Positions 1-57,939 of a stretch of 57,939 nt of DNA are shown in pieces. A model generated the notes under the pieces. That model ran no database searches. It was not told the DNA's origin and saw only the letters and a program-made list of their open reading frames with translations. Position 1 is the first letter of the stretch. Every line of letters begins with the position of its first letter. The translations under genes and the position numbers were made by a program. The DNA is from Limnothrix sp. RL_2_0. GTDB taxonomy: Bacteria; Cyanobacteriota; Cyanobacteriia; Cyanobacteriales; MRBY01. Location of the stretch: the NCBI GenBank assembly GCA_012033055.1, contig JAAUPR010000011.1:1-57939 (forward strand), written 5' to 3'.

Positions 1-97
1 CCCCTTCCAAAGGGGGATTTAGGGGGATCCTCGATAGGTTTCGTAATCCACGAAAGATCCCTCCGCCTTCGGCACCTCCCTTTGAAAGGGAGGCAAG
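1..97. repeat. GC-rich hairpin repeat cluster, copy 1
   Basis: Bases 56-97 form a 42-base element that recurs at 1123-1164 with two mismatches. Its right half is a 9-bp hairpin (CCTCCCTTT, one G, AAAGGGAGG). Bases 1-30 carry a related arm with runs of C then G. Such sequences resemble the small palindromic, MITE-like repeats dispersed in cyanobacterial genomes. No transposase is seen, so the family and its mobility are unproven. Confidence 0.6.
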
Positions 98-129
98 TAG
101 ACCACTTGTGACTAAATCAAAATTCTTGG

Positions 130-1040
130 GTGATGGAAGAATTTGACGCTCAGAAACAGATAATTCAAAAGGCGATCGCCGATATTACAGCGGGACGCGA
201 TATCAATATTGGTGATGTCACGCAGATTGTTAATGTGCCGCAACCAGAACGGTTTATCCCGGAGGATATGCCTGCAAATTTGCCGACGAGTAACACCGTA
301 AAGTTTGTCGGGCGAGAAAAGAAACTGATCGAACTCCATGAGCTGCTGAAATCTCGTCAGGCGGTAATGGTGACGGCATTGGCGGGGATGGGCGGTGTCG
401 GTAAAACGGAATTGGCAACGCAATATGCATGGTTGTATTACCTCACGGAGGGCTATCCGGGCGGCATCTGTTGGGTGAGGGCAAGAAATGAGGATCTTGG
501 TCTACAGATTACGGGGTTTACGCGGGAAAAGTTTGGGCTAAAAATCCCTGATGACATCACTGATCCGGTGGCGCGGGTAAAGCATTGCTGGGATCGGTGG
601 CTAGCGGGAAATGTGCTGATCATTTTTGTTGCCACAGAATATGTCGATTTGTTGGCAGATGAAAATGAAGAAATTGTTTGGCTCTTTACAGGTTTGGCAA
701 GATTTTATGAAAATCAAACCCTCTATTTAGACACGGAGAATGGTACAAAAAATGTCTGGAGGTGACGAAAGAAAAATTTGGAGAAAGTCATCTCGGTGTG
801 GCAGGCAGTATGAACAACCTCGCCTCATTGTACGAATCCCAAGGGAAATATGCAGCAGCGGAACCCCTCTACAAAGAAGCCTTAAGCCTGTTTGAGTCAC
901 TTCTGGGGGCAGATCATCCGAGTACTGCTACTGTCCGAGAGAATTACAAGATTTTTCTTCAACAAAAAGCGTCTGCGGCTACACCTCCCAAGGAAGGACT
1001 ATTGAGCAAAGTTTGGAATATTTTAAAGACTGAGCTATGA
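130..1040 (+). pseudogene. Decayed NB-ARC/TPR (NLR-like) signalling ATPase
   Basis: The first reading frame (GTG at 130, ATG at 133, stop at 763-765) begins with a segment containing AGRDINIGDVTQ, common ahead of bacterial NLR-like ATPases. It then has a P-loop, GMGGVGKTE, near residues 85-93. After the region leading to Walker B (NVLIIF) the sequence jumps directly into the start of a TPR array (LARFYENQ). The middle and end of the NB-ARC domain and most TPR repeats are therefore missing. A frameshift near 735-745 then breaks the frame; the other frame reads WYKKCLEVTKEKFGES and continues into a kinesin-light-chain-type TPR (NNLASLYESQGKYAAAEPLY) up to 1040. Intact relatives are stress or phage-defence ATPases. 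This copy is almost certainly dead: large internal deletion plus frameshift. Confidence 0.8.
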
Positions 1041-1122
1041 CGAAATCAGACCAGAGGAAGAATTAGGGAGTCAGCATAAAGAGCCATCAGGGTGTGGGTG
1101 GATTGCGACGGTTATTGAGGAG

Positions 1123-1164
1123 GATCCCTCCGCCTTCGGCACCTCCCTTGGGAAGGGAGGCAAG
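1123..1164. repeat. GC-rich hairpin repeat, copy 2
   Basis: This is the second copy of the 42-base element at 56-97, in the same orientation, differing at two bases in the hairpin loop region. It lies just downstream of the NB-ARC/TPR remnant, so the two copies bracket the dead gene. It is followed by a G-rich stretch (1163-1190) that resembles the arm at 1-30. Confidence 0.6.
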
Positions 1165-1283
1165 GGGAAAGTTAGGGGGGTTGGGTTTGCCAGAGCTTGA
1201 ATATGCGGTCATAACTGCCACTGGCGATCACCGTAATTTTTGGACAACAAAAAGATAGCCAATTCCCCCGAAATTAATTCACA

Positions 1284-1400
1284 TTAATAGGGAGCATCTG
1301 CGGGGCCTTCATAACCACAGAGACCGAGACGCGGCGAATTGACAAAGGGAATCGGTTCACCATAATCGTCGTGGGGATGATTTTTGACATGGCGATCATT
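1284..1400 (-). pseudogene. Orphan 3' gene fragment (unknown family)
   Basis: Read on the minus strand, this stretch gives a protein-like tail: HVKNHPHDDYGEPIPF, then VNSPRLGLCGYEG and PADAPY before a stop at 1284-1286. The frame closes upstream with a stop at 1401-1403 and has no start codon. It looks like the last ~38 codons of a lost gene, lying directly downstream of ispF. The rest of the 1041-1410 gap holds only the repeat copy and no other recognisable gene. I do not recognise the family. Confidence 0.35.
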
Positions 1401-1410
1401 TTAATTTTGT

Positions 1411-1890
1411 TCAGTCTTTAATCAGCAACGCCACCGCATGGACACAAATTCCTTTTTGTTCGCCCATCGCATCAAGCTGTTCATTAGTAGTAGCTTTGAT
1501 TCCCACTTGATCGAGATCAAGATTTAACACATCCGCTAAACGCTGGGACATGGTAGCAATGTGGGGTTTTAATTTAGGACGCTCCGCCACGATTACCGAG
1601 TCTAAATTACCGATACGCCAGCCCCGTTCCTGCACCAAACCATACACCTGCTTCAGGAGTTCAATGCTATCTGCGCCTTTCCATTTGGGGTCTGTGGGGG
1701 GGAAATAATGGCCAATATCACCAAGACTTAATGCGCCGAGGAGGGCATCCATAATGGCGTGGGTTAAAACATCTGCATCGCTGTGACCGTCTAAACCGAG
1801 GTGGTGTTCGATGGGGATACCGCCCAAGATTAACGGTCTGCCTGCCACTAAACGGTGGACATCGTAACCATTACCAATACGAATATTCAT
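1411..1890 (-). CDS. ispF: 2-C-methyl-D-erythritol 2,4-cyclodiphosphate synthase
   Basis: IspF makes MEcPP from CDP-ME 2-phosphate in the plastid-type (MEP) isoprenoid pathway, supplying precursors for carotenoids, phytol and quinones. The start at 1890 gives [14 protein letters not shown], the normal N-terminus of the family, and a 159-residue protein of usual size; the frame stays open further upstream but that part is not IspF-like. The metal-binding DVH (residues 8-10), the GHSDADV motif and DIGHYFPP are all present. It is transcribed divergently from the gene beginning at 2027. Confidence 0.95.
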
Positions 1891-2026
1891 GGGCGCTGGG
1901 GGAGATGAACGGAGGCCATTGGTTAGGGTATCATATCTGTCTAATGGATTTGGCAGGTTTAGAGTTTCTAGAAGTTTTGCCCCCATTGCAACGGCGATCG
2001 CCCAATATTTGCTGATCTAAAGATTG

Positions 2027-3646
2027 ATGTACCAAAAAAATCGCTGTCTCCTAGGCAAGCCATTCTGGACAAAAAAAAGTATGGTGGCTCAACAACTTCT
2101 ACGTTGTCGAAACATTATGTTGTTCTGCGCCTTAATGGTGGGGAGCGGCGGCGGTTTATTGGTCGCAGAAGCGTTCTCGCCGAAATTACAGGTGGCGATC
2201 GCCCAACCCGTTGAGACAGCACCAACAGACAACAGTTTTTTGCAAGGATTGCTCCAGCTCAACCAAAATTTTCTTACCCTACAACCCCAGTTCCGACGCT
2301 TCCCCACCGAACTCGAAGCCCTAGACAAACAAACGAAGGCTTTCGATGCAGCGCTTTTTCAGGACTACAACGACAAAATCCAAAATCTCCAGCAGCAAAT
2401 CAGCACCCTTGAAACGCAGTTTGGCCAATTTACTGGAAAACAGCAGCAACTAGCCATCAAGGCAGAATTAGAAAAACTACAAATTATTGTCCAAAATCTG
2501 ATCAATATTTCCGAGCCATTTGTCGGCGGTTTCAATCCAGACAGTATTCGTCAGGTGCAGGAATTTTTGGACTTTTTTGATCGACTCGGTTTAACGGATA
2601 GCAGCTATGGTTTTTACGGCTCTGTCACCCAGACTGAACTGACAACTTATCTCAATCAACAACTCACCAATTTTTCAGCAACCCTCAAGCAACTTAACCA
2701 AATTGCTACCCAAGGGGCGATCGCCCCAGATTTGGCGACATCAATTAATTATCTCTACACCACCCTAAGTTTAGACAGTTCCTCTAGCAGCAATGTGCAG
2801 ACAACCATCGCGCAGCTCGAAGCAGAGAATGCCATCCTCGAAAAACGCATCGATAATACCCACCGTATTATTTTATTTTTGCCGCTGATTGTGATGTTGC
2901 CCACCACGGTGTTGGTGTTTATTCTGTTTTATTATTTCGGCAAAATCTTTCAGGATAAAGTTTCTCAACCGAGCAATTATCAATTTTCCCTCAACGATAT
3001 CTATGGCCTAGAAGACGAACTGTTTGCGAAGCTCAGCGAAAAATATGAACTTAAGCCGCGACTGATCCAGCGCCGTAATGATCCCTTTGCCCAGAAATTA
3101 ATTAGTTTTGCCAACACAACTTTAGAAAAGCCTCCAGCCACCGATGAACCGTCCCAGCCAGCTGCAATTCTAGATGACAGTGAGCTGACTAGTGATCCTG
3201 ATTTGGTGATGGATGGTGATTTTGGCGATGATGAAGATGACAGTTTTCCGGTAAATCTCCCTAATGTTTACGATGAGCTAGTGGATCAGTACAACAATGA
3301 TGCCAACCATTTTCAGCCGGAGGCGATCGCCCTTGCGATTTCTCACCAAGAAAGCTATCTCGACGACGAATCAGAATTCACCCCAATGTTGTTACTCAAC
3401 ACCGATGAAGCTGGAGACTACTGGGCAACAAAATACAAATCTTTGGACTATCTGATGCCGAGAGCAGATCTATCCGTGACCACCGAGAACTACGGCAACT
3501 TTAAAAATATTTTTATCTGCTACGGTTACCAGCCCGACACTGTACAAAAAGCCAAACTATTAAAGCCAGCGCGGGTCTCATCCACAGAAGAAACAGACAC
3601 TTGGGAACTCGTACAGCAGGGCATCGTGGTCTTGCACTGCATCTAA
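2027..3646 (+). CDS. Membrane-anchored coiled-coil protein of unknown function
   Basis: About 539 residues. A hydrophobic segment near residues 30-50 followed by an Ala-rich stretch resembles a signal anchor. Next comes a long Gln/Leu-rich helical region (about 70-280) with coiled-coil character, then one clear membrane helix (IILFLPLIVMLPTTVLVFILF region, about 282-303), and a cytosol-like acidic domain rich in Asp/Glu. No catalytic motif is visible. The start could be TTG 2024, ATG 2027 or ATG 2081; the last would put the signal segment nearer the N-terminus. I do not recognise a family; it is probably a cyanobacterium-specific envelope protein. Confidence 0.7.
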   Translation: MYQKNRCLLGKPFWTKKSMVAQQLLRCRNIMLFCALMVGSGGGLLVAEAFSPKLQVAIAQPVETAPTDNSFLQGLLQLNQNFLTLQPQFRRFPTELEALDKQTKAFDAALFQDYNDKIQNLQQQISTLETQFGQFTGKQQQLAIKAELEKLQIIVQNLINISEPFVGGFNPDSIRQVQEFLDFFDRLGLTDSSYGFYGSVTQTELTTYLNQQLTNFSATLKQLNQIATQGAIAPDLATSINYLYTTLSLDSSSSSNVQTTIAQLEAENAILEKRIDNTHRIILFLPLIVMLPTTVLVFILFYYFGKIFQDKVSQPSNYQFSLNDIYGLEDELFAKLSEKYELKPRLIQRRNDPFAQKLISFANTTLEKPPATDEPSQPAAILDDSELTSDPDLVMDGDFGDDEDDSFPVNLPNVYDELVDQYNNDANHFQPEAIALAISHQESYLDDESEFTPMLLLNTDEAGDYWATKYKSLDYLMPRADLSVTTENYGNFKNIFICYGYQPDTVQKAKLLKPARVSSTEETDTWELVQQGIVVLHCI

Positions 3647-3750
3647 AGATTTTGGGGTAAAAATCCCCTGTGGTACAAACCCAGAAAGTAGCTTAAAATA
3701 GCAGCAATTCTGACAATCACGATACGTCCAATGGGCTGAGGAGCAAACTG

Positions 3751-4281
3751 ATGAAGTCTTTCAACGCTGGGGTAAATAAATTGGCCGGGGTGGCGATCGC
3801 CGCAACCGTGATGACCGGAGCAACAATGATGTTGCAACAGCATAGTGCCCAAGCCCAAGCAGCCTACGGAAGCTACATCGGTATTGGAGGCACAATCGGG
3901 ATCTCCTCCGACGACAACGGCGACGGCCAACAGATTGGCGCAGTCATCACCACCCGCTACAAATTCCTCGAAGCCCCCCTCTCCCTCCGCGCCCAAGCCT
4001 TTATCGGTTCCGGCACAGCCATTGTCCCCACCGTTTCCTATGACATCCCTGTGTCTTGGCAAGCCGATGCCTATGTTGGCGCAGGAGTTTCCTTCGCCAG
4101 CGGTGAAACCCCTTCCCCCGTCGGTGACCAAACCAGCTTTGTGATTCAGCCCGGTATTGACTACGCTATCCCCAACGGCAACACTGTCGTATTCGGCAAT
4201 GCGGTAGTAGCATTTGATGCTTACGAAGAAGGCGGCGGCACAGCCCTTGCAGTACAAGGCGGCATGGGTCTTCGTTTCTAG
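3751..4281 (+). CDS. Small secreted outer-membrane beta-barrel-like protein
   Basis: 176 residues. The N-terminus is a classic signal peptide: basic start, hydrophobic core (LAGVAIAATVMTGATMML), then a signal-peptidase site around AQAQA near residue 36. The mature part is rich in Gly, Ser, Thr and alternating hydrophobic residues and ends in a C-terminal Phe (GMGLRF), the usual signal of an outer-membrane barrel. The mature length of about 140 residues would fit an 8-strand barrel. Its role is unknown. Confidence 0.7.
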   Translation: MKSFNAGVNKLAGVAIAATVMTGATMMLQQHSAQAQAAYGSYIGIGGTIGISSDDNGDGQQIGAVITTRYKFLEAPLSLRAQAFIGSGTAIVPTVSYDIPVSWQADAYVGAGVSFASGETPSPVGDQTSFVIQPGIDYAIPNGNTVVFGNAVVAFDAYEEGGGTALAVQGGMGLRF

Positions 4282-4336
4282 GCAAAAACGAGTACAATTG
4301 AACCGAAGACGGTGACAGAAAAGAGATACTAAACGT

Positions 4337-4813
4337 ATGAATAGTTGCGTATTAATGGCTCAGATCATGAGTGAACCTGAGCTGCGCTATACCCAAGACA
4401 ATACCCCCCTAGCCCAGATGCTCATTGAGTTTCCGCCGTTGCGGGATGGCGATCCACCCTGTCGTATTAAAGCGGTGGGCTGGGGTAACATCGGCACAGA
4501 ACTTCAGCAGACTTACCATGAAGGAGATCAGATTATTTTGGTGGGTCGTCTTGCGATGAATACCATTGATCGCCCAGAAGGCTTTAAGGAAAAGAAGGCG
4601 GAGTTTGTGATTTCTCAGATTCAGTCTACGGGCACGGCGATCGCCGCGACTGCTCCAGCAATGATGACAACAACTCGAGTGGCAGCCCCCAGCAATGTTG
4701 TACCTCTCAATTCTTCCTACCAAACGCCTGCTGAACCCGCGCCTAGTTACGCGCCTAGTTATGAGCCTCAGCCCAGCGCCCCCGAACCAAATCTTGATGA
4801 CATTCCTTTTTAA
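4337..4813 (+). CDS. ssb: Single-stranded DNA-binding protein
   Basis: A single OB-fold SSB of 158 residues. The OB domain (about 1-105) has the expected order: a VLMAQI beta strand, VGWGNIG and the VGRLAMNT strand. A Pro/Ser/Tyr-rich linker follows. The C-terminus LDDIPF is the acidic tip that docks replication and repair partners. It protects ssDNA during replication and repair. The mnmE start lies only 3 bases after its stop, so the two are probably co-transcribed. Confidence 0.9.
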   Translation: MNSCVLMAQIMSEPELRYTQDNTPLAQMLIEFPPLRDGDPPCRIKAVGWGNIGTELQQTYHEGDQIILVGRLAMNTIDRPEGFKEKKAEFVISQIQSTGTAIAATAPAMMTTTRVAAPSNVVPLNSSYQTPAEPAPSYAPSYEPQPSAPEPNLDDIPF

Positions 4814-4816
4814 GCT

Positions 4817-6187
4817 GTGAATTTAGGGGATACTATCGTGGCGATCGCCAGTGCGGTCGTCCCGAACCAAGGCAGCATTGGTATTGTCAGATTATCCGGG
4901 GTAGAGGCTGTGGCGATCGCCCGTCGTTTATTCCAGAGTCCGGGGCAGCAACAATGGGAAAGTCATCGCATTCTTTACGGCTATGTGCGTCATCCAAAGA
5001 CTAAAGCCACCATCGACGAAGCCTTATTACTATTGATGCTTGCACCGCGCTCTTTTACCGCTGAAGATGTGGTGGAATTCCATTGCCACGGCGGCATTAT
5101 GCCCGTCCAGCAGGTGTTGCAACTATGTTTAGAAAACGGCGCGAGGTTAGCGGAACCCGGTGAATTTAGCCTGCGGGCATTTCTCAACGGACGCATTGAT
5201 TTAACCCAAGCGGAGAGCGTCGCAGAGTTAGTCGGTGCAAAATCTCCCCAATCAGCTCAGGTTGCTTTAGCGGGAATTCAGGGCAGACTCGCCCAACCGA
5301 TTCATGATCTGCGATCGCAATGTTTAGATGTGTTGGCGGAAGTGGAGGCACGCATTGATTTTGAAGATGATTTACCGCCCCTCGATGAAGCGCAAGTTCA
5401 ACAAGATTTAGCACAGGTTTTAGCCGTAGTCGATCAACTTTTGCAGACATCAGATCGTGGGGAATTGCTGCGTACAGGTTTAAAAGTGGCCATTGTCGGT
5501 CGTCCTAACGTGGGGAAATCTAGCCTGCTCAATGCTTGGAGTCGCAGCGATCGCGCCATTGTGACGGACTTGCCGGGGACAACGCGGGATGTGGTGGAGT
5601 CTCAACTGATTGTGCAGGGAATTCCGGTGCAGGTGTTGGATACGGCGGGGATTCGTCAGACGGACGATACGGTAGAAAAAATTGGGGTTGGGCGATCGCT
5701 GCAAGCCTCTAAAGATGCCGACTTAGTTCTGTTTACCATCGATGCGGCGGCGGGTTGGACTGCGGCGGATCAAGCTATTTTTGAGCAAGTGCAAGATCGT
5801 CCGCTCATTTTAATTATTAACAAAACAGATCTCGGTAATTTACAACCCATCGAGATTCCAGACAGTATTACCCATGTGGTGAAAACCGTTGCAGCCGAAC
5901 AAAAAGGTATTGAGGAATTGGAGCAGGCGATCGCCGCCACTGTACAACAGGGGATAGTAGGAGCCGCAGATCTCGATTTTGCGATCAACCAACGACAAGC
6001 CGCTGCCCTCACCAGAGCCAAACAATCCCTCGAACAAGTGCGGGACACGATGGGGGAACAATTGCCCTTAGATTTCTGGACAATCGATCTCCGTACCGCC
6101 ATCCAAGCCCTCGGCGAAATTACCGGAGAAGGGGTCACCGAATCCGTTTTAGACCGAATTTTTAGTCGTTTTTGTATCGGTAAATAA
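4817..6187 (+). CDS. mnmE: tRNA uridine-5-carboxymethylaminomethyl modification GTPase MnmE
   Basis: MnmE works with MnmG to modify the wobble uridine of several tRNAs. The 456-residue protein has the N-terminal folate-binding domain (residues 1-120), a helical domain, and an inserted G domain with [10 protein letters not shown] (G1, about 229-238), DLPGTTRD (G2), DTAG (G3) and NKTD (G4). The C-terminal FCIGK carries the essential cysteine. The start is GTG at 4817, giving [12 protein letters not shown]; it lies immediately after ssb. Confidence 0.96.
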
Positions 6188-6317
6188 CAATCCGTAATTG
6201 GTTCAATCTAAACTCAGCCTTTTCAAGAACTTAAACGTAAAATCAAGGCAGCAAAGGTTTAAAAACACGCATTCAAGGTTGCAATCATTCCTATTCCGCC
6301 CACAAAAGTAAAATGCA

Positions 6318-6947
6318 ATGCCACTGATTCTCTTCCTTTTATTGATTATTGTTTGCTTGCTATTTGTTCTGAGAAAATTACGGATTATTAACCGAGACCT
6401 GAAACTTAAAATCGCTGAAGATGTGCAATTTCTTCAACAAATCAGTCGGATTGATCCAGTAACACAGGTGATGGATCAACAGCAATTTTCCCACCTACTC
6501 AGTCAAGAATGGCAGCGGGCAAGGCGGAGTCAAAAACCTCTCGCGGTAATTGTGTGTGATGTGGATTATCTAGGTTTGTTTAATAGCACCCATGGTCAAT
6601 TAGCCGGGGATGAAGCGCTGTTTGCGATCGCCCAGACTTTAGACAGTACGGTAAAACGGGCTGGGGAATGTGTCGGTCGGTTGGGGGGTGATGAATTTTG
6701 GATTTTGTTGCCGAATATTAACCAAAACGATGCGGTTGACCTTGCAAAATTGCTCCAGAGTAAAATTCATGGGTTGGCGATCGCCCACGAAGCTTCACCC
6801 ATTTCTGAAATCATGACCGTCAGTATGGGGTTGAGTAGTATCCTCCCGACAGAAAGTCTATACTTGCAGGATTTTCAACGCGCTGTGGAATTAGCCTGTG
6901 CAGAGGCAAAAACAGAAGGTCGCGATCGCTGGTGTGTGACGGATTAG
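6318..6947 (+). CDS. Membrane-anchored GGDEF diguanylate cyclase
   Basis: 209 residues: one N-terminal membrane helix (residues 2-18), a short helical linker, then a GGDEF domain with the intact signature GGDEF at 123-127, so c-di-GMP synthesis is plausible. The metal-binding DVD (81-83) and the nucleotide-side FN are kept. The product-inhibition I-site, normally RxxD just upstream, reads RAGE, so feedback inhibition may be weak or lost. There is no PAS, GAF or receiver domain; input would have to come through the membrane helix or a partner. Confidence 0.88.
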   Translation: MPLILFLLLIIVCLLFVLRKLRIINRDLKLKIAEDVQFLQQISRIDPVTQVMDQQQFSHLLSQEWQRARRSQKPLAVIVCDVDYLGLFNSTHGQLAGDEALFAIAQTLDSTVKRAGECVGRLGGDEFWILLPNINQNDAVDLAKLLQSKIHGLAIAHEASPISEIMTVSMGLSSILPTESLYLQDFQRAVELACAEAKTEGRDRWCVTD

Positions 6948-6972
6948 AGGGATATTAAATATTGCTAAATTT

Positions 6973-9401
6973 CTAACTGGCGAGTAAAGCATCATAAATC
7001 GCCCAAATTCCCATGGCACGCAGATAGTGACAGGCTCGAAACGTGTCATTTGCAGTGATGGCTTCGGGGGTACGGAACTGTAAACCGTTGTCGTAAATCT
7101 GCGCGATCACAGCCTCCGTCATTTTAAAAGCCTCCTCCTTCATGCCGTTGCGAATCATAAAGGCGGCGATGCCAAAGTTAATGCCTGTCCACACTTCGAG
7201 GGGGTGGGTATCGTTTTCTTTTTCGGGGGAACCGTCGGGATTTACGCCATTTGCTGCGCCAAATTTACCATCGTGGAATTTCTCGAAACAGGCTGAATAA
7301 ATGGTTTGCAGCGTAGTCGCTGTGCGATCGCCGGGATTAACATCAGGCAAATTGAGCAACTGGGAATAATATTGCCCACAGAGCTGATCCGCCATCACTA
7401 CTTTAGAATCACTGCCCGTATCGAGGGTATAGTAGCTGCCATTCCAGAGGCTGTCTTGGTAGAGGGGACGGGATTGGTCGAGCCAAGTTTTGTAAGTGGC
7501 GATCGCTGATCGAATTCCTCCGCAGTGACTTGGTTTTGGTGTTCGGCGTAAATGCTGGTGTTACTTTTTAAAATTTCTGCGATGGCGATCGCCGCTTCTA
7601 ACGCTGCAATCCAGAGACCACCACAATAAGCACTAATACCTTTTAATTTCCAATCATCAAAAGTTTGATCCGGTGACCCACCATTTTCAGGGATGCCATC
7701 ACAATCAAGATCAAAAGTTTTCAAATAATCCAGCGCCTGCACCACACTGCCCCAACAGCTCCAGAGAAATTCCGTATCCTTAGCACCCGTCATCACAAAA
7801 TCGCGGTACACCTGCAACACAAAATCTGAACCCAGATCCTTCCACAAATTGCAATCCTGATAGGCGGTATAGTTCGTCGCTTGCCAAGGGTGTTCATTCG
7901 GTGCGCCGAGATCATGGGGAGTTGCCCCCGCCCGTTTACGAGCCGCCATAAAATTGTCGTAACCCATCAGATGGTCATAGCCAATCGCTCTTAGGGTGTC
8001 ATCACTGCTGGGAATGGCACGGGCAAAAGCTTCGAGGACAGATTTATCCAGTCGCGGCCACAGCATCGCCAAGGCAAAGGAGCCATACATTCGCACATCA
8101 AGACTTTCATACCAGCAATAATCTAAGCATTCCAACACCCCGAATTGCCCCACCGGATCATCTTCCGTTGCTGCTGTCCAAAGACTTCCCCCTTGGGTCA
8201 ATAAATACAGTTCATTAAACAGTGCCATTTTTAGGGAATTGGATAAATCCTCACGTTCTAAAACAGGTTTTTGCCATGCTTCGATACGTTCCCGCCAAAG
8301 ATCGCTGTGTTTCATCGCTGTGCGGATCATTGCCCATACGTTGCTGCCACTACGACCGAAAAAGTCTGTGTAACGCCGAAAATAGGTAACATCCTGTGCA
8401 AATTCCATCACTGGAAGATCCCATGCTAGGAAGAAGGGAATCTTTTTTGTTTTGCCGGGTCGCACTGTAAAACGGACGGCGATCGCCGCCGCAATCTGTT
8501 CACCGGGAGCAGCGGGGGTTTCATCCTCTACGTCAGGTAGCGAACCATTGCCCGCAAAATAATCCCACACGTCACGACCATCACCGACCGGATTCCAGCG
8601 ATTATGATAAAAAATTTCGAGGGTCGGATTAGTCACCGTCGCAAAACAAATTTGCCCTTCCCCCTCACTAAGATCTTCATGGGGACGGACGCGATTTAAC
8701 AAACAACCCACCCGATAACGATCCTGTACCCATTGATTCAGATTGCCCGTGCTATCCCCCCAGCGAGATTGATAGTCATAAACCGGGGAACCGTCGTCCC
8801 GCAATATCACTTCTGGCGCTTTGGTTGCCTTGGTGAACCAGCCCACCATATTTTGCCAAGTCATCATGATGCTGACGGTAATGGGCTTGTCGGTCGGGTT
8901 ATAGGCAGACCATTCAAATACGGCGATCGGGTAGCTGGTTTCTTGATAATTTTCGGCGACGATGGGCGAAAACTGCTCGCAAGTCAACTCCACATTAAAA
9001 ACATCTTTGTACTCGTACCAACTGCGGGGATAGAGGGCGGAATAGGTTCCTTTTTCGCTGGGATACCATTTCCAACTTTCTAAACTGCCATCGGTCGGGG
9101 CTTCTGTCGCCATGGCATAGGCTTGGGCTTCGCCGTCTTCGGTGTATTCGTACACGCTAAATTGGCAAGCGCCTGCATTCTGAAAAGTATGCTCCCCTGC
9201 GTCTAGATGCCACAGGTTAAAATCTCCGCGCGGCGATCGCCCGATACATCCCGCCCCAAAACCACCGACGGGCATTCCATGCCAAGGGCCATCATCGAGA
9301 TTACTGTCGTAGCGCACAGTATAAGCATTTTCCCAACCCAAACCAATGGGGCGTTGCCATGCACAATCAGGGATAACGGGGGGTTTTGGCAAGAGATTCA
9401 T
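6973..9401 (-). pseudogene. GH116 (GBA2-type) beta-glucosidase/glucosylceramidase, frameshifted
   Basis: The first frame (9401 to 7398) has the GH116 N-terminal domain (GMPVGGFGAGCIGRSPRGDF) and most of the catalytic (alpha/alpha)6 domain. It includes the nucleophile region FGVLECLDY near residue 420 and the acid/base region DQTFDDW near 578. Near 7507 the frame is lost next to a GCGATCGC site: the true continuation, AIATYKTWLDQSRPLYQ, lies in a second frame. That frame runs through MADQLCGQYYSQLL to the family C-terminus (LRAMGIWAIYDALLAS) at 6973. One missing base explains the break. Joined, the protein would be about 809 residues, normal for the family. Everything else is well conserved, so this is a very recent lesion or a sequencing error. 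The family hydrolyses beta-glucosides including glucosylceramides. Confidence 0.88.
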
Positions 9402-9595
9402 AGGGGGCGATCGCCGAGACGAAAATAATACAAATTTAGTCTATCGCTTCTGAAGCATCCATCGTCATCAGAGTACAGAGAGGTGGGCGGCGATCGCCGA
9501 GCATTTGAGCGAGAGCAAAAAACTGTATGCGATACAGCAGACAAAGCAAAAGACCCTTACGTTATAGTCAAAAAGAAGAGTCCCAAGGAGAAAAA

Positions 9596-10228
9596 ATGGC
9601 ACAAATTATTGACGATCTCAATTGGCGATACGCAACTAAAACTTTTGATCCAGAGAAGAAAGTTTCCAAAGAAGATTTAGAAATCCTACTGGAAGCATTA
9701 AGGTTGACACCTTCATCTTTTGGGTTACAGCCTTGGGGGTTTGTGGTAGTAGAAACACAGGAGATTTTAGATCAGTTAGTCCCAGTTTCTTGGAATCAAC
9801 AGCAAGTCGCTCAGGCATCGCAAACCTTTGTTTTGTGCCGAAAAGAGAGTGTAGATGAAGCCTATGTTGATAGTTATATTGCTGATCTCTGTCAAAAAAG
9901 AGGCATGAAAGTTGAAGATATGAGTGGCTTTTCTCAGGTGATCAAAAACTTTCTCTCGAAATATTCCGAAGAGTCTCTAATAAATTGGATGTCAGATCAG
10001 ATTTATATCGCTTTAGGTCAGTTGATAACTGTTGCGGCAACGATGAAAATTGATGCTTGTCCAATGGAAGGTTTTGATAGCGATGCATACGATAAAATTT
10101 TGGGGCTAAAAGAGAAAGGTTTGCGCTCAGTAGTTGTTTGTCCCGTTGGCTATCGCGCAAGTGATGATAAATACGCGACACTGACAAAAATTCGTTGGGA
10201 ATTAGACGATGTTGTGGTGAGAATTTAG
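9596..10228 (+). CDS. NfsB-like NAD(P)H-dependent nitroreductase
   Basis: 210 residues with nitroreductase fold features: an N-terminal RYATKTFDP motif for FMN phosphate binding, the LRLTPSSFGLQPW segment typical of NfsB/NfnB enzymes, and CPVGYRASDDKYA near the C-terminus. The ATG at 9596 is preferred over the open frame upstream because it has AAGGAG six bases before it and gives the standard N-terminus. Such FMN enzymes reduce nitroaromatics or quinones with NAD(P)H; the natural substrate cannot be told here. Confidence 0.88.
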   Translation: MAQIIDDLNWRYATKTFDPEKKVSKEDLEILLEALRLTPSSFGLQPWGFVVVETQEILDQLVPVSWNQQQVAQASQTFVLCRKESVDEAYVDSYIADLCQKRGMKVEDMSGFSQVIKNFLSKYSEESLINWMSDQIYIALGQLITVAATMKIDACPMEGFDSDAYDKILGLKEKGLRSVVVCPVGYRASDDKYATLTKIRWELDDVVVRI

Positions 10229-10303
10229 CTGCAATCAAGCGTCTTTTAGGTGGTCTTCATTTACATTTACTATTTTTCGTTTTGAAAATTTGCATTAGAC
10301 TAC

Positions 10304-12058
10304 CTAATCTGAATACTGGGCGATCGCCTGCTTTGCCCGTTGCGGTTGCCCCCACAGGATCGTTTCCCGCTTATAGATACACATGCCCGGTTTTGTACCC
10401 TTGGGCTTATAAACATTTTTCGGTTTTGTATAAACAATTGGCACTTGTTCACTCTGTTTTGCCCGACTAAAATAGGCCGCGAAATCCGCTGCCCACTGCA
10501 ATTCTTTCTCGTCAGGTTTCATGCCGGGTTGTAGTCGGAGTAAAACATGACTCCCCGGAATTTCTTGACTGTGCAACCAAATATCATAATCATTGGCCAC
10601 CCGAAAAGTAAGGTGATCATTTTGTTGATTATTCCGTCCGATCCATAGCTCTCCTCCAGATGGCGTAGCGAAAATGTGGGGCTTGGAAATCTCTTTCTTA
10701 TTCGCATTTACTCGGTTAGCGGCTAAATAATTTTGTTGGATCAATTCCTCACGAATTTCTTGCAATGTTTCAAGATCATCTGGGTTTTGATAAACCGACA
10801 ATTGCTCCAAACTACCTTCGATTTGCTCCAGATAATGTAGCTCTGTATTCACCTCATCTAATAGTGGCTGAACAAACTGGTTGGCTCGCTTTAATTTTTG
10901 GTGTTGTTTATAAAAAGCTTGGGCATTTTGGACTGCATTTTTATCAGGTTTAAGGGGCATTTTTACTGGTTCGTCTGATTCAAAATCTGGGAGAGAAATT
11001 TCGGTCATACCAACTTCCCATTGATGGAGATATGACATGAGTAAATCGCCATACTGTCGATAGATTTCAGCCCCTTCCGATTGTTTTAAGCGGGACTCAA
11101 AAGTATTTGCCTTTTGCCGCAACTTTTTTAAAACCGAATTGAGTTTTTGTTGTAGTTGGTGGTGGAGCTGCTGAAAATTTTGGGTATTAAGTTTATCTCG
11201 ATAATAATCGTTAACAAGTTGCTGTAAATTCACTGATGCATTTTTCAGATCTGTTGCGTTCTGCCAACCAATTACTGAATAGCCATCATCTTTCGGTATC
11301 GCAGTAAATGACTGATTGTTCAAAGTGGTGAGCCAAAACTGCCATCGTAAAAATAAATTTTGCCAATTTTCTGGAGTTAATTCATGGGCATTTTGAGTGG
11401 GTTCTAAATTTGCTGAATAGATCATTTCTTCTAGCAGCAATGGACTCACACCACGATAATTTGATAGCAGTTGATTTTTAATATTTTTTGGCAATAGGGA
11501 AACTCTTTCTTGCCAGCGTTCAAAGGTTTCATCTAAACTCGGTGTAGTCTTCGTTAAAGCGGGTGGAAATTCGTAGGGTTGTCCTGTTTCGACGGGGCGA
11601 ATACTAGAGCGATCGCCGCTAATTTGTTGGGCTGTGGTGATAATTTGTTGGTCTTCATTGGTGAGCATCACATTACTATGTTTGCCCATAATTTCTACAT
11701 AGAGATGGCTATTCGCTGGATCATCTGGACGCTTACCAAACTGCAAATCCAGCACCCTTTCCCACGGCTGAATAAATTCAATGCCAATGAGCGCAGAGCC
11801 TTTAATGAGATGCCGTAATTGCTCACTAAACGTAAAGGTATCCGGGTCGCGGGGGGGGCGATCGCCCATGTGAATTCGTGCCGCTTGGGGATGCCAAGAA
11901 ATCCAGAGCCAATCTCGTTTTTCAAGGGTGCGTAGAGCTAAACAAATGGTGTGGCGATCGTATTGATAAATTTGCTCTAGCCGAGAAGGAATCCAGTCCC
12001 GTTGCAATGCTGAAACCAAAGCCACAAGAGTCGTATAGTCTACTGGTTGAATCTTCAT
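10304..12058 (-). CDS. rqcH: NFACT-family ribosome quality-control protein RqcH (Rqc2/FbpA-like)
   Basis: 584 residues. The N-terminal NFACT-N domain starts MKIQPVDYTTLVALV and contains LYVEIMGKHSNVML (about 120-133), strongly conserved in RqcH/Rqc2/NEMF. A long central coiled coil (about 290-420) follows. The C-terminal NFACT-R/DUF814 domain has IWLHSQEIPGSHVLL and VYTKPKNVYKPKGTKPG. RqcH binds stalled 50S subunits and recruits tRNA-Ala to add C-terminal alanine tails that mark nascent chains for degradation. Older annotation calls it a fibronectin-binding protein, which is not its likely role here. Confidence 0.92.
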   Translation of the reverse strand: MKIQPVDYTTLVALVSALQRDWIPSRLEQIYQYDRHTICLALRTLEKRDWLWISWHPQAARIHMGDRPPRDPDTFTFSEQLRHLIKGSALIGIEFIQPWERVLDLQFGKRPDDPANSHLYVEIMGKHSNVMLTNEDQQIITTAQQISGDRSSIRPVETGQPYEFPPALTKTTPSLDETFERWQERVSLLPKNIKNQLLSNYRGVSPLLLEEMIYSANLEPTQNAHELTPENWQNLFLRWQFWLTTLNNQSFTAIPKDDGYSVIGWQNATDLKNASVNLQQLVNDYYRDKLNTQNFQQLHHQLQQKLNSVLKKLRQKANTFESRLKQSEGAEIYRQYGDLLMSYLHQWEVGMTEISLPDFESDEPVKMPLKPDKNAVQNAQAFYKQHQKLKRANQFVQPLLDEVNTELHYLEQIEGSLEQLSVYQNPDDLETLQEIREELIQQNYLAANRVNANKKEISKPHIFATPSGGELWIGRNNQQNDHLTFRVANDYDIWLHSQEIPGSHVLLRLQPGMKPDEKELQWAADFAAYFSRAKQSEQVPIVYTKPKNVYKPKGTKPGMCIYKRETILWGQPQRAKQAIAQYSD

Positions 12059-12422
12059 GGCTACTGGTTTCCGGTGGGCTGGGATAGATCAATTTTTGTG
12101 CCAAATCTCCGCTTTTTCATTAACAGCAACGAGTAATAATTCTCCTCGGCGATCGCCCTTTTTTCTCAATCGTCTGGAACAATCGGGGCATTGGTGAGGG
12201 GCTTATTTGCATTCATCGCGCTGATCTAATGAATTAGCAGAAGGCAGTTTTAAATTATAGGTGAAAGACTCAGGCTATCTATCGCAATCCGCTGAATCAA
12301 GGTGGCGATCGCCCCACCATACCGCCAAAAACAATCAAATTTATTAAAAATAGCCCCTGTCACCGAAGAGAAATTATGTTCCCAAGCACTTGCTATATTG
12401 AGGTCAATTCTAGGTTTTCGTT
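12059..12422. other. Divergent intergenic region, no gene seen
   Basis: 364 bases between rqcH and the serine hydrolase gene, which diverge. It contains two HIP1 cores. A TATATT at about 12390-12395 is a possible -10 element for the hydrolase gene. I see no RNA gene, repeat or conserved coding sequence. Confidence 0.4.
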
Positions 12423-13613
12423 ATGAATTTTCGCCACTTCTACTCTCTGTTTGCTTGCCTAACGTTCACAACTTTTTTCGCCTGTACTGAACCACCGGCA
12501 GAGTCGAATGAGCTAATAGTGCAGTCGGGAGAAGCGACACAGCTAGATAGTGAAATAGGGGCGATCGCCCAAGAATTTTTAGAGTGGGTGGAAGATTATC
12601 AGGAAACAGATGAAATCCCCGGTGTTGCAGTTGCGTTAGTTAAAGGGGATGAGATTATTTTGCTGGAAGGATTGGGCGATCGCGATGTGGAGCAGGGATT
12701 ACCGGTGACACCAGATACGTTGTTTCATATTGGCTCCACCCACAAATCCATGACAGCATTGCTCATGGCAACCCTAGTGGATGACGGCATTGTAGATTGG
12801 GATACTCCGGCGATCGCCATCGACCCAGCGTTTATTTTAGAAACAGCAGCGTCAACGAAAACCGTGACATTACGTCATTTGCTGAGTATGCGGAGCGGTA
12901 TTCCAGATGATGCAGAAGATGGGTTTGCCATAGAGTCGGAAGCAGAGGATTTGTTTGATTATGTGGCAGAAGTAGAGCTGTTGGGAACGCCGGGAGAGGT
13001 CTTTAGTTACAGCAATTTATCTGCGTCGTTGGCAGGCTATCTCGCAGTGTTGGCGATGGAATCAGCCGGAAAACCAGTGGCAGGGAATTCTTTGTATGAA
13101 AAGTATGGTCAATTATTAGGCGATCGCCTTCTGACACCCATCGGCATGACCCGCAGTACCATTTTGGATAGTCGTGCTCGCGCTGATAGCAACCATTCCC
13201 GCTCCTATACCTATGAAGGAGGAGAGCTTCAGGAGAGTGATCCGGACGATATCGATGGCGATGCTTTGGCTCCATCCGGTTCTTTAAAAGCGAGTATTAC
13301 GGATATGGCTCGCTACATCCTAACCCAAGTCAATAATGGCGTGGATCCCAATGGCGATCGCCTTGTCTCGGAGGAGAATTTGCAAGAAACGTGGCAACCG
13401 CGTTGGGGCAACTATGCTTTGGGGTGGGAAGTGAATCAGATCCAAGGTGTTCAAGTTATTTCCCACGAAGGCAGCTATGACAATTATTTAAGTGTTATCG
13501 GGATTATTCCGACCTACGATGTGGGTTTCGTTATTTTATCTAATGCTGACGATGCTGCTGAAGCACTAATTACTGACACACCAGACAAATTGGTTGAAAT
13601 GTTGGGCAACTGA
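12423..13613 (+). CDS. Serine hydrolase lipoprotein, class C beta-lactamase/DD-peptidase fold
   Basis: 396 residues. The N-terminus is a lipoprotein-type signal ending in FFAC, with Cys21 as the lipidation site (the -3 position is Phe, slightly atypical). The serine-peptidase triad motifs are present: S105-T-H-K108 (SxxK), Y196-S-N198 (YxN) and HEG in the VISHEGSYDN segment near residue 350. The enzyme should act in the periplasm. Family members cleave D-amino-acid peptides, esters or beta-lactams, and nothing here decides between these. Confidence 0.85.
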   Translation: MNFRHFYSLFACLTFTTFFACTEPPAESNELIVQSGEATQLDSEIGAIAQEFLEWVEDYQETDEIPGVAVALVKGDEIILLEGLGDRDVEQGLPVTPDTLFHIGSTHKSMTALLMATLVDDGIVDWDTPAIAIDPAFILETAASTKTVTLRHLLSMRSGIPDDAEDGFAIESEAEDLFDYVAEVELLGTPGEVFSYSNLSASLAGYLAVLAMESAGKPVAGNSLYEKYGQLLGDRLLTPIGMTRSTILDSRARADSNHSRSYTYEGGELQESDPDDIDGDALAPSGSLKASITDMARYILTQVNNGVDPNGDRLVSEENLQETWQPRWGNYALGWEVNQIQGVQVISHEGSYDNYLSVIGIIPTYDVGFVILSNADDAAEALITDTPDKLVEMLGN

Positions 13614-13716
13614 AGATGCACAGGACGAAACAAATTGTGCGGCGATCGCCCTGATAAATTCACGCCAGTCAAAAAAAAATCTAATCTCGCAGCAGCTCTA
13701 ATACCAAAATTTAAAG

Positions 13717-14298
13717 CTATGCTTCGACTTCCTCAAAACTATCTAGATAAGATCGGATATAACGCTGTCCTCGCTCGATGTAATAAAGAGAAAAAAGATC
13801 TTCATAATCTTGTTTCACTAAAGCCATAGCACGATTCAATCGATCATGACCATAGGCAATAAATTGAGCAGTAGAACCAGCATAAAACTGTCGATCTACG
13901 CCTTTAACATTATGCTTGAATGCATCTTGATAAATTTTACGACCAGCCCGCACAAACTCTTTTTCCACCTCATTAAATTCGATTTTTCCTCTGCTGGGAA
14001 ATTCCATTTCTATCTGCTTCATAAAACCCATCACCATATTCATACAAATACGGTTTTTTTCTACGGGCAAAGCCTCTTCATCACCCCGCCGAAATGCCCA
14101 TTGAGTCACCCCGTTTGTGACTTCTAAAGCCCTCAATATTGCTAATTTTTCTAAGGTTGAATCAGGAAATCCCAAGAATTCTTCAAGGTGTGCTTCAATG
14201 TCTGCTTGAAAGCTATCAAAATCTTCTTCAAAATACTCTTTTAATTCATGAATACTTGCAAGTTTTTCCCAGTTTATTTTTCTGCTTAAAGTCATCAT
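13717..14298 (-). CDS. Hypothetical helical protein, partner of DUF697 GTPase gene
   Basis: 193 residues (TTG or ATG at 14298/14295), acidic and apparently all-helical, with no signal peptide, membrane segment or motif I recognise. It lies 17 bases downstream of the GTPase gene on the same strand, so it is probably in the same operon. Base composition is more AT-rich than its neighbour. Function unknown. Confidence 0.7.
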   Translation of the reverse strand: MMTLSRKINWEKLASIHELKEYFEEDFDSFQADIEAHLEEFLGFPDSTLEKLAILRALEVTNGVTQWAFRRGDEEALPVEKNRICMNMVMGFMKQIEMEFPSRGKIEFNEVEKEFVRAGRKIYQDAFKHNVKGVDRQFYAGSTAQFIAYGHDRLNRAMALVKQDYEDLFSLYYIERGQRYIRSYLDSFEEVEA

Positions 14299-14315
14299 TT
14301 AATATTCCAAAATAA

Positions 14316-15929
14316 TTACCATTCATCGCGGGGGCGACGGCGGGGTGTACTCCATTCTAATTCTGATTGTTCGGGATCTTCCTCAAATTCAATTTGCCAC
14401 ACATCTTTAAAAGGATTGACTACTTTTAGGATGGCATCCCCGACAAAATCTTTAACAAATTCATCCTTCTTACTGAGCTGAAATTGCTGTTGCACCACCT
14501 CGGTAATACCGCCATCACCCCAATCCTGATCTTGGCTAAAATATTCCACAAAACTTTTACCTGCAATGCGGGTCAAATATGCTGCTGTGACTCCCTGAAT
14601 CGCTTTGCCGACGAGGTAGGTGGCGATATTAGTTTGTAAAACTTTGGCAAGGATTTCTACGGCTCCTTTCACAACTCCAAGGCTGACTAGGGTTTTGCCT
14701 AGGGAAACTGCTAATTCTTTGCCGCGATCGCCATCTATTTCACAGCCATAAACTTGACCAATTTCCATCACCATTTGGGCATTAACCGCCGCTGTTGCGA
14801 GCATATCCACCACGGGTAAAGGTGTGACTGCAATGACTCCCGCGCCAATCCATTGATAGCGTTCGATCACTTGATTTGCCTGTTTGCGCCGTTGATTTTC
14901 GATGATGCGCTGGGCCTCTTCGCTGAGGCGTTGGGATTGCAACAAAAGATTATCTGCCAACAAATTATCCCCTTCCGACCGCAACACTTCGGCTAACCGT
15001 TTCATCAACGGCATAACTTCCGGCTCTGGTTCGATAATTTCGCCATTTTCTAGGCTAAAAGGTTGGGGGCTAGCGCAGGCGGCAATTACGTCTTGTTCAG
15101 CGATAAGGTGGTGAATTTTACTGCGCAAACGCTCCATAATAATGTCTTGATCTGCTTCGGTATAGAGGTCGATTTTGTTGAATACCAGTAGCGATCGCTT
15201 GCCAATTTCCGCCAACTCACACAGGGGTTCATATTCCGATTGGCGCAGATCATCATCCACCACAAACATTAATAAATCGGCTTCTGTCGCCAACTGCCGC
15301 GCTAGCTCATCCCGCTGAATGCCCCCTTCTCCCATCTCCAAAATGCCGGGGGTATCCGTAATCAAAATCTGTTTTTGGACACCTTTTAGTTTGAGGCGAA
15401 ATCTTTTCCCGATTTTTGTTGTGCCCATGGTCGCTTCTACGTTGCCCACCATCTGCCCGATGAGCGCATTTACTAAAGATGTTTTGCCTGCTGACCCTGT
15501 ACCAAATACGGCGACTTGTAATTCTTGCCGTTCAAAATTAGCCTGAATTTCCTGCGATCGCTTTAATAAAACCTTTTGCGCGACTTTGTCCTGAATTTTG
15601 GCGACCTGCTGCTGCACTACCTGAATATTTACCGCCGCCGCTTCCGTTTTCTCTGTGGGTAGTTGAGGAATATTTCCGGTTGAAACAGGGCGACTCACCC
15701 GCCGCCGGGAAGTTTTATTGAACTTAAATAGATCGAAATAGCGTACAAATGTCCACAAAATCAGACCGATCAAAGCAATCAATAGCAGGATCAGAATATT
15801 GGCGAGGAATGGGGCGGTAAAGGAAACTTGCAAATAGAGGCGGTATAGGGAATTTATTAACCACAAAATCAACCCCAGCACCACGCTGAGACCGACAAAA
15901 AATAGAGTTAAACGGATCGGATTCATCAA
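14316..15929 (-). CDS. Membrane-anchored YcjF/DUF697-type GTPase
   Basis: 537 residues. Two N-terminal membrane helices (about 7-30 and 42-62) are followed by an Era/TrmE-like G domain: GTGSAGKTS (143-151, G1), DTPGILEMG (G3) and NKIDLY (G4). After it comes a DUF697-type domain with hydrophobic helices (AGVIAVTPLPVVDMLATAAVN). Proteins of this build occur widely in cyanobacteria and are related to YcjF; their role, perhaps membrane stress or remodelling, is not established. The small gene at 13717-14298 follows at once. Confidence 0.88.
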   Translation of the reverse strand: MMNPIRLTLFFVGLSVVLGLILWLINSLYRLYLQVSFTAPFLANILILLLIALIGLILWTFVRYFDLFKFNKTSRRRVSRPVSTGNIPQLPTEKTEAAAVNIQVVQQQVAKIQDKVAQKVLLKRSQEIQANFERQELQVAVFGTGSAGKTSLVNALIGQMVGNVEATMGTTKIGKRFRLKLKGVQKQILITDTPGILEMGEGGIQRDELARQLATEADLLMFVVDDDLRQSEYEPLCELAEIGKRSLLVFNKIDLYTEADQDIIMERLRSKIHHLIAEQDVIAACASPQPFSLENGEIIEPEPEVMPLMKRLAEVLRSEGDNLLADNLLLQSQRLSEEAQRIIENQRRKQANQVIERYQWIGAGVIAVTPLPVVDMLATAAVNAQMVMEIGQVYGCEIDGDRGKELAVSLGKTLVSLGVVKGAVEILAKVLQTNIATYLVGKAIQGVTAAYLTRIAGKSFVEYFSQDQDWGDGGITEVVQQQFQLSKKDEFVKDFVGDAILKVVNPFKDVWQIEFEEDPEQSELEWSTPRRRPRDEW

Positions 15930-15990
15930 CCGCCAACGGACAAAAACATTAAACGATTATCATAGCCTGTCTGTTTTCTACAGCCACAAC

Positions 15991-16695
15991 CTAAATTTCA
16001 TCCGGGTCTAAACCCAGCGATCGCATTTTTGCTTGCAATTTAGCCAGCTTATCTTCCGCATCCTGACGCATTAATTGTTCTGTTTGCAAATTTTCTTCGG
16101 CTAATTTTCGCTGTTGATCCAGTTCTTGGAAAGAGACAAAGGGTTTTCCGCCAGGAGTGAAAATTTTCATCGTCTCCTCTTCCAGTTCAAAGCGAATACC
16201 GAGGCGCGGGCTTTGCCAGTTTTGGATCGGCTGAATGACTTCTAGTGCGCCATCTCGACGCTGCCAACCGACCAAATCATTTTCATTGGGATTGTATAAA
16301 TAATATTCTTCTACGCCATGGTGCTCATAAAAACGACGCTTTAATTCCATCTCCGTCAAACGGTTTCCCGGCGACAGAATTTCAAAGACTACTTGGGGAG
16401 CAATATTATCTTCTAGCCATTGCTGATAGGAACCGCGATATCCTTTTGGACGACCGAAAGCAACCATGGCATCGGGGGCGCGGCGGGTTTTGTTATCGCC
16501 TTCGAGGGGATACCAGAGTAAATCTCCTGCCACAAATACATTTTCATCATTGGCGAAGAGCAATTCGAGGTTTTCTTTGATCGTGACGATCCACTGGAAT
16601 TGCAATGTGTTATCTGCCATTGGTTGACCGTCACTGTCGGGATATTTGATTTTGGTTTGTGTGGAGTCTGGGGAGAATTGTTGCACCATCGCCAT
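15991..16695 (-). CDS. Uma2 family (DUF820) PD-(D/E)XK endonuclease-like protein
   Basis: 234 residues with the Uma2 layout: RRAPDAMVAFG supplies the metal-binding Asp, PQVVFEILSPGN the Glu strand, and YYLYNPNENDLVGWQR follows. The C-terminal 50 residues form a coiled coil (KLAEENLQTEQLMRQDAEDK). The family is hugely expanded in cyanobacteria and has a restriction-endonuclease fold; cellular function is unclear. It is divergent from the type IIG restriction gene. Confidence 0.88.
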   Translation of the reverse strand: MAMVQQFSPDSTQTKIKYPDSDGQPMADNTLQFQWIVTIKENLELLFANDENVFVAGDLLWYPLEGDNKTRRAPDAMVAFGRPKGYRGSYQQWLEDNIAPQVVFEILSPGNRLTEMELKRRFYEHHGVEEYYLYNPNENDLVGWQRRDGALEVIQPIQNWQSPRLGIRFELEEETMKIFTPGGKPFVSFQELDQQRKLAEENLQTEQLMRQDAEDKLAKLQAKMRSLGLDPDEI

Positions 16696-16871
16696 TGGTC
16701 TCCATGGGTTGTTTTTATTTTAGCGGAGGCGACTGGGAAGGAAGAAAGGAAAGAAGGAAGGGCGATCGCCGCTCTGTTTTCTTCTGTTGCCCTAGATCTA
16801 GAATTTCCCGGAGAAGTTGGGGATCTGGGTAAAATTGAACATATCTGTATTGTTCTGAGTGCAATCATCCT

Positions 16872-19622
16872 ATGGCAGCTACCCCCGAATCTCTCCAAGG
16901 CTTCGTTGAATATTGCGAAGAATACATTAAGGGTGATGAAAAGTCAGAGGCGCAAACATTCCTCACAAGGTTTTTTCAAGCGTTTGGGCATGAGGGGATC
17001 AAGGAAGTCGGGGCGGAGTTTGAGCAGCGGGTCAAGAAAGCCAGCAAGAAAAATAAAATGGGTTTTGCTGATCTGGTGTGGAAGCCGGACATTGGGATTA
17101 AAGGGGTTGTGATCGAGATGAAAAAGCGCGGGACAAATCTCGCGTTGCATTATGCCCAGCTTGAAAAGTATTGGATTAAGCTGATTCCTCGCCCCCGTTA
17201 TTCGATTCTCTGTAATTTTGATGAGTTCTGGGTCTATGACTTTGAAACGCAAGTGGATGAGCCAGTGGATCGGGTCAAGCTGGAGGAGTTACCAAATCGG
17301 GCGGGTACATTCTCGTTTATGGAGATCGGTGGGCGTGATCCGATCTTTCGGAATAATCAGGTCGAGGTAACGGAACGCACGGCTAAACGGATGGGGGAAT
17401 TTTATCGGCTAGTGCGAGATCGGGGCGCAAAGGAAAAATTTAAGCACTTCACGGAGGAACAACTGCAAAGGTTTACGCTGCAATGTGTGTTGGCGATGTT
17501 TGCGGAAGATCGAAATTTGTTGCCACGGGATCTGTTTGTGGGGTTGGTGCAGGATTGTTTGAGCGGGAAAAATAATCCCTATGATGCGTTTAGTGGTTTG
17601 TTTCGGGCGATGAACCAGACGGGCATTGTGCCGCAGGGTCGTTATGAAGGGGTGGAGTATTTTAATGGGGGTTTGTTCGTAGAGATTCACCCGATTCCGC
17701 TGGAAAAGTCTGAGCTAGAAATTCTGGATGCTTGTGCGCGGGATAATTGGGCAAATATTCGTCCGTCGATTTTTGGGAATATCTTTGAAAGTGCGATCGC
17801 CGCTGATGAACGCCATGCGAGGGGAATCCACTACACATCAGAAAAGGATATTCGGCAGATTGTGCGCCCGACGATTTCGGATTATTGGGAAGAGAAGATT
17901 AATAGTGCGAAGTCGATTGGGGAGTTGAATGAGCTTCAGTTGGAGTTGCAGTCCTATCGGGTGCTTGATCCGGCTTGTGGGTCGGGGAATTTTCTCTATG
18001 TGGCTTATCAGGAACTGAAACGGATTGAGCAGCTTTTAATTCAGAAAATTGCGGAACGGAGAAAGCAACCGCCGAGCCAGATTGAGATGGGGTTTGTTAC
18101 GCCGTTGCAGTTTTTTGGGATGGATACAAATTCGTTTGCGGTGCAGTTGGCGCGAGTGACGATGATGATCGCCCGCAAGATTGCGATTGATAAGTTTGAA
18201 CTGAATGAGCCTGCTTTGCCCTTGGATTCTTTAGACGAAAATATTGTCTGCAAAGATGCACTCTTTAATGACTGGGAAAAAGCTGATGCCATTATCGGTA
18301 ATCCTCCCTTTCTCGGTGGCTCTCGAATCCGTTTAGAGCTTGGGGATAAATATGCAGAACAAGTATTTCAACAATTTCCTGATATGAGAGCACAAGTGGA
18401 TTTCGCAAGCTACTGGTTCCGAAAAGCACATGATTATTTGAACAAAACTGGTCGAGCGGGTTTAGTTGCGACAAATTCTATCAGCCAAGGAAAAAGTAGA
18501 TCTGTTTCTCTAGATTACATATCGGATAACGGAGGAATAATTCATCATGCAATATCGACTCAGGTATGGTCTGGTGAGGCAGCAGTTCATGTAAGCATAG
18601 TAAATTGGTGTAAGCAAAAAGCTGACATTTATTGGCTTGATAATAAACAAGTTACGAACATAAACTCTGCTCTTAAATCTAGTGTTGATTGTTCTCAGTC
18701 TAATCGCCTCAAGATTAACTCAAACTATTCTTTTATTGGATGTCAGCCAAATGGCAAAGGTTTTTTTATCGAAAAAAAAGTTGCTAGTGAATGGATTAAC
18801 AAGCAAGCATTAAATTCTGATGTAGTTAAAGTAACTTACTCTGCACGAGATTTAGTGAACTCATTATTTTTAGAACCTCAAAAATATATTATCGATTTTG
18901 CTGATCGAAATATAGAGGAGATTATTAGTTACAAAATTCCACTGGAACATATCAAAAAATATGTTAAGCCAGTACGAGAAAAGAATAGAGAAGCTGTACT
19001 GAGAGAAAAATGGTGGAGATTTAAGCGAACTAATGCCTCAATGCGTGCGGCACTAGAAGACCTCAATTGTTATTTTTGTGTTCCATGCCATTCAAAGTGG
19101 TTCATTTTTTTGATTGCGAAACAAGAATGGCTACCTAATAATTCTGTTGCAGTAGTTGCATCTGATGATTTTTATGTGTTGGGGATTTTGACATCGGATG
19201 TACATCGACAATGGGTAAAAGCCCAAAGCTCCACATTAGAAGATCGAACCCGTTACACACCAAACACTTGTTTTGAAACCTTTCCATTTCCGCAGACGGC
19301 AAGTAAAAAACTAACCGAACAGATCCGCCAAGCCATGATTGAGTTGCATGAATACCGCAGCGCACAAATGGAGCAGAAACAATGGGGTATTACAAAGCTT
19401 TATAACGCCTTTTTTGACGAACCCGCCAGCCAACTCTACAAACTCCACAAAAAACTCGATGCCCTTGTACTAAAAGCCTATGACTTCAAGAAAGATGACG
19501 ACATTCTCGAAAAACTTTTACACCTAAACCTCGAACTTGCAGAGAAAGAAAAACAGGGCGAAAAAATTATTGGGCCTTGGGCGATGGACAACCCCCCAAC
19601 ACAAACTCACTCCGAAAAATAG
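16872..19622 (+). CDS. Type IIG (MmeI-like) restriction-modification enzyme
   Basis: One 916-residue polypeptide combines nuclease, methyltransferase and target recognition. The N-terminal PD-(D/E)XK nuclease has D67 (FADLVW) and E82-x-K84 (VIEMKK). A helical linker follows. The adenine methyltransferase has motif I DPACGSGNF near residue 364 and motif IV NPPF near 476. The target recognition region spans about 560-830. It would methylate one strand and cut at a fixed distance from an asymmetric site. The region from about 18440 to 19240 is visibly more AT-rich than the rest, suggesting a swapped recognition domain. All motifs are intact, so it is probably active. Confidence 0.9.
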   Translation: MAATPESLQGFVEYCEEYIKGDEKSEAQTFLTRFFQAFGHEGIKEVGAEFEQRVKKASKKNKMGFADLVWKPDIGIKGVVIEMKKRGTNLALHYAQLEKYWIKLIPRPRYSILCNFDEFWVYDFETQVDEPVDRVKLEELPNRAGTFSFMEIGGRDPIFRNNQVEVTERTAKRMGEFYRLVRDRGAKEKFKHFTEEQLQRFTLQCVLAMFAEDRNLLPRDLFVGLVQDCLSGKNNPYDAFSGLFRAMNQTGIVPQGRYEGVEYFNGGLFVEIHPIPLEKSELEILDACARDNWANIRPSIFGNIFESAIAADERHARGIHYTSEKDIRQIVRPTISDYWEEKINSAKSIGELNELQLELQSYRVLDPACGSGNFLYVAYQELKRIEQLLIQKIAERRKQPPSQIEMGFVTPLQFFGMDTNSFAVQLARVTMMIARKIAIDKFELNEPALPLDSLDENIVCKDALFNDWEKADAIIGNPPFLGGSRIRLELGDKYAEQVFQQFPDMRAQVDFASYWFRKAHDYLNKTGRAGLVATNSISQGKSRSVSLDYISDNGGIIHHAISTQVWSGEAAVHVSIVNWCKQKADIYWLDNKQVTNINSALKSSVDCSQSNRLKINSNYSFIGCQPNGKGFFIEKKVASEWINKQALNSDVVKVTYSARDLVNSLFLEPQKYIIDFADRNIEEIISYKIPLEHIKKYVKPVREKNREAVLREKWWRFKRTNASMRAALEDLNCYFCVPCHSKWFIFLIAKQEWLPNNSVAVVASDDFYVLGILTSDVHRQWVKAQSSTLEDRTRYTPNTCFETFPFPQTASKKLTEQIRQAMIELHEYRSAQMEQKQWGITKLYNAFFDEPASQLYKLHKKLDALVLKAYDFKKDDDILEKLLHLNLELAEKEKQGEKIIGPWAMDNPPTQTHSEK

Positions 19623-19624
19623 CC

Positions 19625-19833
19625 ATGACAGAACGAGCAAAATAGATCCAAGAAATCGAACAAATCCCAGATTATTTAGCACATAAAATCCTAAAAATAT
19701 TATTAGCAAAAAAAAACTGATATCTTCTAACATCAAGTAACCAAAAACAATACCTCCCTTGGGTCTCTGTGCAGGAGACTTTATTGTGCCCAACGATTTT
19801 GATGAGCCTTTTTTCCCCGTGGAATTTATCTGA
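19625..19833 (+). pseudogene. Dead DUF2281-like antitoxin remnant
   Basis: After the restriction gene a frame begins MTERAK, meets a TAG, then continues IQEIEQIPDYLAHKILKILL to a TGA. In another frame from 19741 the sequence PPLGLCAGDFIVPNDFDEPF ends at 19831-19833. Both halves match the build of DUF2281-type antitoxins (an N-terminal helix that aligns with INxLPExL, and a C-terminal G-x-F/I-x-V-x-DDFDEPL tail). At least one stop and one frameshift show it is dead. No toxin gene can be recognised in the rest of the gap up to 19969. Confidence 0.55.
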
Positions 19834-19969
19834 ATTATTGCGAAGAGAATAGGTGAAAAGCGATGAGTTTGAAAATTTAGAGGCGATCGCCAAAATATCG
19901 TTTCACAACAAACCAAAGACAGTATGACAAAATAGATCCAGTAAAAAAGCCATTTTCCGAGCGACCCCT

Positions 19970-20575
19970 ATGAAACGCGATTCCTACGGAGCCCTTGCCG
20001 GGAGTTCCATCCCCGCCGCCATATTGCGAGCCTCCGCCACCCTCAGACTCTCAGGTAATATCGGCTTCTGGGTACAGCTTGTCCTAGGAGTAGTCGCCGC
20101 CCTGATCCTCCTTTTTGCCAGCGCTAGCCTCGTCGGAGGAGATGCCGCCAATACCGCCAACCAAGATCGTAGCTTCGTCCAAGGTAGTAGCTTCGGCGTT
20201 TTCTGCGCCGCTGTCGGCATTGTTGCCCTCGTCGTCAGTATCTTTTTCTTCTTCCGCTACAAGACCATTTCACGCCTCATGCTGGTACAGGACAACGCCC
20301 TCCGCCCCAAAAAGTCCTATACCCTCCAGACCATTAAATATGGACTCCTTGCTAACCTGCTCGGTATGATGTTCGCTATTATCGGCGCAGAATCCTTCGT
20401 TGGTCTCGTCATCGGTAAAGCCCTCACGATTCCTCAAGGCGCAGTCTTTTCCAACACCTCCCAACTCATTCAGCCCAAAGATCTCTTCATTATTCTCGCC
20501 AACACCCACACGATCGCCTCCCACTTCACAGGCATCGTCGTAGCCCTCTGGCTGCTGAATCAACTCAACAAGTAA
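19970..20575 (+). CDS. DUF3611 membrane protein (Tic21/PIC1-like)
   Basis: 201 residues with four predicted membrane helices (about 31-55, 70-95, 123-147 and 178-198). The family includes plant chloroplast Tic21/PIC1, implicated in iron uptake or protein import at the inner envelope, and its cyanobacterial homologues. The sequence itself shows only the membrane build and the conserved N-terminal LRASATLRLSGNIGFWVQLVLG. The substrate is not decided. Confidence 0.8.
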   Translation: MKRDSYGALAGSSIPAAILRASATLRLSGNIGFWVQLVLGVVAALILLFASASLVGGDAANTANQDRSFVQGSSFGVFCAAVGIVALVVSIFFFFRYKTISRLMLVQDNALRPKKSYTLQTIKYGLLANLLGMMFAIIGAESFVGLVIGKALTIPQGAVFSNTSQLIQPKDLFIILANTHTIASHFTGIVVALWLLNQLNK

Positions 20576-20633
20576 GTTGTTTTTAGACCATAAACTCGGA
20601 TATCCGCCCACTGTCCTCTGATATCTAAATCCT

Positions 20634-20996
20634 ATGCAACGTACCCGCCTCAACACCCTATTTGATGAAAACTTTCTGCGCTTTAGCCAGTTTTTCCAAA
20701 ATCCTTGGCGTAAATTCGCTCTATTCATTATCAGCCTACTATTTGGCAACTTTATCGGTACTGTTGTCCCCACTACTGCTGGACAAAAAGCCGCTTGGGA
20801 TCCCATCGTCGGCGCAGCATTACTGATTTTTATCGAACTCATTAGCCGTCTTTATTACAATCGACCCCAATTACTCCAAAGTTCCTCGGACAAGATGCCA
20901 AATCAAGGCAGCGAATTAATTTTCGCCCTCTTAAATGTTTTTAAAATAGGTCTGACCTACGGCCTCATTGTAGAAGCATTAGAACTGGGTTCGTAG
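20634..20996 (+). CDS. Ycf20-like membrane protein (DUF565)
   Basis: 120 residues starting [14 protein letters not shown], then two or three membrane helices around [20 protein letters not shown] and [17 protein letters not shown]. This is the DUF565/Ycf20 pattern found in cyanobacteria and algal plastid genomes. In algae it has been linked to photoprotection, but no mechanism is known. It lies 58 bases after the DUF3611 gene. Confidence 0.82.
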
Positions 20997-21126
20997 CAAA
21001 TGTTACCGGACATCGCAAAGGGGTAGAAACCGAATCAGAATCAATCGTTTGAGCATCAAGCCAAAAATTTCCCCTGTGCTAGAATCATCCATACATACGG
21101 GACTAGCAGCAGGTAAAAAACAGGTC

Positions 21127-23592
21127 ATGTTTGAACGCTTCACAGAAAAAGCTATTAAGGTGATTATGCTTGCCCAAGAGGAAGCTCGTCGCCTTGGTCA
21201 CAACTTCGTTGGTACGGAGCAAATCCTCCTTGGTCTCATTGGTGAGGGGACTGGCGTCGCCGCTAAGGTACTCCGGTCTATGGGCGTCAACCTTAAGGAT
21301 GCACGCATCGAAGTCGAAAAAATTATTGGACGGGGTTCCGGTTTTGTCGCCGTTGAAATCCCTTTCACTCCCAGAGCAAAACGAGTTTTAGAACTATCTT
21401 TGGAAGAGGCTCGCCAACTGGGTCACAACTATATCGGTACAGAGCATCTGCTCCTCGGTCTAATTCGTGAAGGGGAAGGTGTTGCCGCTAGAGTTCTTGA
21501 GAATTTAGGCGTCGATCTTTCTAAGGTCAGAACCCAAGTTATCCGTATGTTGGGTGAAACAGCAGAAGTCGCTGCTGGTGGCGGTGGTTCCCGCAGTAAT
21601 AAAACACCGACCCTTGATGAGTTTGGCTCTAACCTCACTCAGCTGGCGAAAGACGGCAAGCTTGATCCCGTGGTCGGTCGCCAGAATGAAATTGAACGGG
21701 TGATTCAAATTCTCGGTCGTCGGACAAAGAATAATCCGGTACTGATTGGTGAGCCGGGTGTTGGTAAGACGGCGATCGCCGAAGGTTTAGCCCAGCGTAT
21801 TTCCACTGGTGATATTCCAGATATCCTCGAAGAGAAGCGCGTCGTCACCCTCGATATCGGTCTCCTCGTTGCCGGAACAAAGTACCGGGGTGAGTTTGAA
21901 GAACGCCTCAAAAAAATCATGGATGAAATCCGCCAAGCGGGTAACGTCATTCTCGTGATTGATGAAGTCCACACTTTGATTGGTGCTGGTGCAGCAGAAG
22001 GGGCGATCGATGCCGCCAATATCCTCAAACCGGCCCTTGCCCGTGGTGAGCTGCAATGTATTGGTGCAACCACTCTCGATGAGTACCGTAAGCACATTGA
22101 ACGGGATGCCGCCCTAGAGCGTCGTTTTCAACCGGTGATGGTTGGTGAACCTTCCGTTGAAGAAACCATCGAAATTCTCTTTGGTCTCCGGGAACGCTAT
22201 GAGCAACACCATAAGCTCAAAATTTTGGACGAAGCCCTTGATGCAGCGGCTAAGTTGGCAGATCGTTATATCAGCGATCGCTTCTTACCGGACAAAGCCA
22301 TTGACCTCATCGACGAGGCTGGTTCCCGCGTTCGTTTGATCAATTCCCAACTCCCTGCCGAAGCCAAAGAACTCGACAAAGAACTCCGTGTTGTCCTTAA
22401 AGAGAAGGATGAAGCAGTTCGTTCCCAAGAATTTGATAAGGCCGGTGAACTACGCGACCGGGAAATGGCCATCAAAACCGAAATTCGGGCGATCGCCGCG
22501 AACCAAAAAGAAAAGAAAACCGACATTGATGCCGTCGTTGATGCCGAAGAAATCGCCCATATCGTTGCCTCTTGGACTGGCGTTCCTCTCAACAAATTAA
22601 CCGAAAGCGAATCCACCAAGCTCCTCAACATGGAAGAGACCTTACACCAGCGCCTCATTGGTCAGGAAGATGCCGTTAAAGCAGTGTCCCGTGCCATTCG
22701 TCGTGCCCGTGTTGGCCTTAAAAATCCCAACCGACCTATTGCAAGTTTCGTCTTCTCTGGCCCCACTGGTGTTGGGAAAACCGAATTAACCAAGTCCCTC
22801 GCAGCCTATTTCTTCGGTTCAGAAGACGCGATGATCCGCTTGGATATGTCCGAGTTTATGGAGCGACACACCGTCTCCAAACTCATCGGCTCCCCTCCCG
22901 GATACGTTGGCTATAACGAAGGCGGTCAGCTCACCGAAGCCGTACGTCGTCGTCCTTACACCGTCATTCTTTTTGACGAGATCGAGAAGGCTCACCCAGA
23001 CATCTTCAATATGTTGTTACAAATCCTTGAAGATGGCCGCCTAACCGATGCCAAAGGGCGCACCGTAGATTTCAAGAACACCTTAATTATCTTGACATCC
23101 AACATTGGTTCGAAAGTAATTGAGAAAGGTGGCGGCGGACTTGGATTTGAGTTCGGCGAAGATGCCGCAGAATCCCAATACAATCGCATTCGTTCTTTGG
23201 TTAACGAAGAACTTAAGCAGTATTTCCGCCCTGAATTCCTCAACCGTCTCGACGAGATTATTGTCTTCCGTCAGCTCAACAAAGAAGAAGTCAAGGAAAT
23301 TTCCGAGATTCTCCTCAAGGACGTGTTCAAGCGCCTTACAGAGCAAGAGATCGAACTGACTGTCACCGACAAGTTTAAGGAACGTCTCGTAGAGGAAGGA
23401 TACAACCCAGCCTACGGAGCGCGTCCATTACGTCGAGCGATCATGCGCCTTCTAGAAGACGTTCTTGCCGAAGAAATTCTGTCTGGTCGCGTTGGTGCTG
23501 GTGACGTTGCTCAAATTGATATTGATGAAGAAGGTAAGGTTGCTGTGAGCAAAGCGGAGAGAACACCAGAGCTTGTAGAACAGGCTGGTTAA
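21127..23592 (+). CDS. clpC: ATP-dependent Clp protease ATP-binding subunit ClpC
   Basis: 821-residue HSP100 unfoldase that feeds ClpP/ClpR. The start at 21127 gives [20 protein letters not shown], the standard N-terminus; the 26 codons upstream are not conserved. Order of domains: two Clp-N repeats, AAA+ 1 with GEPGVGKTA and LVIDEVHTL, a UVR segment ([11 protein letters not shown]), AAA+ 2 with GPTGVGKTE and [11 protein letters not shown], and the LGF-loop region for ClpP docking. A strong terminator follows at 23637. Confidence 0.97.
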
Positions 23593-23636
23593 AATTCGCC
23601 ATTACCTAACCTAAGTTAAATGAAACAACATGAGTA

Positions 23637-23665
23637 GGGAGATCTTCTAAGATCTCCCTTTTTTT
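23637..23665 (+). terminator. Rho-independent terminator of clpC
   Basis: Perfect 10-bp stem GGGAGATCTT / AAGATCTCCC with a 2-base loop, followed by seven T residues, 45 bases after the clpC stop codon. Confidence 0.93.
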
Positions 23666-23771
23666 GCTTTGTGGGTCGAGATTATAAAGTTTTCATGATA
23701 AAACAACGAATCCCAAGGAAGGAATGTAACAATGATTACAGAATAAGTCAGAGGATGTTGAGGAAACATAT

Positions 23772-24188
23772 ATGAAACTAACCTATCGTGGCGTCCCCTA
23801 TAATCAAACCCCAGTGAGCCTAGAAGTGACAGAAGGAGATATTTTAGGTCGATATCGTGGCCAGTCTGTGCGCCGCCACCTACCCGCTACAAAATTTGAG
23901 CGTCCAGAGGTTGAGTCGATGCTATTACATTATCGTGGCCAGGGTTACCGGAAACTCCAAGCAACGGTACAAAGTGCGATCGCCCCTGTCCATCAAGCAC
24001 CTGCGGCAAGTTGTCCCATTCCATTATCGAAGCTGGCACAGTTAATGCCTAAGGATGTAAGACAAGTACATATCGAAAATATGCGCCACAGTCTAGAAGA
24101 GCGCCTCAGGGCAGCTCAGGCTAAAGGAGATGAACATCTCGTCAATCTTTTGCAACGGGAATCAAACCAACTATGGCCTTCCCACTAG
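23772..24188 (+). CDS. DUF4278 domain protein
   Basis: 138 residues. The opening MKLTYRGVPY is the DUF4278 hallmark, and the YRG core recurs as GRYRGQSV and LHYRGQGY within the first 60 residues. The C-terminal half is a helical segment (IENMRHSLEERLRAAQAKGD). The family is nearly restricted to cyanobacteria and has no known function. The gene stands alone between two terminators. Confidence 0.8.
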   Translation: MKLTYRGVPYNQTPVSLEVTEGDILGRYRGQSVRRHLPATKFERPEVESMLLHYRGQGYRKLQATVQSAIAPVHQAPAASCPIPLSKLAQLMPKDVRQVHIENMRHSLEERLRAAQAKGDEHLVNLLQRESNQLWPSH

Positions 24189-24232
24189 GGCCAATGTCTT
24201 TGGTGTGACAGTGTGTTTTTAATATCTTTAAG

Positions 24233-24258
24233 GAAGTAGTCTTGCTACTTCTTTTTTT
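24233..24258 (+). terminator. Rho-independent terminator after DUF4278 gene
   Basis: Seven-bp stem GAAGTAG / CTACTTC with a 5-base loop followed by seven T residues, about 45 bases after the stop codon at 24188. Confidence 0.85.
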
Positions 24259-24402
24259 GTGGTTGTGGCGAAGGCAAATAGCGGCGGGACATTTAGCTTC
24301 TTGGGGTGAGTTCTCCATGAATCTTGCCAACTTTTTTATCCTTTCTGTTCTTCAGGCATTGTGCCCACGGAAGGATTGCACGCTTAAACTAATTTGAATC
24401 AT

Positions 24403-24434
24403 CGAATCACCGAATCACCGAATCACCGAATCAC
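24403..24434. repeat. Tandem repeat, 4 x 8 bp (CGAATCAC)
   Basis: Four exact copies of CGAATCAC, with a degenerate copy (TGAATCAT) just before and a partial CGA after. It sits in the 370-base gap (24189-24559) between the DUF4278 gene and the response regulator gene. Besides the terminator at 24233 I see nothing else in that gap. Confidence 0.85.
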
Positions 24435-24559
24435 CGAGAAAATGATTGCATAAACGGAGTGTATTGTTTCTCAATCAACGGTTCTGGGTCTTATTTTTTA
24501 ATGGGTCTATTGTGTAATTGATTCATAATGAAAGGCATGTGCGATGCTGGGTGACTTGG

Positions 24560-25240
24560 ATGCGTATTCTTTTGGTAGATGATGAGCGGGAATTGCGGGA
24601 AGCGCTAGAGCAGGTGCTATCGCGAGAGGGATATGTTGTGGAGACGGCAGAGCATGGTGAATTGGGCTTGGAATTAGCTAAACAGTGTGATTTTGATTTG
24701 CTAATTTTGGACTGGATGTTGCCCCACTATTCTGGGATTGAGATTTGTCAACGGATCCGTGCTCTGGGGAAAACCACGCCAGTGCTATTTCTGACAGCGA
24801 AGGATACGGTAGATGACCGGGTGCAGGGGTTGGATGCTGGGGCGGATGATTATTTGGTCAAACCTTTTGAATTGAGGGAATTATTGGCGAGGGTCAGGGC
24901 ATTGTTGAGGCGATCGCCAGTGATTGATATACCGCACCGTCTCAAGGTGGCAGATTTAGAATTGGATTTGGAAAACCATGTGGCCTACAGGACAGGGCGG
25001 ATGATTCGCCTTTCGGATCGTGAGTTGCAGCTATTGCAATATTTTATGGAGCATCCGGAACAGTTGTTGTCCCATGAGCAAATTTACCAATCTCTTTGGC
25101 AGGATGAAGAATCCCCCAGTAGCAATGTCTTGGCAGCTTTGGTGCGGCTACTACGGCGTAAGGTGGAAACGAAAGGCGATCGCCCATTGATTCACACCAT
25201 TTACGGTAAAGGCTATTATTTCGGCGAACAGGTCTCTTAG
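24560..25240 (+). CDS. OmpR/PhoB-type response regulator
   Basis: 226 residues. The start at 24560 gives MRILLVDDERELREALEQ, the normal beginning; the upstream 14 codons are not conserved. The receiver domain has the acidic pair D7-D8, phosphoacceptor D51 (LILDWMLP), T82 region FLTAKD and the Lys of LVKPFEL. The C-terminal winged helix ends IHTIYGKGYYF. It resembles the cyanobacterial RppA group, though a specific name is not justified. No histidine kinase gene is adjacent, so its partner is encoded elsewhere. Confidence 0.92.
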   Translation: MRILLVDDERELREALEQVLSREGYVVETAEHGELGLELAKQCDFDLLILDWMLPHYSGIEICQRIRALGKTTPVLFLTAKDTVDDRVQGLDAGADDYLVKPFELRELLARVRALLRRSPVIDIPHRLKVADLELDLENHVAYRTGRMIRLSDRELQLLQYFMEHPEQLLSHEQIYQSLWQDEESPSSNVLAALVRLLRRKVETKGDRPLIHTIYGKGYYFGEQVS

Positions 25241-25254
25241 GTCGCTTAATCTAA

Positions 25255-27714
25255 TCACTCACTAGGCTCTCTCTTCTGGGCAGCAGGAGGAGCAGGAATA
25301 TCCACATTAGCCGGTGGGGCTGGGGCTGGGGCTCGAGCTGGCGCAGGAGCAGGTTGTACAGCTTTGGGCGGCGCAGGGTTTGCTGGCGGTGCAGAGGCAG
25401 GAGCTGGCGCTGCAGTGCTTGGCGTTGGAGCCGGGGCGGCTGGCGTTGGTGCTGTGCTTGGGGCTGGGGATGCTGCTGGTGTTCTAGTTTCTGCAGGAAT
25501 AAAAGGCGGTACAGTGTCTGATTTTTTCGTGTAATCATAGGTCGGCTCTGGCGATCGCCGTGGAGGTGCTGTCCGGGTAGCATTATCCCGATCCGTTGGC
25601 GTGGGAGACGATTGATTGCCACCAGAGTCAGTAGTATTTGTCTCAGAATTATTACTGTTACCACTATTAGTCTTTTTCTTTTTATTGCCCGTCACCTTCT
25701 TCGGAGCATTTTTAACAGGTTGTGCCTCAATAGAACCCACACGGTTACTAAGATTGGGCATAGCCGGAAAATTTTCCACAGCAAGGGAATCTGTGATTTG
25801 CCCCATGAGATTTCCCCATAGCCTCGCAGCAGTGCTACTTGCTCCCCAAGTGGGTCGATTGTCATCATTACCGAGCCAAACCCCCGTCACCATTTGGGGA
25901 ATATAGCCGATAAACCATAAATCCCGTGCTTTGTCAGAAGTTCCTGTTTTACCAGCAACCGGACGACCAATATTGGCATTACTGCCTGTACCACTAGAAA
26001 CGACATCCGTCAGCATTGAGGTCATAATCGCGGCACTATTAGCATCCACAGCTTGGCGGGGCTTGGCTTCTGCTTGATAAATGATGTTGCCATCCCGGTC
26101 AATAATGCGACTAATACCGTAATTAGGTTGGTGAACACCTTTATTAGCAAGGGTTCCGTAGGCAGAGGTGATTTCTAATAAGTTCACTTCCCAAGAACCA
26201 AGGGCCAAGGAGTAGGTCGGCTGCATTTCAGAGCGGATTCCCATCTGCTGGGCAAGGTTAATCACGGGATCCCAACCGACATCAAGCATGACCCTGAGGG
26301 CTACGGTATTCACCGATTGGGTGAGGGCCTTGGTCAAGGATAGAGGCTGGTTACTAAATGTGCCGGAGTAATTTTTTGGCTTGTAATCTCCGATGACAAA
26401 TTCGCTGTCAACGTAGGTATCGGAGGGGGACATGCCTGAGGCGATCGCCGCCGTGTAGACAAACGTTTTAAAAGTTGAGCCGGGTTGTCTTTGGGCTTGG
26501 GTGACGCGATTATACTGGTTGTTTTCAAAATCCAGACCGCCAACCATGGTCTTAATCTGGCCATTGCGAGGATCAATACTGACGATAGCAGCCTGCTTAA
26601 ATCCCTGATAGCGCCCATACTTTTCAATTCCTTCAGCGAGGGTTGCTTCCGCCCATTCTTGCCATTGGGGATTGATCGTTGTTTCCACGACTACCCCGCC
26701 TTTTTCAAGCTGTTCTGGCGTTAGATAACGATCCAATTCTGCTTGGATATAGTCACTAAAGTAGGGGTAGCGCCGTAGTAAACGCTTTGGTATTTGACGA
26801 TTGGTTTCGAGGGGAGTCGCGATCGCCTGTTTCAGCGCAGGCTCAGAAATAAACCCGTCCTCCCACATTCTTTGCAATACCTGATTACGACGAACGATCG
26901 TCTTCTGACGACTAACAAACGGAGAATAAATACTCGGCGCAGGCGCTAAACCCGCAATCATTGCCGCCTCCGGCAGCGTCAGATCATCCAACGTTTTCCC
27001 AAAATAGACCCAAGCCGCATCAGTAACCCCATAGGCCCCCGAACCCAAATAAACTAGATTGAGATAGCTTTCAAGGATTTGATCCTTAGTAAACTGCTCC
27101 TCTAACTTGGTCGCCAGACGCATTTCCTTCATCTTACGCATCGCCGTCATTTCTTGATTCAGAAAGACAATCCGTGCCACTTGCTGCGTAATACTACTGC
27201 CACCCTCAACAATCTCCCCAGCCCGAAAATTCACATAGGCTGCCCGAGCAATCCCTTGGGTATCTACCCCAAAATGATCGTAGAAGCGACGATCTTCACT
27301 AGACACAAATGCTTCGGAGATAACATCCGGCACTTCCCAGATTTTGACCTTGTCGTGGGACACTGGGCCAACTTCCTCGATGACCGTGCCATCCGCTGCT
27401 TTCACCGTCATTGTGCCCGGACGGGTGTAAATCAATACTGAATCTACATTTTCCGGTACGAGGGCTTCTAATTCTTGCCAACTACGGTGGACAACATAAC
27501 CGCTACTACCGGCACCAACGACCATTCCCGCAAGAAACCAAAACCACCATCGTCCTTTTTTTCTACGGGGCTTTTGCGGCTTGGGATTATCCCCATCGGG
27601 GGGTTCTGAATTTAGAGGGGGAGTCAGTTTTGGGCTAGGTTCATTACCATTTTGGTCTGGACCAACTGGCTCAAAGGCAGTGGTCTCTACAGACTGAGCT
27701 TCTGCTGTCTGCAT
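25255..27714 (-). CDS. Class A penicillin-binding protein (PBP1)
   Basis: About 819 residues. A cytosolic N-terminus and one membrane helix (FWFLAGMVVGAGSSGYVV) are followed by a GT51 transglycosylase with the catalytic-Glu motif SSEDRRFYDHFG and GGSSITQQ. The transpeptidase has STFK (nucleophile Ser), SVN and KTGTS. The last ~160 residues are a Pro/Ala/Thr-rich low-complexity tail. It polymerises and cross-links peptidoglycan. ATG 27714 is preferred; a TTG at 27795 would add 27 residues. It converges on the response regulator gene with only 14 bases between. Confidence 0.93.
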   Translation of the reverse strand: MQTAEAQSVETTAFEPVGPDQNGNEPSPKLTPPLNSEPPDGDNPKPQKPRRKKGRWWFWFLAGMVVGAGSSGYVVHRSWQELEALVPENVDSVLIYTRPGTMTVKAADGTVIEEVGPVSHDKVKIWEVPDVISEAFVSSEDRRFYDHFGVDTQGIARAAYVNFRAGEIVEGGSSITQQVARIVFLNQEMTAMRKMKEMRLATKLEEQFTKDQILESYLNLVYLGSGAYGVTDAAWVYFGKTLDDLTLPEAAMIAGLAPAPSIYSPFVSRQKTIVRRNQVLQRMWEDGFISEPALKQAIATPLETNRQIPKRLLRRYPYFSDYIQAELDRYLTPEQLEKGGVVVETTINPQWQEWAEATLAEGIEKYGRYQGFKQAAIVSIDPRNGQIKTMVGGLDFENNQYNRVTQAQRQPGSTFKTFVYTAAIASGMSPSDTYVDSEFVIGDYKPKNYSGTFSNQPLSLTKALTQSVNTVALRVMLDVGWDPVINLAQQMGIRSEMQPTYSLALGSWEVNLLEITSAYGTLANKGVHQPNYGISRIIDRDGNIIYQAEAKPRQAVDANSAAIMTSMLTDVVSSGTGSNANIGRPVAGKTGTSDKARDLWFIGYIPQMVTGVWLGNDDNRPTWGASSTAARLWGNLMGQITDSLAVENFPAMPNLSNRVGSIEAQPVKNAPKKVTGNKKKKTNSGNSNNSETNTTDSGGNQSSPTPTDRDNATRTAPPRRSPEPTYDYTKKSDTVPPFIPAETRTPAASPAPSTAPTPAAPAPTPSTAAPAPASAPPANPAPPKAVQPAPAPARAPAPAPPANVDIPAPPAAQKREPSE

Positions 27715-27948
27715 ATTTAGCCTAGATTTTTTGGAAAAATTGAACACACCAAGCTCCTCAGAATATCGTCCCAGTTGGGTTCCGCTGCCCGCCAACCGAT
27801 TATGTTGTGGTTAATTAATTAACTGCATGTTAACTCAATGAACCATTTGTAAAAGTCTTCAGACGAGTTTAGCTTACCCTTTCCATAAATAGAAGGGTAA
27901 TTCAGAACTCTAGGTTCACAGGGCTGAACCATAAGCTTTTGTTTTCTA

Positions 27949-28020
27949 AGCGGGTAACGCGATTCGAACGCGCGACATTCACCTTGGCAAGGTGACGCTC
28001 TACCACTGAGCTATACCCGC
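27949..28020 (-). tRNA. tRNA-Gly (GCC)
   Basis: The minus strand folds into a complete cloverleaf: acceptor GCGGGTA/TACCCGC, D-arm with AGCTCAGTGGTAGAGC, anticodon loop CTTGCCAAG with anticodon GCC, and T-arm containing GTTCGAATC. The discriminator base is U, as usual for bacterial tRNA-Gly. The 3' CCA is not encoded. Confidence 0.97.
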
Positions 28021-28104
28021 ATGTGTGCTGAGCACGTATACCAATATGCCAAATTCGTTGAGCACTGTCAAGGGCGATCGCCAACTTTTTTCGACAGGTC
28101 TTTT

Positions 28105-28596
28105 TTAAGGGGCACTAGTCGGCAATTTTTTCATGAGGCTAGCCATTTCGAGGGCACTCAATCCATAACCCCAACCGAGATTATTTTTAATGCCTGCCCG
28201 CTCTAGCGCTTGTTGCATTGTGTCGGTGGTTAGAATTCCGAAAACAACGGGAACGCCTGTTTGGAAGCTGGCAGCAGCGATGCCTTTAGACACTTCGGAG
28301 GAAACATAATCAAAGTGGGGGGTATCGCCACGAATTACAGCTCCAAGACAAATTACTGCATCATATTGACCGGAAGCAGCGAGCCGTTTGGCCACAAGGG
28401 AAATTTCAAAACTACCGGGAACCCAGACATAATCGATTTGTTCCCCATCGGTACTGACATCCATACCATGGCGACGGAGACAATCTTGGCAGCCTGCAAG
28501 GAGTTTGCTGGTCACAAGGTCATTAAAGCGCCCGATGACGATCGCCATCCGTAGCGTTTGGATATTGTCGTTGTAGGTTCCTTCAAATGTAGTCAT
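28105..28596 (-). CDS. ribH: 6,7-dimethyl-8-ribityllumazine synthase
   Basis: 163 residues. RibH condenses the ribityl-uracil intermediate with dihydroxybutanone phosphate, the penultimate step of riboflavin synthesis. Visible motifs are GRFND near the N-terminus, [22 protein letters not shown] (containing the catalytic His) and FGILTTDT. It is downstream of psbZ on the same strand with a gap of about 130 bases. Confidence 0.95.
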
Positions 28597-28724
28597 GGTA
28601 GAAAAACGGGAATTTTAGGTCTAAAAAAATTGAGGTACAAACTGGCTGGAATTTTCCAAACAGTAGACTTGCACCTCATTAATGATCGGTTATGAAAAAA
28701 TAGTTTGGGGTCGAAGGCTCGGTG

Positions 28725-28913
28725 CTAAATGACAAAAAAGTTCAGCACACCAACGGCGACAACGAGGGCGATCCAAGCAAAGGAGCCAACGTAGATGAGA
28801 GATTTGGACTGATCCCAGTTTTGGGGGGATGCGTAGGCAACGGGCACGCCAATAACCATCAGAAAAGATAGACCCACGAGGGCTACCAAAGCGAGTTGAA
28901 ATAAAATAGACAT
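28725..28913 (-). CDS. psbZ: Photosystem II protein PsbZ (Ycf9)
   Basis: 62 residues with two membrane helices (about 3-25 and 41-60) joined by the conserved SPQNWDQSK loop. PsbZ sits at the edge of the photosystem II core near CP43 and stabilises the supercomplex. It is the clearest photosynthesis gene in the window. Probably co-transcribed with ribH. Confidence 0.96.
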
Positions 28914-29240
28914 TTTTAAAAAATATTCTCCCAGAACAGCAAGCGAGTGGGGTTTAGGATGTCAAAAAAGGTTTGATAATCCTATTAATTTATGGTGATT
29001 ATAGTAAGCTACCAGAAAATTGCACTTCTCTGGTAGGACACTGGGGCATTCTTTATGGTTTTTTCGCGGCGCTGGAAAGTGGAGGGGCGATCGCCAACCT
29101 TCTGATACTGACATTCACTTTTCCCTGCAATAGAACAAAGCTAACTCAAGGCGATCGCCGCATTTCTCTAGGCAAAACTGCCAAGACACCCGTTCTACGC
29201 AAGAATAGGGGAAGTTTTTTCGTTTGGCTCCTTTGCAACT
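28914..29240. promoter_or_regulatory. Divergent psbZ / murJ intergenic region with candidate psbZ promoter
   Basis: On the minus strand a perfect TATAAT (28998-29003) lies about 85 bases before psbZ; the -35 position is poor (AGTGCA-like, 17-bp spacing), as often seen for photosystem genes. The remainder holds HIP1 sites and no gene. Confidence 0.4.
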
Positions 29241-30842
29241 GTGGCAGATTCTTCTAAAAAATCCCGTTCCCTCGCTGGCATTGCAAGCATTGTTGCCCTC
29301 GCTACGCTCATTAGTAAGGTATTTGGTTTGGTCAGGGAACAGGCGATCGCCCGGGCATTCGGGGTGGGGCCAGTGGTCAACGCCTACGCCTACGCCTACA
29401 TCATTCCGGGATTTCTGTTGATTTTGTTGGGCGGCATTAACGGGCCATTTCACAGCGCCTTGGTCAGTGTTTTATCAAAGCGAAAAGAAGACGAAGATAC
29501 TGCGCCATTAGTTGAGACCGTTTCCACCATTGTCACCATCGGTTTAATTGTGGTGGCGATCGCCCTGATCGTATTTGCCAGCGTCTTTATCGATTTACTC
29601 GCGCCGGGTTTGGACGCAGAAGTCCGCAGTTTAGCCATTCTCCAACTGCAAATTATGGCTCCCCTCGCTGTCTTCGCCGGTCTAATCGGTATTGGTTTCG
29701 GCGTATTGAATGCTTCCGATCAATATTGGCTCCCCGGCATTAGCCCTCTATTTTCCAGCCTCGGCATTGTCATCGGTGTCGGGAGTTTAATCTGGCTTTT
29801 TGGCGAACAGGCTGGTGCTCCAGAATATATGCGCATCGGCGGCTTGGTGCTCGCAGGAACGACGTTGCTTGGCGGAATTTTGCAATGGGTTGCCCAGCTT
29901 TTTGCCCAGTGGCGATCGGGTTTAGGCACATTAAAACCAAGGTTTAACATTAATACTCCCGGTGTTAAAGACGTACTGAAGGTTTTGCTCCCGGCAACGC
30001 TCTCTTCAGGAATGCTACATATCAATGTCTACACCGATATGTTTTTCGCGTCGTACATCGAGAGTGCGGCGGCAGCGATGCGCTATGCCAATTTCATTGT
30101 GCTGACACCGTTGGGCATTATTTCCAACATGATTTTGGTTCCCCTGTTGCCTGTTTTTTCGAGGTTAGCCGCGCCGGAAAATTGGGATGAATTGAAACGA
30201 CGCATTCGCCAAGGATTGTTACTGTCAGCCCTATCGATGTTGCCTTTGAGCGCCATTTTTATTTCTCAGGCAAAAACGATTATTCGCATCATTTATGAGT
30301 ACAACGCCTTTGCAGCGGATGCGACTTTGATTGTAGCTCCGGTTCTTATGGCCTATGGCGTGGGGATGTTTTTCTATCTTGGACGTGATGTATTGGTGCG
30401 GGTGTTTTATGGTCTGGGGGATGGGGTTACGCCATCACGCATCAGTGTCGGCAATATTTTTCTGAATGCGATTTTAGATTTTGTACTGGTAAATGCTTTT
30501 AAAACGCCGGGTTTAGTCTTTGCCACGATTGGGGTAAATGTCGTCTCAATGGTCATCATGCTCTTTTTGTTGAGCCGTAGGTTAGATGGTTTGCCCTTGG
30601 GGGAATGGGGTTTAAATTTGCTGGGTTTAACTGGAGCCGCAACAGTGGCAGGCTTTGCGAGTTGGGGGATATCCCTCGGTGTGGAATCTCTGAGTTTTGG
30701 GCAAAATCTCTATATGCAAGGGGTTGAGTTAATGGTGGCGATCGCCGTTTCCCTCATCATATTCTTTAGCCTAGCAACCCTACTCAAACTACCAGAACTC
30801 GATATCCTGTGGCGACGGGTACAAGCAAAACTAGGTCGCTAA
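29241..30842 (+). CDS. murJ: Lipid II flippase MurJ (MviN)
   Basis: 533 residues with about 14 membrane helices of the MOP superfamily. It begins SLAGIASIVALATLISKVFGLVREQ-like (family motif SKxxGxxRE) and contains the GPFHSALVSVL segment after the second helix. It moves lipid II across the inner membrane for peptidoglycan assembly. The start codon is GTG at 29241. Confidence 0.93.
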   Translation: MADSSKKSRSLAGIASIVALATLISKVFGLVREQAIARAFGVGPVVNAYAYAYIIPGFLLILLGGINGPFHSALVSVLSKRKEDEDTAPLVETVSTIVTIGLIVVAIALIVFASVFIDLLAPGLDAEVRSLAILQLQIMAPLAVFAGLIGIGFGVLNASDQYWLPGISPLFSSLGIVIGVGSLIWLFGEQAGAPEYMRIGGLVLAGTTLLGGILQWVAQLFAQWRSGLGTLKPRFNINTPGVKDVLKVLLPATLSSGMLHINVYTDMFFASYIESAAAAMRYANFIVLTPLGIISNMILVPLLPVFSRLAAPENWDELKRRIRQGLLLSALSMLPLSAIFISQAKTIIRIIYEYNAFAADATLIVAPVLMAYGVGMFFYLGRDVLVRVFYGLGDGVTPSRISVGNIFLNAILDFVLVNAFKTPGLVFATIGVNVVSMVIMLFLLSRRLDGLPLGEWGLNLLGLTGAATVAGFASWGISLGVESLSFGQNLYMQGVELMVAIAVSLIIFFSLATLLKLPELDILWRRVQAKLGR

Positions 30843-30861
30843 AATTTAGGTGACTAAAATT

Positions 30862-31743
30862 CTAAAACTGACTCTGATTCGTTTGGCGAGAAAGATACAG
30901 ATTGAACAACGACAAAATAAAAATCACGAGAAAAAGGACTAAACCGATGGTGCAAGCGTAGCTAATCTCTAGATTTTGAAACGCCTGTTCGTAGAGATAA
31001 TAGACCACCGTTTTCGAGGAATTTAAAGGCCCCCCTTGGGTCATCACAAAAATTTCTTCAAAGACTTTTGTCGCCGAAATCGCCGAGATTACCGACACCA
31101 ACAAAATATAGGGACGCATCAACGGCACAGTGATATCGAGATGTTTTCGCCAACCGTCGGAGCCATCCAAAGAAGCAGCCTCATAAAGTTCGGGGGAAAT
31201 GCCCTGCAAACCCGCTAAATAGATCACCATGTAATAACCCAAACCTTTCCAAATGGTCACGAGCATCACACTCCAAATTGCCAGTTTTGGGTCGGTCAAC
31301 CACGGAATACCATCACCCAAACCCATTTGTTTTAAAAGCTGATTAAAAAAGCCATTGGAGGCGTACAAAGCTTTCCACGCGATACCCGCCACCACCAACG
31401 ACACAATTACCGGAGTATAAAATGCGGCTCGAAACCAAGTAATCCCCCGTAATGTTTGGTTTACAAGAATCGCCAATCCCAACGACAAACTGACCAAAAT
31501 CGGTACGACTCCCGCCAAATACAACACGGTATTACCGAGGGTTTTCCAGAACAATTCATCTTTCATCAAAATCGAAAAGTTTTTCAAACCGACCCATTGG
31601 GGCGCTTGGGTTAAGTCGTATTGATATTCGGTGAAGCTGAGGTAAAAGGCTTGGAGGGCAGGCAAACCTACTGTTAAACCGAGGATCAACAGCGCAGGAA
31701 ATAAGAATAGATAGGGTGTGGCAAGGGAAAGCTTGGGCTTCAT
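30862..31743 (-). CDS. Sugar ABC transporter permease (MalF/LacF type)
   Basis: 293 residues with six membrane helices and the EAA loop EAASLDGSDGWRKHLDITVP that contacts the ATPase. A C-terminal MTQGGPLNSSKTVVYYLYEQAF segment is typical of carbohydrate-uptake permeases of the MalF family. Its binding protein, second permease and ATPase genes are not in this window, so the substrate is unknown. Confidence 0.9.
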   Translation of the reverse strand: MKPKLSLATPYLFLFPALLILGLTVGLPALQAFYLSFTEYQYDLTQAPQWVGLKNFSILMKDELFWKTLGNTVLYLAGVVPILVSLSLGLAILVNQTLRGITWFRAAFYTPVIVSLVVAGIAWKALYASNGFFNQLLKQMGLGDGIPWLTDPKLAIWSVMLVTIWKGLGYYMVIYLAGLQGISPELYEAASLDGSDGWRKHLDITVPLMRPYILLVSVISAISATKVFEEIFVMTQGGPLNSSKTVVYYLYEQAFQNLEISYACTIGLVLFLVIFILSLFNLYLSRQTNQSQF

Positions 31744-31969
31744 GGTTTAGCCGAAATCGGAAATTAGGTTGGCTGTATTTTAGATGAATTGAGTCTTGAT
31801 CAAGTGAAAATGGCGATCGCCAAATATTGATAATCAAAAATTTCCTAGCTTAAGTTATGGAAAAATTAAGGCAGTGAAGACACAACAAAGATTTGTTCAG
31901 AGCTTCATTGAATTTGTTAAGCTGGAATCGAAACAAAGGAATTTTGGACTAGGCTGAGCAAAAAATTTT

Positions 31970-32284
31970 ATGGCTCGTGCAAATCGCAAATTTTTTAAGA
32001 CTTTATATCGCAAAGAACCGATTTCGAGCTTTTTGGTGGTAATGGGCTTGATGGAAGTGATAATTGGCGGTGCGGATGAGCAATGGAGTTTATTTTCTTT
32101 AGGGCTAGGTCTTGTGCTGGGGGCAATGGTGGTGCGGTCATCGCAGTTGCATAAACGCCAACAGGAAGCAAAAAAAATGATGCCCCGTCGCTATTTGCCG
32201 CCCGGAGGAGTACCCCAACCTTTACCGCGCCTCGTGAACGATCAATCCCCTAGTAAAAATGACTCTGTGTTTAAAAATTGGTGA
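31970..32284 (+). CDS. Small membrane protein of unknown function
   Basis: 104 residues with two hydrophobic stretches (about 18-34 and 42-58) and a basic C-terminal half (HKRQQEAKKMMPRRYLPPGG). It appears cyanobacterium-specific. Its 3' end overlaps the start of the MerR gene by 26 bases, implying co-transcription. Confidence 0.65.
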   Translation: MARANRKFFKTLYRKEPISSFLVVMGLMEVIIGGADEQWSLFSLGLGLVLGAMVVRSSQLHKRQQEAKKMMPRRYLPPGGVPQPLPRLVNDQSPSKNDSVFKNW

Positions 32285-32669
32285 GGTGGCAACTCGAAGT
32301 GGACTGCCTGTTAAGACGATCCGTTATTATGCTGATCTGCAACTTTTGGACTCGGCAATGGGGCGATCGCCAAACGGATATCGCATTTTTACGGCGGATG
32401 TTTTTAATCGATTAGCTTTTATTAAACGCGCCCAATCCCTCGGTCTGAGTTTGCAAGAAATTGGCGAAATTTTAGGCATTCATGATCAAGGCACACTGCC
32501 CTGCGGAGTAGTCAAACAGCGATTAATTGAAAAAGTCAATCACATTAATTCACAAATTTCGGAGCTGGTAACGTTAAAGGCTGAGTTACAAGGTATTCTG
32601 TCTGGTTGGCAAGATTTTCCAACACCGGATAGCTCGCGACCAACGATCTGTCCTAACTTACAACCATGA
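32259..32669 (+). CDS. MerR family transcriptional regulator
   Basis: 136 residues: N-terminal MerR helix-turn-helix (KIGEVATRSGLPVKTIRYYADLQLL) with the wing PNGYRIFTADVFNRL, then a dimerisation coiled coil. Two cysteines, in GTLPCG (about residue 86) and the C-terminal ICPNLQP, lie where metal-sensing members place ligands, so a metal or thiol signal is possible. Its stop overlaps the eda start by 4 bases (ATGA). Confidence 0.88.
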   Translation: MTLCLKIGEVATRSGLPVKTIRYYADLQLLDSAMGRSPNGYRIFTADVFNRLAFIKRAQSLGLSLQEIGEILGIHDQGTLPCGVVKQRLIEKVNHINSQISELVTLKAELQGILSGWQDFPTPDSSRPTICPNLQP

Positions 32670-33361
32670 CTCCCCTCCAAACTCTTTGGTTTGCACAACT
32701 GAAACAGCACCGGGCGATCGCCGTTATTCGGTCAAACCATTGGCAAACTGGCTTAAAAATGGCGGAAACTGCCATCGCTGGCGGCCTGCGACTCATCGAA
32801 ATCACATGGAATAGTGATCAACCAGATCGGCTAATCACCTTACTCCGCGACAGATTTCCCCATTGTCACATCGGCACAGGGACGATTTTAAACCCACAGG
32901 ATCTACACAGGGCGATCGCCGCCGGAGCAGAATTCGCCTTTAGTCCCCACAGCGATCCGCAGCTAGTCGAGATTGCCCACAGCGCAGGGATTCCCATGGT
33001 ACTCGGTGCGATGACCCCCACCGAAATTGTGCAAGCATGGGGTGCTGGTAGCGACGGCGTTAAAGTTTTCCCCATAAAATCGGTAGGCGGAACCCAGTTT
33101 ATACAATGCTTACAAGCCCCCCTCGGTCACATTCCCCTGATTCCCACTGGCGGCGTGACTCTCGAAAATAGTCCAGATTTCATCCAAGCCGGGGCGATCG
33201 CCGTCGGTTTATCCAGTAGCCTCTTCCCCCCCACCGACCTAGCACAAAACAATTGGGCTGCACTGATCACCCATATTCACCAACATCACCCCCGTCACTG
33301 GTCATCCGTCATAAAAAAACGATCACCCACAAAACAGGCGATCGCCACTATCTCTAACTAA
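32666..33361 (+). CDS. eda: 2-keto-3-deoxy-6-phosphogluconate (KDPG) aldolase
   Basis: 231 residues. Eda splits KDPG to pyruvate and glyceraldehyde 3-phosphate, the last step of the Entner-Doudoroff route; it can also act on related 2-keto-4-hydroxy acids. Catalytic residues match the E. coli enzyme in position: E45 in LIEITWNS and Schiff-base K133 in GVKVFPIKS. The phosphate loop GTGTILNP and C-terminal PTGGVTLEN are present. The edd partner is not in the window. Translational coupling to the MerR gene is suggested by the ATGA overlap. Confidence 0.9.
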   Translation: MTPLQTLWFAQLKQHRAIAVIRSNHWQTGLKMAETAIAGGLRLIEITWNSDQPDRLITLLRDRFPHCHIGTGTILNPQDLHRAIAAGAEFAFSPHSDPQLVEIAHSAGIPMVLGAMTPTEIVQAWGAGSDGVKVFPIKSVGGTQFIQCLQAPLGHIPLIPTGGVTLENSPDFIQAGAIAVGLSSSLFPPTDLAQNNWAALITHIHQHHPRHWSSVIKKRSPTKQAIATISN

Positions 33362-33392
33362 CAAAAAATCAACAACCGAAGACCTAGACTGT

Positions 33393-33779
33393 TTACTCCT
33401 CGTCGTCAGCCCCGACCTGCTTTAGATGAATGTGCTTTCGACCAAGGGAAATTTCAAACTCATCACCGGGCTGCAAACCCATTTTCTTGGTGTAAGCAGA
33501 ACCAATCAAAAGATTGCCATTAGACTGAACACTAATCCGGTAAGTCGCAGCACGACCACCTCGACCTTGAGCACTCGTATTACTATCTAGCTCAACACCT
33601 TCTGCTTCGATGAGAGCATTATAGAACTTCATCATGTTGACCCGCTCAACACCATTTTTCGTAACCGTGTAATACCCGCACTCTCTCGCTTTTTCTTCCT
33701 TACTGTGATTTTCTAATGCTTTGACTTTCGTCAACAAAGAATCACCAGTTAAAGGTTCAATTTTAGTTTTTGTAGCCAT
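33393..33779 (-). CDS. cyAbrB transcriptional regulator (Sll0822/cyAbrB2-like)
   Basis: 128 residues. cyAbrB proteins are cyanobacterium-specific DNA-binding regulators of carbon/nitrogen balance, hydrogenase and other genes. The N-terminal part has ECGYYTVTKNGVERVNMMKF; the C-terminal AbrB-like domain has GNLLIGSAYTKKMGLQPGDE and LGRKHIHLKQ. Wording of both parts is closer in my memory to Sll0822 (cyAbrB2) than Sll0359. Divergent from the Rrf2 gene. Confidence 0.88.
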   Translation of the reverse strand: MATKTKIEPLTGDSLLTKVKALENHSKEEKARECGYYTVTKNGVERVNMMKFYNALIEAEGVELDSNTSAQGRGGRAATYRISVQSNGNLLIGSAYTKKMGLQPGDEFEISLGRKHIHLKQVGADDEE

Positions 33780-33948
33780 TTACTTATTATCAACGAATGA
33801 CGATAGACTGGAACTATATAGGAAACCAGATTAATTCATTTCAGAATTACTAGGCATCTTTATATTTCCAAGAAACATATTTCCTGCTTATATAGTACAG
33901 TATTCTTTCTAAAAATTAGCGTTCAGATACTTTTTTTCTAGGAGAAAC

Positions 33949-33977
33949 TGTAGAGAAATAACTAAAGTCTTTCTACA
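33949..33977. promoter_or_regulatory. Candidate operator before the Rrf2 gene
   Basis: An imperfect inverted repeat, TGTAGAGAAA ... TTTCTACA, ends 10 bases before the ATG at 33988. Rrf2 proteins commonly autoregulate through such sites. No experimental support; position and symmetry are the only evidence. Confidence 0.3.
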
Positions 33978-33987
33978 ATTTTCTGTT

Positions 33988-34431
33988 ATGAAGCTCACCA
34001 CAAGGGGACATTATAGTGTGAAAGCTTTACTTGATATTAGTTTGCAACCAAACTATGGGCCGACTTCAGTAAAGGCGATCGCTAAACGTCAAAATTTACC
34101 CGCACCCTATCTAGAAAAATTACTGATTGAGATGCGCCGCGCTAATATTATCCGTTCCGTACGGGGCGCCCAAGGCGGTTATCAATTAATCTCAAAACCC
34201 GAAGACATATCTCTAGGGCAAGTACTACAAGCCATCGGCGAAACCATAGAACCCTTGCCCAAACATGAACCAAATCCTGCCCAAGCCGAAGATTGGGTGA
34301 CCTTTAGCCTGTGGCAACGACTCCATGAAAAAATTCAAGAGGCTCTTTTTAGTATCACCCTCGCAGATTTATATTATGATGCCCGCAGCTGGAAAGCCGC
34401 CCAAGGAGAAGCAACAAGTTTTGTGATTTAA
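33988..34431 (+). CDS. Rrf2 family transcriptional regulator (no cluster cysteines)
   Basis: 147 residues with an Rrf2/IscR winged helix: MKLTTRGHYSVKALLDIS, the recognition helix region LPAPYLEKLLIEMRRANII and the wing VRGAQGGYQL. The protein contains no cysteine at all, so it cannot hold the Fe-S cluster used by IscR or NsrR in the usual way. It may sense another signal or act constitutively. Confidence 0.9.
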   Translation: MKLTTRGHYSVKALLDISLQPNYGPTSVKAIAKRQNLPAPYLEKLLIEMRRANIIRSVRGAQGGYQLISKPEDISLGQVLQAIGETIEPLPKHEPNPAQAEDWVTFSLWQRLHEKIQEALFSITLADLYYDARSWKAAQGEATSFVI

Positions 34432-34443
34432 GGTGTTTTACAA

Positions 34444-34830
34444 ATGCATGATTTACCCATTGCAAGTCTTCACAAAGGAGGATGCCATTGTGGTGCGGTA
34501 CGTTTTCAAGTGACAGTCAAAAAAAAGACAGCCATTGATTGCAACTGCTCAGTCTGTATTAAGAAAGGTTTCATACATCTGATTGTTCCTAAAACTGATT
34601 TTCAATTGCTAAAAGGGGCTGATATTTTAAGCGTTTATACCTTTAATACTCACCAAGCTCGTCATGTTTTTTGTCGAATTTGTGGCATTCATTCTTTTTA
34701 TTATCCCCGCTCTCATCCTAATGGTATAGATGTAAATATCCGCTGTTTGGATGATGACAGATTAGACCAATGGGAAATCGAAAAGTTCGATGGGCAAAAC
34801 TGGGAAGACAATATTACCCAAATCACTTAA
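34444..34830 (+). CDS. GFA (CENP-V) family zinc protein
   Basis: 128 residues. The zinc-binding cysteines of the family are all visible: GGCHCGAVRF, CNCSVCIKKG and FCRICGIHSFY. The family was named after glutathione-dependent formaldehyde-activating enzyme, but most members have no proven reaction. It starts 12 bases after the Rrf2 stop codon, so is likely in that operon. Confidence 0.88.
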   Translation: MHDLPIASLHKGGCHCGAVRFQVTVKKKTAIDCNCSVCIKKGFIHLIVPKTDFQLLKGADILSVYTFNTHQARHVFCRICGIHSFYYPRSHPNGIDVNIRCLDDDRLDQWEIEKFDGQNWEDNITQIT

Positions 34831-34868
34831 AATTTTCTCTCTGCTGTTATCCCAAACTTTGTTTTATT

Positions 34869-35525
34869 GTGCTGCCCAGAAGATATCAACGCATTCGCCA
34901 AACTTTAGATCGTCGCCAACCGGATTTGACGGTGATTACGGAGGATGTCCATAAGCCTCATAATTTGTCGGCGATTATTCGTACTTGTGATGCGGTGGGG
35001 GTTGCGGCGGTTCATGCGATGAATAAGGTGGTGGATGGGGAAGATTTGCCGACATTTACGCAGGTGGCTCAGGGGAGTGAAAAGTGGGTGGATCTCTATC
35101 GTCATGACACGGTGGAGGGGGCGATCGCCCAGTTACAGACCCAAGGTTTTAAGGTTTATGCGGCACACTTGAGTGATCGAGCGGTGGATTATCGGGCGGT
35201 GGATTATACCCAACCGACAGCGGTATTGATGGGGGCGGAACGCTGGGGCGTGGGTTCGGAGACGGCGGATTTGGTAGATGGTCACGTGATTATCCCGATG
35301 TTGGGCATGGTGCAATCTTTGAATGTGTCGGTGGCGGCGGCGGTTATTTTATTCGAGGCACAACGGCAACGGTTGCAGGCGGGATTTTATGATCAGCCCC
35401 GTTTAGACCCGGATATTTATCGCCAAAAAGTGTTTGAGTGGGGCTATCCAGATTTGGTGGAACATTACCGCGATCGCCAATTGCCTTACCCCGATTTAGA
35501 TGATCAAGGTCAGATCATTAAGTAG
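34869..35525 (+). CDS. trmH: tRNA (guanosine-18-2'-O)-methyltransferase TrmH
   Basis: 219 residues of the SPOUT class. GTG at 34869 gives MLPRRYQRIRQTLDRRQPDL, matching TrmH N-termini; an earlier in-frame ATG at 34770 lies inside the GFA gene and is unlikely. Motifs: HKPHNLSAIIRTCDAVGV (motif 1), LMGAERWGVG (motif 2) and IPMLGMVQSLNVSVAAAV (motif 3, forming the trefoil knot). It methylates G18 in the D-loop of tRNAs. Confidence 0.92.
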   Translation: MLPRRYQRIRQTLDRRQPDLTVITEDVHKPHNLSAIIRTCDAVGVAAVHAMNKVVDGEDLPTFTQVAQGSEKWVDLYRHDTVEGAIAQLQTQGFKVYAAHLSDRAVDYRAVDYTQPTAVLMGAERWGVGSETADLVDGHVIIPMLGMVQSLNVSVAAAVILFEAQRQRLQAGFYDQPRLDPDIYRQKVFEWGYPDLVEHYRDRQLPYPDLDDQGQIIK

Positions 35526-35584
35526 CTCATCGAGATATTGATCAATCAATTTAAACAGTCAATTCAAGCTTTAATAGTCCGGTA

Positions 35585-37210
35585 GTGGTGGCGAGAGGAT
35601 TATTGGGAGTGAATTTAAATATAGTATTGATTGCAATTTTGCTGGGGGGATTCCTTGGGGGGCAACTCTTGAGCCGTCTGGGTTTGCCGAGTTTGCTAGG
35701 GATGATTCTTGTCGGCATTGCGCTTGGTGGGGCAGGGATCAATCTACTCAATGCAAACATTGTGGAAAGTCTGGACGGACTCCGGGCGATCGCCGTGATG
35801 GTGATTCTCATGAAAGCTGGGTTAGGTCTCGATCACGAGAAACTGCGACAACAAGGATCTGTTGCTATCCGCCTCGGCATTTTGCCCGGTCTTTGTGAAA
35901 TGTTTGTGGTTGCAGCTCTGGCGGTGTGGCTATTTAACTTTAATTGGCTAACGGGTTTATTGTTAGGTTCCATTCTTGGGGCAGAATCTCCGGCGGTCAT
36001 TGTACCTGCGATGCTGAAACTGAAAACTCAAGGCTGGGGGGTAAAAAAAGGGATTCCTGATGCGATTTTGACGGGCAGTGCTTTATCCGACGCGGTGCTA
36101 TTACTCGTTTTTAGTTTGCTGCTGAACGTATTAGCCCAGAGTTCCGACACAACGCTAAATTGGTTGGCGATCGCCCAAATTCCCATCCAAGCCGTCCTCC
36201 AAATTACCCTTGGCGCAATCATCGGCTGGCTCACCGCCAAAGCCCTAATCTATCTATTGACCGCCCAAAAACTTACCCAAACCGCCCTTCAAGATGCCCT
36301 GATTGTCGCCTGTGTTGCCCTTGGCTTGATTTTAATTGCCGAACAAATCCCCTACTTTTCCGGCTATCTCGCAGTCATGTCCGTCGGCTTTTTCATTGCC
36401 CAGCTTAATCCCCCCCTCGCCCGTCACCTCCGCAGCAGTTTTAATAATTTGTGGGCGATCGCCGCCATTACCCTCTTCGTCCTCCTCGGTGCCAGCATTC
36501 AACTCAACACCCTAGAAAACAACCTACTACCCAGCATCATTCTCCTAGCCCTCAGCCTCCTATTTGGACGCAGCACCGGTTGGTGGCTATCCACCCTCGG
36601 CAGTAATTGGACAAAACGCGAAAAACTATTTTTACTCCCCGGCAATTCCGCCAAAGCAACCGTCCAAGCCGCCATCGGCGCGATTCCTCTCAGCATGGGT
36701 CTTGAACATGGGGATATTATCTTGGCGATCAGCGCCCTGTCGATCCTTGTCACCGCCCCCCTCGGTGCTTGGGCAATTCCCCTCACCGCCCCCAGACTTC
36801 TCACCAAAAATGAAGTAGACCCCACAAAAATTAATCATTTGCAAAACACCATTTTTCTAGCGGCGATCGACACATCCCCCCTCTCTATCGAAGTACTCAA
36901 AAAAACCGCCGATCTCTCACGACGCAGTAATGCCAGCGTTATCGTGCTCCACGTAATTAACCATCCCGAAAGCGAAAACCTTGCCCAACTCAAAAAAATT
37001 ACCGCCCAACATCTCCGTGATATCCCGTACAGATGGCTTAGCCCCACAGGCACTATCCCAGAGGCGATCATCGAAATTGCTCAGTCACAGCAAGTAACTG
37101 CTATTGTGATAGGGAAACAGGGCTTCGGGCAGCAACTGTTGATGGGGTCAGTATCTCAAACCGTACTCGAAACCAGTCCCATTCCAGTGACTGTGGTTGC
37201 CGCCCACTAA
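35585..37210 (+). CDS. Cation/proton antiporter with C-terminal universal-stress domain
   Basis: 541 residues. Residues 1-410 form 12 or so membrane helices of a monovalent cation:proton antiporter, including the ILGAESPAVIVPAMLKL segment. Residues about 420-541 form a Usp domain with the nucleotide-binding signature GKQGFGQQLLMGSVSQ. The Usp part may sense ATP or AMP and gate transport. Start is GTG at 35585 or 35588. The ion (Na+ or K+) cannot be decided. Confidence 0.88.
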   Translation: MVARGLLGVNLNIVLIAILLGGFLGGQLLSRLGLPSLLGMILVGIALGGAGINLLNANIVESLDGLRAIAVMVILMKAGLGLDHEKLRQQGSVAIRLGILPGLCEMFVVAALAVWLFNFNWLTGLLLGSILGAESPAVIVPAMLKLKTQGWGVKKGIPDAILTGSALSDAVLLLVFSLLLNVLAQSSDTTLNWLAIAQIPIQAVLQITLGAIIGWLTAKALIYLLTAQKLTQTALQDALIVACVALGLILIAEQIPYFSGYLAVMSVGFFIAQLNPPLARHLRSSFNNLWAIAAITLFVLLGASIQLNTLENNLLPSIILLALSLLFGRSTGWWLSTLGSNWTKREKLFLLPGNSAKATVQAAIGAIPLSMGLEHGDIILAISALSILVTAPLGAWAIPLTAPRLLTKNEVDPTKINHLQNTIFLAAIDTSPLSIEVLKKTADLSRRSNASVIVLHVINHPESENLAQLKKITAQHLRDIPYRWLSPTGTIPEAIIEIAQSQQVTAIVIGKQGFGQQLLMGSVSQTVLETSPIPVTVVAAH

Positions 37211-37307
37211 ACAAAGCCAATCCATTTTTTCCCTAAGCAAACACCATATATTTAGGAGAAAAACTTGAATATTACCCCATCAATACTTCACACATTGAGG
37301 GCCATTC

Positions 37308-38252
37308 ATGAGTAGTTCAACAGACAAAACATTTAATCCACAAAACATCCTTAAAAGCCAAAGCGTCATCTACCTTGGCATCGCTTGGTGTGTCTCCGCT
37401 TTAATATTTTTCCTGCTATTTAGCATCCGTCCCTCAGACAGCGACTACCCCCTATGGTATTCCTTCGGGACTTACATATTTGAAAGCGTACCTTTCCTTT
37501 GCGCAGCCTTCCTATGCTACCGCAACTGGAATAGTCCCCAAATTGCTAGTGGTCGTAACGTTTGGCTCGGCATCGGCTCCGGTATGATCTGTTTCTTTAT
37601 TGGGAATATCATTTTTGGCTGGTGGGAACTATATTTTGGCCTTGACCCAGAAGTGTCGCCCGCAGATTTCTTTTATCTCGCTTTTTATGTTGCCGTAGGT
37701 TGGGGTATGTTTCTTGCGGTCTTACCCCGTCGTCTTAACCTTGTCCTTTGGCAGTGGGTTGTCGTCGGTTGTATCGCCATTCTGGGTATTGCCCTTGCTG
37801 CCCTGATTACCATCGGTGCTCCCTCGGAAGTCATCGGTGAGGCGATCGCCGAAGCCGAAGCCGGAGCTACCCTCGACCTACCCGGCTGGGTCATAGGCAC
37901 AGAGAACTTTTTAGTCACCTTCGCCCGACCCGTAAACCTGTTTTACATCGTGGGCGATGTCATATTACTCATTATCGCTGCAACATTACTCCTCGCTTTT
38001 TGGGGAGGACGATTCTCCCAATCATGGCGGATGATTGCAGCCGCAACCATTGCCCTATATATCGCAGATATGGGTTTCAAATACCAAAGTACTTACTACC
38101 CCGACTACGAAAGCGGCGGCATCCTAGACATCTTCTATATCTTTAGCGGTGTGCTTTTTATGATAGGTACAGTGATGGAATACGATATCTCTAGTAGCCG
38201 TCCAGCCCGTTCTTCAGGCAGCAGAAGAAAAAGAACTCGTAGCAGTTCCTAA
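37308..38252 (+). CDS. Multi-helix membrane protein with basic tail
   Basis: 314 residues with about eight membrane helices and a short, very basic, Ser/Arg-rich C-terminal tail (SSGSRRKRTRSSS). The DPEVSPADFFYLAFYVAVGWG segment resembles the membrane sensor regions found ahead of GGDEF or kinase domains in other bacteria, but no output domain follows. Function unknown. Confidence 0.7.
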   Translation: MSSSTDKTFNPQNILKSQSVIYLGIAWCVSALIFFLLFSIRPSDSDYPLWYSFGTYIFESVPFLCAAFLCYRNWNSPQIASGRNVWLGIGSGMICFFIGNIIFGWWELYFGLDPEVSPADFFYLAFYVAVGWGMFLAVLPRRLNLVLWQWVVVGCIAILGIALAALITIGAPSEVIGEAIAEAEAGATLDLPGWVIGTENFLVTFARPVNLFYIVGDVILLIIAATLLLAFWGGRFSQSWRMIAAATIALYIADMGFKYQSTYYPDYESGGILDIFYIFSGVLFMIGTVMEYDISSSRPARSSGSRRKRTRSSS

Positions 38253-38288
38253 AGAGTACTGCCGATCCAATCCAACTTAATACCGACG

Positions 38289-38329
38289 AAAAAAAGAGTG
38301 AATCTAGACTAGATCTAAATTCACTCTTT
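38289..38329 (-). terminator. Terminator of the RRM protein gene
   Basis: A 16-bp stem with one mismatch (38293-38308 paired with 38314-38329) and a 5-base loop. On the minus strand it is followed by seven T residues (38295-38289), so it terminates the RRM gene ending at 38438. Its symmetry may also slow transcripts arriving from 38252 on the plus strand. Confidence 0.8.
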
Positions 38330-38437
38330 AACTATTTATCTAATTTATTCCACTGTCGTAGCTGCGGTTTCTCTGGTCATGAAAGGTCGAGCTATAGAGT
38401 TCGGCAGACAGATAATGATGTGCAACTCAATGAAAAC

Positions 38438-38689
38438 CTAGCGATTCTCACGGGGTCTTGCTTTGTTGACCTTCATCTGGCGTCCCATCCAGTCTGCACC
38501 GTCAAGGGAATCGATTGCCTTCTGTTCTTCGTCGTCGTTAGACATTTCTACGAAACCAAATCCACGCTTTCTCTGAGTTTCGCGATCAACAGGAAGATAG
38601 ACACGTTTTACTTCGCCGTAGTCGTTAAAGACTTCACGAAGATCGGCTTCTTCGACACTATAGTCGAGGTTTCCAACATAAATTGACAT
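38438..38689 (-). CDS. RNA-binding protein, RRM type (Rbp family)
   Basis: 83 residues, a single RRM: RNP2 IYVGNL (3-8) and RNP1 RGFGFVEM (42-49) are intact. The start at 38689 gives MSIYVGNLDY with AGGAG upstream; the longer open frame to 38731 is not conserved. It lacks the glycine-rich tail found on some cyanobacterial Rbp proteins. Members are often cold-induced and recently tied to thylakoid mRNA localisation. The leader upstream appears long. Confidence 0.92.
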   Translation of the reverse strand: MSIYVGNLDYSVEEADLREVFNDYGEVKRVYLPVDRETQRKRGFGFVEMSNDDEEQKAIDSLDGADWMGRQMKVNKARPRENR

Positions 38690-39062
38690 AAAGTTTAGCT
38701 TCTCCTTTAGAGATGACCAAGGGGTGTACATCTGGGAAGGAGAGTTCGTAATCGTATCGGGCGGAAAAATTTGCTGTCAATACTGTCGTAACCAGACACA
38801 ATACCAAACGAGACAACCGTAGCCGAGTACTTTCGAATTCTTTTGATTCCCAATATCCTCTAGGCTAGCACAGAGAAAAAAATAAACACAAGCTTCTCGG
38901 AGAGTTCTTCTGTAGAATGAATTGAGTTTTATGAAGTAATATTGCGGCTTTTTAGTCTAGTTATGTTCTTCTGACTAAATAATTGTCAAAATGCTCAACA
39001 CATTGCCATCCATAGCATTCAGTTGATTTTGTTGCACCTTTGAGGCTTGACGGCGTAAACAG
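38690..39062. promoter_or_regulatory. Divergent rbp / mgtE intergenic region
   Basis: About 370 bases between divergent rbp and mgtE. On the minus strand this would supply a long 5' leader for the RRM gene, as is usual for cyanobacterial cold-induced rbp genes. I could not identify a specific riboswitch or promoter in it. Confidence 0.35.
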
Positions 39063-40436
39063 ATGACATCATCCACGAAACATACCGAGTTACGTCAATT
39101 GGTACGGAGCCAGTTGTTGCTACTGCTGGAATCGAATAATTTGCAGGGGGCTAAATCTTTGCTTGTGCCGGTGCAGCCTGTGGACATTGCGGAGGCGATT
39201 GAGGATTTGCCGGAGTCGATGCAGGTGATCGCGTTTCGGTTGCTTTCGAAGGCGGAGGCGATCGAAGTGTATGAGTATTTGGATTCTTCGGTACAACAGG
39301 CACTGGTGCAAAAGTTTAAGCGCCAAGAGGTGCAGGATGTGGTGGATCAGATGTCTCCGGATGACCGGGTGCGTCTTTTTGATGAGTTGCCGGCAAAGGT
39401 GGTACGGCAATTGTTGGAGCAGTTGAGTCCGGAGGAACGGCAAGCGACTAATTTGTTGTTGGGCTATGAGGAGGATACGGCGGGTCGGGTGATGACGCCG
39501 GAGTATATTTCGCTAAAGGAAACATTTACGGTAGCGGATACTCTAGATCGCATCCGGCATCAGGCGAGTAAGTCGGAGATTATTTATTATCTGTACGTGA
39601 CAAATGCGTCGCGGCAGTTGGTGGGTATTGTTTCGTTGCGGGATCTGGTGGTGTCGGAACCGGATGCGTCGTTGGTGGAGATCATGACGCGGGATGTGGT
39701 GTCGGTTCATACGGAGACGGATCAGGAGGATGTGGCGCGGACGATTCAGCGGTATGACTTGTTGGCGCTGCCGGTGGTGGATCGTGAGGAGCGGCTGGTG
39801 GGGGTGGTGACGGTGGATGATGTGATTGACATTATTGAGAAGGAGACGACGGAGGATATTTATGCGTTGGGTGGTTTGCAGACGGATGGGGATAATTATT
39901 TTCAGATGAATTTGTTGACGGTGGCGCGGCAGCGGGTGGTGTGGTTGTTTGTGTTGTTGATCACGAATACGTTTACGGGTTGGATTATTCGCTCGCAGGA
40001 GTCTTTGTTGCAGCAGGTGGTGACTTTGGCGGCGTTTATTCCGTTGTTGACGGGGACTGGGGGGAATGTGGGGGCGCAGTCTTCGACGGTGGTGATTCGG
40101 GGTCTGAATACGGAGGATCTTAATGATATGGGGGTTTCGAGGGTGGTGTTCCGGGAGGCGATCGCCGGGGCATTGTTGGGAACGATTTTGGGTTCGGTGG
40201 TGATTGTGTGGGCTTATTTTCTTCAGGGCAATTTGGCGGTGGCGATTTCGGTGGGGATCAGTTTGGTGGCGATCGCCGTATTAGCTTCTGTGGCGGGTTC
40301 GTCGTTACCATTCCTCTTCCGTTACATGGGACTTGATCCGGCGTTGATGTCTGCACCGTTTATTACGACGGCGGTGGATGTGATTGGCGTGTTGATTTAC
40401 TTTAATATTGCGCGTTTGATGTTGGGGTTATCATAG
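39063..40436 (+). CDS. mgtE: Magnesium transporter MgtE
   Basis: 457 residues: N-terminal helical gating domain (LDSSVQQALVQKFKRQEVQDVVDQM), tandem CBS domains (TAGRVMTPEYISL and LVEIMTRDVVSV) and a C-terminal five-helix pore containing LTGTGGNVGAQSSTVVIRGL. MgtE is a Mg2+-gated channel in the plasma membrane. Length and domain order are normal. Confidence 0.95.
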   Translation: MTSSTKHTELRQLVRSQLLLLLESNNLQGAKSLLVPVQPVDIAEAIEDLPESMQVIAFRLLSKAEAIEVYEYLDSSVQQALVQKFKRQEVQDVVDQMSPDDRVRLFDELPAKVVRQLLEQLSPEERQATNLLLGYEEDTAGRVMTPEYISLKETFTVADTLDRIRHQASKSEIIYYLYVTNASRQLVGIVSLRDLVVSEPDASLVEIMTRDVVSVHTETDQEDVARTIQRYDLLALPVVDREERLVGVVTVDDVIDIIEKETTEDIYALGGLQTDGDNYFQMNLLTVARQRVVWLFVLLITNTFTGWIIRSQESLLQQVVTLAAFIPLLTGTGGNVGAQSSTVVIRGLNTEDLNDMGVSRVVFREAIAGALLGTILGSVVIVWAYFLQGNLAVAISVGISLVAIAVLASVAGSSLPFLFRYMGLDPALMSAPFITTAVDVIGVLIYFNIARLMLGLS

Positions 40437-40496
40437 GGCTGGAATTGGGAAATCTTTCCTGATAATCCGAGTAATCCGTGATTTAGGGCGATATTA

Positions 40497-42050
40497 ATGG
40501 CGAAGCGGCAGCAATGGTTGGAGTTGGCAGAATTAGGCTTGCTGTTTGTGAGTTTTTTGGCGATCGCCGGGATATTTATGGGGGGAGCATGGCAAACGCC
40601 AATCATTACCCTGTGGCTCGCCCTATGCCTGAATACTTTTAACCGTATTAATGTCCAACGGCGACAACGGCAGCAGATATCAAGATCTGTCAAACATTTG
40701 GAACGCAAAATACAGTCTCAGCTCCAACAACTGTCCACCCAAGTGCAGCAAAACAGCAACATTAAAAGCAGCATCGCCCAACTCAATACCCAAGAGGAGA
40801 TGCAAGACTATTTGGGCAGTTTAGAAAAATCCCTCACCAATGTGGTGCAATATCTCAACCAAGAAGCCCTTGATGAACGCATTAAAAATTTAGAGCAGGA
40901 ATTATTACGGCAACAGCAGGCGATCGCCCCACCAGAATTAATGCCGGGCAAAACCACTCCCCTCAGCCCCCCAGAGCCAAGGACATCCGTTAAAGATCCT
41001 TGGGACACTGTTGAAGCAGCCAGTGCGCCCCCGACGCCAAAAAATCAGCCTCGACAATTATGGCAATGTATTCAATTATTAGATGCCCATCGAGATTGCG
41101 TGAGTGCCCTTAGCTTTAGCGATGATCAAAAGCTGCTGGCAAGTGGTAGCTGGGATCAGCAACTAAAAGTGTGGCAAGTGAGCGACGGTCAACAAGTCAC
41201 CCAAACCCAAGCCCACAGTCAAGGTTTGCTCAATCTAAAATTTATTGATGGTTTTATGGATCGGCTGCTCGGTGGTTTGCTGGATGGGGAGACGAAACCC
41301 TATGCGATCGCCAGTAGTAGTTTTGAGTCGGACGTAAAACTTTGGCATTTAGATCTAGAAACAGAGAGCATCCCAGCATTAGATCTGAAGCAAACTTTTC
41401 GGGATCATCAAGCGGCAGTTTATGCCCTAGCCGTTACACCAGAGGGTCGGTTACTCAGTGGTAGCCATGACCAAACCATTCGCCAGTGGAATTTAAAAAA
41501 TGGGGATTTGGAGCAAACTGCGGTGGATGCAGATGATCAAATTCAGGCGATCGCCTGCGCACCCGATGGCAATATTTTCTTAACGGGAGGCACAGAAGGA
41601 CTCGTTAAGTTTTGGCGCAGCGACAATCATCAACCCATTGGTAGCCTCGGTAATGATCAACCGGAAGCCATTGCGGCGATCGCCATCCGACCCGATGGAG
41701 AATTTTTTGTATCCGGCGGCGAAAGTGGCATGTTGTATCTCTGGCAACTCGATCTCAATACCCTCGAAGCCCTACCCGATGCCGTCCCCTGCTTTACCCT
41801 CCCCGCCCACGACAAAGCCATTACCCACATTTCCTTTAGTCCCCAAGGGAATTACCTAATTACGGGTAGCGTCAACGGCGTGATTAAAATTTGGCAACTC
41901 GGTCTCGAAGCCCCCCTTGCGACCCTACATTTAAACGATCCCCAAACGGCAGGAAATGCCCGGTTATTATCCCTTGCCATAAGTGCCGATGGCTTAATGT
42001 TGGCAGCAGGCGGCTCCGACGGAAAAATCAAGCTTTGGCTGCAACAGTAA
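40497..42050 (+). CDS. Membrane-anchored WD40 repeat protein
   Basis: 517 residues. One or two N-terminal membrane helices (about 11-45), a coiled coil (50-145), a Pro-rich linker, then a beta-propeller of about seven WD40 units, e.g. SGSWDQQLKVWQV, SGSHDQTIRQWNL, TGSVNGVIKIWQL. WD40 propellers are protein-protein platforms; partners unknown. The gene reads in the same direction as mgtE, 60 bases downstream. Confidence 0.88.
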   Translation: MAKRQQWLELAELGLLFVSFLAIAGIFMGGAWQTPIITLWLALCLNTFNRINVQRRQRQQISRSVKHLERKIQSQLQQLSTQVQQNSNIKSSIAQLNTQEEMQDYLGSLEKSLTNVVQYLNQEALDERIKNLEQELLRQQQAIAPPELMPGKTTPLSPPEPRTSVKDPWDTVEAASAPPTPKNQPRQLWQCIQLLDAHRDCVSALSFSDDQKLLASGSWDQQLKVWQVSDGQQVTQTQAHSQGLLNLKFIDGFMDRLLGGLLDGETKPYAIASSSFESDVKLWHLDLETESIPALDLKQTFRDHQAAVYALAVTPEGRLLSGSHDQTIRQWNLKNGDLEQTAVDADDQIQAIACAPDGNIFLTGGTEGLVKFWRSDNHQPIGSLGNDQPEAIAAIAIRPDGEFFVSGGESGMLYLWQLDLNTLEALPDAVPCFTLPAHDKAITHISFSPQGNYLITGSVNGVIKIWQLGLEAPLATLHLNDPQTAGNARLLSLAISADGLMLAAGGSDGKIKLWLQQ

Positions 42051-42120
42051 AATTTATATTGATCCCATGAGAGACAACAGGCTAGGCTAGATTCACTGTT
42101 TTTGTCCGAGTGCCATAACT

Positions 42121-43620
42121 GTGAAGCGCATTATTTTAATTTTGCTGACGGCGATCACCCTTGTGCCGTTGCTATCCTCCCTGTGGGGAAGTTTTCAGGA
42201 ACCTCAGATCCAAGGTCGCCTTGAACTTTACCAGACAAATCTTGTCCTCCAAGCGGCGGAATATGATCGGGAGTCGGCATCGAATACTTCGCGGGAGGGC
42301 ATAGCCACCCTTGTGGAGCAACTCACTGGTGCGGATCCTTATGGTAGTGCCATCAAGCAATACAACAATGTGCTCACTAGTAGCCAAGAAAATCTTCGGG
42401 TGCTGCGGGGTAAAGTGGGGCAAAGTACGGCGGTTAATCAGTCTTCGACAAAGGCGATCGCCGAAACAGAGAATTTTATTGACGAATTATCTTTAAAGCT
42501 TGGTATTCTCTATGCGGTTAATGGTCAGCCAGAACAAGCTCGCACCCAGTGGCAAAATATTGAGTCGGATAATGACACCTTTACACCGTTAGTAGAAAAT
42601 CTTGAACCTTTATGGCTAGACGATCAGGTTCCCGATAATGCGGGGGTGGAGTTAGGCGATCGCCTAGAGGAATGGTTTCAACTCCAGAATTTACAAAAAA
42701 TCTATCGACGACAAGGGGCAGAACAAGAACTAAAGTTTGTCCAACAGCGCATCCAGTACGATGCCCAGCAAGCCTTTTTGAAATTGACCATCATCACTAT
42801 TTTGCCGTTTAGCGTCGGGATTTTTGGGCTGGGCTTACTCCTATTTTTGACAATTCAACTAGCTCGCAAACGCCAAGAGTCACTTTTATTTATCGATAAG
42901 ACCGCCGTGTGGGAAACGCCGTGGGATGGCGAAATCATTTGGCAAGTCTTTATTGTCGGTTTCTTTTTTGTGGGACAAATTGCGTTACCCATCGCCCTAC
43001 CGCTCATTTTGCAGAACCTCAATCTCGATGTCACGGCTTGGAATGTGCGGGAAAAAGCAGGCTATACCCTCGCGACTTATCTATTGATGGCGATCGCCGG
43101 GATTGTTGTCCTCGCCGCGTCTATCTGGAAATTTCGCCCATTGCCTAAAGATTGGTTCAAGATCAAATGGCTCGATAACTGGACTGTATGGGGATTTGGC
43201 GGCTACATGGTGGCTTTACCATTAGTATTGATCGTCTCAATTCTGAACCAACAGATTTGGCAAGGACAGGGGGGCAGTAATCCCATTTTGTTCCTCGCCC
43301 TGAAAGCCCAAGATCAAGTGGCCTTAACGATCTTTTTTATCACTGCCTCCATCATGGCTCCGCTATTTGAAGAAATTATGTTCCGGGGATTTTTGCTGCC
43401 ATCCCTTACCCGCTACATGCCTGTCTGGGGGAGTATTTTGCTGAGTGCTTTCTTGTTTGCGATCGCCCACCTGAGTTTGTCCGAAGTACTGCCACTGATG
43501 ACCTTGGGGACAATCTTGGGATTTGTTTATGTCAAGTCTCGCAACTTACTCGCGCCCATGCTGCTCCATAGCCTCTGGAATAGCGGCACATTATTAAGCC
43601 TATTTATTTTGGGAAGTTAA
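42121..43620 (+). CDS. CPBP family intramembrane metalloprotease
   Basis: 499 residues. The N-terminal half holds one membrane helix and a soluble helical domain; the C-terminal part is an Abi/CPBP (Rce1-like) membrane domain. Active-site motifs are EEIMFRG (EExxxR) and FAIAHLSL (metal-binding His), plus the final HSLWNS. GTG start at 42121. The last codon overlaps the convergent nuclease gene by 4 bases. Confidence 0.9.
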   Translation: MKRIILILLTAITLVPLLSSLWGSFQEPQIQGRLELYQTNLVLQAAEYDRESASNTSREGIATLVEQLTGADPYGSAIKQYNNVLTSSQENLRVLRGKVGQSTAVNQSSTKAIAETENFIDELSLKLGILYAVNGQPEQARTQWQNIESDNDTFTPLVENLEPLWLDDQVPDNAGVELGDRLEEWFQLQNLQKIYRRQGAEQELKFVQQRIQYDAQQAFLKLTIITILPFSVGIFGLGLLLFLTIQLARKRQESLLFIDKTAVWETPWDGEIIWQVFIVGFFFVGQIALPIALPLILQNLNLDVTAWNVREKAGYTLATYLLMAIAGIVVLAASIWKFRPLPKDWFKIKWLDNWTVWGFGGYMVALPLVLIVSILNQQIWQGQGGSNPILFLALKAQDQVALTIFFITASIMAPLFEEIMFRGFLLPSLTRYMPVWGSILLSAFLFAIAHLSLSEVLPLMTLGTILGFVYVKSRNLLAPMLLHSLWNSGTLLSLFILGS

Positions 43621-44033
43621 TTTTCAGCGTCGATCCAAGTACCAAATTTTCGGCGCAGCAATTCGAGACTTGCTAAATCTTTTTCTTTTGTGCCGCCATC
43701 ATAAGGCCAAGCATAACCCTCGGCGATCATTATTTCATTGAGGGAAACCGTCGCCCCATCTAAATAGAGCCATCCCAAAAAACGACCATACTTATCTTCT
43801 TTTTCTGTTTTGATAATAATTTGCTCGGCTGTGGTTAGGGCATTTTCGAGATAATCTTTCGCTTCTAAACCCAATTTTTTCTCGGCTAAATCTCTCGTTC
43901 TAGATTCCGGTGTATCGATGTCTGCCACACGAATTCGTTCTTTTTTAGAAATCGAAAAGCCCAGATCAATCACAATATCGACGGTATCGCCATCGACGAC
44001 TTTGACCACTTCCGCAACAACATATTCGTACAT
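43617..44033 (-). CDS. Thermonuclease-family (SNase-like) protein
   Basis: 138 residues of the staphylococcal nuclease fold. VVDGDTVDIVIDLGF has the metal-binding Asp, RIRVADIDTPESR carries catalytic Arg and Glu, and DKYGRFLGWLYLDG the second Arg. No signal peptide is visible, so it is probably intracellular. ATG 44033 is preferred to a TTG at 44048. Confidence 0.88.
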   Translation of the reverse strand: MYEYVVAEVVKVVDGDTVDIVIDLGFSISKKERIRVADIDTPESRTRDLAEKKLGLEAKDYLENALTTAEQIIIKTEKEDKYGRFLGWLYLDGATVSLNEIMIAEGYAWPYDGGTKEKDLASLELLRRKFGTWIDAEN

Positions 44034-44337
44034 TATTCCCCGCTCCAAATTTAGCTTCTGCGTAGATTTTCTTGCGCATCATAAATGAAGAGCTTGGCGA
44101 TCACTGCTGAACAAAGCCGATCACTATCTACATTTGAATTAGCTAAAAACTAAATCAGACAAAAAAGACTCAATAAAATTCATGAAGATTTTTTACATCA
44201 AATATCATTAACGCATCAACATGCTCACCTTTAAGTTCTAGAACTTAAAGGTGAGCGTAGCACAGAAAGGCAGGTTTGTCAATATCTCACGGTGTAGAGG
44301 CCAAGTCAGGGTTAGACAAGAGGTTGATTACAGCAGT
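44034..44337. other. AT-rich intergenic region holding a perfect 34-bp palindrome
   Basis: At 44223-44256 lies GCTCACCTTTAAGTTCT followed directly by its exact reverse complement. No poly-T follows on either side, so it is not a classical terminator, although it lies 3' of the GNAT-like operon and 5' of the nuclease gene on the same strand. Nothing else recognisable in this gap. Confidence 0.85.
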
Positions 44338-44529
44338 CTATCGATTCATTAAGATTTTGATGCGCTCATACCGCTCTCGACGGGTCAACCCAACAGGAGA
44401 CTTACATGTAATCACCAAAGGTCTATCAAAAACTTGCTCTAGTTGCCCTTGATCCTGTAAGCCCAAACTAGAAAATACTTTTTCCTGATAAAAACCAACA
44501 ATAGCCCTATAAAACAACGGGGCAGCCAT
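44338..44529 (-). CDS. Small overlapping ORF, unknown
   Basis: 63 residues from ATG 44529, basic C-terminus (TRRERYERIKILMNR). Its start overlaps the last 23 bases of the GNAT-like gene in another frame, a pattern consistent with translational coupling. The frame is open further upstream to 44595 inside that gene. Could be a genuine small partner or chance; no family recognised. Confidence 0.4.
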   Translation of the reverse strand: MAAPLFYRAIVGFYQEKVFSSLGLQDQGQLEQVFDRPLVITCKSPVGLTRRERYERIKILMNR

Positions 44530-45061
44530 AGGTGACTTCTTGCTGTTTACAAAATTGCTCGGCTTTTCTTCTGTTAAATCTAAAGGCATAGCCATCCTCT
44601 CCGGGGGCTAATGTAACTGGCTCTATGTATTCCATTCTAATCTTATCTTCATAAAATGCAAAAGCTTGTTCCACAGAATTAAGGAAAAGAATTTGGGATG
44701 AAGGCTCTTGAGGACAGTAATTGATAGCAATATTACAGGCATACCAGATTAACCAGCGGCCAACTGGATCAACTTGTCTTTGTGCTTGGGGTAATGCCTC
44801 CAAATTATTGATTTCGAGAAATTCAACTTGCTCAGGAGCATCTGGGTAAAGAGCATATTTCATTAAGCCAAGCAAAGAACCCTGACACTCGATTTTCACA
44901 AGACTTTCGTAATACAGTTCGTCAGTATTTTGAAATAATTGTCCCCATTCACATTGCCAATTTCTCGGCATATCTTTTTGTTCAGCTTTGGAAATAATTG
45001 CGGAATCAGTTTGGCCAGATCGACTGAGTATATTGACTTGGACTGAGGGGGCAATGTTCAT
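44507..45061 (-). CDS. GNAT-like hypothetical protein
   Basis: 184 residues from ATG 45061. The central VEFLEINNLEALPQAQR, the VGRWLIWYACNIAIN helix and the C-terminal FAFYEDKIRMEYI give a layout like N-acetyltransferases, but the acetyl-CoA loop (Q/RxxGxG/A) is not clear. It may bind something other than acetyl-CoA. No known cyanobacterial pathway partner lies next to it. Confidence 0.6.
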   Translation of the reverse strand: MNIAPSVQVNILSRSGQTDSAIISKAEQKDMPRNWQCEWGQLFQNTDELYYESLVKIECQGSLLGLMKYALYPDAPEQVEFLEINNLEALPQAQRQVDPVGRWLIWYACNIAINYCPQEPSSQILFLNSVEQAFAFYEDKIRMEYIEPVTLAPGEDGYAFRFNRRKAEQFCKQQEVTYGCPVVL

Positions 45062-45172
45062 CAATCTGATTATTATTTTCTTCCAAATAGATACTGAGCG
45101 AAGAAATTCGCTTACCTATCGTAGGTTAAAATCAGACTCTGTAAAATGCTCCTTTCTTTTCCGGCGATCGCC

Positions 45173-46600
45173 ATGACCCTAAGCCTCTACAACACCCTCA
45201 ACCGCCGCTCCGAACCCTTTGCACCCCTCGAAGCTGGGAAAGTAAAAATGTATTGCTGTGGCATTACGGTGTACGACTATTGCCATTTAGGTCATGCCCG
45301 CACCTGCCTGAGTTGGGATGTGGTGCGCCGCTATTTGCAATGGTCTGGCTACGCCGTGAACTATATTCAGAATTTCACCGACATTGACGACAAAATTCTC
45401 AACCGCGCCCGCCAAGAAAATAGCTCCATGGCAGAGGTTGCCGATAAATATATTGATGCCTACCACGAAGATATGGCGGCATTACACATCCAACCTGCCG
45501 ATGAATATCCCCGTGCGACCCATTGTTTAGACGGCATTCAGAAATTAATCACCGATCTCGAACAAAAGGGTTTTGCCTACGCCTCGCAGGGAGATGTGTA
45601 TTATTCTGTGCGGAAATTTGAGGGTTATGGCAAGCTGTCCGGTCGTAAATTAGAGGATATGCAAGCTGGAGCCAGTGGTCGGGTTGAAACGGATCCGGAG
45701 GCGGATATTAAGCAAGATCCCTGTGATTTTGCGTTATGGAAAGGGGCAAAGGAGGGGGAACCATCGTGGCGATCGCCGTGGGGTGAGGGTCGTCCGGGTT
45801 GGCACATTGAATGTTCAGCCATGGTGCGCGATCGCCTAGGCGAAACCATCGATATTCATGTGGGCGGTAGCGATCTGATTTTTCCGCACCACGAAAACGA
45901 AATTGCCCAATCCGAAGCCGCAACAGGTCAACCCCTCGCGCAGTATTGGATGCATAACGGCATGGTGAAGGTGGAGGGTGAAAAAATGTCTAAATCCCTC
46001 GGTAACTTCATCACGATTCGCGATTTGCTTAAAACCTATGATCCGATGGCGGTGCGGTTATTTATTCTTCAAGCCCACTACACAAAACCCCTCGACTTCA
46101 CCGATGAAGCTCTCCAAGCGGCGACAAAGGGTTGGGAAACGTTAAACGAAGCTCTCCTTTTTGGGGAAGAGTTACCCACCCAAGATATTTCCGCTGATGC
46201 GGGAATCTTGCAAAAATTTCGGGATATTGTCGATAAGGATCTGAATTTTTCTGGCGGTTTGGCGATCGTTTTTGAGTTGGCTAAGGAGCTAAAAAAAGAG
46301 AAAAATATTTTAGTTCATGAAGGTAAACTCACTCAAAATCCCCAAATTCTCGCAACAGTTTGGTTAACCCTAAAAGAGTTGGCGGACGTACTGGGTTTTG
46401 TGGCGAGTGAAAAAGCAGCCGTTGCGGACGATGAATTTAGTTTAACTGCCGAGGAGATTGAAGATATTTTGCGGCAGCGGAAGGAAGCCCGTGCTAATAA
46501 GGATTATGCGGAAGGCGATCGCCTGCGGGATGTCTTAGTCGAAGCCGGGATTACGATTATGGATAGACCGAGCGGCAAAACAGAATGGTATCGGGAGTAA
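45173..46600 (+). CDS. cysS: Cysteinyl-tRNA synthetase
   Basis: 475-residue class I synthetase. ATG 45173 gives MTLSLYNTLNRRSEPF. The zinc Cys29 lies in YCCGITVYD, the HIGH motif is HLGHAR (38-43) and the KMSKS motif is intact (EKMSKSLGNF). The C-terminal helical domain ends with IMDRPSGKTEW. Full length. Confidence 0.97.
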   Translation: MTLSLYNTLNRRSEPFAPLEAGKVKMYCCGITVYDYCHLGHARTCLSWDVVRRYLQWSGYAVNYIQNFTDIDDKILNRARQENSSMAEVADKYIDAYHEDMAALHIQPADEYPRATHCLDGIQKLITDLEQKGFAYASQGDVYYSVRKFEGYGKLSGRKLEDMQAGASGRVETDPEADIKQDPCDFALWKGAKEGEPSWRSPWGEGRPGWHIECSAMVRDRLGETIDIHVGGSDLIFPHHENEIAQSEAATGQPLAQYWMHNGMVKVEGEKMSKSLGNFITIRDLLKTYDPMAVRLFILQAHYTKPLDFTDEALQAATKGWETLNEALLFGEELPTQDISADAGILQKFRDIVDKDLNFSGGLAIVFELAKELKKEKNILVHEGKLTQNPQILATVWLTLKELADVLGFVASEKAAVADDEFSLTAEEIEDILRQRKEARANKDYAEGDRLRDVLVEAGITIMDRPSGKTEWYRE

Positions 46601-46604
46601 AACC

Positions 46605-47057
46605 ATGACCCAGTTTTTTGAATTTGAACAAGATTTCATTGCATCAATGCGCTGTATTCCCATGGTGATGCGCTACAAACTCGATACCTGTGGCGTAAAA
46701 ATGAAGCTCGATCATTGGGGCAAATTTGACGATGCCGACAAGCAGAAATTTGTCGAAATGCCCTGCGAAAATCCGGTAGAAGTCCAGAATTACCATGAGG
46801 CTTTGCAGGCTTTAATTGAAGCAACAACAGGGACAAAAGCTAAAGTTTTAGATATCGATCCCAATCCCCTCTGGCTCCAAACAGAAATTCCCGCCCAAGT
46901 CCTCGAAAAAGCGAGTGAATGTAACGTGTCAATTTCCCCGGCGCAATGGCAATCTTTAACGCCACTCCAAAAATTTGCCCTGATTAAACTTAGCCGTCCC
47001 AGCCACGAAAACCATAATTTTGTGCCAGCAATGCGCGAATTTGGGATCGTTACTTAG
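46605..47057 (+). CDS. narM: Nitrate reductase-associated protein NarM
   Basis: 150 residues, one domain, starting FFEFEQDFIASMRCIPMVMR, the family hallmark. NarM is needed in some cyanobacteria for assembly or activity of the ferredoxin-type nitrate reductase NarB. It begins 4 bases after cysS and is probably in its operon. nirA, narB and nrt genes are not in the window. Its last 58 coding bases recur almost exactly at 48256-48313. Confidence 0.78.
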   Translation: MTQFFEFEQDFIASMRCIPMVMRYKLDTCGVKMKLDHWGKFDDADKQKFVEMPCENPVEVQNYHEALQALIEATTGTKAKVLDIDPNPLWLQTEIPAQVLEKASECNVSISPAQWQSLTPLQKFALIKLSRPSHENHNFVPAMREFGIVT

Positions 47058-47111
47058 GCAGATTGATAGTTATAAATTAGAGCTTTTTGATCCAAGATCT
47101 CAAAGAAATTT

Positions 47112-48164
47112 CTAGAAAAACATCAATAAAGACTCCAGATCAAGTCTTGGGTCTGGTAGATTTTCCTGGATACAATATTTTTCAAGAGACTTTTCCACAT
47201 TAGTCTCCTTATTCCAAGCGATATTGAGTTCACTACGCAAAAAATCATGCAAATAGTGCCGAAGTCCCCATGACCGCGTGTGTGTTCTTGTGGTTCTATT
47301 TAATCCTCTCTGGTCAAGATTAATATTAGGAAATTCACAATGATCAAAAAGAAAATTAAAATCATTTCTGAGAATTTTTTCATCTAGTCTTACTCTACTA
47401 AATTTATATTTTTCTCCAAATGTAATAGGTAAACGTATGCAAAGATATAACCGATGATTTGTATAATACGCTTCTTTTTTTGAAGTGAAGTCAACACAGA
47501 AGTTCGTCTTGCTTTTGCCAAATACAAAGACATTTTGTGTAAATTTAAACTCTTGAATACGATCATCAAAAGCTAGAATTTTTTCTCTGATTTTGAGAAT
47601 AAGATCAGTATTATATTTTTCAGAACGAGCTAATGCATTCATGAAAGCCTTTGATGCTGGAGGAATATCATGAGCTTCAGTTTGATTTAAAACAAAAGGG
47701 ATATCAAATTTATATGTAGCATTCTTTTTGAGCTTTTTTGCTATAAACTTCGGAGCTAAATCTCCTTGTATTGAAAACTCAAATAAATCAAATGAAAGAT
47801 TGCTATATTCACAATCAATCAAATTATCTTTATGAAATACAGGAGAAAGTACTTTTAAAATGACAGGTTGATTATAATCAATTTGATCCGAGAATGGTTT
47901 GACATTAAAAAGCGCATGATAATATCGTGTTAGCTGCTGGATTACATACCGATCCTCCGCATTTTTAAGCTCTATAATTACTAGCTGCTTATTAGAGGAA
48001 ACTGCTAAAATATCGCAAATATTTCCATTAATATAAAATTGCCTTTTAAGAGGGGTTAGATTGAAAATTGATTGAAGATTATCCCAAATAAAATTTTCTA
48101 ATGCGGCTTCACTCTCAAAAATCCATGTACCATTGCTTTTGGTAAGTTGATATGTTTTTTTCAT
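47112..48164 (-). CDS. NucS/RecB-like PD-(D/E)XK nuclease, AT-rich
   Basis: 350 residues. The N-terminal 110 residues form a nuclease core: FESEAALENFIWDNL supplies the first Glu, NGNICDILAV the metal Asp, and VIIELKNAEDRYVIQQLTRY the E-x-K and following helix, as in NucS/DUF91-type nucleases. The C-terminal two thirds have no family I know and probably recognise the target. It is clearly more AT-rich than its neighbours and lies between narM and a dead narM 3' end. ATG 48164 is chosen; a TTG at 48209 would read into that remnant. Likely horizontally acquired; a defence role is inference. Confidence 0.72.
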   Translation of the reverse strand: MKKTYQLTKSNGTWIFESEAALENFIWDNLQSIFNLTPLKRQFYINGNICDILAVSSNKQLVIIELKNAEDRYVIQQLTRYYHALFNVKPFSDQIDYNQPVILKVLSPVFHKDNLIDCEYSNLSFDLFEFSIQGDLAPKFIAKKLKKNATYKFDIPFVLNQTEAHDIPPASKAFMNALARSEKYNTDLILKIREKILAFDDRIQEFKFTQNVFVFGKSKTNFCVDFTSKKEAYYTNHRLYLCIRLPITFGEKYKFSRVRLDEKILRNDFNFLFDHCEFPNINLDQRGLNRTTRTHTRSWGLRHYLHDFLRSELNIAWNKETNVEKSLEKYCIQENLPDPRLDLESLLMFF

Positions 48165-48179
48165 GCTATGAAACAAAAT

Positions 48180-48323
48180 GGAATTTTCTATCGTACCAAA
48201 GTGACTCAAGATTCAGCGCGATTATGGTAGGAAATTCCGGCTAAACTAGAGCAACAACTTAGCCGTCTCAGCCACGAAAACCATGATTTTGTGCCAGCAA
48301 TGCGCGAATTTGGACTGATTTAG
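48180..48323 (+). pseudogene. Second, decayed 3' end of narM
   Basis: In one frame the sequence reads TKVTQDSARLW, a TAG, then EIPAKLEQ and QLSRLSHENHDFVPAMREF ending GLI and stop at 48321-48323. This follows narM residues from TKAKVLDIDPNPLW through EIPAQVLEK to LSRPSHENHNFVPAMREF, with one stop and one internal deletion. Bases 48256-48313 match 46987-47044 at 56 of 58 positions. It marks a duplication or recombination footprint. Confidence 0.88.
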
Positions 48324-48379
48324 TAAGGCGGCGATCGCCCCCCCCCCATTTTGCACCGGAAATAACTTGCTAATTTAGA

Positions 48380-48724
48380 TCAAAGTTGACGCAATTGCTC
48401 AAGATTTTTTAACTGCTGCGATCGCTCCTCTAATTGCATCTCAAAACGCTGACACACCAGCTCACACAGATCAAAAATGATCGGATCAGCGATGCGATAA
48501 TATACCGCCACCCCCTCCGGTTGCCGCTCCACAATCCCGGCTTGGGTCAAAATTTTTAAGTGCTTAGAAATATTTGCCTGCTTAAGACCAGTGTGCGCTA
48601 TTAATTCCGTCACATTTTTCTCCCCATCCTTAAGGGCGCACAGAACCTGAAGCCGACTCTGTTCCGAAAGAACTTTGAAATAATCAGAAATTTGGGCTAA
48701 AGCTGAAGCTGGAATAGTTAGCAT
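48380..48724 (-). CDS. ArsR family regulator, BigR/SqrR-like persulfide sensor
   Basis: 114 residues with the ArsR winged helix (VTELIAHTGLKQANISKHLKIL). Cys29 (QVLCALKDGE) and the pair Cys87/Cys91 (DLCELVC) sit where BigR/SqrR repressors keep the two thiols that form a sulfide-dependent tetrasulfide or disulfide. It is divergent from a persulfide-handling operon, which fits a repressor relieved by sulfane sulfur. The sensor assignment is inferred from position and Cys layout. Confidence 0.8.
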   Translation of the reverse strand: MLTIPASALAQISDYFKVLSEQSRLQVLCALKDGEKNVTELIAHTGLKQANISKHLKILTQAGIVERQPEGVAVYYRIADPIIFDLCELVCQRFEMQLEERSQQLKNLEQLRQL

Positions 48725-48770
48725 AACGGAATTTTTTTTGATTTTTCATCATTTCAGATTTATATTATAT

Positions 48771-48790
48771 AACTATATAGTGATATAGTT
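48771..48790. promoter_or_regulatory. Candidate ArsR operator
   Basis: Perfect inverted repeat AACTATAT-AGTG-ATATAGTT in an AT-rich run, 46 bases upstream of the regulator start and in front of the divergent operon. Such ATA/TAT-type dyads are the usual targets of ArsR-family repressors. Confidence 0.65.
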
Positions 48791-48970
48791 GAATAGAGTT
48801 CTTGCAAAAGTAAGTCAACGTGATCAAAAATCCTTCCTTGGAAAAGGTGTCCGCAGAAAAAAGAGGTTTCGAGAGGTGATACAGCCAACGGAACTCACCC
48901 ATAGCCCCCCAAGGAGGAGAACAAACAAGACTTATGCAAGAGGTCTAGTAATAGAGATAGGAAAAACCGT
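48791..48970 (+). promoter_or_regulatory. 180-nt leader of the persulfide operon, possible small ORF
   Basis: No long conserved gene is visible here. A GGTGA / TCACC pairing at about 48876-48900 and a strong AAGGAGGAG followed by a tiny open frame (ATG CAA GAG GTC, stop) near 48933 suggest a regulated leader. I could not assign it to a known riboswitch class. Confidence 0.3.
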
Positions 48971-49678
48971 ATGTTATTTCGTCAGCTTTTTGACCGAGAA
49001 AGCAGCACCTACAGTTATCTAGTGGCCGATCTTCTCACGGGGACAGCGCTATTGGTCGATTCTGTATTGGCGCAGGTGGAGCGGGATCGTCAGTTGCTAA
49101 AAGAACTGGGATTAACGCTGAGTTATTGCCTAGAAACCCATGTCCATGCGGATCACATCACAGGAGCGGCACAATTGCGATCTGCGACGGGCTGCATAAA
49201 TATCTTGCCGGAAGGCTCCCATGTGGACTGTGCGGATCGGTTAATCGGTCATGGCGAAATTTTACGGTTGGGAGAGGTGGACATTCAGGCGATCGCCACC
49301 CCCGGACACACCGATAGTCACATCGCTTATTTAGTAGATGGAACCCATTTATTGACGGGGGATGCCCTGCTAATCAGAGGTTGCGGGCGTACAGATTTCC
49401 AAAGTGGTGATGCCGGAGCATTATTCGACTCAGTGACAGAACGAATTTTCACCCTGCCTGACAGCACATCCATTTATCCCGGTCACGACTATCACGGGCA
49501 AACGGTGTCTTCCGTAGCGGAGGAAAAACGCTGGAACCCAAGGTTTGTCGGTCGAAATCGCGACGAGTTTAAACAATTTATGGACAACCCAAATTTGCCC
49601 TACCCACAAAAAATCATGGAAGCTGTTCCCGCTAATGAACGGTGTGGCAATCTTTCTAAAATCGCTGTCTCAATCTAA
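48971..49678 (+). CDS. ETHE1-type persulfide dioxygenase (metallo-beta-lactamase fold)
   Basis: 235 residues. The single-iron site is visible: HVHADH (57-62), H113 in TPGHTDS, D131 in TGDALLIRG and H172 in YPGHDYHG; GRTDFQSGD is the ETHE1/Blh signature. It oxidises glutathione persulfide to sulfite. Next genes encode a rhodanese and a sulfite/organosulfonate exporter, giving a complete sulfide-detoxification series. Confidence 0.92.
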   Translation: MLFRQLFDRESSTYSYLVADLLTGTALLVDSVLAQVERDRQLLKELGLTLSYCLETHVHADHITGAAQLRSATGCINILPEGSHVDCADRLIGHGEILRLGEVDIQAIATPGHTDSHIAYLVDGTHLLTGDALLIRGCGRTDFQSGDAGALFDSVTERIFTLPDSTSIYPGHDYHGQTVSSVAEEKRWNPRFVGRNRDEFKQFMDNPNLPYPQKIMEAVPANERCGNLSKIAVSI

Positions 49679-49715
49679 ATTTCCACTAAAAAAATAGTTT
49701 ATTAGGAATATTACG

Positions 49716-50258
49716 ATGACATTAAAAAATCCGATTCAATTACAAGAAATTGATGCACAAACATTAAAAGAATGGCAAGAAAAGGAAAACATTTTACTCG
49801 TAGATGTGCGGGAAGCTGTGGAGTATGCTGGCGAAAGAATTCCCGGCGCAATTTTACACCCATTGTCAAAATTTGAACCTCAACAAATCCAGCCCAATGA
49901 GGGTCAAAAGCTGGTGCTTTACTGTCAATCTGGAAACCGATCTACCCAAGCAGCTCAACAATATTTAGCAGCGGGTCTTAGCTCTGTGAGTCATTTAAAG
50001 GGTGGTATTCCAAGTTGGAAATCGGCGGGTTTTGCAGTTAAAAAAAATAAAAATGCACCGATTAGTCTCTTTCGACAGGTACAGATTTTAGCAGGTTTTT
50101 TAGTGTTCATTGGCACAGTTTTAGGGGTAATGGTTTCTCCCAATTTTTTGTTTTTGAGTGGGTTTGTAGGGGCTGGCTTAATGTTTGCTGGGATTACAAA
50201 TACTTGTGCAATGGGTATGTTACTTGCCAAACTTCCCTACAACCAAAATGCTAATTAA
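49716..50258 (+). CDS. Membrane-bound rhodanese (YgaP-like)
   Basis: 180 residues. Rhodanese domain (about 1-105) with catalytic Cys70 in the loop CQSGNRS; then two membrane helices in a DUF2892-type domain ending TNTCAMGMLLAKLPYN. It moves sulfane sulfur between thiols or thiosulfate at the membrane. It starts 37 bases after the dioxygenase gene, same operon. Confidence 0.92.
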   Translation: MTLKNPIQLQEIDAQTLKEWQEKENILLVDVREAVEYAGERIPGAILHPLSKFEPQQIQPNEGQKLVLYCQSGNRSTQAAQQYLAAGLSSVSHLKGGIPSWKSAGFAVKKNKNAPISLFRQVQILAGFLVFIGTVLGVMVSPNFLFLSGFVGAGLMFAGITNTCAMGMLLAKLPYNQNAN

Positions 50259-50273
50259 AGCCGGAAATAACAA

Positions 50274-51128
50274 ATGCTATTAGTCATTGGCTATCTGTTG
50301 GCGGTTTGTATTGGTATTAGTTTGGGATTGCTTGGTGGGGGCGGCTCGGTATTGGCGCTACCTGTGTTGGTTTACGTGATGAAGGTTGACCCAAAAGCGG
50401 CGATCGCCATGACGTTGGTGATTGTGGGGACAGTGAGCCTATTGGGCAGTATTCCCCATGCTCGACGGGGAAATCTCAACCTCAGAATAGTGGGTATTTT
50501 TGGAAGCGCGACGATGGTAGGCGCTTATCTCGGTGCCAAAATCGCGATGCTACCCTTTATCTCTAGTGCTTTTCAGATGCTGCTTTTTGGTTGTTCGATG
50601 TTGCTCGCGGCGGGTTTAATGATCTACCGGGCGGCGATCGCCAAACCGACTAACGACGAAGATGAATTAGAACAGATTCAATATGTCAAACCGGCTTGTA
50701 AATATTGCTGGCTCTGGCTGATGACCGAAGGCATTGGCGTAGGTATTTTGACCGGATTAGTTGGCGTGGGGGGAGGCTTTGCGATTATTCCTGCTTTAGT
50801 TTTATTAGGTAAAATTCCGATGAAACAGGCGATCGGCTCTTCGCTATTAATTATTGCTTGCAATTCCGTGGCGGGACTGATGGGCTATCTCGGACAGGTA
50901 GTCATCGACTGGCATCTCACGGTTTCTTTTACCTTTTTAGCCGGATGCGGCACAGTGATCGGCGCTTATTTGACCCAAAAGATTTCCGCCCAACAACTCC
51001 AAAAAGGCTTTGGCTATTTTTTACTGGCGATCGCCCTATTCGTACTCGCGCAAAATCGAGGCAGTTTAAAAAGCATAGACAACTCAGCCCTCCGCCCCAA
51101 GCCCAATGCAGTCGCCCTCAAGGGATAA
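50274..51128 (+). CDS. TauE/SafE family sulfite exporter
   Basis: 284 residues with eight membrane helices and two halves each containing a glycine-rich LLGGGGSVLALP / LVGVGGGFAIIP motif typical of TauE/SafE. Likely exports sulfite formed by the dioxygenase. It starts 15 bases after the rhodanese gene. Confidence 0.92.
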   Translation: MLLVIGYLLAVCIGISLGLLGGGGSVLALPVLVYVMKVDPKAAIAMTLVIVGTVSLLGSIPHARRGNLNLRIVGIFGSATMVGAYLGAKIAMLPFISSAFQMLLFGCSMLLAAGLMIYRAAIAKPTNDEDELEQIQYVKPACKYCWLWLMTEGIGVGILTGLVGVGGGFAIIPALVLLGKIPMKQAIGSSLLIIACNSVAGLMGYLGQVVIDWHLTVSFTFLAGCGTVIGAYLTQKISAQQLQKGFGYFLLAIALFVLAQNRGSLKSIDNSALRPKPNAVALKG

Positions 51129-52121
51129 GCAGGACGTGATCCGCTAGAGAGAGCCTACATCGTTTCACAGAGATCCTTGCCCGCAAAAAACCGTTGGCGA
51201 TCGCCGCCATTACCTTTATCGATGCGATGATTTCTTATCACTTTTATGGAGAGCAATAGAGCCTTATAAGAAAGCCGATAACCTACGATCCTTCCATCCC
51301 TCGAACATCATTACGCCCCCACCGTCCCCCCTTCCCCACAAAAAAACAAATTTCGTTCTTTACATAAAATGTTTACCATCAAAACAAAAGCCACTTTTTA
51401 TTAAGCATAAACACTTGCATTTCATACAAATCACAAAAAATAATGTCATCCAATCAACACAATCATTGTCCAATAAAAAGAATAACTCTCAACTTAAACA
51501 ACATAGATGTTTTTTTATATCCACCACAAAAAGATATTTAACAATTTCTTCAATATTTATTGCTATTTTTTTGTCGAAAATCTACACATTCTGTTTTTTA
51601 GTAAAGAAAAAATTCACATTCACGAAAGATAAAGTCACGATAAAAAACAACCTAAGTACAGCATTCATTCACCCAGCAACCACGTAAGTACCAACCCCAA
51701 AACACCTACAGAAATAGGACTCAAGGGGTTTTCAACGATAGTCAAACAAACAGAGACTTTATCTTTCTTAATGTCATACAAAGCGATAGTTAAGTTTGAT
51801 TTAAAGAAATTTACATGAATGTTTGGTTGATGGGAGGATAGAGGCATCCTAATAAGGAAAGTGGAAGTCGAGATACACAAGCTAAAGTGAAACTCAAAAT
51901 TCACAAATAAAATAGAAGCAAATCTATTGAGATTGTTTTTTGTTAGGTTTATCTTGACATTAAAGGGTTTGGCATTAGCATCTATCCCTTGTTGGAAAAT
52001 ATTGCTTTTCGAACAAAGAATGTAGATCCTAAGACAACTCAAATAGAAGCGTAAAAATAGCCTGTTAAATAGATCTTCTTTTCTTATCACTTCTCAAATC
52101 ACAAAACAACTAGGAAATAAG
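51129..52121. other. Very AT-rich intergenic region ahead of the protoglobin cluster
   Basis: Almost 1 kb without a convincing gene. The first ~110 bases hold a short open frame (ILARKKPLAIAAITFIDAM) ending at a stop near 51259 that has no start and may be a gene relic. From about 51340 the composition is extremely AT-rich with A runs on the plus strand; open frames in it (51415-51687 plus, 51665-52090 minus) look like chance. The region probably contains the promoter and leader of the cluster starting at 52122. Confidence 0.5.
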
Positions 52122-52676
52122 ATGTCTTTAGAACCACGCAGCTTCATGAAAAAGATGATCAGTAGAACGAACTTCAGCGATGAAGATCGGAGTCTACTGA
52201 ATGCAAATACAGAATGGGGAACCAGTATTGCCTCTGAAATGGCCGATCATTTTTATACTTACCTCGGTCGAGATGAGGAAATGAGTGCCATATTGAATGA
52301 AACAGAAGGACGTATTCACCGACTTCGGGAAACCTTTGTGGATTGGTTTAACGAAATGTTCACGGGGATGGATGCTTGGGGTGATGCCTATGCAGAACGT
52401 CGTTGGAAAATCGGCTTAATTCATGTACGCATTGGCATTGGCCCGCAACATGTTGTCCCTGCGATGGCGGTCGTTGTAGAGAAGCTTGGTCAGAAAGCCC
52501 TCGCTGATGGTAAGGGAGAGGCTGTGCGTACTGCGCTTGCCAAGATTGCAATGATTGATCTAACTTTCATTGAGCAAGCCTATATTGAGGTTTCTTCTAA
52601 TGCTGTTTTGCAGGAAACGGGTTGGACAGAAAAGCTTTTCCGGCGTTTGATTACAACCGGGGCAAATACTATGTAA
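52122..52676 (+). CDS. Single-domain protoglobin (globin-coupled-sensor type)
   Basis: 184 residues, all globin. The IGLIHVRIGIGPQHVVPAM segment holds the proximal haem ligand His101 and is the signature of protoglobins and globin-coupled sensors. No methyl-accepting, GGDEF or kinase output domain is attached, so the signal must be passed to a separate partner. Binding of O2, NO or CO is expected from the family. First gene of the 52122-56267 cluster. Confidence 0.88.
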   Translation: MSLEPRSFMKKMISRTNFSDEDRSLLNANTEWGTSIASEMADHFYTYLGRDEEMSAILNETEGRIHRLRETFVDWFNEMFTGMDAWGDAYAERRWKIGLIHVRIGIGPQHVVPAMAVVVEKLGQKALADGKGEAVRTALAKIAMIDLTFIEQAYIEVSSNAVLQETGWTEKLFRRLITTGANTM

Positions 52677-52747
52677 ATGGGCCTTGTGACTTGAATTTCA
52701 GCGAGATGTATCTAAACGAAAACTTATTAAGTGGAATGTAAATTATC

Positions 52748-53119
52748 ATGGCTATTGATGCAGCAAAATTATCGGCAATTCTTCAAGATTTCGTGTCTTC
52801 TACCAGTGATGTGCAAGGGGCGGCTTTAGTAACCCCTGATGGCTTATCTCTTTCTTCTGTTTTGCCTTCTACGATGGATGAGGAAAGGGTTGCGGCAATG
52901 TCTGCAGCAATGCTTTCTCTTGGTGAAAGAATTGGTTCTGAGCTTGTCCGGGGTACGATTCAACAGATTTATGTGGACGGGGACAAAGGATACGGGGTAC
53001 TCACTGGCTGCGGTGATGATTCTGTTCTCTTGGTCTTGGCGAATCGCACTGCAAAACAAGGTTTGTTGATGTTGGAGATCCGACGGGCGATCACTGAGCT
53101 TAAGCCGCTTTTTAGTTAA
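52748..53119 (+). CDS. Roadblock/LC7 family protein (MglB-like)
   Basis: 123 residues forming one Roadblock/LC7 domain: a helix at DAAKLSAILQDFVSSTSDV, beta strands GAALVTPDGLSLSS, and a C-terminal helix GLLMLEIRRAITEL. These proteins are dimeric GTPase-activating or scaffold partners of small GTPases such as MglA. The small GTPase gene lies 1.5 kb downstream on the same strand. Confidence 0.9.
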   Translation: MAIDAAKLSAILQDFVSSTSDVQGAALVTPDGLSLSSVLPSTMDEERVAAMSAAMLSLGERIGSELVRGTIQQIYVDGDKGYGVLTGCGDDSVLLVLANRTAKQGLLMLEIRRAITELKPLFS

Positions 53120-53239
53120 CGCTTCATTGTGGTTGTCAGGTAAATCTCGAGATCTAGCAACAATTTACCTGACGCGCTTATTTTTGTAGAAGTCTGATCT
53201 GCATAGACTTGATTTTTTTTCAATTACGAGGTGATTGCC

Positions 53240-53733
53240 ATGGCCGTGGCAGTCAAGTTATTACGGGATCAGTTAGGTGAGTTCAATAGTACTGTCTGTA
53301 CGAAAGTGATTGTTGTTGGTATTGAGGAGGCTCTGGGAGAAAAAGCAACGGCGATCGCCCTTGTGATGGCAGGTCGTCAACGGGGAAAAGTCTAGCACGC
53401 AAACTTGACTGAGTTGGCAAAGGAGAAATGCTGACTGTCGAAGAAATTACCACTCAAGCAGCAAGCGCTTTAGGCAAAGATATAGGTCGTTTATGCTTCA
53501 TTGATAGAGTGGAAGAAAAAGAAGGCGAAGATGGTCTTTTTTACCTTGTCTACACTACAAAAACTATCTGCTTTGCCGGAGAAGAAGAAAATTCCCCCCG
53601 ACTCTGCACCTATACTTTGGGAGCCATGCAAGGTTTTCTAGAAGCTTTTCTGAATAAACGTCTGAAAGGCAAACAAATTGAATCAGTATTGCGTTGTGGA
53701 GATTATGACGTATTGAAATACATTGCTCCATGA
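53240..53733 (+). pseudogene. V4R-type ligand-binding protein, copy 1 (frameshift plus stop)
   Basis: This copy starts MAVAVKLLRDQLGEFNSTVC and is closely similar to the intact copy at 53893. After GRQRGK one base is lost (AAAGTC against AAAGACC), giving a premature stop at 53393-53395. In the restored frame a TGA follows nine codons later in the segment LARKLD-stop-VGKGEML. The rest (53428-53733) is open and ends with a V4R-like core (SPRLCTYTLGAMQGFLEAF). Two independent lesions mean it is probably truly dead. Confidence 0.85.
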
Positions 53734-53892
53734 TGAAGCAATATCAGAGTGCTCATCTACAAAAAATAGGCTGTGCTATTTGCAAGAGAAAATGCCTAAA
53801 AGATTCACAAAACAAAATTTTAGATTTGCTTAAATTGCCGCTTCCTCTTGTAGACAGCAACACCGAAATACATATATTTGGAGATTATTTCT

Positions 53893-54387
53893 ATGACAGT
53901 CGCAGAAAAGTCCTTACGGCATACATTAGGGGATTTCAATAGCACCATTTGTACGAAAGCAATTGTTGTCGGTATTGAGGAAGCTCTAGGGGCAAAGGCG
54001 GCGGCGATCGCCCTCATCATGGCAGGACGTCAGAGAGGAAAAGACCTAGCACAAGAACTAGACGTAGTCAGCAAAGGAGAAACGCTAACGATCGAAGAAA
54101 TTGCCGCCCAAGCAGCACACGCCCTCGGTCAAGATGGAACCCGTTTATGCTTGATCGATAAAGTAGAAGAAAACAATAGCGGAGATGAACCTTTTTACCT
54201 TGTCTATACCAGAGAGACCATTTGTTCCACAGGAGAAGAAGAAAATTCTCCCCGACTCTGTACCTATACCCTAGGCGCAATCCAAGGTTTTCTAGAAGCT
54301 TTTTTAAATAAGCGCCTAAGAGGCGAACAAATTGAATCCGTATTACGTGGCAGTGATCATGATGTATTGAAATTTGTATCTCTGTGA
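53893..54387 (+). CDS. V4R-type ligand-binding protein, copy 2 (intact)
   Basis: 164 residues. ATG 53893 is chosen because it matches the start of the broken copy; five extra codons upstream are not conserved. The C-terminal SPRLCTYTLGAIQGFLEAF, ...GEQIESVLRGSDHDVLKF has the pattern of V4R (4-vinyl reductase, hydrocarbon-binding) domains, where a conserved core binds a small ligand or metal. The Cys of the V4R core is present; the second Cys position (xxDxCxF) reads HDVLKF. Ligand unknown. Confidence 0.7.
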   Translation: MTVAEKSLRHTLGDFNSTICTKAIVVGIEEALGAKAAAIALIMAGRQRGKDLAQELDVVSKGETLTIEEIAAQAAHALGQDGTRLCLIDKVEENNSGDEPFYLVYTRETICSTGEEENSPRLCTYTLGAIQGFLEAFLNKRLRGEQIESVLRGSDHDVLKFVSL

Positions 54388-54622
54388 CGACAAAAAAATC
54401 AGAGCTTCAAGCTACAAAGATACATTTCGACATTAAATATAATATATATTCCAATCACTATTGATACAATAGAACGAGTAACCGCTTCTTCACATAAAAA
54501 CTGCAACCTGTGATTTTTCTTGATTTCTGATAATTCAGTAAAAAAGATTTATTAGCAATAATAATCAAACATGTAATCAGGCAACTCAATCTCATTTTGA
54601 TTTAACAATAATCCAATCTACC

Positions 54623-55177
54623 ATGGAAATTATGACCTTGGTGGTCACTGGCCCCGTTGGTGCTGGCAAATCAACATTTATTCGCACCGTAAGTGAAATA
54701 GATGTAGTGGATACAGATCGACGCGCGACAGACGAGACCGCCTCTCTCAAGCATAGAACTACCGTTGCTTTTGACTTTGGACGTTTACAATTTGGTCGCA
54801 ATCGTGCATTACACTTGTACGGCACACCAGGGCAATCTCGCTTTGATTTTATGTGGGATATTTTAATCCGAAAAGCCCAAGGTTATGTCGTATTAGTCGC
54901 CGCTAATCGCCCCAATGAGTTTCGTTACTCTAGGCGAATTCTGACATTTATGCAGCATCGGAGCCGAGTGCCCCTCATTATTGCCATTAGTCATTCCGAC
55001 TGCGAAGGTGCTTGGACGCCCGAAAACATATTAGTTGCGATGGGTTACAACGCTCAGAAGCCAGCCCCTCCTGTTGTTATCGTAGATCCCCGCAATCGAG
55101 CTTCTGTTGCAAAATCAATTGTGAAATTAGTACAAAGTGCAATGCAATATACTCGTAGCTTTTCAAAGGCCGGATAA
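54623..55177 (+). CDS. Ras-like small GTPase (MglA/conservon type)
   Basis: 184 residues: G1 GPVGAGKS (10-17), a Thr pair in switch I (46-47), G3 YGTPGQSRF (66-74). G3 begins with Gly, not Asp, as is usual in this bacterial group. The G4 position, normally NKxD, reads SHSD (123-126), so base selectivity may be weak. No membrane anchor is seen. With the Roadblock/LC7 protein it should form a GTPase/regulator pair like MglA/MglB. Confidence 0.9.
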   Translation: MEIMTLVVTGPVGAGKSTFIRTVSEIDVVDTDRRATDETASLKHRTTVAFDFGRLQFGRNRALHLYGTPGQSRFDFMWDILIRKAQGYVVLVAANRPNEFRYSRRILTFMQHRSRVPLIIAISHSDCEGAWTPENILVAMGYNAQKPAPPVVIVDPRNRASVAKSIVKLVQSAMQYTRSFSKAG

Positions 55178-55331
55178 AGTATATTAATGATATGGGAACT
55201 AGATATTACTCATTAACCATTAGTTCTTATGTAATGAAAGATTTTCTTGAAATACTAAAATCATTCTGCCTTTAATTACGAAAATAGGATGAGTTTTATA
55301 GGCATTTCACACTTAACTCTGAGGCTTTAAA

Positions 55332-56267
55332 ATGTTTGGTTCTTTATCCGATTTTTCTCTAGGTGAATTGTTTCAGGTACTAGAACAAGGAGAAAAGACA
55401 GGAAGGCTGACAATTTATAGTGGAAGAAGAGGTGAATCCCAAAAAGATCGGATTTCTCAAACACCTCCCCGTAATTATTATATTTGGTTTCGACGGGGCT
55501 TCATTGTTGCGGCGGCCAATAGTCTAGATAACCAAGGTCTTTCTAAATTGATCGATCAGCGGTCATGGATTGAAGGGGGCACTTCTGTTCTGGCACCGGG
55601 TTTTTGTAATGTGAATTTGCCTTTGGGAATTTGTTTTAAATCCCATGGTTTGATTACTGCAGAACAGCTTAAATTATTATTTTCAGTGCAGGTTTTACGT
55701 CAAGTTTGCCAGTTGTTTACACTGCTGCATGGTCGCTATCATTTTGATGAGAAAGCGCCTCTTGCGTATCCGGAGATGACTGGTTTGAGTGCGCCAGCAA
55801 CCGATGTCACGTTGGCGGGTTTGAGAAATTTAAAAGACTGGTCGGCTCTAGAGGATAAGTTACCTGAGCCAGATTCTGCGATTTTAAGTCTTGTGGAAGG
55901 GAAGCCTCATTTGAAGTTGAATCAGTCAGAGTTGAGGGTCTGGGAATTTGCGGATGGTACGGTTGCTCTGAAGGATGTTGCAGCTCGGCTTGATTTGTCT
56001 TTGGAGAAGGTGCGTAAAATCGCATTTCGTCTGAGTGTGGTCAATCTTGCGGAGGAGTTTCCGCTATTGATCTCGGCTTCGGACATGATGAATCTGAGTC
56101 TGGATGATGAGTTTGTGGATGATGAGAATAATCTCTTTTTCATGGAAGAGCAGGCGGTGAAGGCAGAGGCTCCTGTGCGCAAAAGTAATAGTCAGGAGTT
56201 TATTGCTCCTCCTCCGATGAGTGATGATTTTCTGCAGGAGCTAATGAGGAGTCTCAATAATTCGTAA
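55332..56267 (+). CDS. DUF4388 (PatA-N-like) domain protein
   Basis: 311 residues. The N-terminal FGSLSDFSLGELFQVLEQGEKTGRLTIYSG is the DUF4388 signature, a domain shared with PatA-type regulators and with proteins that sit beside bacterial GTPase/Roadblock genes. The C-terminal half has a helical segment (GTVALKDVAARLDLSLEKV) like a degenerate winged helix, and an acidic tail. No receiver domain is attached. Last gene of the cluster. Confidence 0.82.
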   Translation: MFGSLSDFSLGELFQVLEQGEKTGRLTIYSGRRGESQKDRISQTPPRNYYIWFRRGFIVAAANSLDNQGLSKLIDQRSWIEGGTSVLAPGFCNVNLPLGICFKSHGLITAEQLKLLFSVQVLRQVCQLFTLLHGRYHFDEKAPLAYPEMTGLSAPATDVTLAGLRNLKDWSALEDKLPEPDSAILSLVEGKPHLKLNQSELRVWEFADGTVALKDVAARLDLSLEKVRKIAFRLSVVNLAEEFPLLISASDMMNLSLDDEFVDDENNLFFMEEQAVKAEAPVRKSNSQEFIAPPPMSDDFLQELMRSLNNS

Positions 56268-56560
56268 GGGCTAGATTTGGGGGTCTTCTGATTGCTGGGT
56301 CATGGGTTGTTTGGGATCTGTGGGTGGCGATCGCCGCCTAATATATTCAGTGCAGATTTTTGATCTTATAAGCTTAGACAGAAAAACATTGTCTGTCTTC
56401 GAGTAGATAGAAACTCTCAATGGGTAAAGGGAAAATGTTTCTACAATCTAAATTAGTATCAGCGATCCCTTATTTTATTGGATTCATTTTGGAGTCCCCT
56501 CCGAAACTGAGCTACATTTAAAGACCCATTGACCTTTGCAAATCCATCGAGGCACGGACG
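56268..56560. other. dnaA upstream region, no DnaA boxes recognised
   Basis: 293 bases between the DUF4388 gene and dnaA. A HIP1 site and an AT-rich stretch are present. I find no TTATCCACA-like boxes, so an origin immediately upstream is not supported. Confidence 0.4.
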
Positions 56561-57912
56561 TTGACGCAAGATCCCCAGCGATTATGGCAAGAAGTTCTCG
56601 TCAAACTCAAGCAACAGTTGAGCCGTCCGACCTTTGAAACGTGGATTCAACCGACGACTATTCAGCAGTGGCAAGGGGATGAGATTGTCCTCTGTGCGCC
56701 CAATGCTTTCGTCCTAAACCATATCCAAAAATATTATGGGGCAATGATTGCTGAGACGATCGCCGAACTACTCCAGCACCCCATTCAGATTCGCATTACT
56801 TCCCCAGAAGGCAATACATTGTCCGCAACCCAGAGTTTTTATAGCTCCCAAGGGAATGGCATTTTGCGGCGATCGCCTAAAAGAATTCAGAACTAAACTC
56901 CAAATATATATTTTCCCGTTTCGTTGTTGGCCCCACCAACCGCATGGCCCATGCCGCATCCCTTGCCGTCGCAGAATCACCGGGTCGAGACTTTAATCCC
57001 CTCGTCTTATGTGGCGGTGTTGGACTCGGTAAAACTCACCTCATGCAGGCGATCGGTCATTACCGCCTAGATGTGCAAGCTGATGCCAAAATTTTTTACG
57101 TCTCCACCGAGCAATTCACCAACGACCTAATCGCCGCCATCCGCAAAGATAGCTTACAAACATTCCGCGAACATTACCGCACTGCCGATGTGCTCCTAGT
57201 GGATGACATTCAGTTCATTGAGGGCAAAGAATATACCCAAGAAGAATTTTTCTACACCTTCAACACCCTCCACGAAGCCGGGAAGCAAATTGTCCTCGCC
57301 AGCGATCGCCCCCCGAACCAGATCCCCGGTTTACAACAACGCCTATCCTCAAGATTTTCCATGGGCTTAATCGCCGACATCCAGCCTCCTGACCTCGAAA
57401 CCCGGATGGCAATTTTGCAAAAAAAAGCCGAAGCCGAAAATATTCACCTCTCACGCTCCGTCATCGAATACATCGCCACCCATTACACCTCCAACATCCG
57501 TGAACTCGAAGGCGCACTCCTCCGTGCCGTCACCCACATCGCCATTTCCGGCTTACCGATGACCGTCGAAAACCTCGCACCCATCCTCAATCCCACCGTC
57601 GAATATGCCCCCGCAGCCCCAGACCTAATCCTACAAATCGTGTCAGAAGCCACCACCATCAGCATCGACGATCTTAAAGGCACATCCCGCCGCCGCGAAA
57701 TCAGTACTGCCCGTCAAATAGCCATGTACCTAATGCGTCAACATACCGATCTTAGCTTGCCTCGCATCGGCGCAGTGTTCGGCGGCAAAGACCACACCAC
57801 CGTCATGTATAGCTGCGACAAAATTGGTCAACTTCTCACCAAAGATCAAAAAACATCCCAGCTAGTTAGCCAGATCAGCGATCGCATCAATCACCACCAT
57901 CGGACGCTCTAG
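56561..57912 (+). pseudogene. dnaA: Chromosomal replication initiator DnaA, frame broken in the linker
   Basis: Frame 1 starts at TTG 56561 (MTQDPQRLWQEVLVKLK), covers domain I and part of the linker, and stops at 56894-56896. The continuation lies in another frame that is closed by TAA at 56878-56880. It reads [17 protein letters not shown], then [18 protein letters not shown], Walker [13 protein letters not shown], Walker [13 protein letters not shown], and domain [16 protein letters not shown], ending at 57912. A single missing or extra base between 56881 and 56893 joins the halves. Translation of an AAA+/domain IV-only protein from ATG 56944 is possible but has no good ribosome site. Confidence 0.92.
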
Positions 57913-57939
57913 CTCAACAAACCTTGATTTCTTGAAAAA

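Follow-up and report, generated by a model that had tools for sequence, protein, structure and literature searches.

A cyanobacterial small-GTPase gene cluster with a stand-alone haem globin as a candidate input

Small GTPases and their Roadblock/LC7 partners are encoded side by side in several bacteria. In the MglA-MglB polarity switch of Myxococcus xanthus and Thermus thermophilus, the gene for the small GTPase MglA adjoins the Roadblock/LC7 gene mglB, and PATAN-type proteins have been reported close to some Group 1 and 5 mglA genes (PMC4316618). The conservons (CvnA-D) of Streptomyces and Mycobacterium likewise contain an LC7 protein and a small GTPase, and in actinobacteria these two associate in a complex with another conservon protein whose function is unknown (PMC4316618). 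The V4R/TRAPPC3, roadblock and small-GTPase genes of the Asgard strain MK-D1 generally lie outside operons (PMC10933270). Finally, globin-coupled sensors such as HemAT, DosC and AfGcHK combine a haem-sensor globin with a fused output. Which input signals control the bacterial Ras-like GTPases of MglA Groups 2-5 is largely an open question.

The window analysed here, a stretch of 57,939 nucleotides from the cyanobacterium Limnothrix sp. RL_2_0, carries a gene cluster that itself points to possible inputs. Encoded beside LC7 are a haem globin, a V4R-fold protein and, in certain lineages, a member of the hemerythrin family. We read the cluster, with moderate confidence, as a conserved cyanobacterial small-GTPase signalling module for which the stand-alone haem globin is one input. 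Since many cyanobacteria keep a free haem globin beside a Ras-like GTPase and its partners, the arrangement suggests a previously undescribed oxygen- or gas-responsive molecular switch. A literature search, mostly outside subscription journals, returned no joint description of protoglobin and roadblock proteins in cyanobacteria, none of DUF4388 with roadblock and GTPase proteins, and no mention of the Thermosynechococcus globin Tlr1989; within these sources, the original prediction, which knew of no described system with a stand-alone protoglobin as apparent first gene, holds.

Genes and proteins of the cluster

The features of the locus are as follows.

47045..56540, no strand assigned: ~9.5-kb island flanked by dnaA and a Nitr_red_assoc gene
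51129..52121, + strand: AT-rich non-coding stretch 5' of the globin gene (G+C 0.345), candidate promoter region
52122..52676, + strand: stand-alone protoglobin, 184 aa (Pfam Protoglobin, PF11563), proposed haem gas/redox sensor
52748..53119, + strand: Roadblock/LC7 protein (Robl_LC7; MglB/CvnB-like), 123 aa, proposed to act as hub and to regulate the GTPase
53240..53733, + strand: disrupted tandem copy of the gene for the V4R-fold protein, with a 1-base deletion and, separately, a TGA stop
53893..54387, + strand: V4R/TRAPPC3-fold protein, 164 aa (AF2 model and fold search), proposed second ligand-binding input
54623..55177, + strand: small GTPase, 184 aa, with the motifs of MglA Groups 2-5 (ATP_bind_1; Ras/Roc weaker)
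55332..56267, + strand: DUF4388 protein (Pfam DUF4388), 311 aa, proposed output adaptor

The ORF list places the protoglobin, Roadblock/LC7, V4R-fold, GTPase and DUF4388 genes and the broken V4R copy between 52122 and 56267, all on the + strand, just as the original prediction of five same-strand genes plus one broken copy had it. Its family labels also proved sound, as Pfam scores exceed the cut-offs for protoglobin (80.6 bits versus 25), LC7 (Robl_LC7, 59.8 versus 23), GTPase (ATP_bind_1, 56.2 versus 27) and DUF4388 (90.5 versus 25). The 4.1 Mb host genome yields a single match each for globin, LC7, GTPase and intact V4R. The intact genes in the window are separated by 71-350 bases, and a promoter/terminator scan of the window gave nothing above shuffled sequence; a single transcript is therefore still putative. 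Within 51129..52121, promoter-like sites found by a consensus scan are likewise no commoner than in shuffles.

The globin domain spans residues 9-157 of 184, and the protein contains no cysteine and, as predicted, no fused output domain. The proximal histidine H101 and the pair F44-Y45 are invariant among 26 aligned relatives, and a fixed pattern recovers the proximal histidine in 111 of 113 globins; the remaining two are fusions that carry it in a variant motif. The tail formed by residues 161-184 is conserved to the same degree as the haem pocket. To judge from its sequence, the protein, a full-length relative of Tlr1989 (PDB 8h17), probably binds haem and a gaseous ligand. In two genomes (G012 and G158) the same gene set includes a further protoglobin, highly divergent at 24% identity, and certain globin paralogues are solitary (L055, L056, L059-L061).

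LC7 and GTPase both carry MglA/MglB-family motifs, in line with the proposed pairing of an MglA-like GTPase with an LC7-type partner. PDB relatives of the window LC7 include CvnB5 (E 5.9e-10) and Asgard roadblock proteins, and the 'PDG' motif, with the Asp-Gly pair of MglB/LC7, is present in 117 of 125 LC7 relatives. The GTPase, whose best PDB sequence match is T. thermophilus MglA, was assigned its motif type by the criteria of Wuichet and Sogaard-Andersen for MglA Groups 2-5 (GTPGQ in G3, Thr in G2 and a coupled MglB/LC7). The window protein has GTPGQ, as do 115 of 121 relatives, as well as the G2 motif KxxTTVA with Thr for Arg (111/121). Its G4 reads SHSD, conforming to the [TS]HxD of 117/121 relatives, and none of the 121 shows the [NT]KxD of MglA Group 5.

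The V4R-fold protein scores 15.9 bits, below the Pfam cut-off of 31, with weak matches in 6 of 31 relatives, and its profile found no match among PDB sequences. The label is upheld nonetheless, because the predicted fold (AF2, mean pLDDT 85.7) matches the V4R sensor domains of MopR, PoxR and DmpR (Z 15.4-16.5; MopR 16.5 over 145 residues). Further fold matches are Thorarchaeal TRAPPC3 (Z 13.8, 148 residues), Bet3 (Z 13) and H-NOX (Z 8.4). PoxR and Thor-TRAPPC3 carry a Cys-rich metal site; in the alignment of the V4R sequences Glu108 is invariant, Cys111 and Cys123 are nearly so, and Cys86 is variable. A ribosome-site-like GGAG just upstream makes the ATG at 53893 the most likely start of the intact gene. 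The broken copy is identical to it in 379 of 498 aligned columns (76% DNA identity) and appears as split matches with stops in a genome search.

The DUF4388 protein (AF2 pLDDT 86.3) comprises an N-terminal DUF4388 domain, a winged helix (172-248), a disordered linker and a conserved C-terminal helix (298-310). A Foldseek search with the whole model returned no match at E 0.001. The winged helix might be taken to bind DNA, making the cluster a gene-expression regulator built as a conservon-like membrane or DNA complex, for which the actinobacterial complex of GTPase, LC7 and a further protein offers a precedent (PMC4316618). We consider this decidedly unlikely, as the winged helix is nearer to NPRL3/NPRL2 of GATOR1 (Z ~10) than to DNA-binding winged helices (Z 5-7), a fold match that in itself shows no function, and the cluster lacks a membrane kinase.

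Linkage across cyanobacteria

In a sample of 196 genomes of the order, the GTPase is present in all 26 genomes with the globin, compared with 15 of the 170 without it (Fisher p 4e-22, calculated without phylogenetic correction). Across the phylum, 32 genomes have both genes, 4 the globin alone, 5 the GTPase alone and 345 neither, counts likewise uncorrected for kinship. Of the four globin-only cases, one is a fragment of 41 residues, two are fusions of other kinds, and one is a locus that retains the cluster in reduced form. At 25 of 35 globin places a GTPase lies within 5 kb, where 0.125 would be expected, and in the three genomes with no close globin-GTPase pair LC7 adjoins the globin.

Among the named cyanobacterial loci, which are the best 80 of 150 relatives, LC7 lies within 6 kb of the globin in about 70 of 80, neighbouring pairs share a strand in 248 of 249 cases while gene orders are many, and V4R is absent from a considerable number of globin clusters (27 + 11 of the 80). 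The families, expected to co-occur within 6 kb if they form a system, are strongly linked in the census; the rare co-occurrence that would have spoken against the original prediction was looked for and not observed. Their order varies by lineage, and the globin, predicted to be the first gene, holds that position in the window and in Leptolyngbya-type loci but is often last in Nostocales. The ORF sets of the surveyed loci contain no fusion uniting two of the five families. A hemerythrin-family protein (Pfam) joins the cluster in 13 loci, in 12 of them 7-350 bases from DUF4388. A NarL-type regulator, a histidine kinase, DnaG, NB-ARC and saccharopine-dehydrogenase-like proteins were considered as constant partners and discarded, as they are confined to related lineages.

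The moderate gaps in the window and the differing gene orders might hint at a chance or housekeeping neighbourhood of unrelated genes. This explanation is scarcely credible and already contradicted by the census: the linkage is ~200-fold above chance and survives rearrangement. The genes have also stayed together in a genome that carries them on an acquired island. The island at 47045..56540, which holds a sulfur-handling cluster besides the GTPase/globin genes, has a G+C content of 0.411 versus 0.51 for dnaA and is missing from two genomes of the same genus (G072 and G106), in which its flanking genes are direct neighbours. The strong cyanobacterial linkage, together with the single genomic matches for globin, LC7, GTPase and intact V4R, indicates that the cluster is more than chance, and the globin is confirmed as a regular, not accidental, member of a conserved five-family unit.

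The place of V4R invites another explanation. The original prediction treated it as a second sensor; the predicted V4R fold agrees with this role, yet the protein is more than that, since it stands next to the GTPase at 20 places with no globin nearby. Globin-less genomes retain V4R-LC7-DUF4388-GTPase, and V4R-LC7 pairs occur even without the GTPase (L232, L233, L235). V4R might accordingly be the core input of LC7, GTPase and DUF4388, and the globin an add-on with a job of its own, such as NO or O2 detoxification, kept nearby as both are wanted at low oxygen. Free globins can indeed serve as NO dioxygenases in other organisms (reviewed in PMC3820574). We judge this unlikely, given that every globin genome of the order sample has the GTPase, that many globin clusters lack V4R, that no recurrent reductase gene is found among the cluster neighbours, and that the direct neighbour of the globin is usually LC7. 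LC7 is in fact the commonest gene directly 3' of both the globin (63) and V4R (33). Sensor-specific LC7 lines were considered: labels cluster on the LC7 tree, yet identities across loci follow no sensor split. At one locus (L223) V4R-side and globin-side LC7 copies are up to 99% identical, and there is accordingly no sign of such lines.

A putative path from globin to GTPase

For the GTPase module with a globin input, we infer a chain that leads from a globin reporting gas or redox state, via a globin-LC7 contact, to GTPase regulation and an output. The protoglobin haem would bind O2, NO or CO, or its redox state would shift, and the resulting change would be relayed to LC7, probably through the C-terminal tail (residues ~161-184). 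The MglB-like LC7 would then decide whether the small GTPase is in its GTP or GDP state. DUF4388 may sense the GTPase by way of its C-terminal helix or its winged helix before acting on a target, e.g., the machinery of type IV pili or gene expression; motility or polarity, also named in the original prediction, would be candidate outputs. V4R would feed the LC7-GTPase core as well, as an alternative or extra ligand-binding input.

A bolder proposal, which we regard as rather doubtful, is that the cluster represents a gas-gated bacterial counterpart of eukaryotic GTPase-regulating assemblies. Here, a haem globin, or sometimes a hemerythrin-family protein, would drive a small GTPase whose regulators share folds with three such assemblies: V4R/TRAPPC3 with TRAPP, roadblock with Ragulator, and the NPRL-like winged helix of DUF4388 with GATOR1. 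A single operon would encode them all.

A direct test of the input question would take about five proteins, all small and soluble; the structure of one of them, Tlr1989 (8h17), which comes from a thermophile, has been solved. If the GTPase module with a globin input is real, free protoglobins gain a role, and a link emerges between oxygen or NO and the control of GTPases in bacteria that make oxygen. It would also be a case of V4R, roadblock and small GTPase cooperating within a single bacterial operon, which bears on the origin of eukaryotic GTPase regulation.

Comparison with known systems

In cyanobacteria, the slr0144-slr0149 cluster (PAP / BBAG) also combines a globin-fold protein with V4R proteins, and a relationship to it would link the present genes to photosystem assembly. 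That cluster encodes a bilin-associated globin, two V4R proteins and an Fe-S protein, and its published description mentions no LC7, GTPase or DUF4388 (PMC10151467). The locus studied here has neither a bilin-type globin (with a CXRD motif in some), nor an Fe-S ORF, nor a clade A and clade B V4R pair: its globin is a true protoglobin that keeps the haem histidine and has no cysteine, and its V4R copies are tandem duplicates. Membership and a bilin-type globin are thereby ruled out, and a relationship of the two clusters is highly improbable.

The cluster shares with MglA-MglB the adjoining small GTPase and Roadblock/LC7 genes. The G3 motif of Group 1 is TVPGQ, whereas here it is GTPGQ; the putative inputs are a haem globin and/or V4R, and no RomR, Frz or SgmX was seen nearby. 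With the conservons it has in common an LC7 protein, which in the window matches CvnB5, a GTPGQ-type GTPase and a third small protein. That third protein is CvnC in the conservons and DUF4388 here, the GTPase G4 is NxFD there and SHSD (window) or THxD (relatives) here, and 51129-56540 contains no ORF for a CvnA histidine kinase. Pentapeptide-repeat genes adjoin certain clusters (L097, L103); MfpA follows the mycobacterial conservon (PMC4316618).

The globin belongs to the same haem-sensor family as the globin-coupled sensors; their output is fused, whereas the free globin here is accompanied by a putative output in separate genes. As in Asgard archaea, V4R/TRAPPC3 (Bet3), roadblock and small GTPase occur together, but genes that in MK-D1 generally lie outside operons are linked here, with a V4R of MopR/TRAPPC3 fold encoded beside the roadblock and GTPase genes and a haem globin in addition. 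Tlr1989 of Thermosynechococcus (PDB 8h17) is identical in 184 of 184 residues to the globin encoded at L220 in genome G259; there, the genes for globin, LC7, GTPase, DUF4388 and hemerythrin stand in succession, with gaps of 13-72 bases.

Gene content and conservation of the cluster

The cluster (52122-56267) lies on one strand and was assigned from open reading frames and Pfam:

52122-52676, +, protoglobin
52748-53119, +, Roadblock/LC7 protein
53240-53733, +, V4R-like gene, broken
53893-54387, +, V4R-like gene, intact
54623-55177, +, small GTPase
55332-56267, +, DUF4388 protein

The Pfam scores of globin, LC7 and DUF4388 far exceed the cut-off, while the top family of the small GTPase is ATP_bind_1 (56.2 bits), with Ras/Roc slightly under their own cut-offs. 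The V4R-like protein scores below the Pfam cut-off, yet its predicted fold clearly places it in the V4R superfamily. Searches of the 4,131,928-base genome detect a single globin, LC7, GTPase of the cluster type and intact V4R, all inside approximately 3 kb, and DUF4388 occurs at 6 more places outside the cluster.

Among 196 genomes of the order, the globin is present in 26, all of which encode the GTPase, compared with 15 of the 170 globin-less genomes (one a weak match). In this sample, 25 of 35 globin places lie less than 5 kb from the GTPase versus 0.125 expected, and the only three genomes without a close pair (G024, G050, G187) harbour LC7 beside the globin. In the phylum-wide set of 386 genomes, 32 contain both genes, 4 only the globin, 5 only the GTPase and 345 neither. 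The Fisher p values of 4e-22 (order) and 4e-37 (phylum) treat genomes as independent and are uncorrected for shared ancestry. Of the four globin-only exceptions, one (G269) is a fragment of 41 residues, two are larger proteins joining a protoglobin domain to a GGDEF-like second half (G198) or to one reading like a STAS domain (G227), and the last is a genome in which globin, V4R and a shortened DUF4388 are left, LC7 and GTPase being missing (G384).

Named loci were surveyed in the best 80 of 150 relatives, every one cyanobacterial, by counting which families occur no more than 6 kb from the globin, some contigs being short. In these best 80, globin, LC7, GTPase and DUF4388 occur together in 27 loci and jointly with V4R in 22; globin, LC7 and GTPase are found in 11, with V4R added in 5, and the globin stands alone in 5. 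LC7 is present in 75, a few of which are contigs carrying just globin and LC7. Neighbouring genes share a strand in 248 of 249 pairs, and the gaps between them have a median of 138 bases. The original proposal was to check whether the five families lie within 6 kb in a conserved order. Co-occurrence is borne out (27 and 22 of the 80 loci carry V4R-less and full sets, respectively), but a constant order is not, as many orders exist: Leptolyngbya and Nodosilinea types have globin-LC7-GTPase-DUF4388, Anabaena and Dolichospermum types LC7-GTPase-DUF4388-(V4R)-globin, and Calothrix and Rivularia types DUF4388-GTPase-LC7-globin. Since the one-strand grouping survives rearrangement, there is good evidence for a joint function of the cluster genes.

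Second globin copies in five loci (L055, L056, L059-L061) are isolated, with no LC7 or GTPase nearby.

Cluster variants and additional members

The usual globin-less cluster reads V4R-LC7-DUF4388-GTPase, and at 20 places a V4R gene lies next to the GTPase while no globin is in the vicinity. The gene immediately downstream is most often LC7, both for the globin (63 cases) and for V4R (33). Some loci repeat sensor-LC7 units, e.g., V4R-LC7-globin-LC7-GTPase-DUF4388 in L223, where the LC7 copies are 99% identical to each other; LC7 therefore looks like a hub common to the sensors, rather than a sensor-specific adaptor. In two genomes (G012, G158) a divergent protoglobin with 24% identity to the window globin holds the same place, in the same gene set:

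L064:9466-10017, divergent protoglobin
L065:1822-2373, divergent protoglobin

This suggests that a globin was replaced, or recruited separately, in these clusters.

A hemerythrin-family gene is part of the cluster in 13 loci (L220, L219, L222, L117, L118, L120-L123, L125, L129, L133, L176), in 12 of them directly 3' of DUF4388. In the Thermosynechococcus locus L220, whose globin is identical to Tlr1989 over 184 residues, the order is globin-LC7-GTPase-DUF4388-hemerythrin with successive gaps of 72, 34, 24 and 13 bases, and the hemerythrin-family copy scores 54.6 bits (Pfam Hemerythrin). O2 binding is common among hemerythrins. As two unrelated families able to bind O2 flank one GTPase core, the hemerythrin company of the cluster is the strongest hint that oxygen or a related gas is the signal.

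The LC7 reading frame bears an N-terminal extension of approximately 50-130 residues and variable sequence in Calothrix, Scytonema and kin (L159, L169, L157, L137, L182, L147 and others). Relatives of helical carotenoid proteins (orange carotenoid protein N-terminal domain; Pfam was run on the L112 copy alone) lie near LC7-GTPase or V4R in globin-less loci (L112, L113, L108, L097, L103, L231). A protein reading like a periplasmic phosphate/phosphonate-binding protein stands beside four clusters (L123:7131-7946, L130:9013-9798, L187, L189).

Protein features and proposed signal route

The globin's proximal His H101 and F44-Y45 do not vary among 26 sequences, and by profile it comes nearest, among solved structures, to Tlr1989, the globin 2w31, a globin-coupled histidine kinase and HemAT. 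The C-terminal tail (161-184), which lies outside the Pfam domain, resembles the 81-100 segment preceding the proximal His in its mean entropy (0.78 and 0.81 bits, respectively).

The predicted V4R fold is nearest to the domains with which MopR, PoxR and DmpR sense phenol (Z 15.4-16.5 in a structure search), followed by Thorarchaeal TRAPPC3 (13.8), BcsD/AxCeSD (approximately 13.5), Bet3 (13) and H-NOX (8.4). Aligned relatives all keep Glu108, and nearly all keep Cys111 and Cys123; these candidate residues fall in the region matching the zinc-binding part of PoxR and Thor-TRAPPC3, both of which bind zinc (PMC10933270).

The GTPase motifs G3 (GTPGQ) and G2 (TT) match MglA Groups 2-5, while G4, which is THxD in relatives and SHSD in the window, differs from [NT]KxD, the form described in Groups 1, 4 and 5 (PMC4316618), and hence the guanine specificity is putative. 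LC7 possesses the Asp-Gly pair that has been described in the LC7 proteins partnering MglA Groups 2-5.

The winged helix of the DUF4388 protein (172-248) best resembles NPRL3 and NPRL2 of GATOR1 (Z 8.8-10.3 over 64-79 residues), a likeness of fold in a small domain that implies no function; ordinary winged helices score less (Z 5-7). A disordered linker precedes a C-terminal helix at 298-310 that is conserved in the alignment, with the consensus SFLQNLVGFLK. MglA-type GTPases are direct targets of LC7 proteins. The best-supported route would run from the globin (and V4R) via LC7 to the GTPase and on to DUF4388. Pilus control would be a reasonable guess for the output, because PATAN-domain regulators are linked to pili and we take DUF4388 and PATAN to be the same or closely related domains. 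In Synechocystis such regulators are tied to pilus control, and PixE is reported to bind PilB1 (PMC7690835).

Local history and comparison with known systems

In two genomes of the same genus (G072, G106) the neighbour of dnaA is a homologue of the Nitr_red_assoc gene (window 46605-47057). In the window approximately 9.5 kb separate the two genes, an island carrying the globin cluster and a sulfur-handling cluster. Beside the globin cluster this interval holds:

47112-48209, opposite strand, gene weakly resembling NucS_C nuclease (24.7 bits), with weak matches to PADLOC PDC-S18 (candidate defence family)
48380-51128, sulfide/persulfide-type cluster of an ArsR-type regulator on the opposite strand, a metallo-beta-lactamase fold protein, a rhodanese whose tail is YgaP-like, and a TauE exporter

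Globin, GTPase and V4R of the cluster kinds are absent from all five same-genus genomes searched, and the window globin groups in the tree with Leptolyngbya-type sequences, with weak support. The cluster was likely gained by transfer; alternatively, it may have been lost in the other five genomes.

A 65-base stretch (48256-48320) resembles the region directly upstream of dnaA in G072 (L213:2218-2282); it is the second such match, the first ending at 47044, and is a possible trace of insertion. Compared with intact genes of the five same-genus genomes, dnaA (56561-57912) has lost one base near 56879 and is thereby broken in two, through either a genuine mutation or a draft-assembly error. Past the window the contig (approximately 57940-58136) runs into an N gap, beyond which 127 bases repeat the end of dnaA exactly, probably a scaffolding artefact.

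Pentapeptide-repeat-like genes, read from sequence, adjoin LC7 and GTPase genes in two loci (L097:8050-9135, L103:8154-9236) and recall MfpA, which comes after a mycobacterial conservon (PMC4316618).

A literature search, with most subscription journals outside its scope, found no paper describing the cluster. The cluster is not a member of the slr0144-slr0149 cluster. By analogy, it may work like an MglA/MglB or conservon switch; unlike conservons, it is without a kinase and has a different third protein and a different G4, which rules out conservon membership. The cluster would be a Roadblock-GTPase switch, a known kind of system, with separate haem and V4R inputs.
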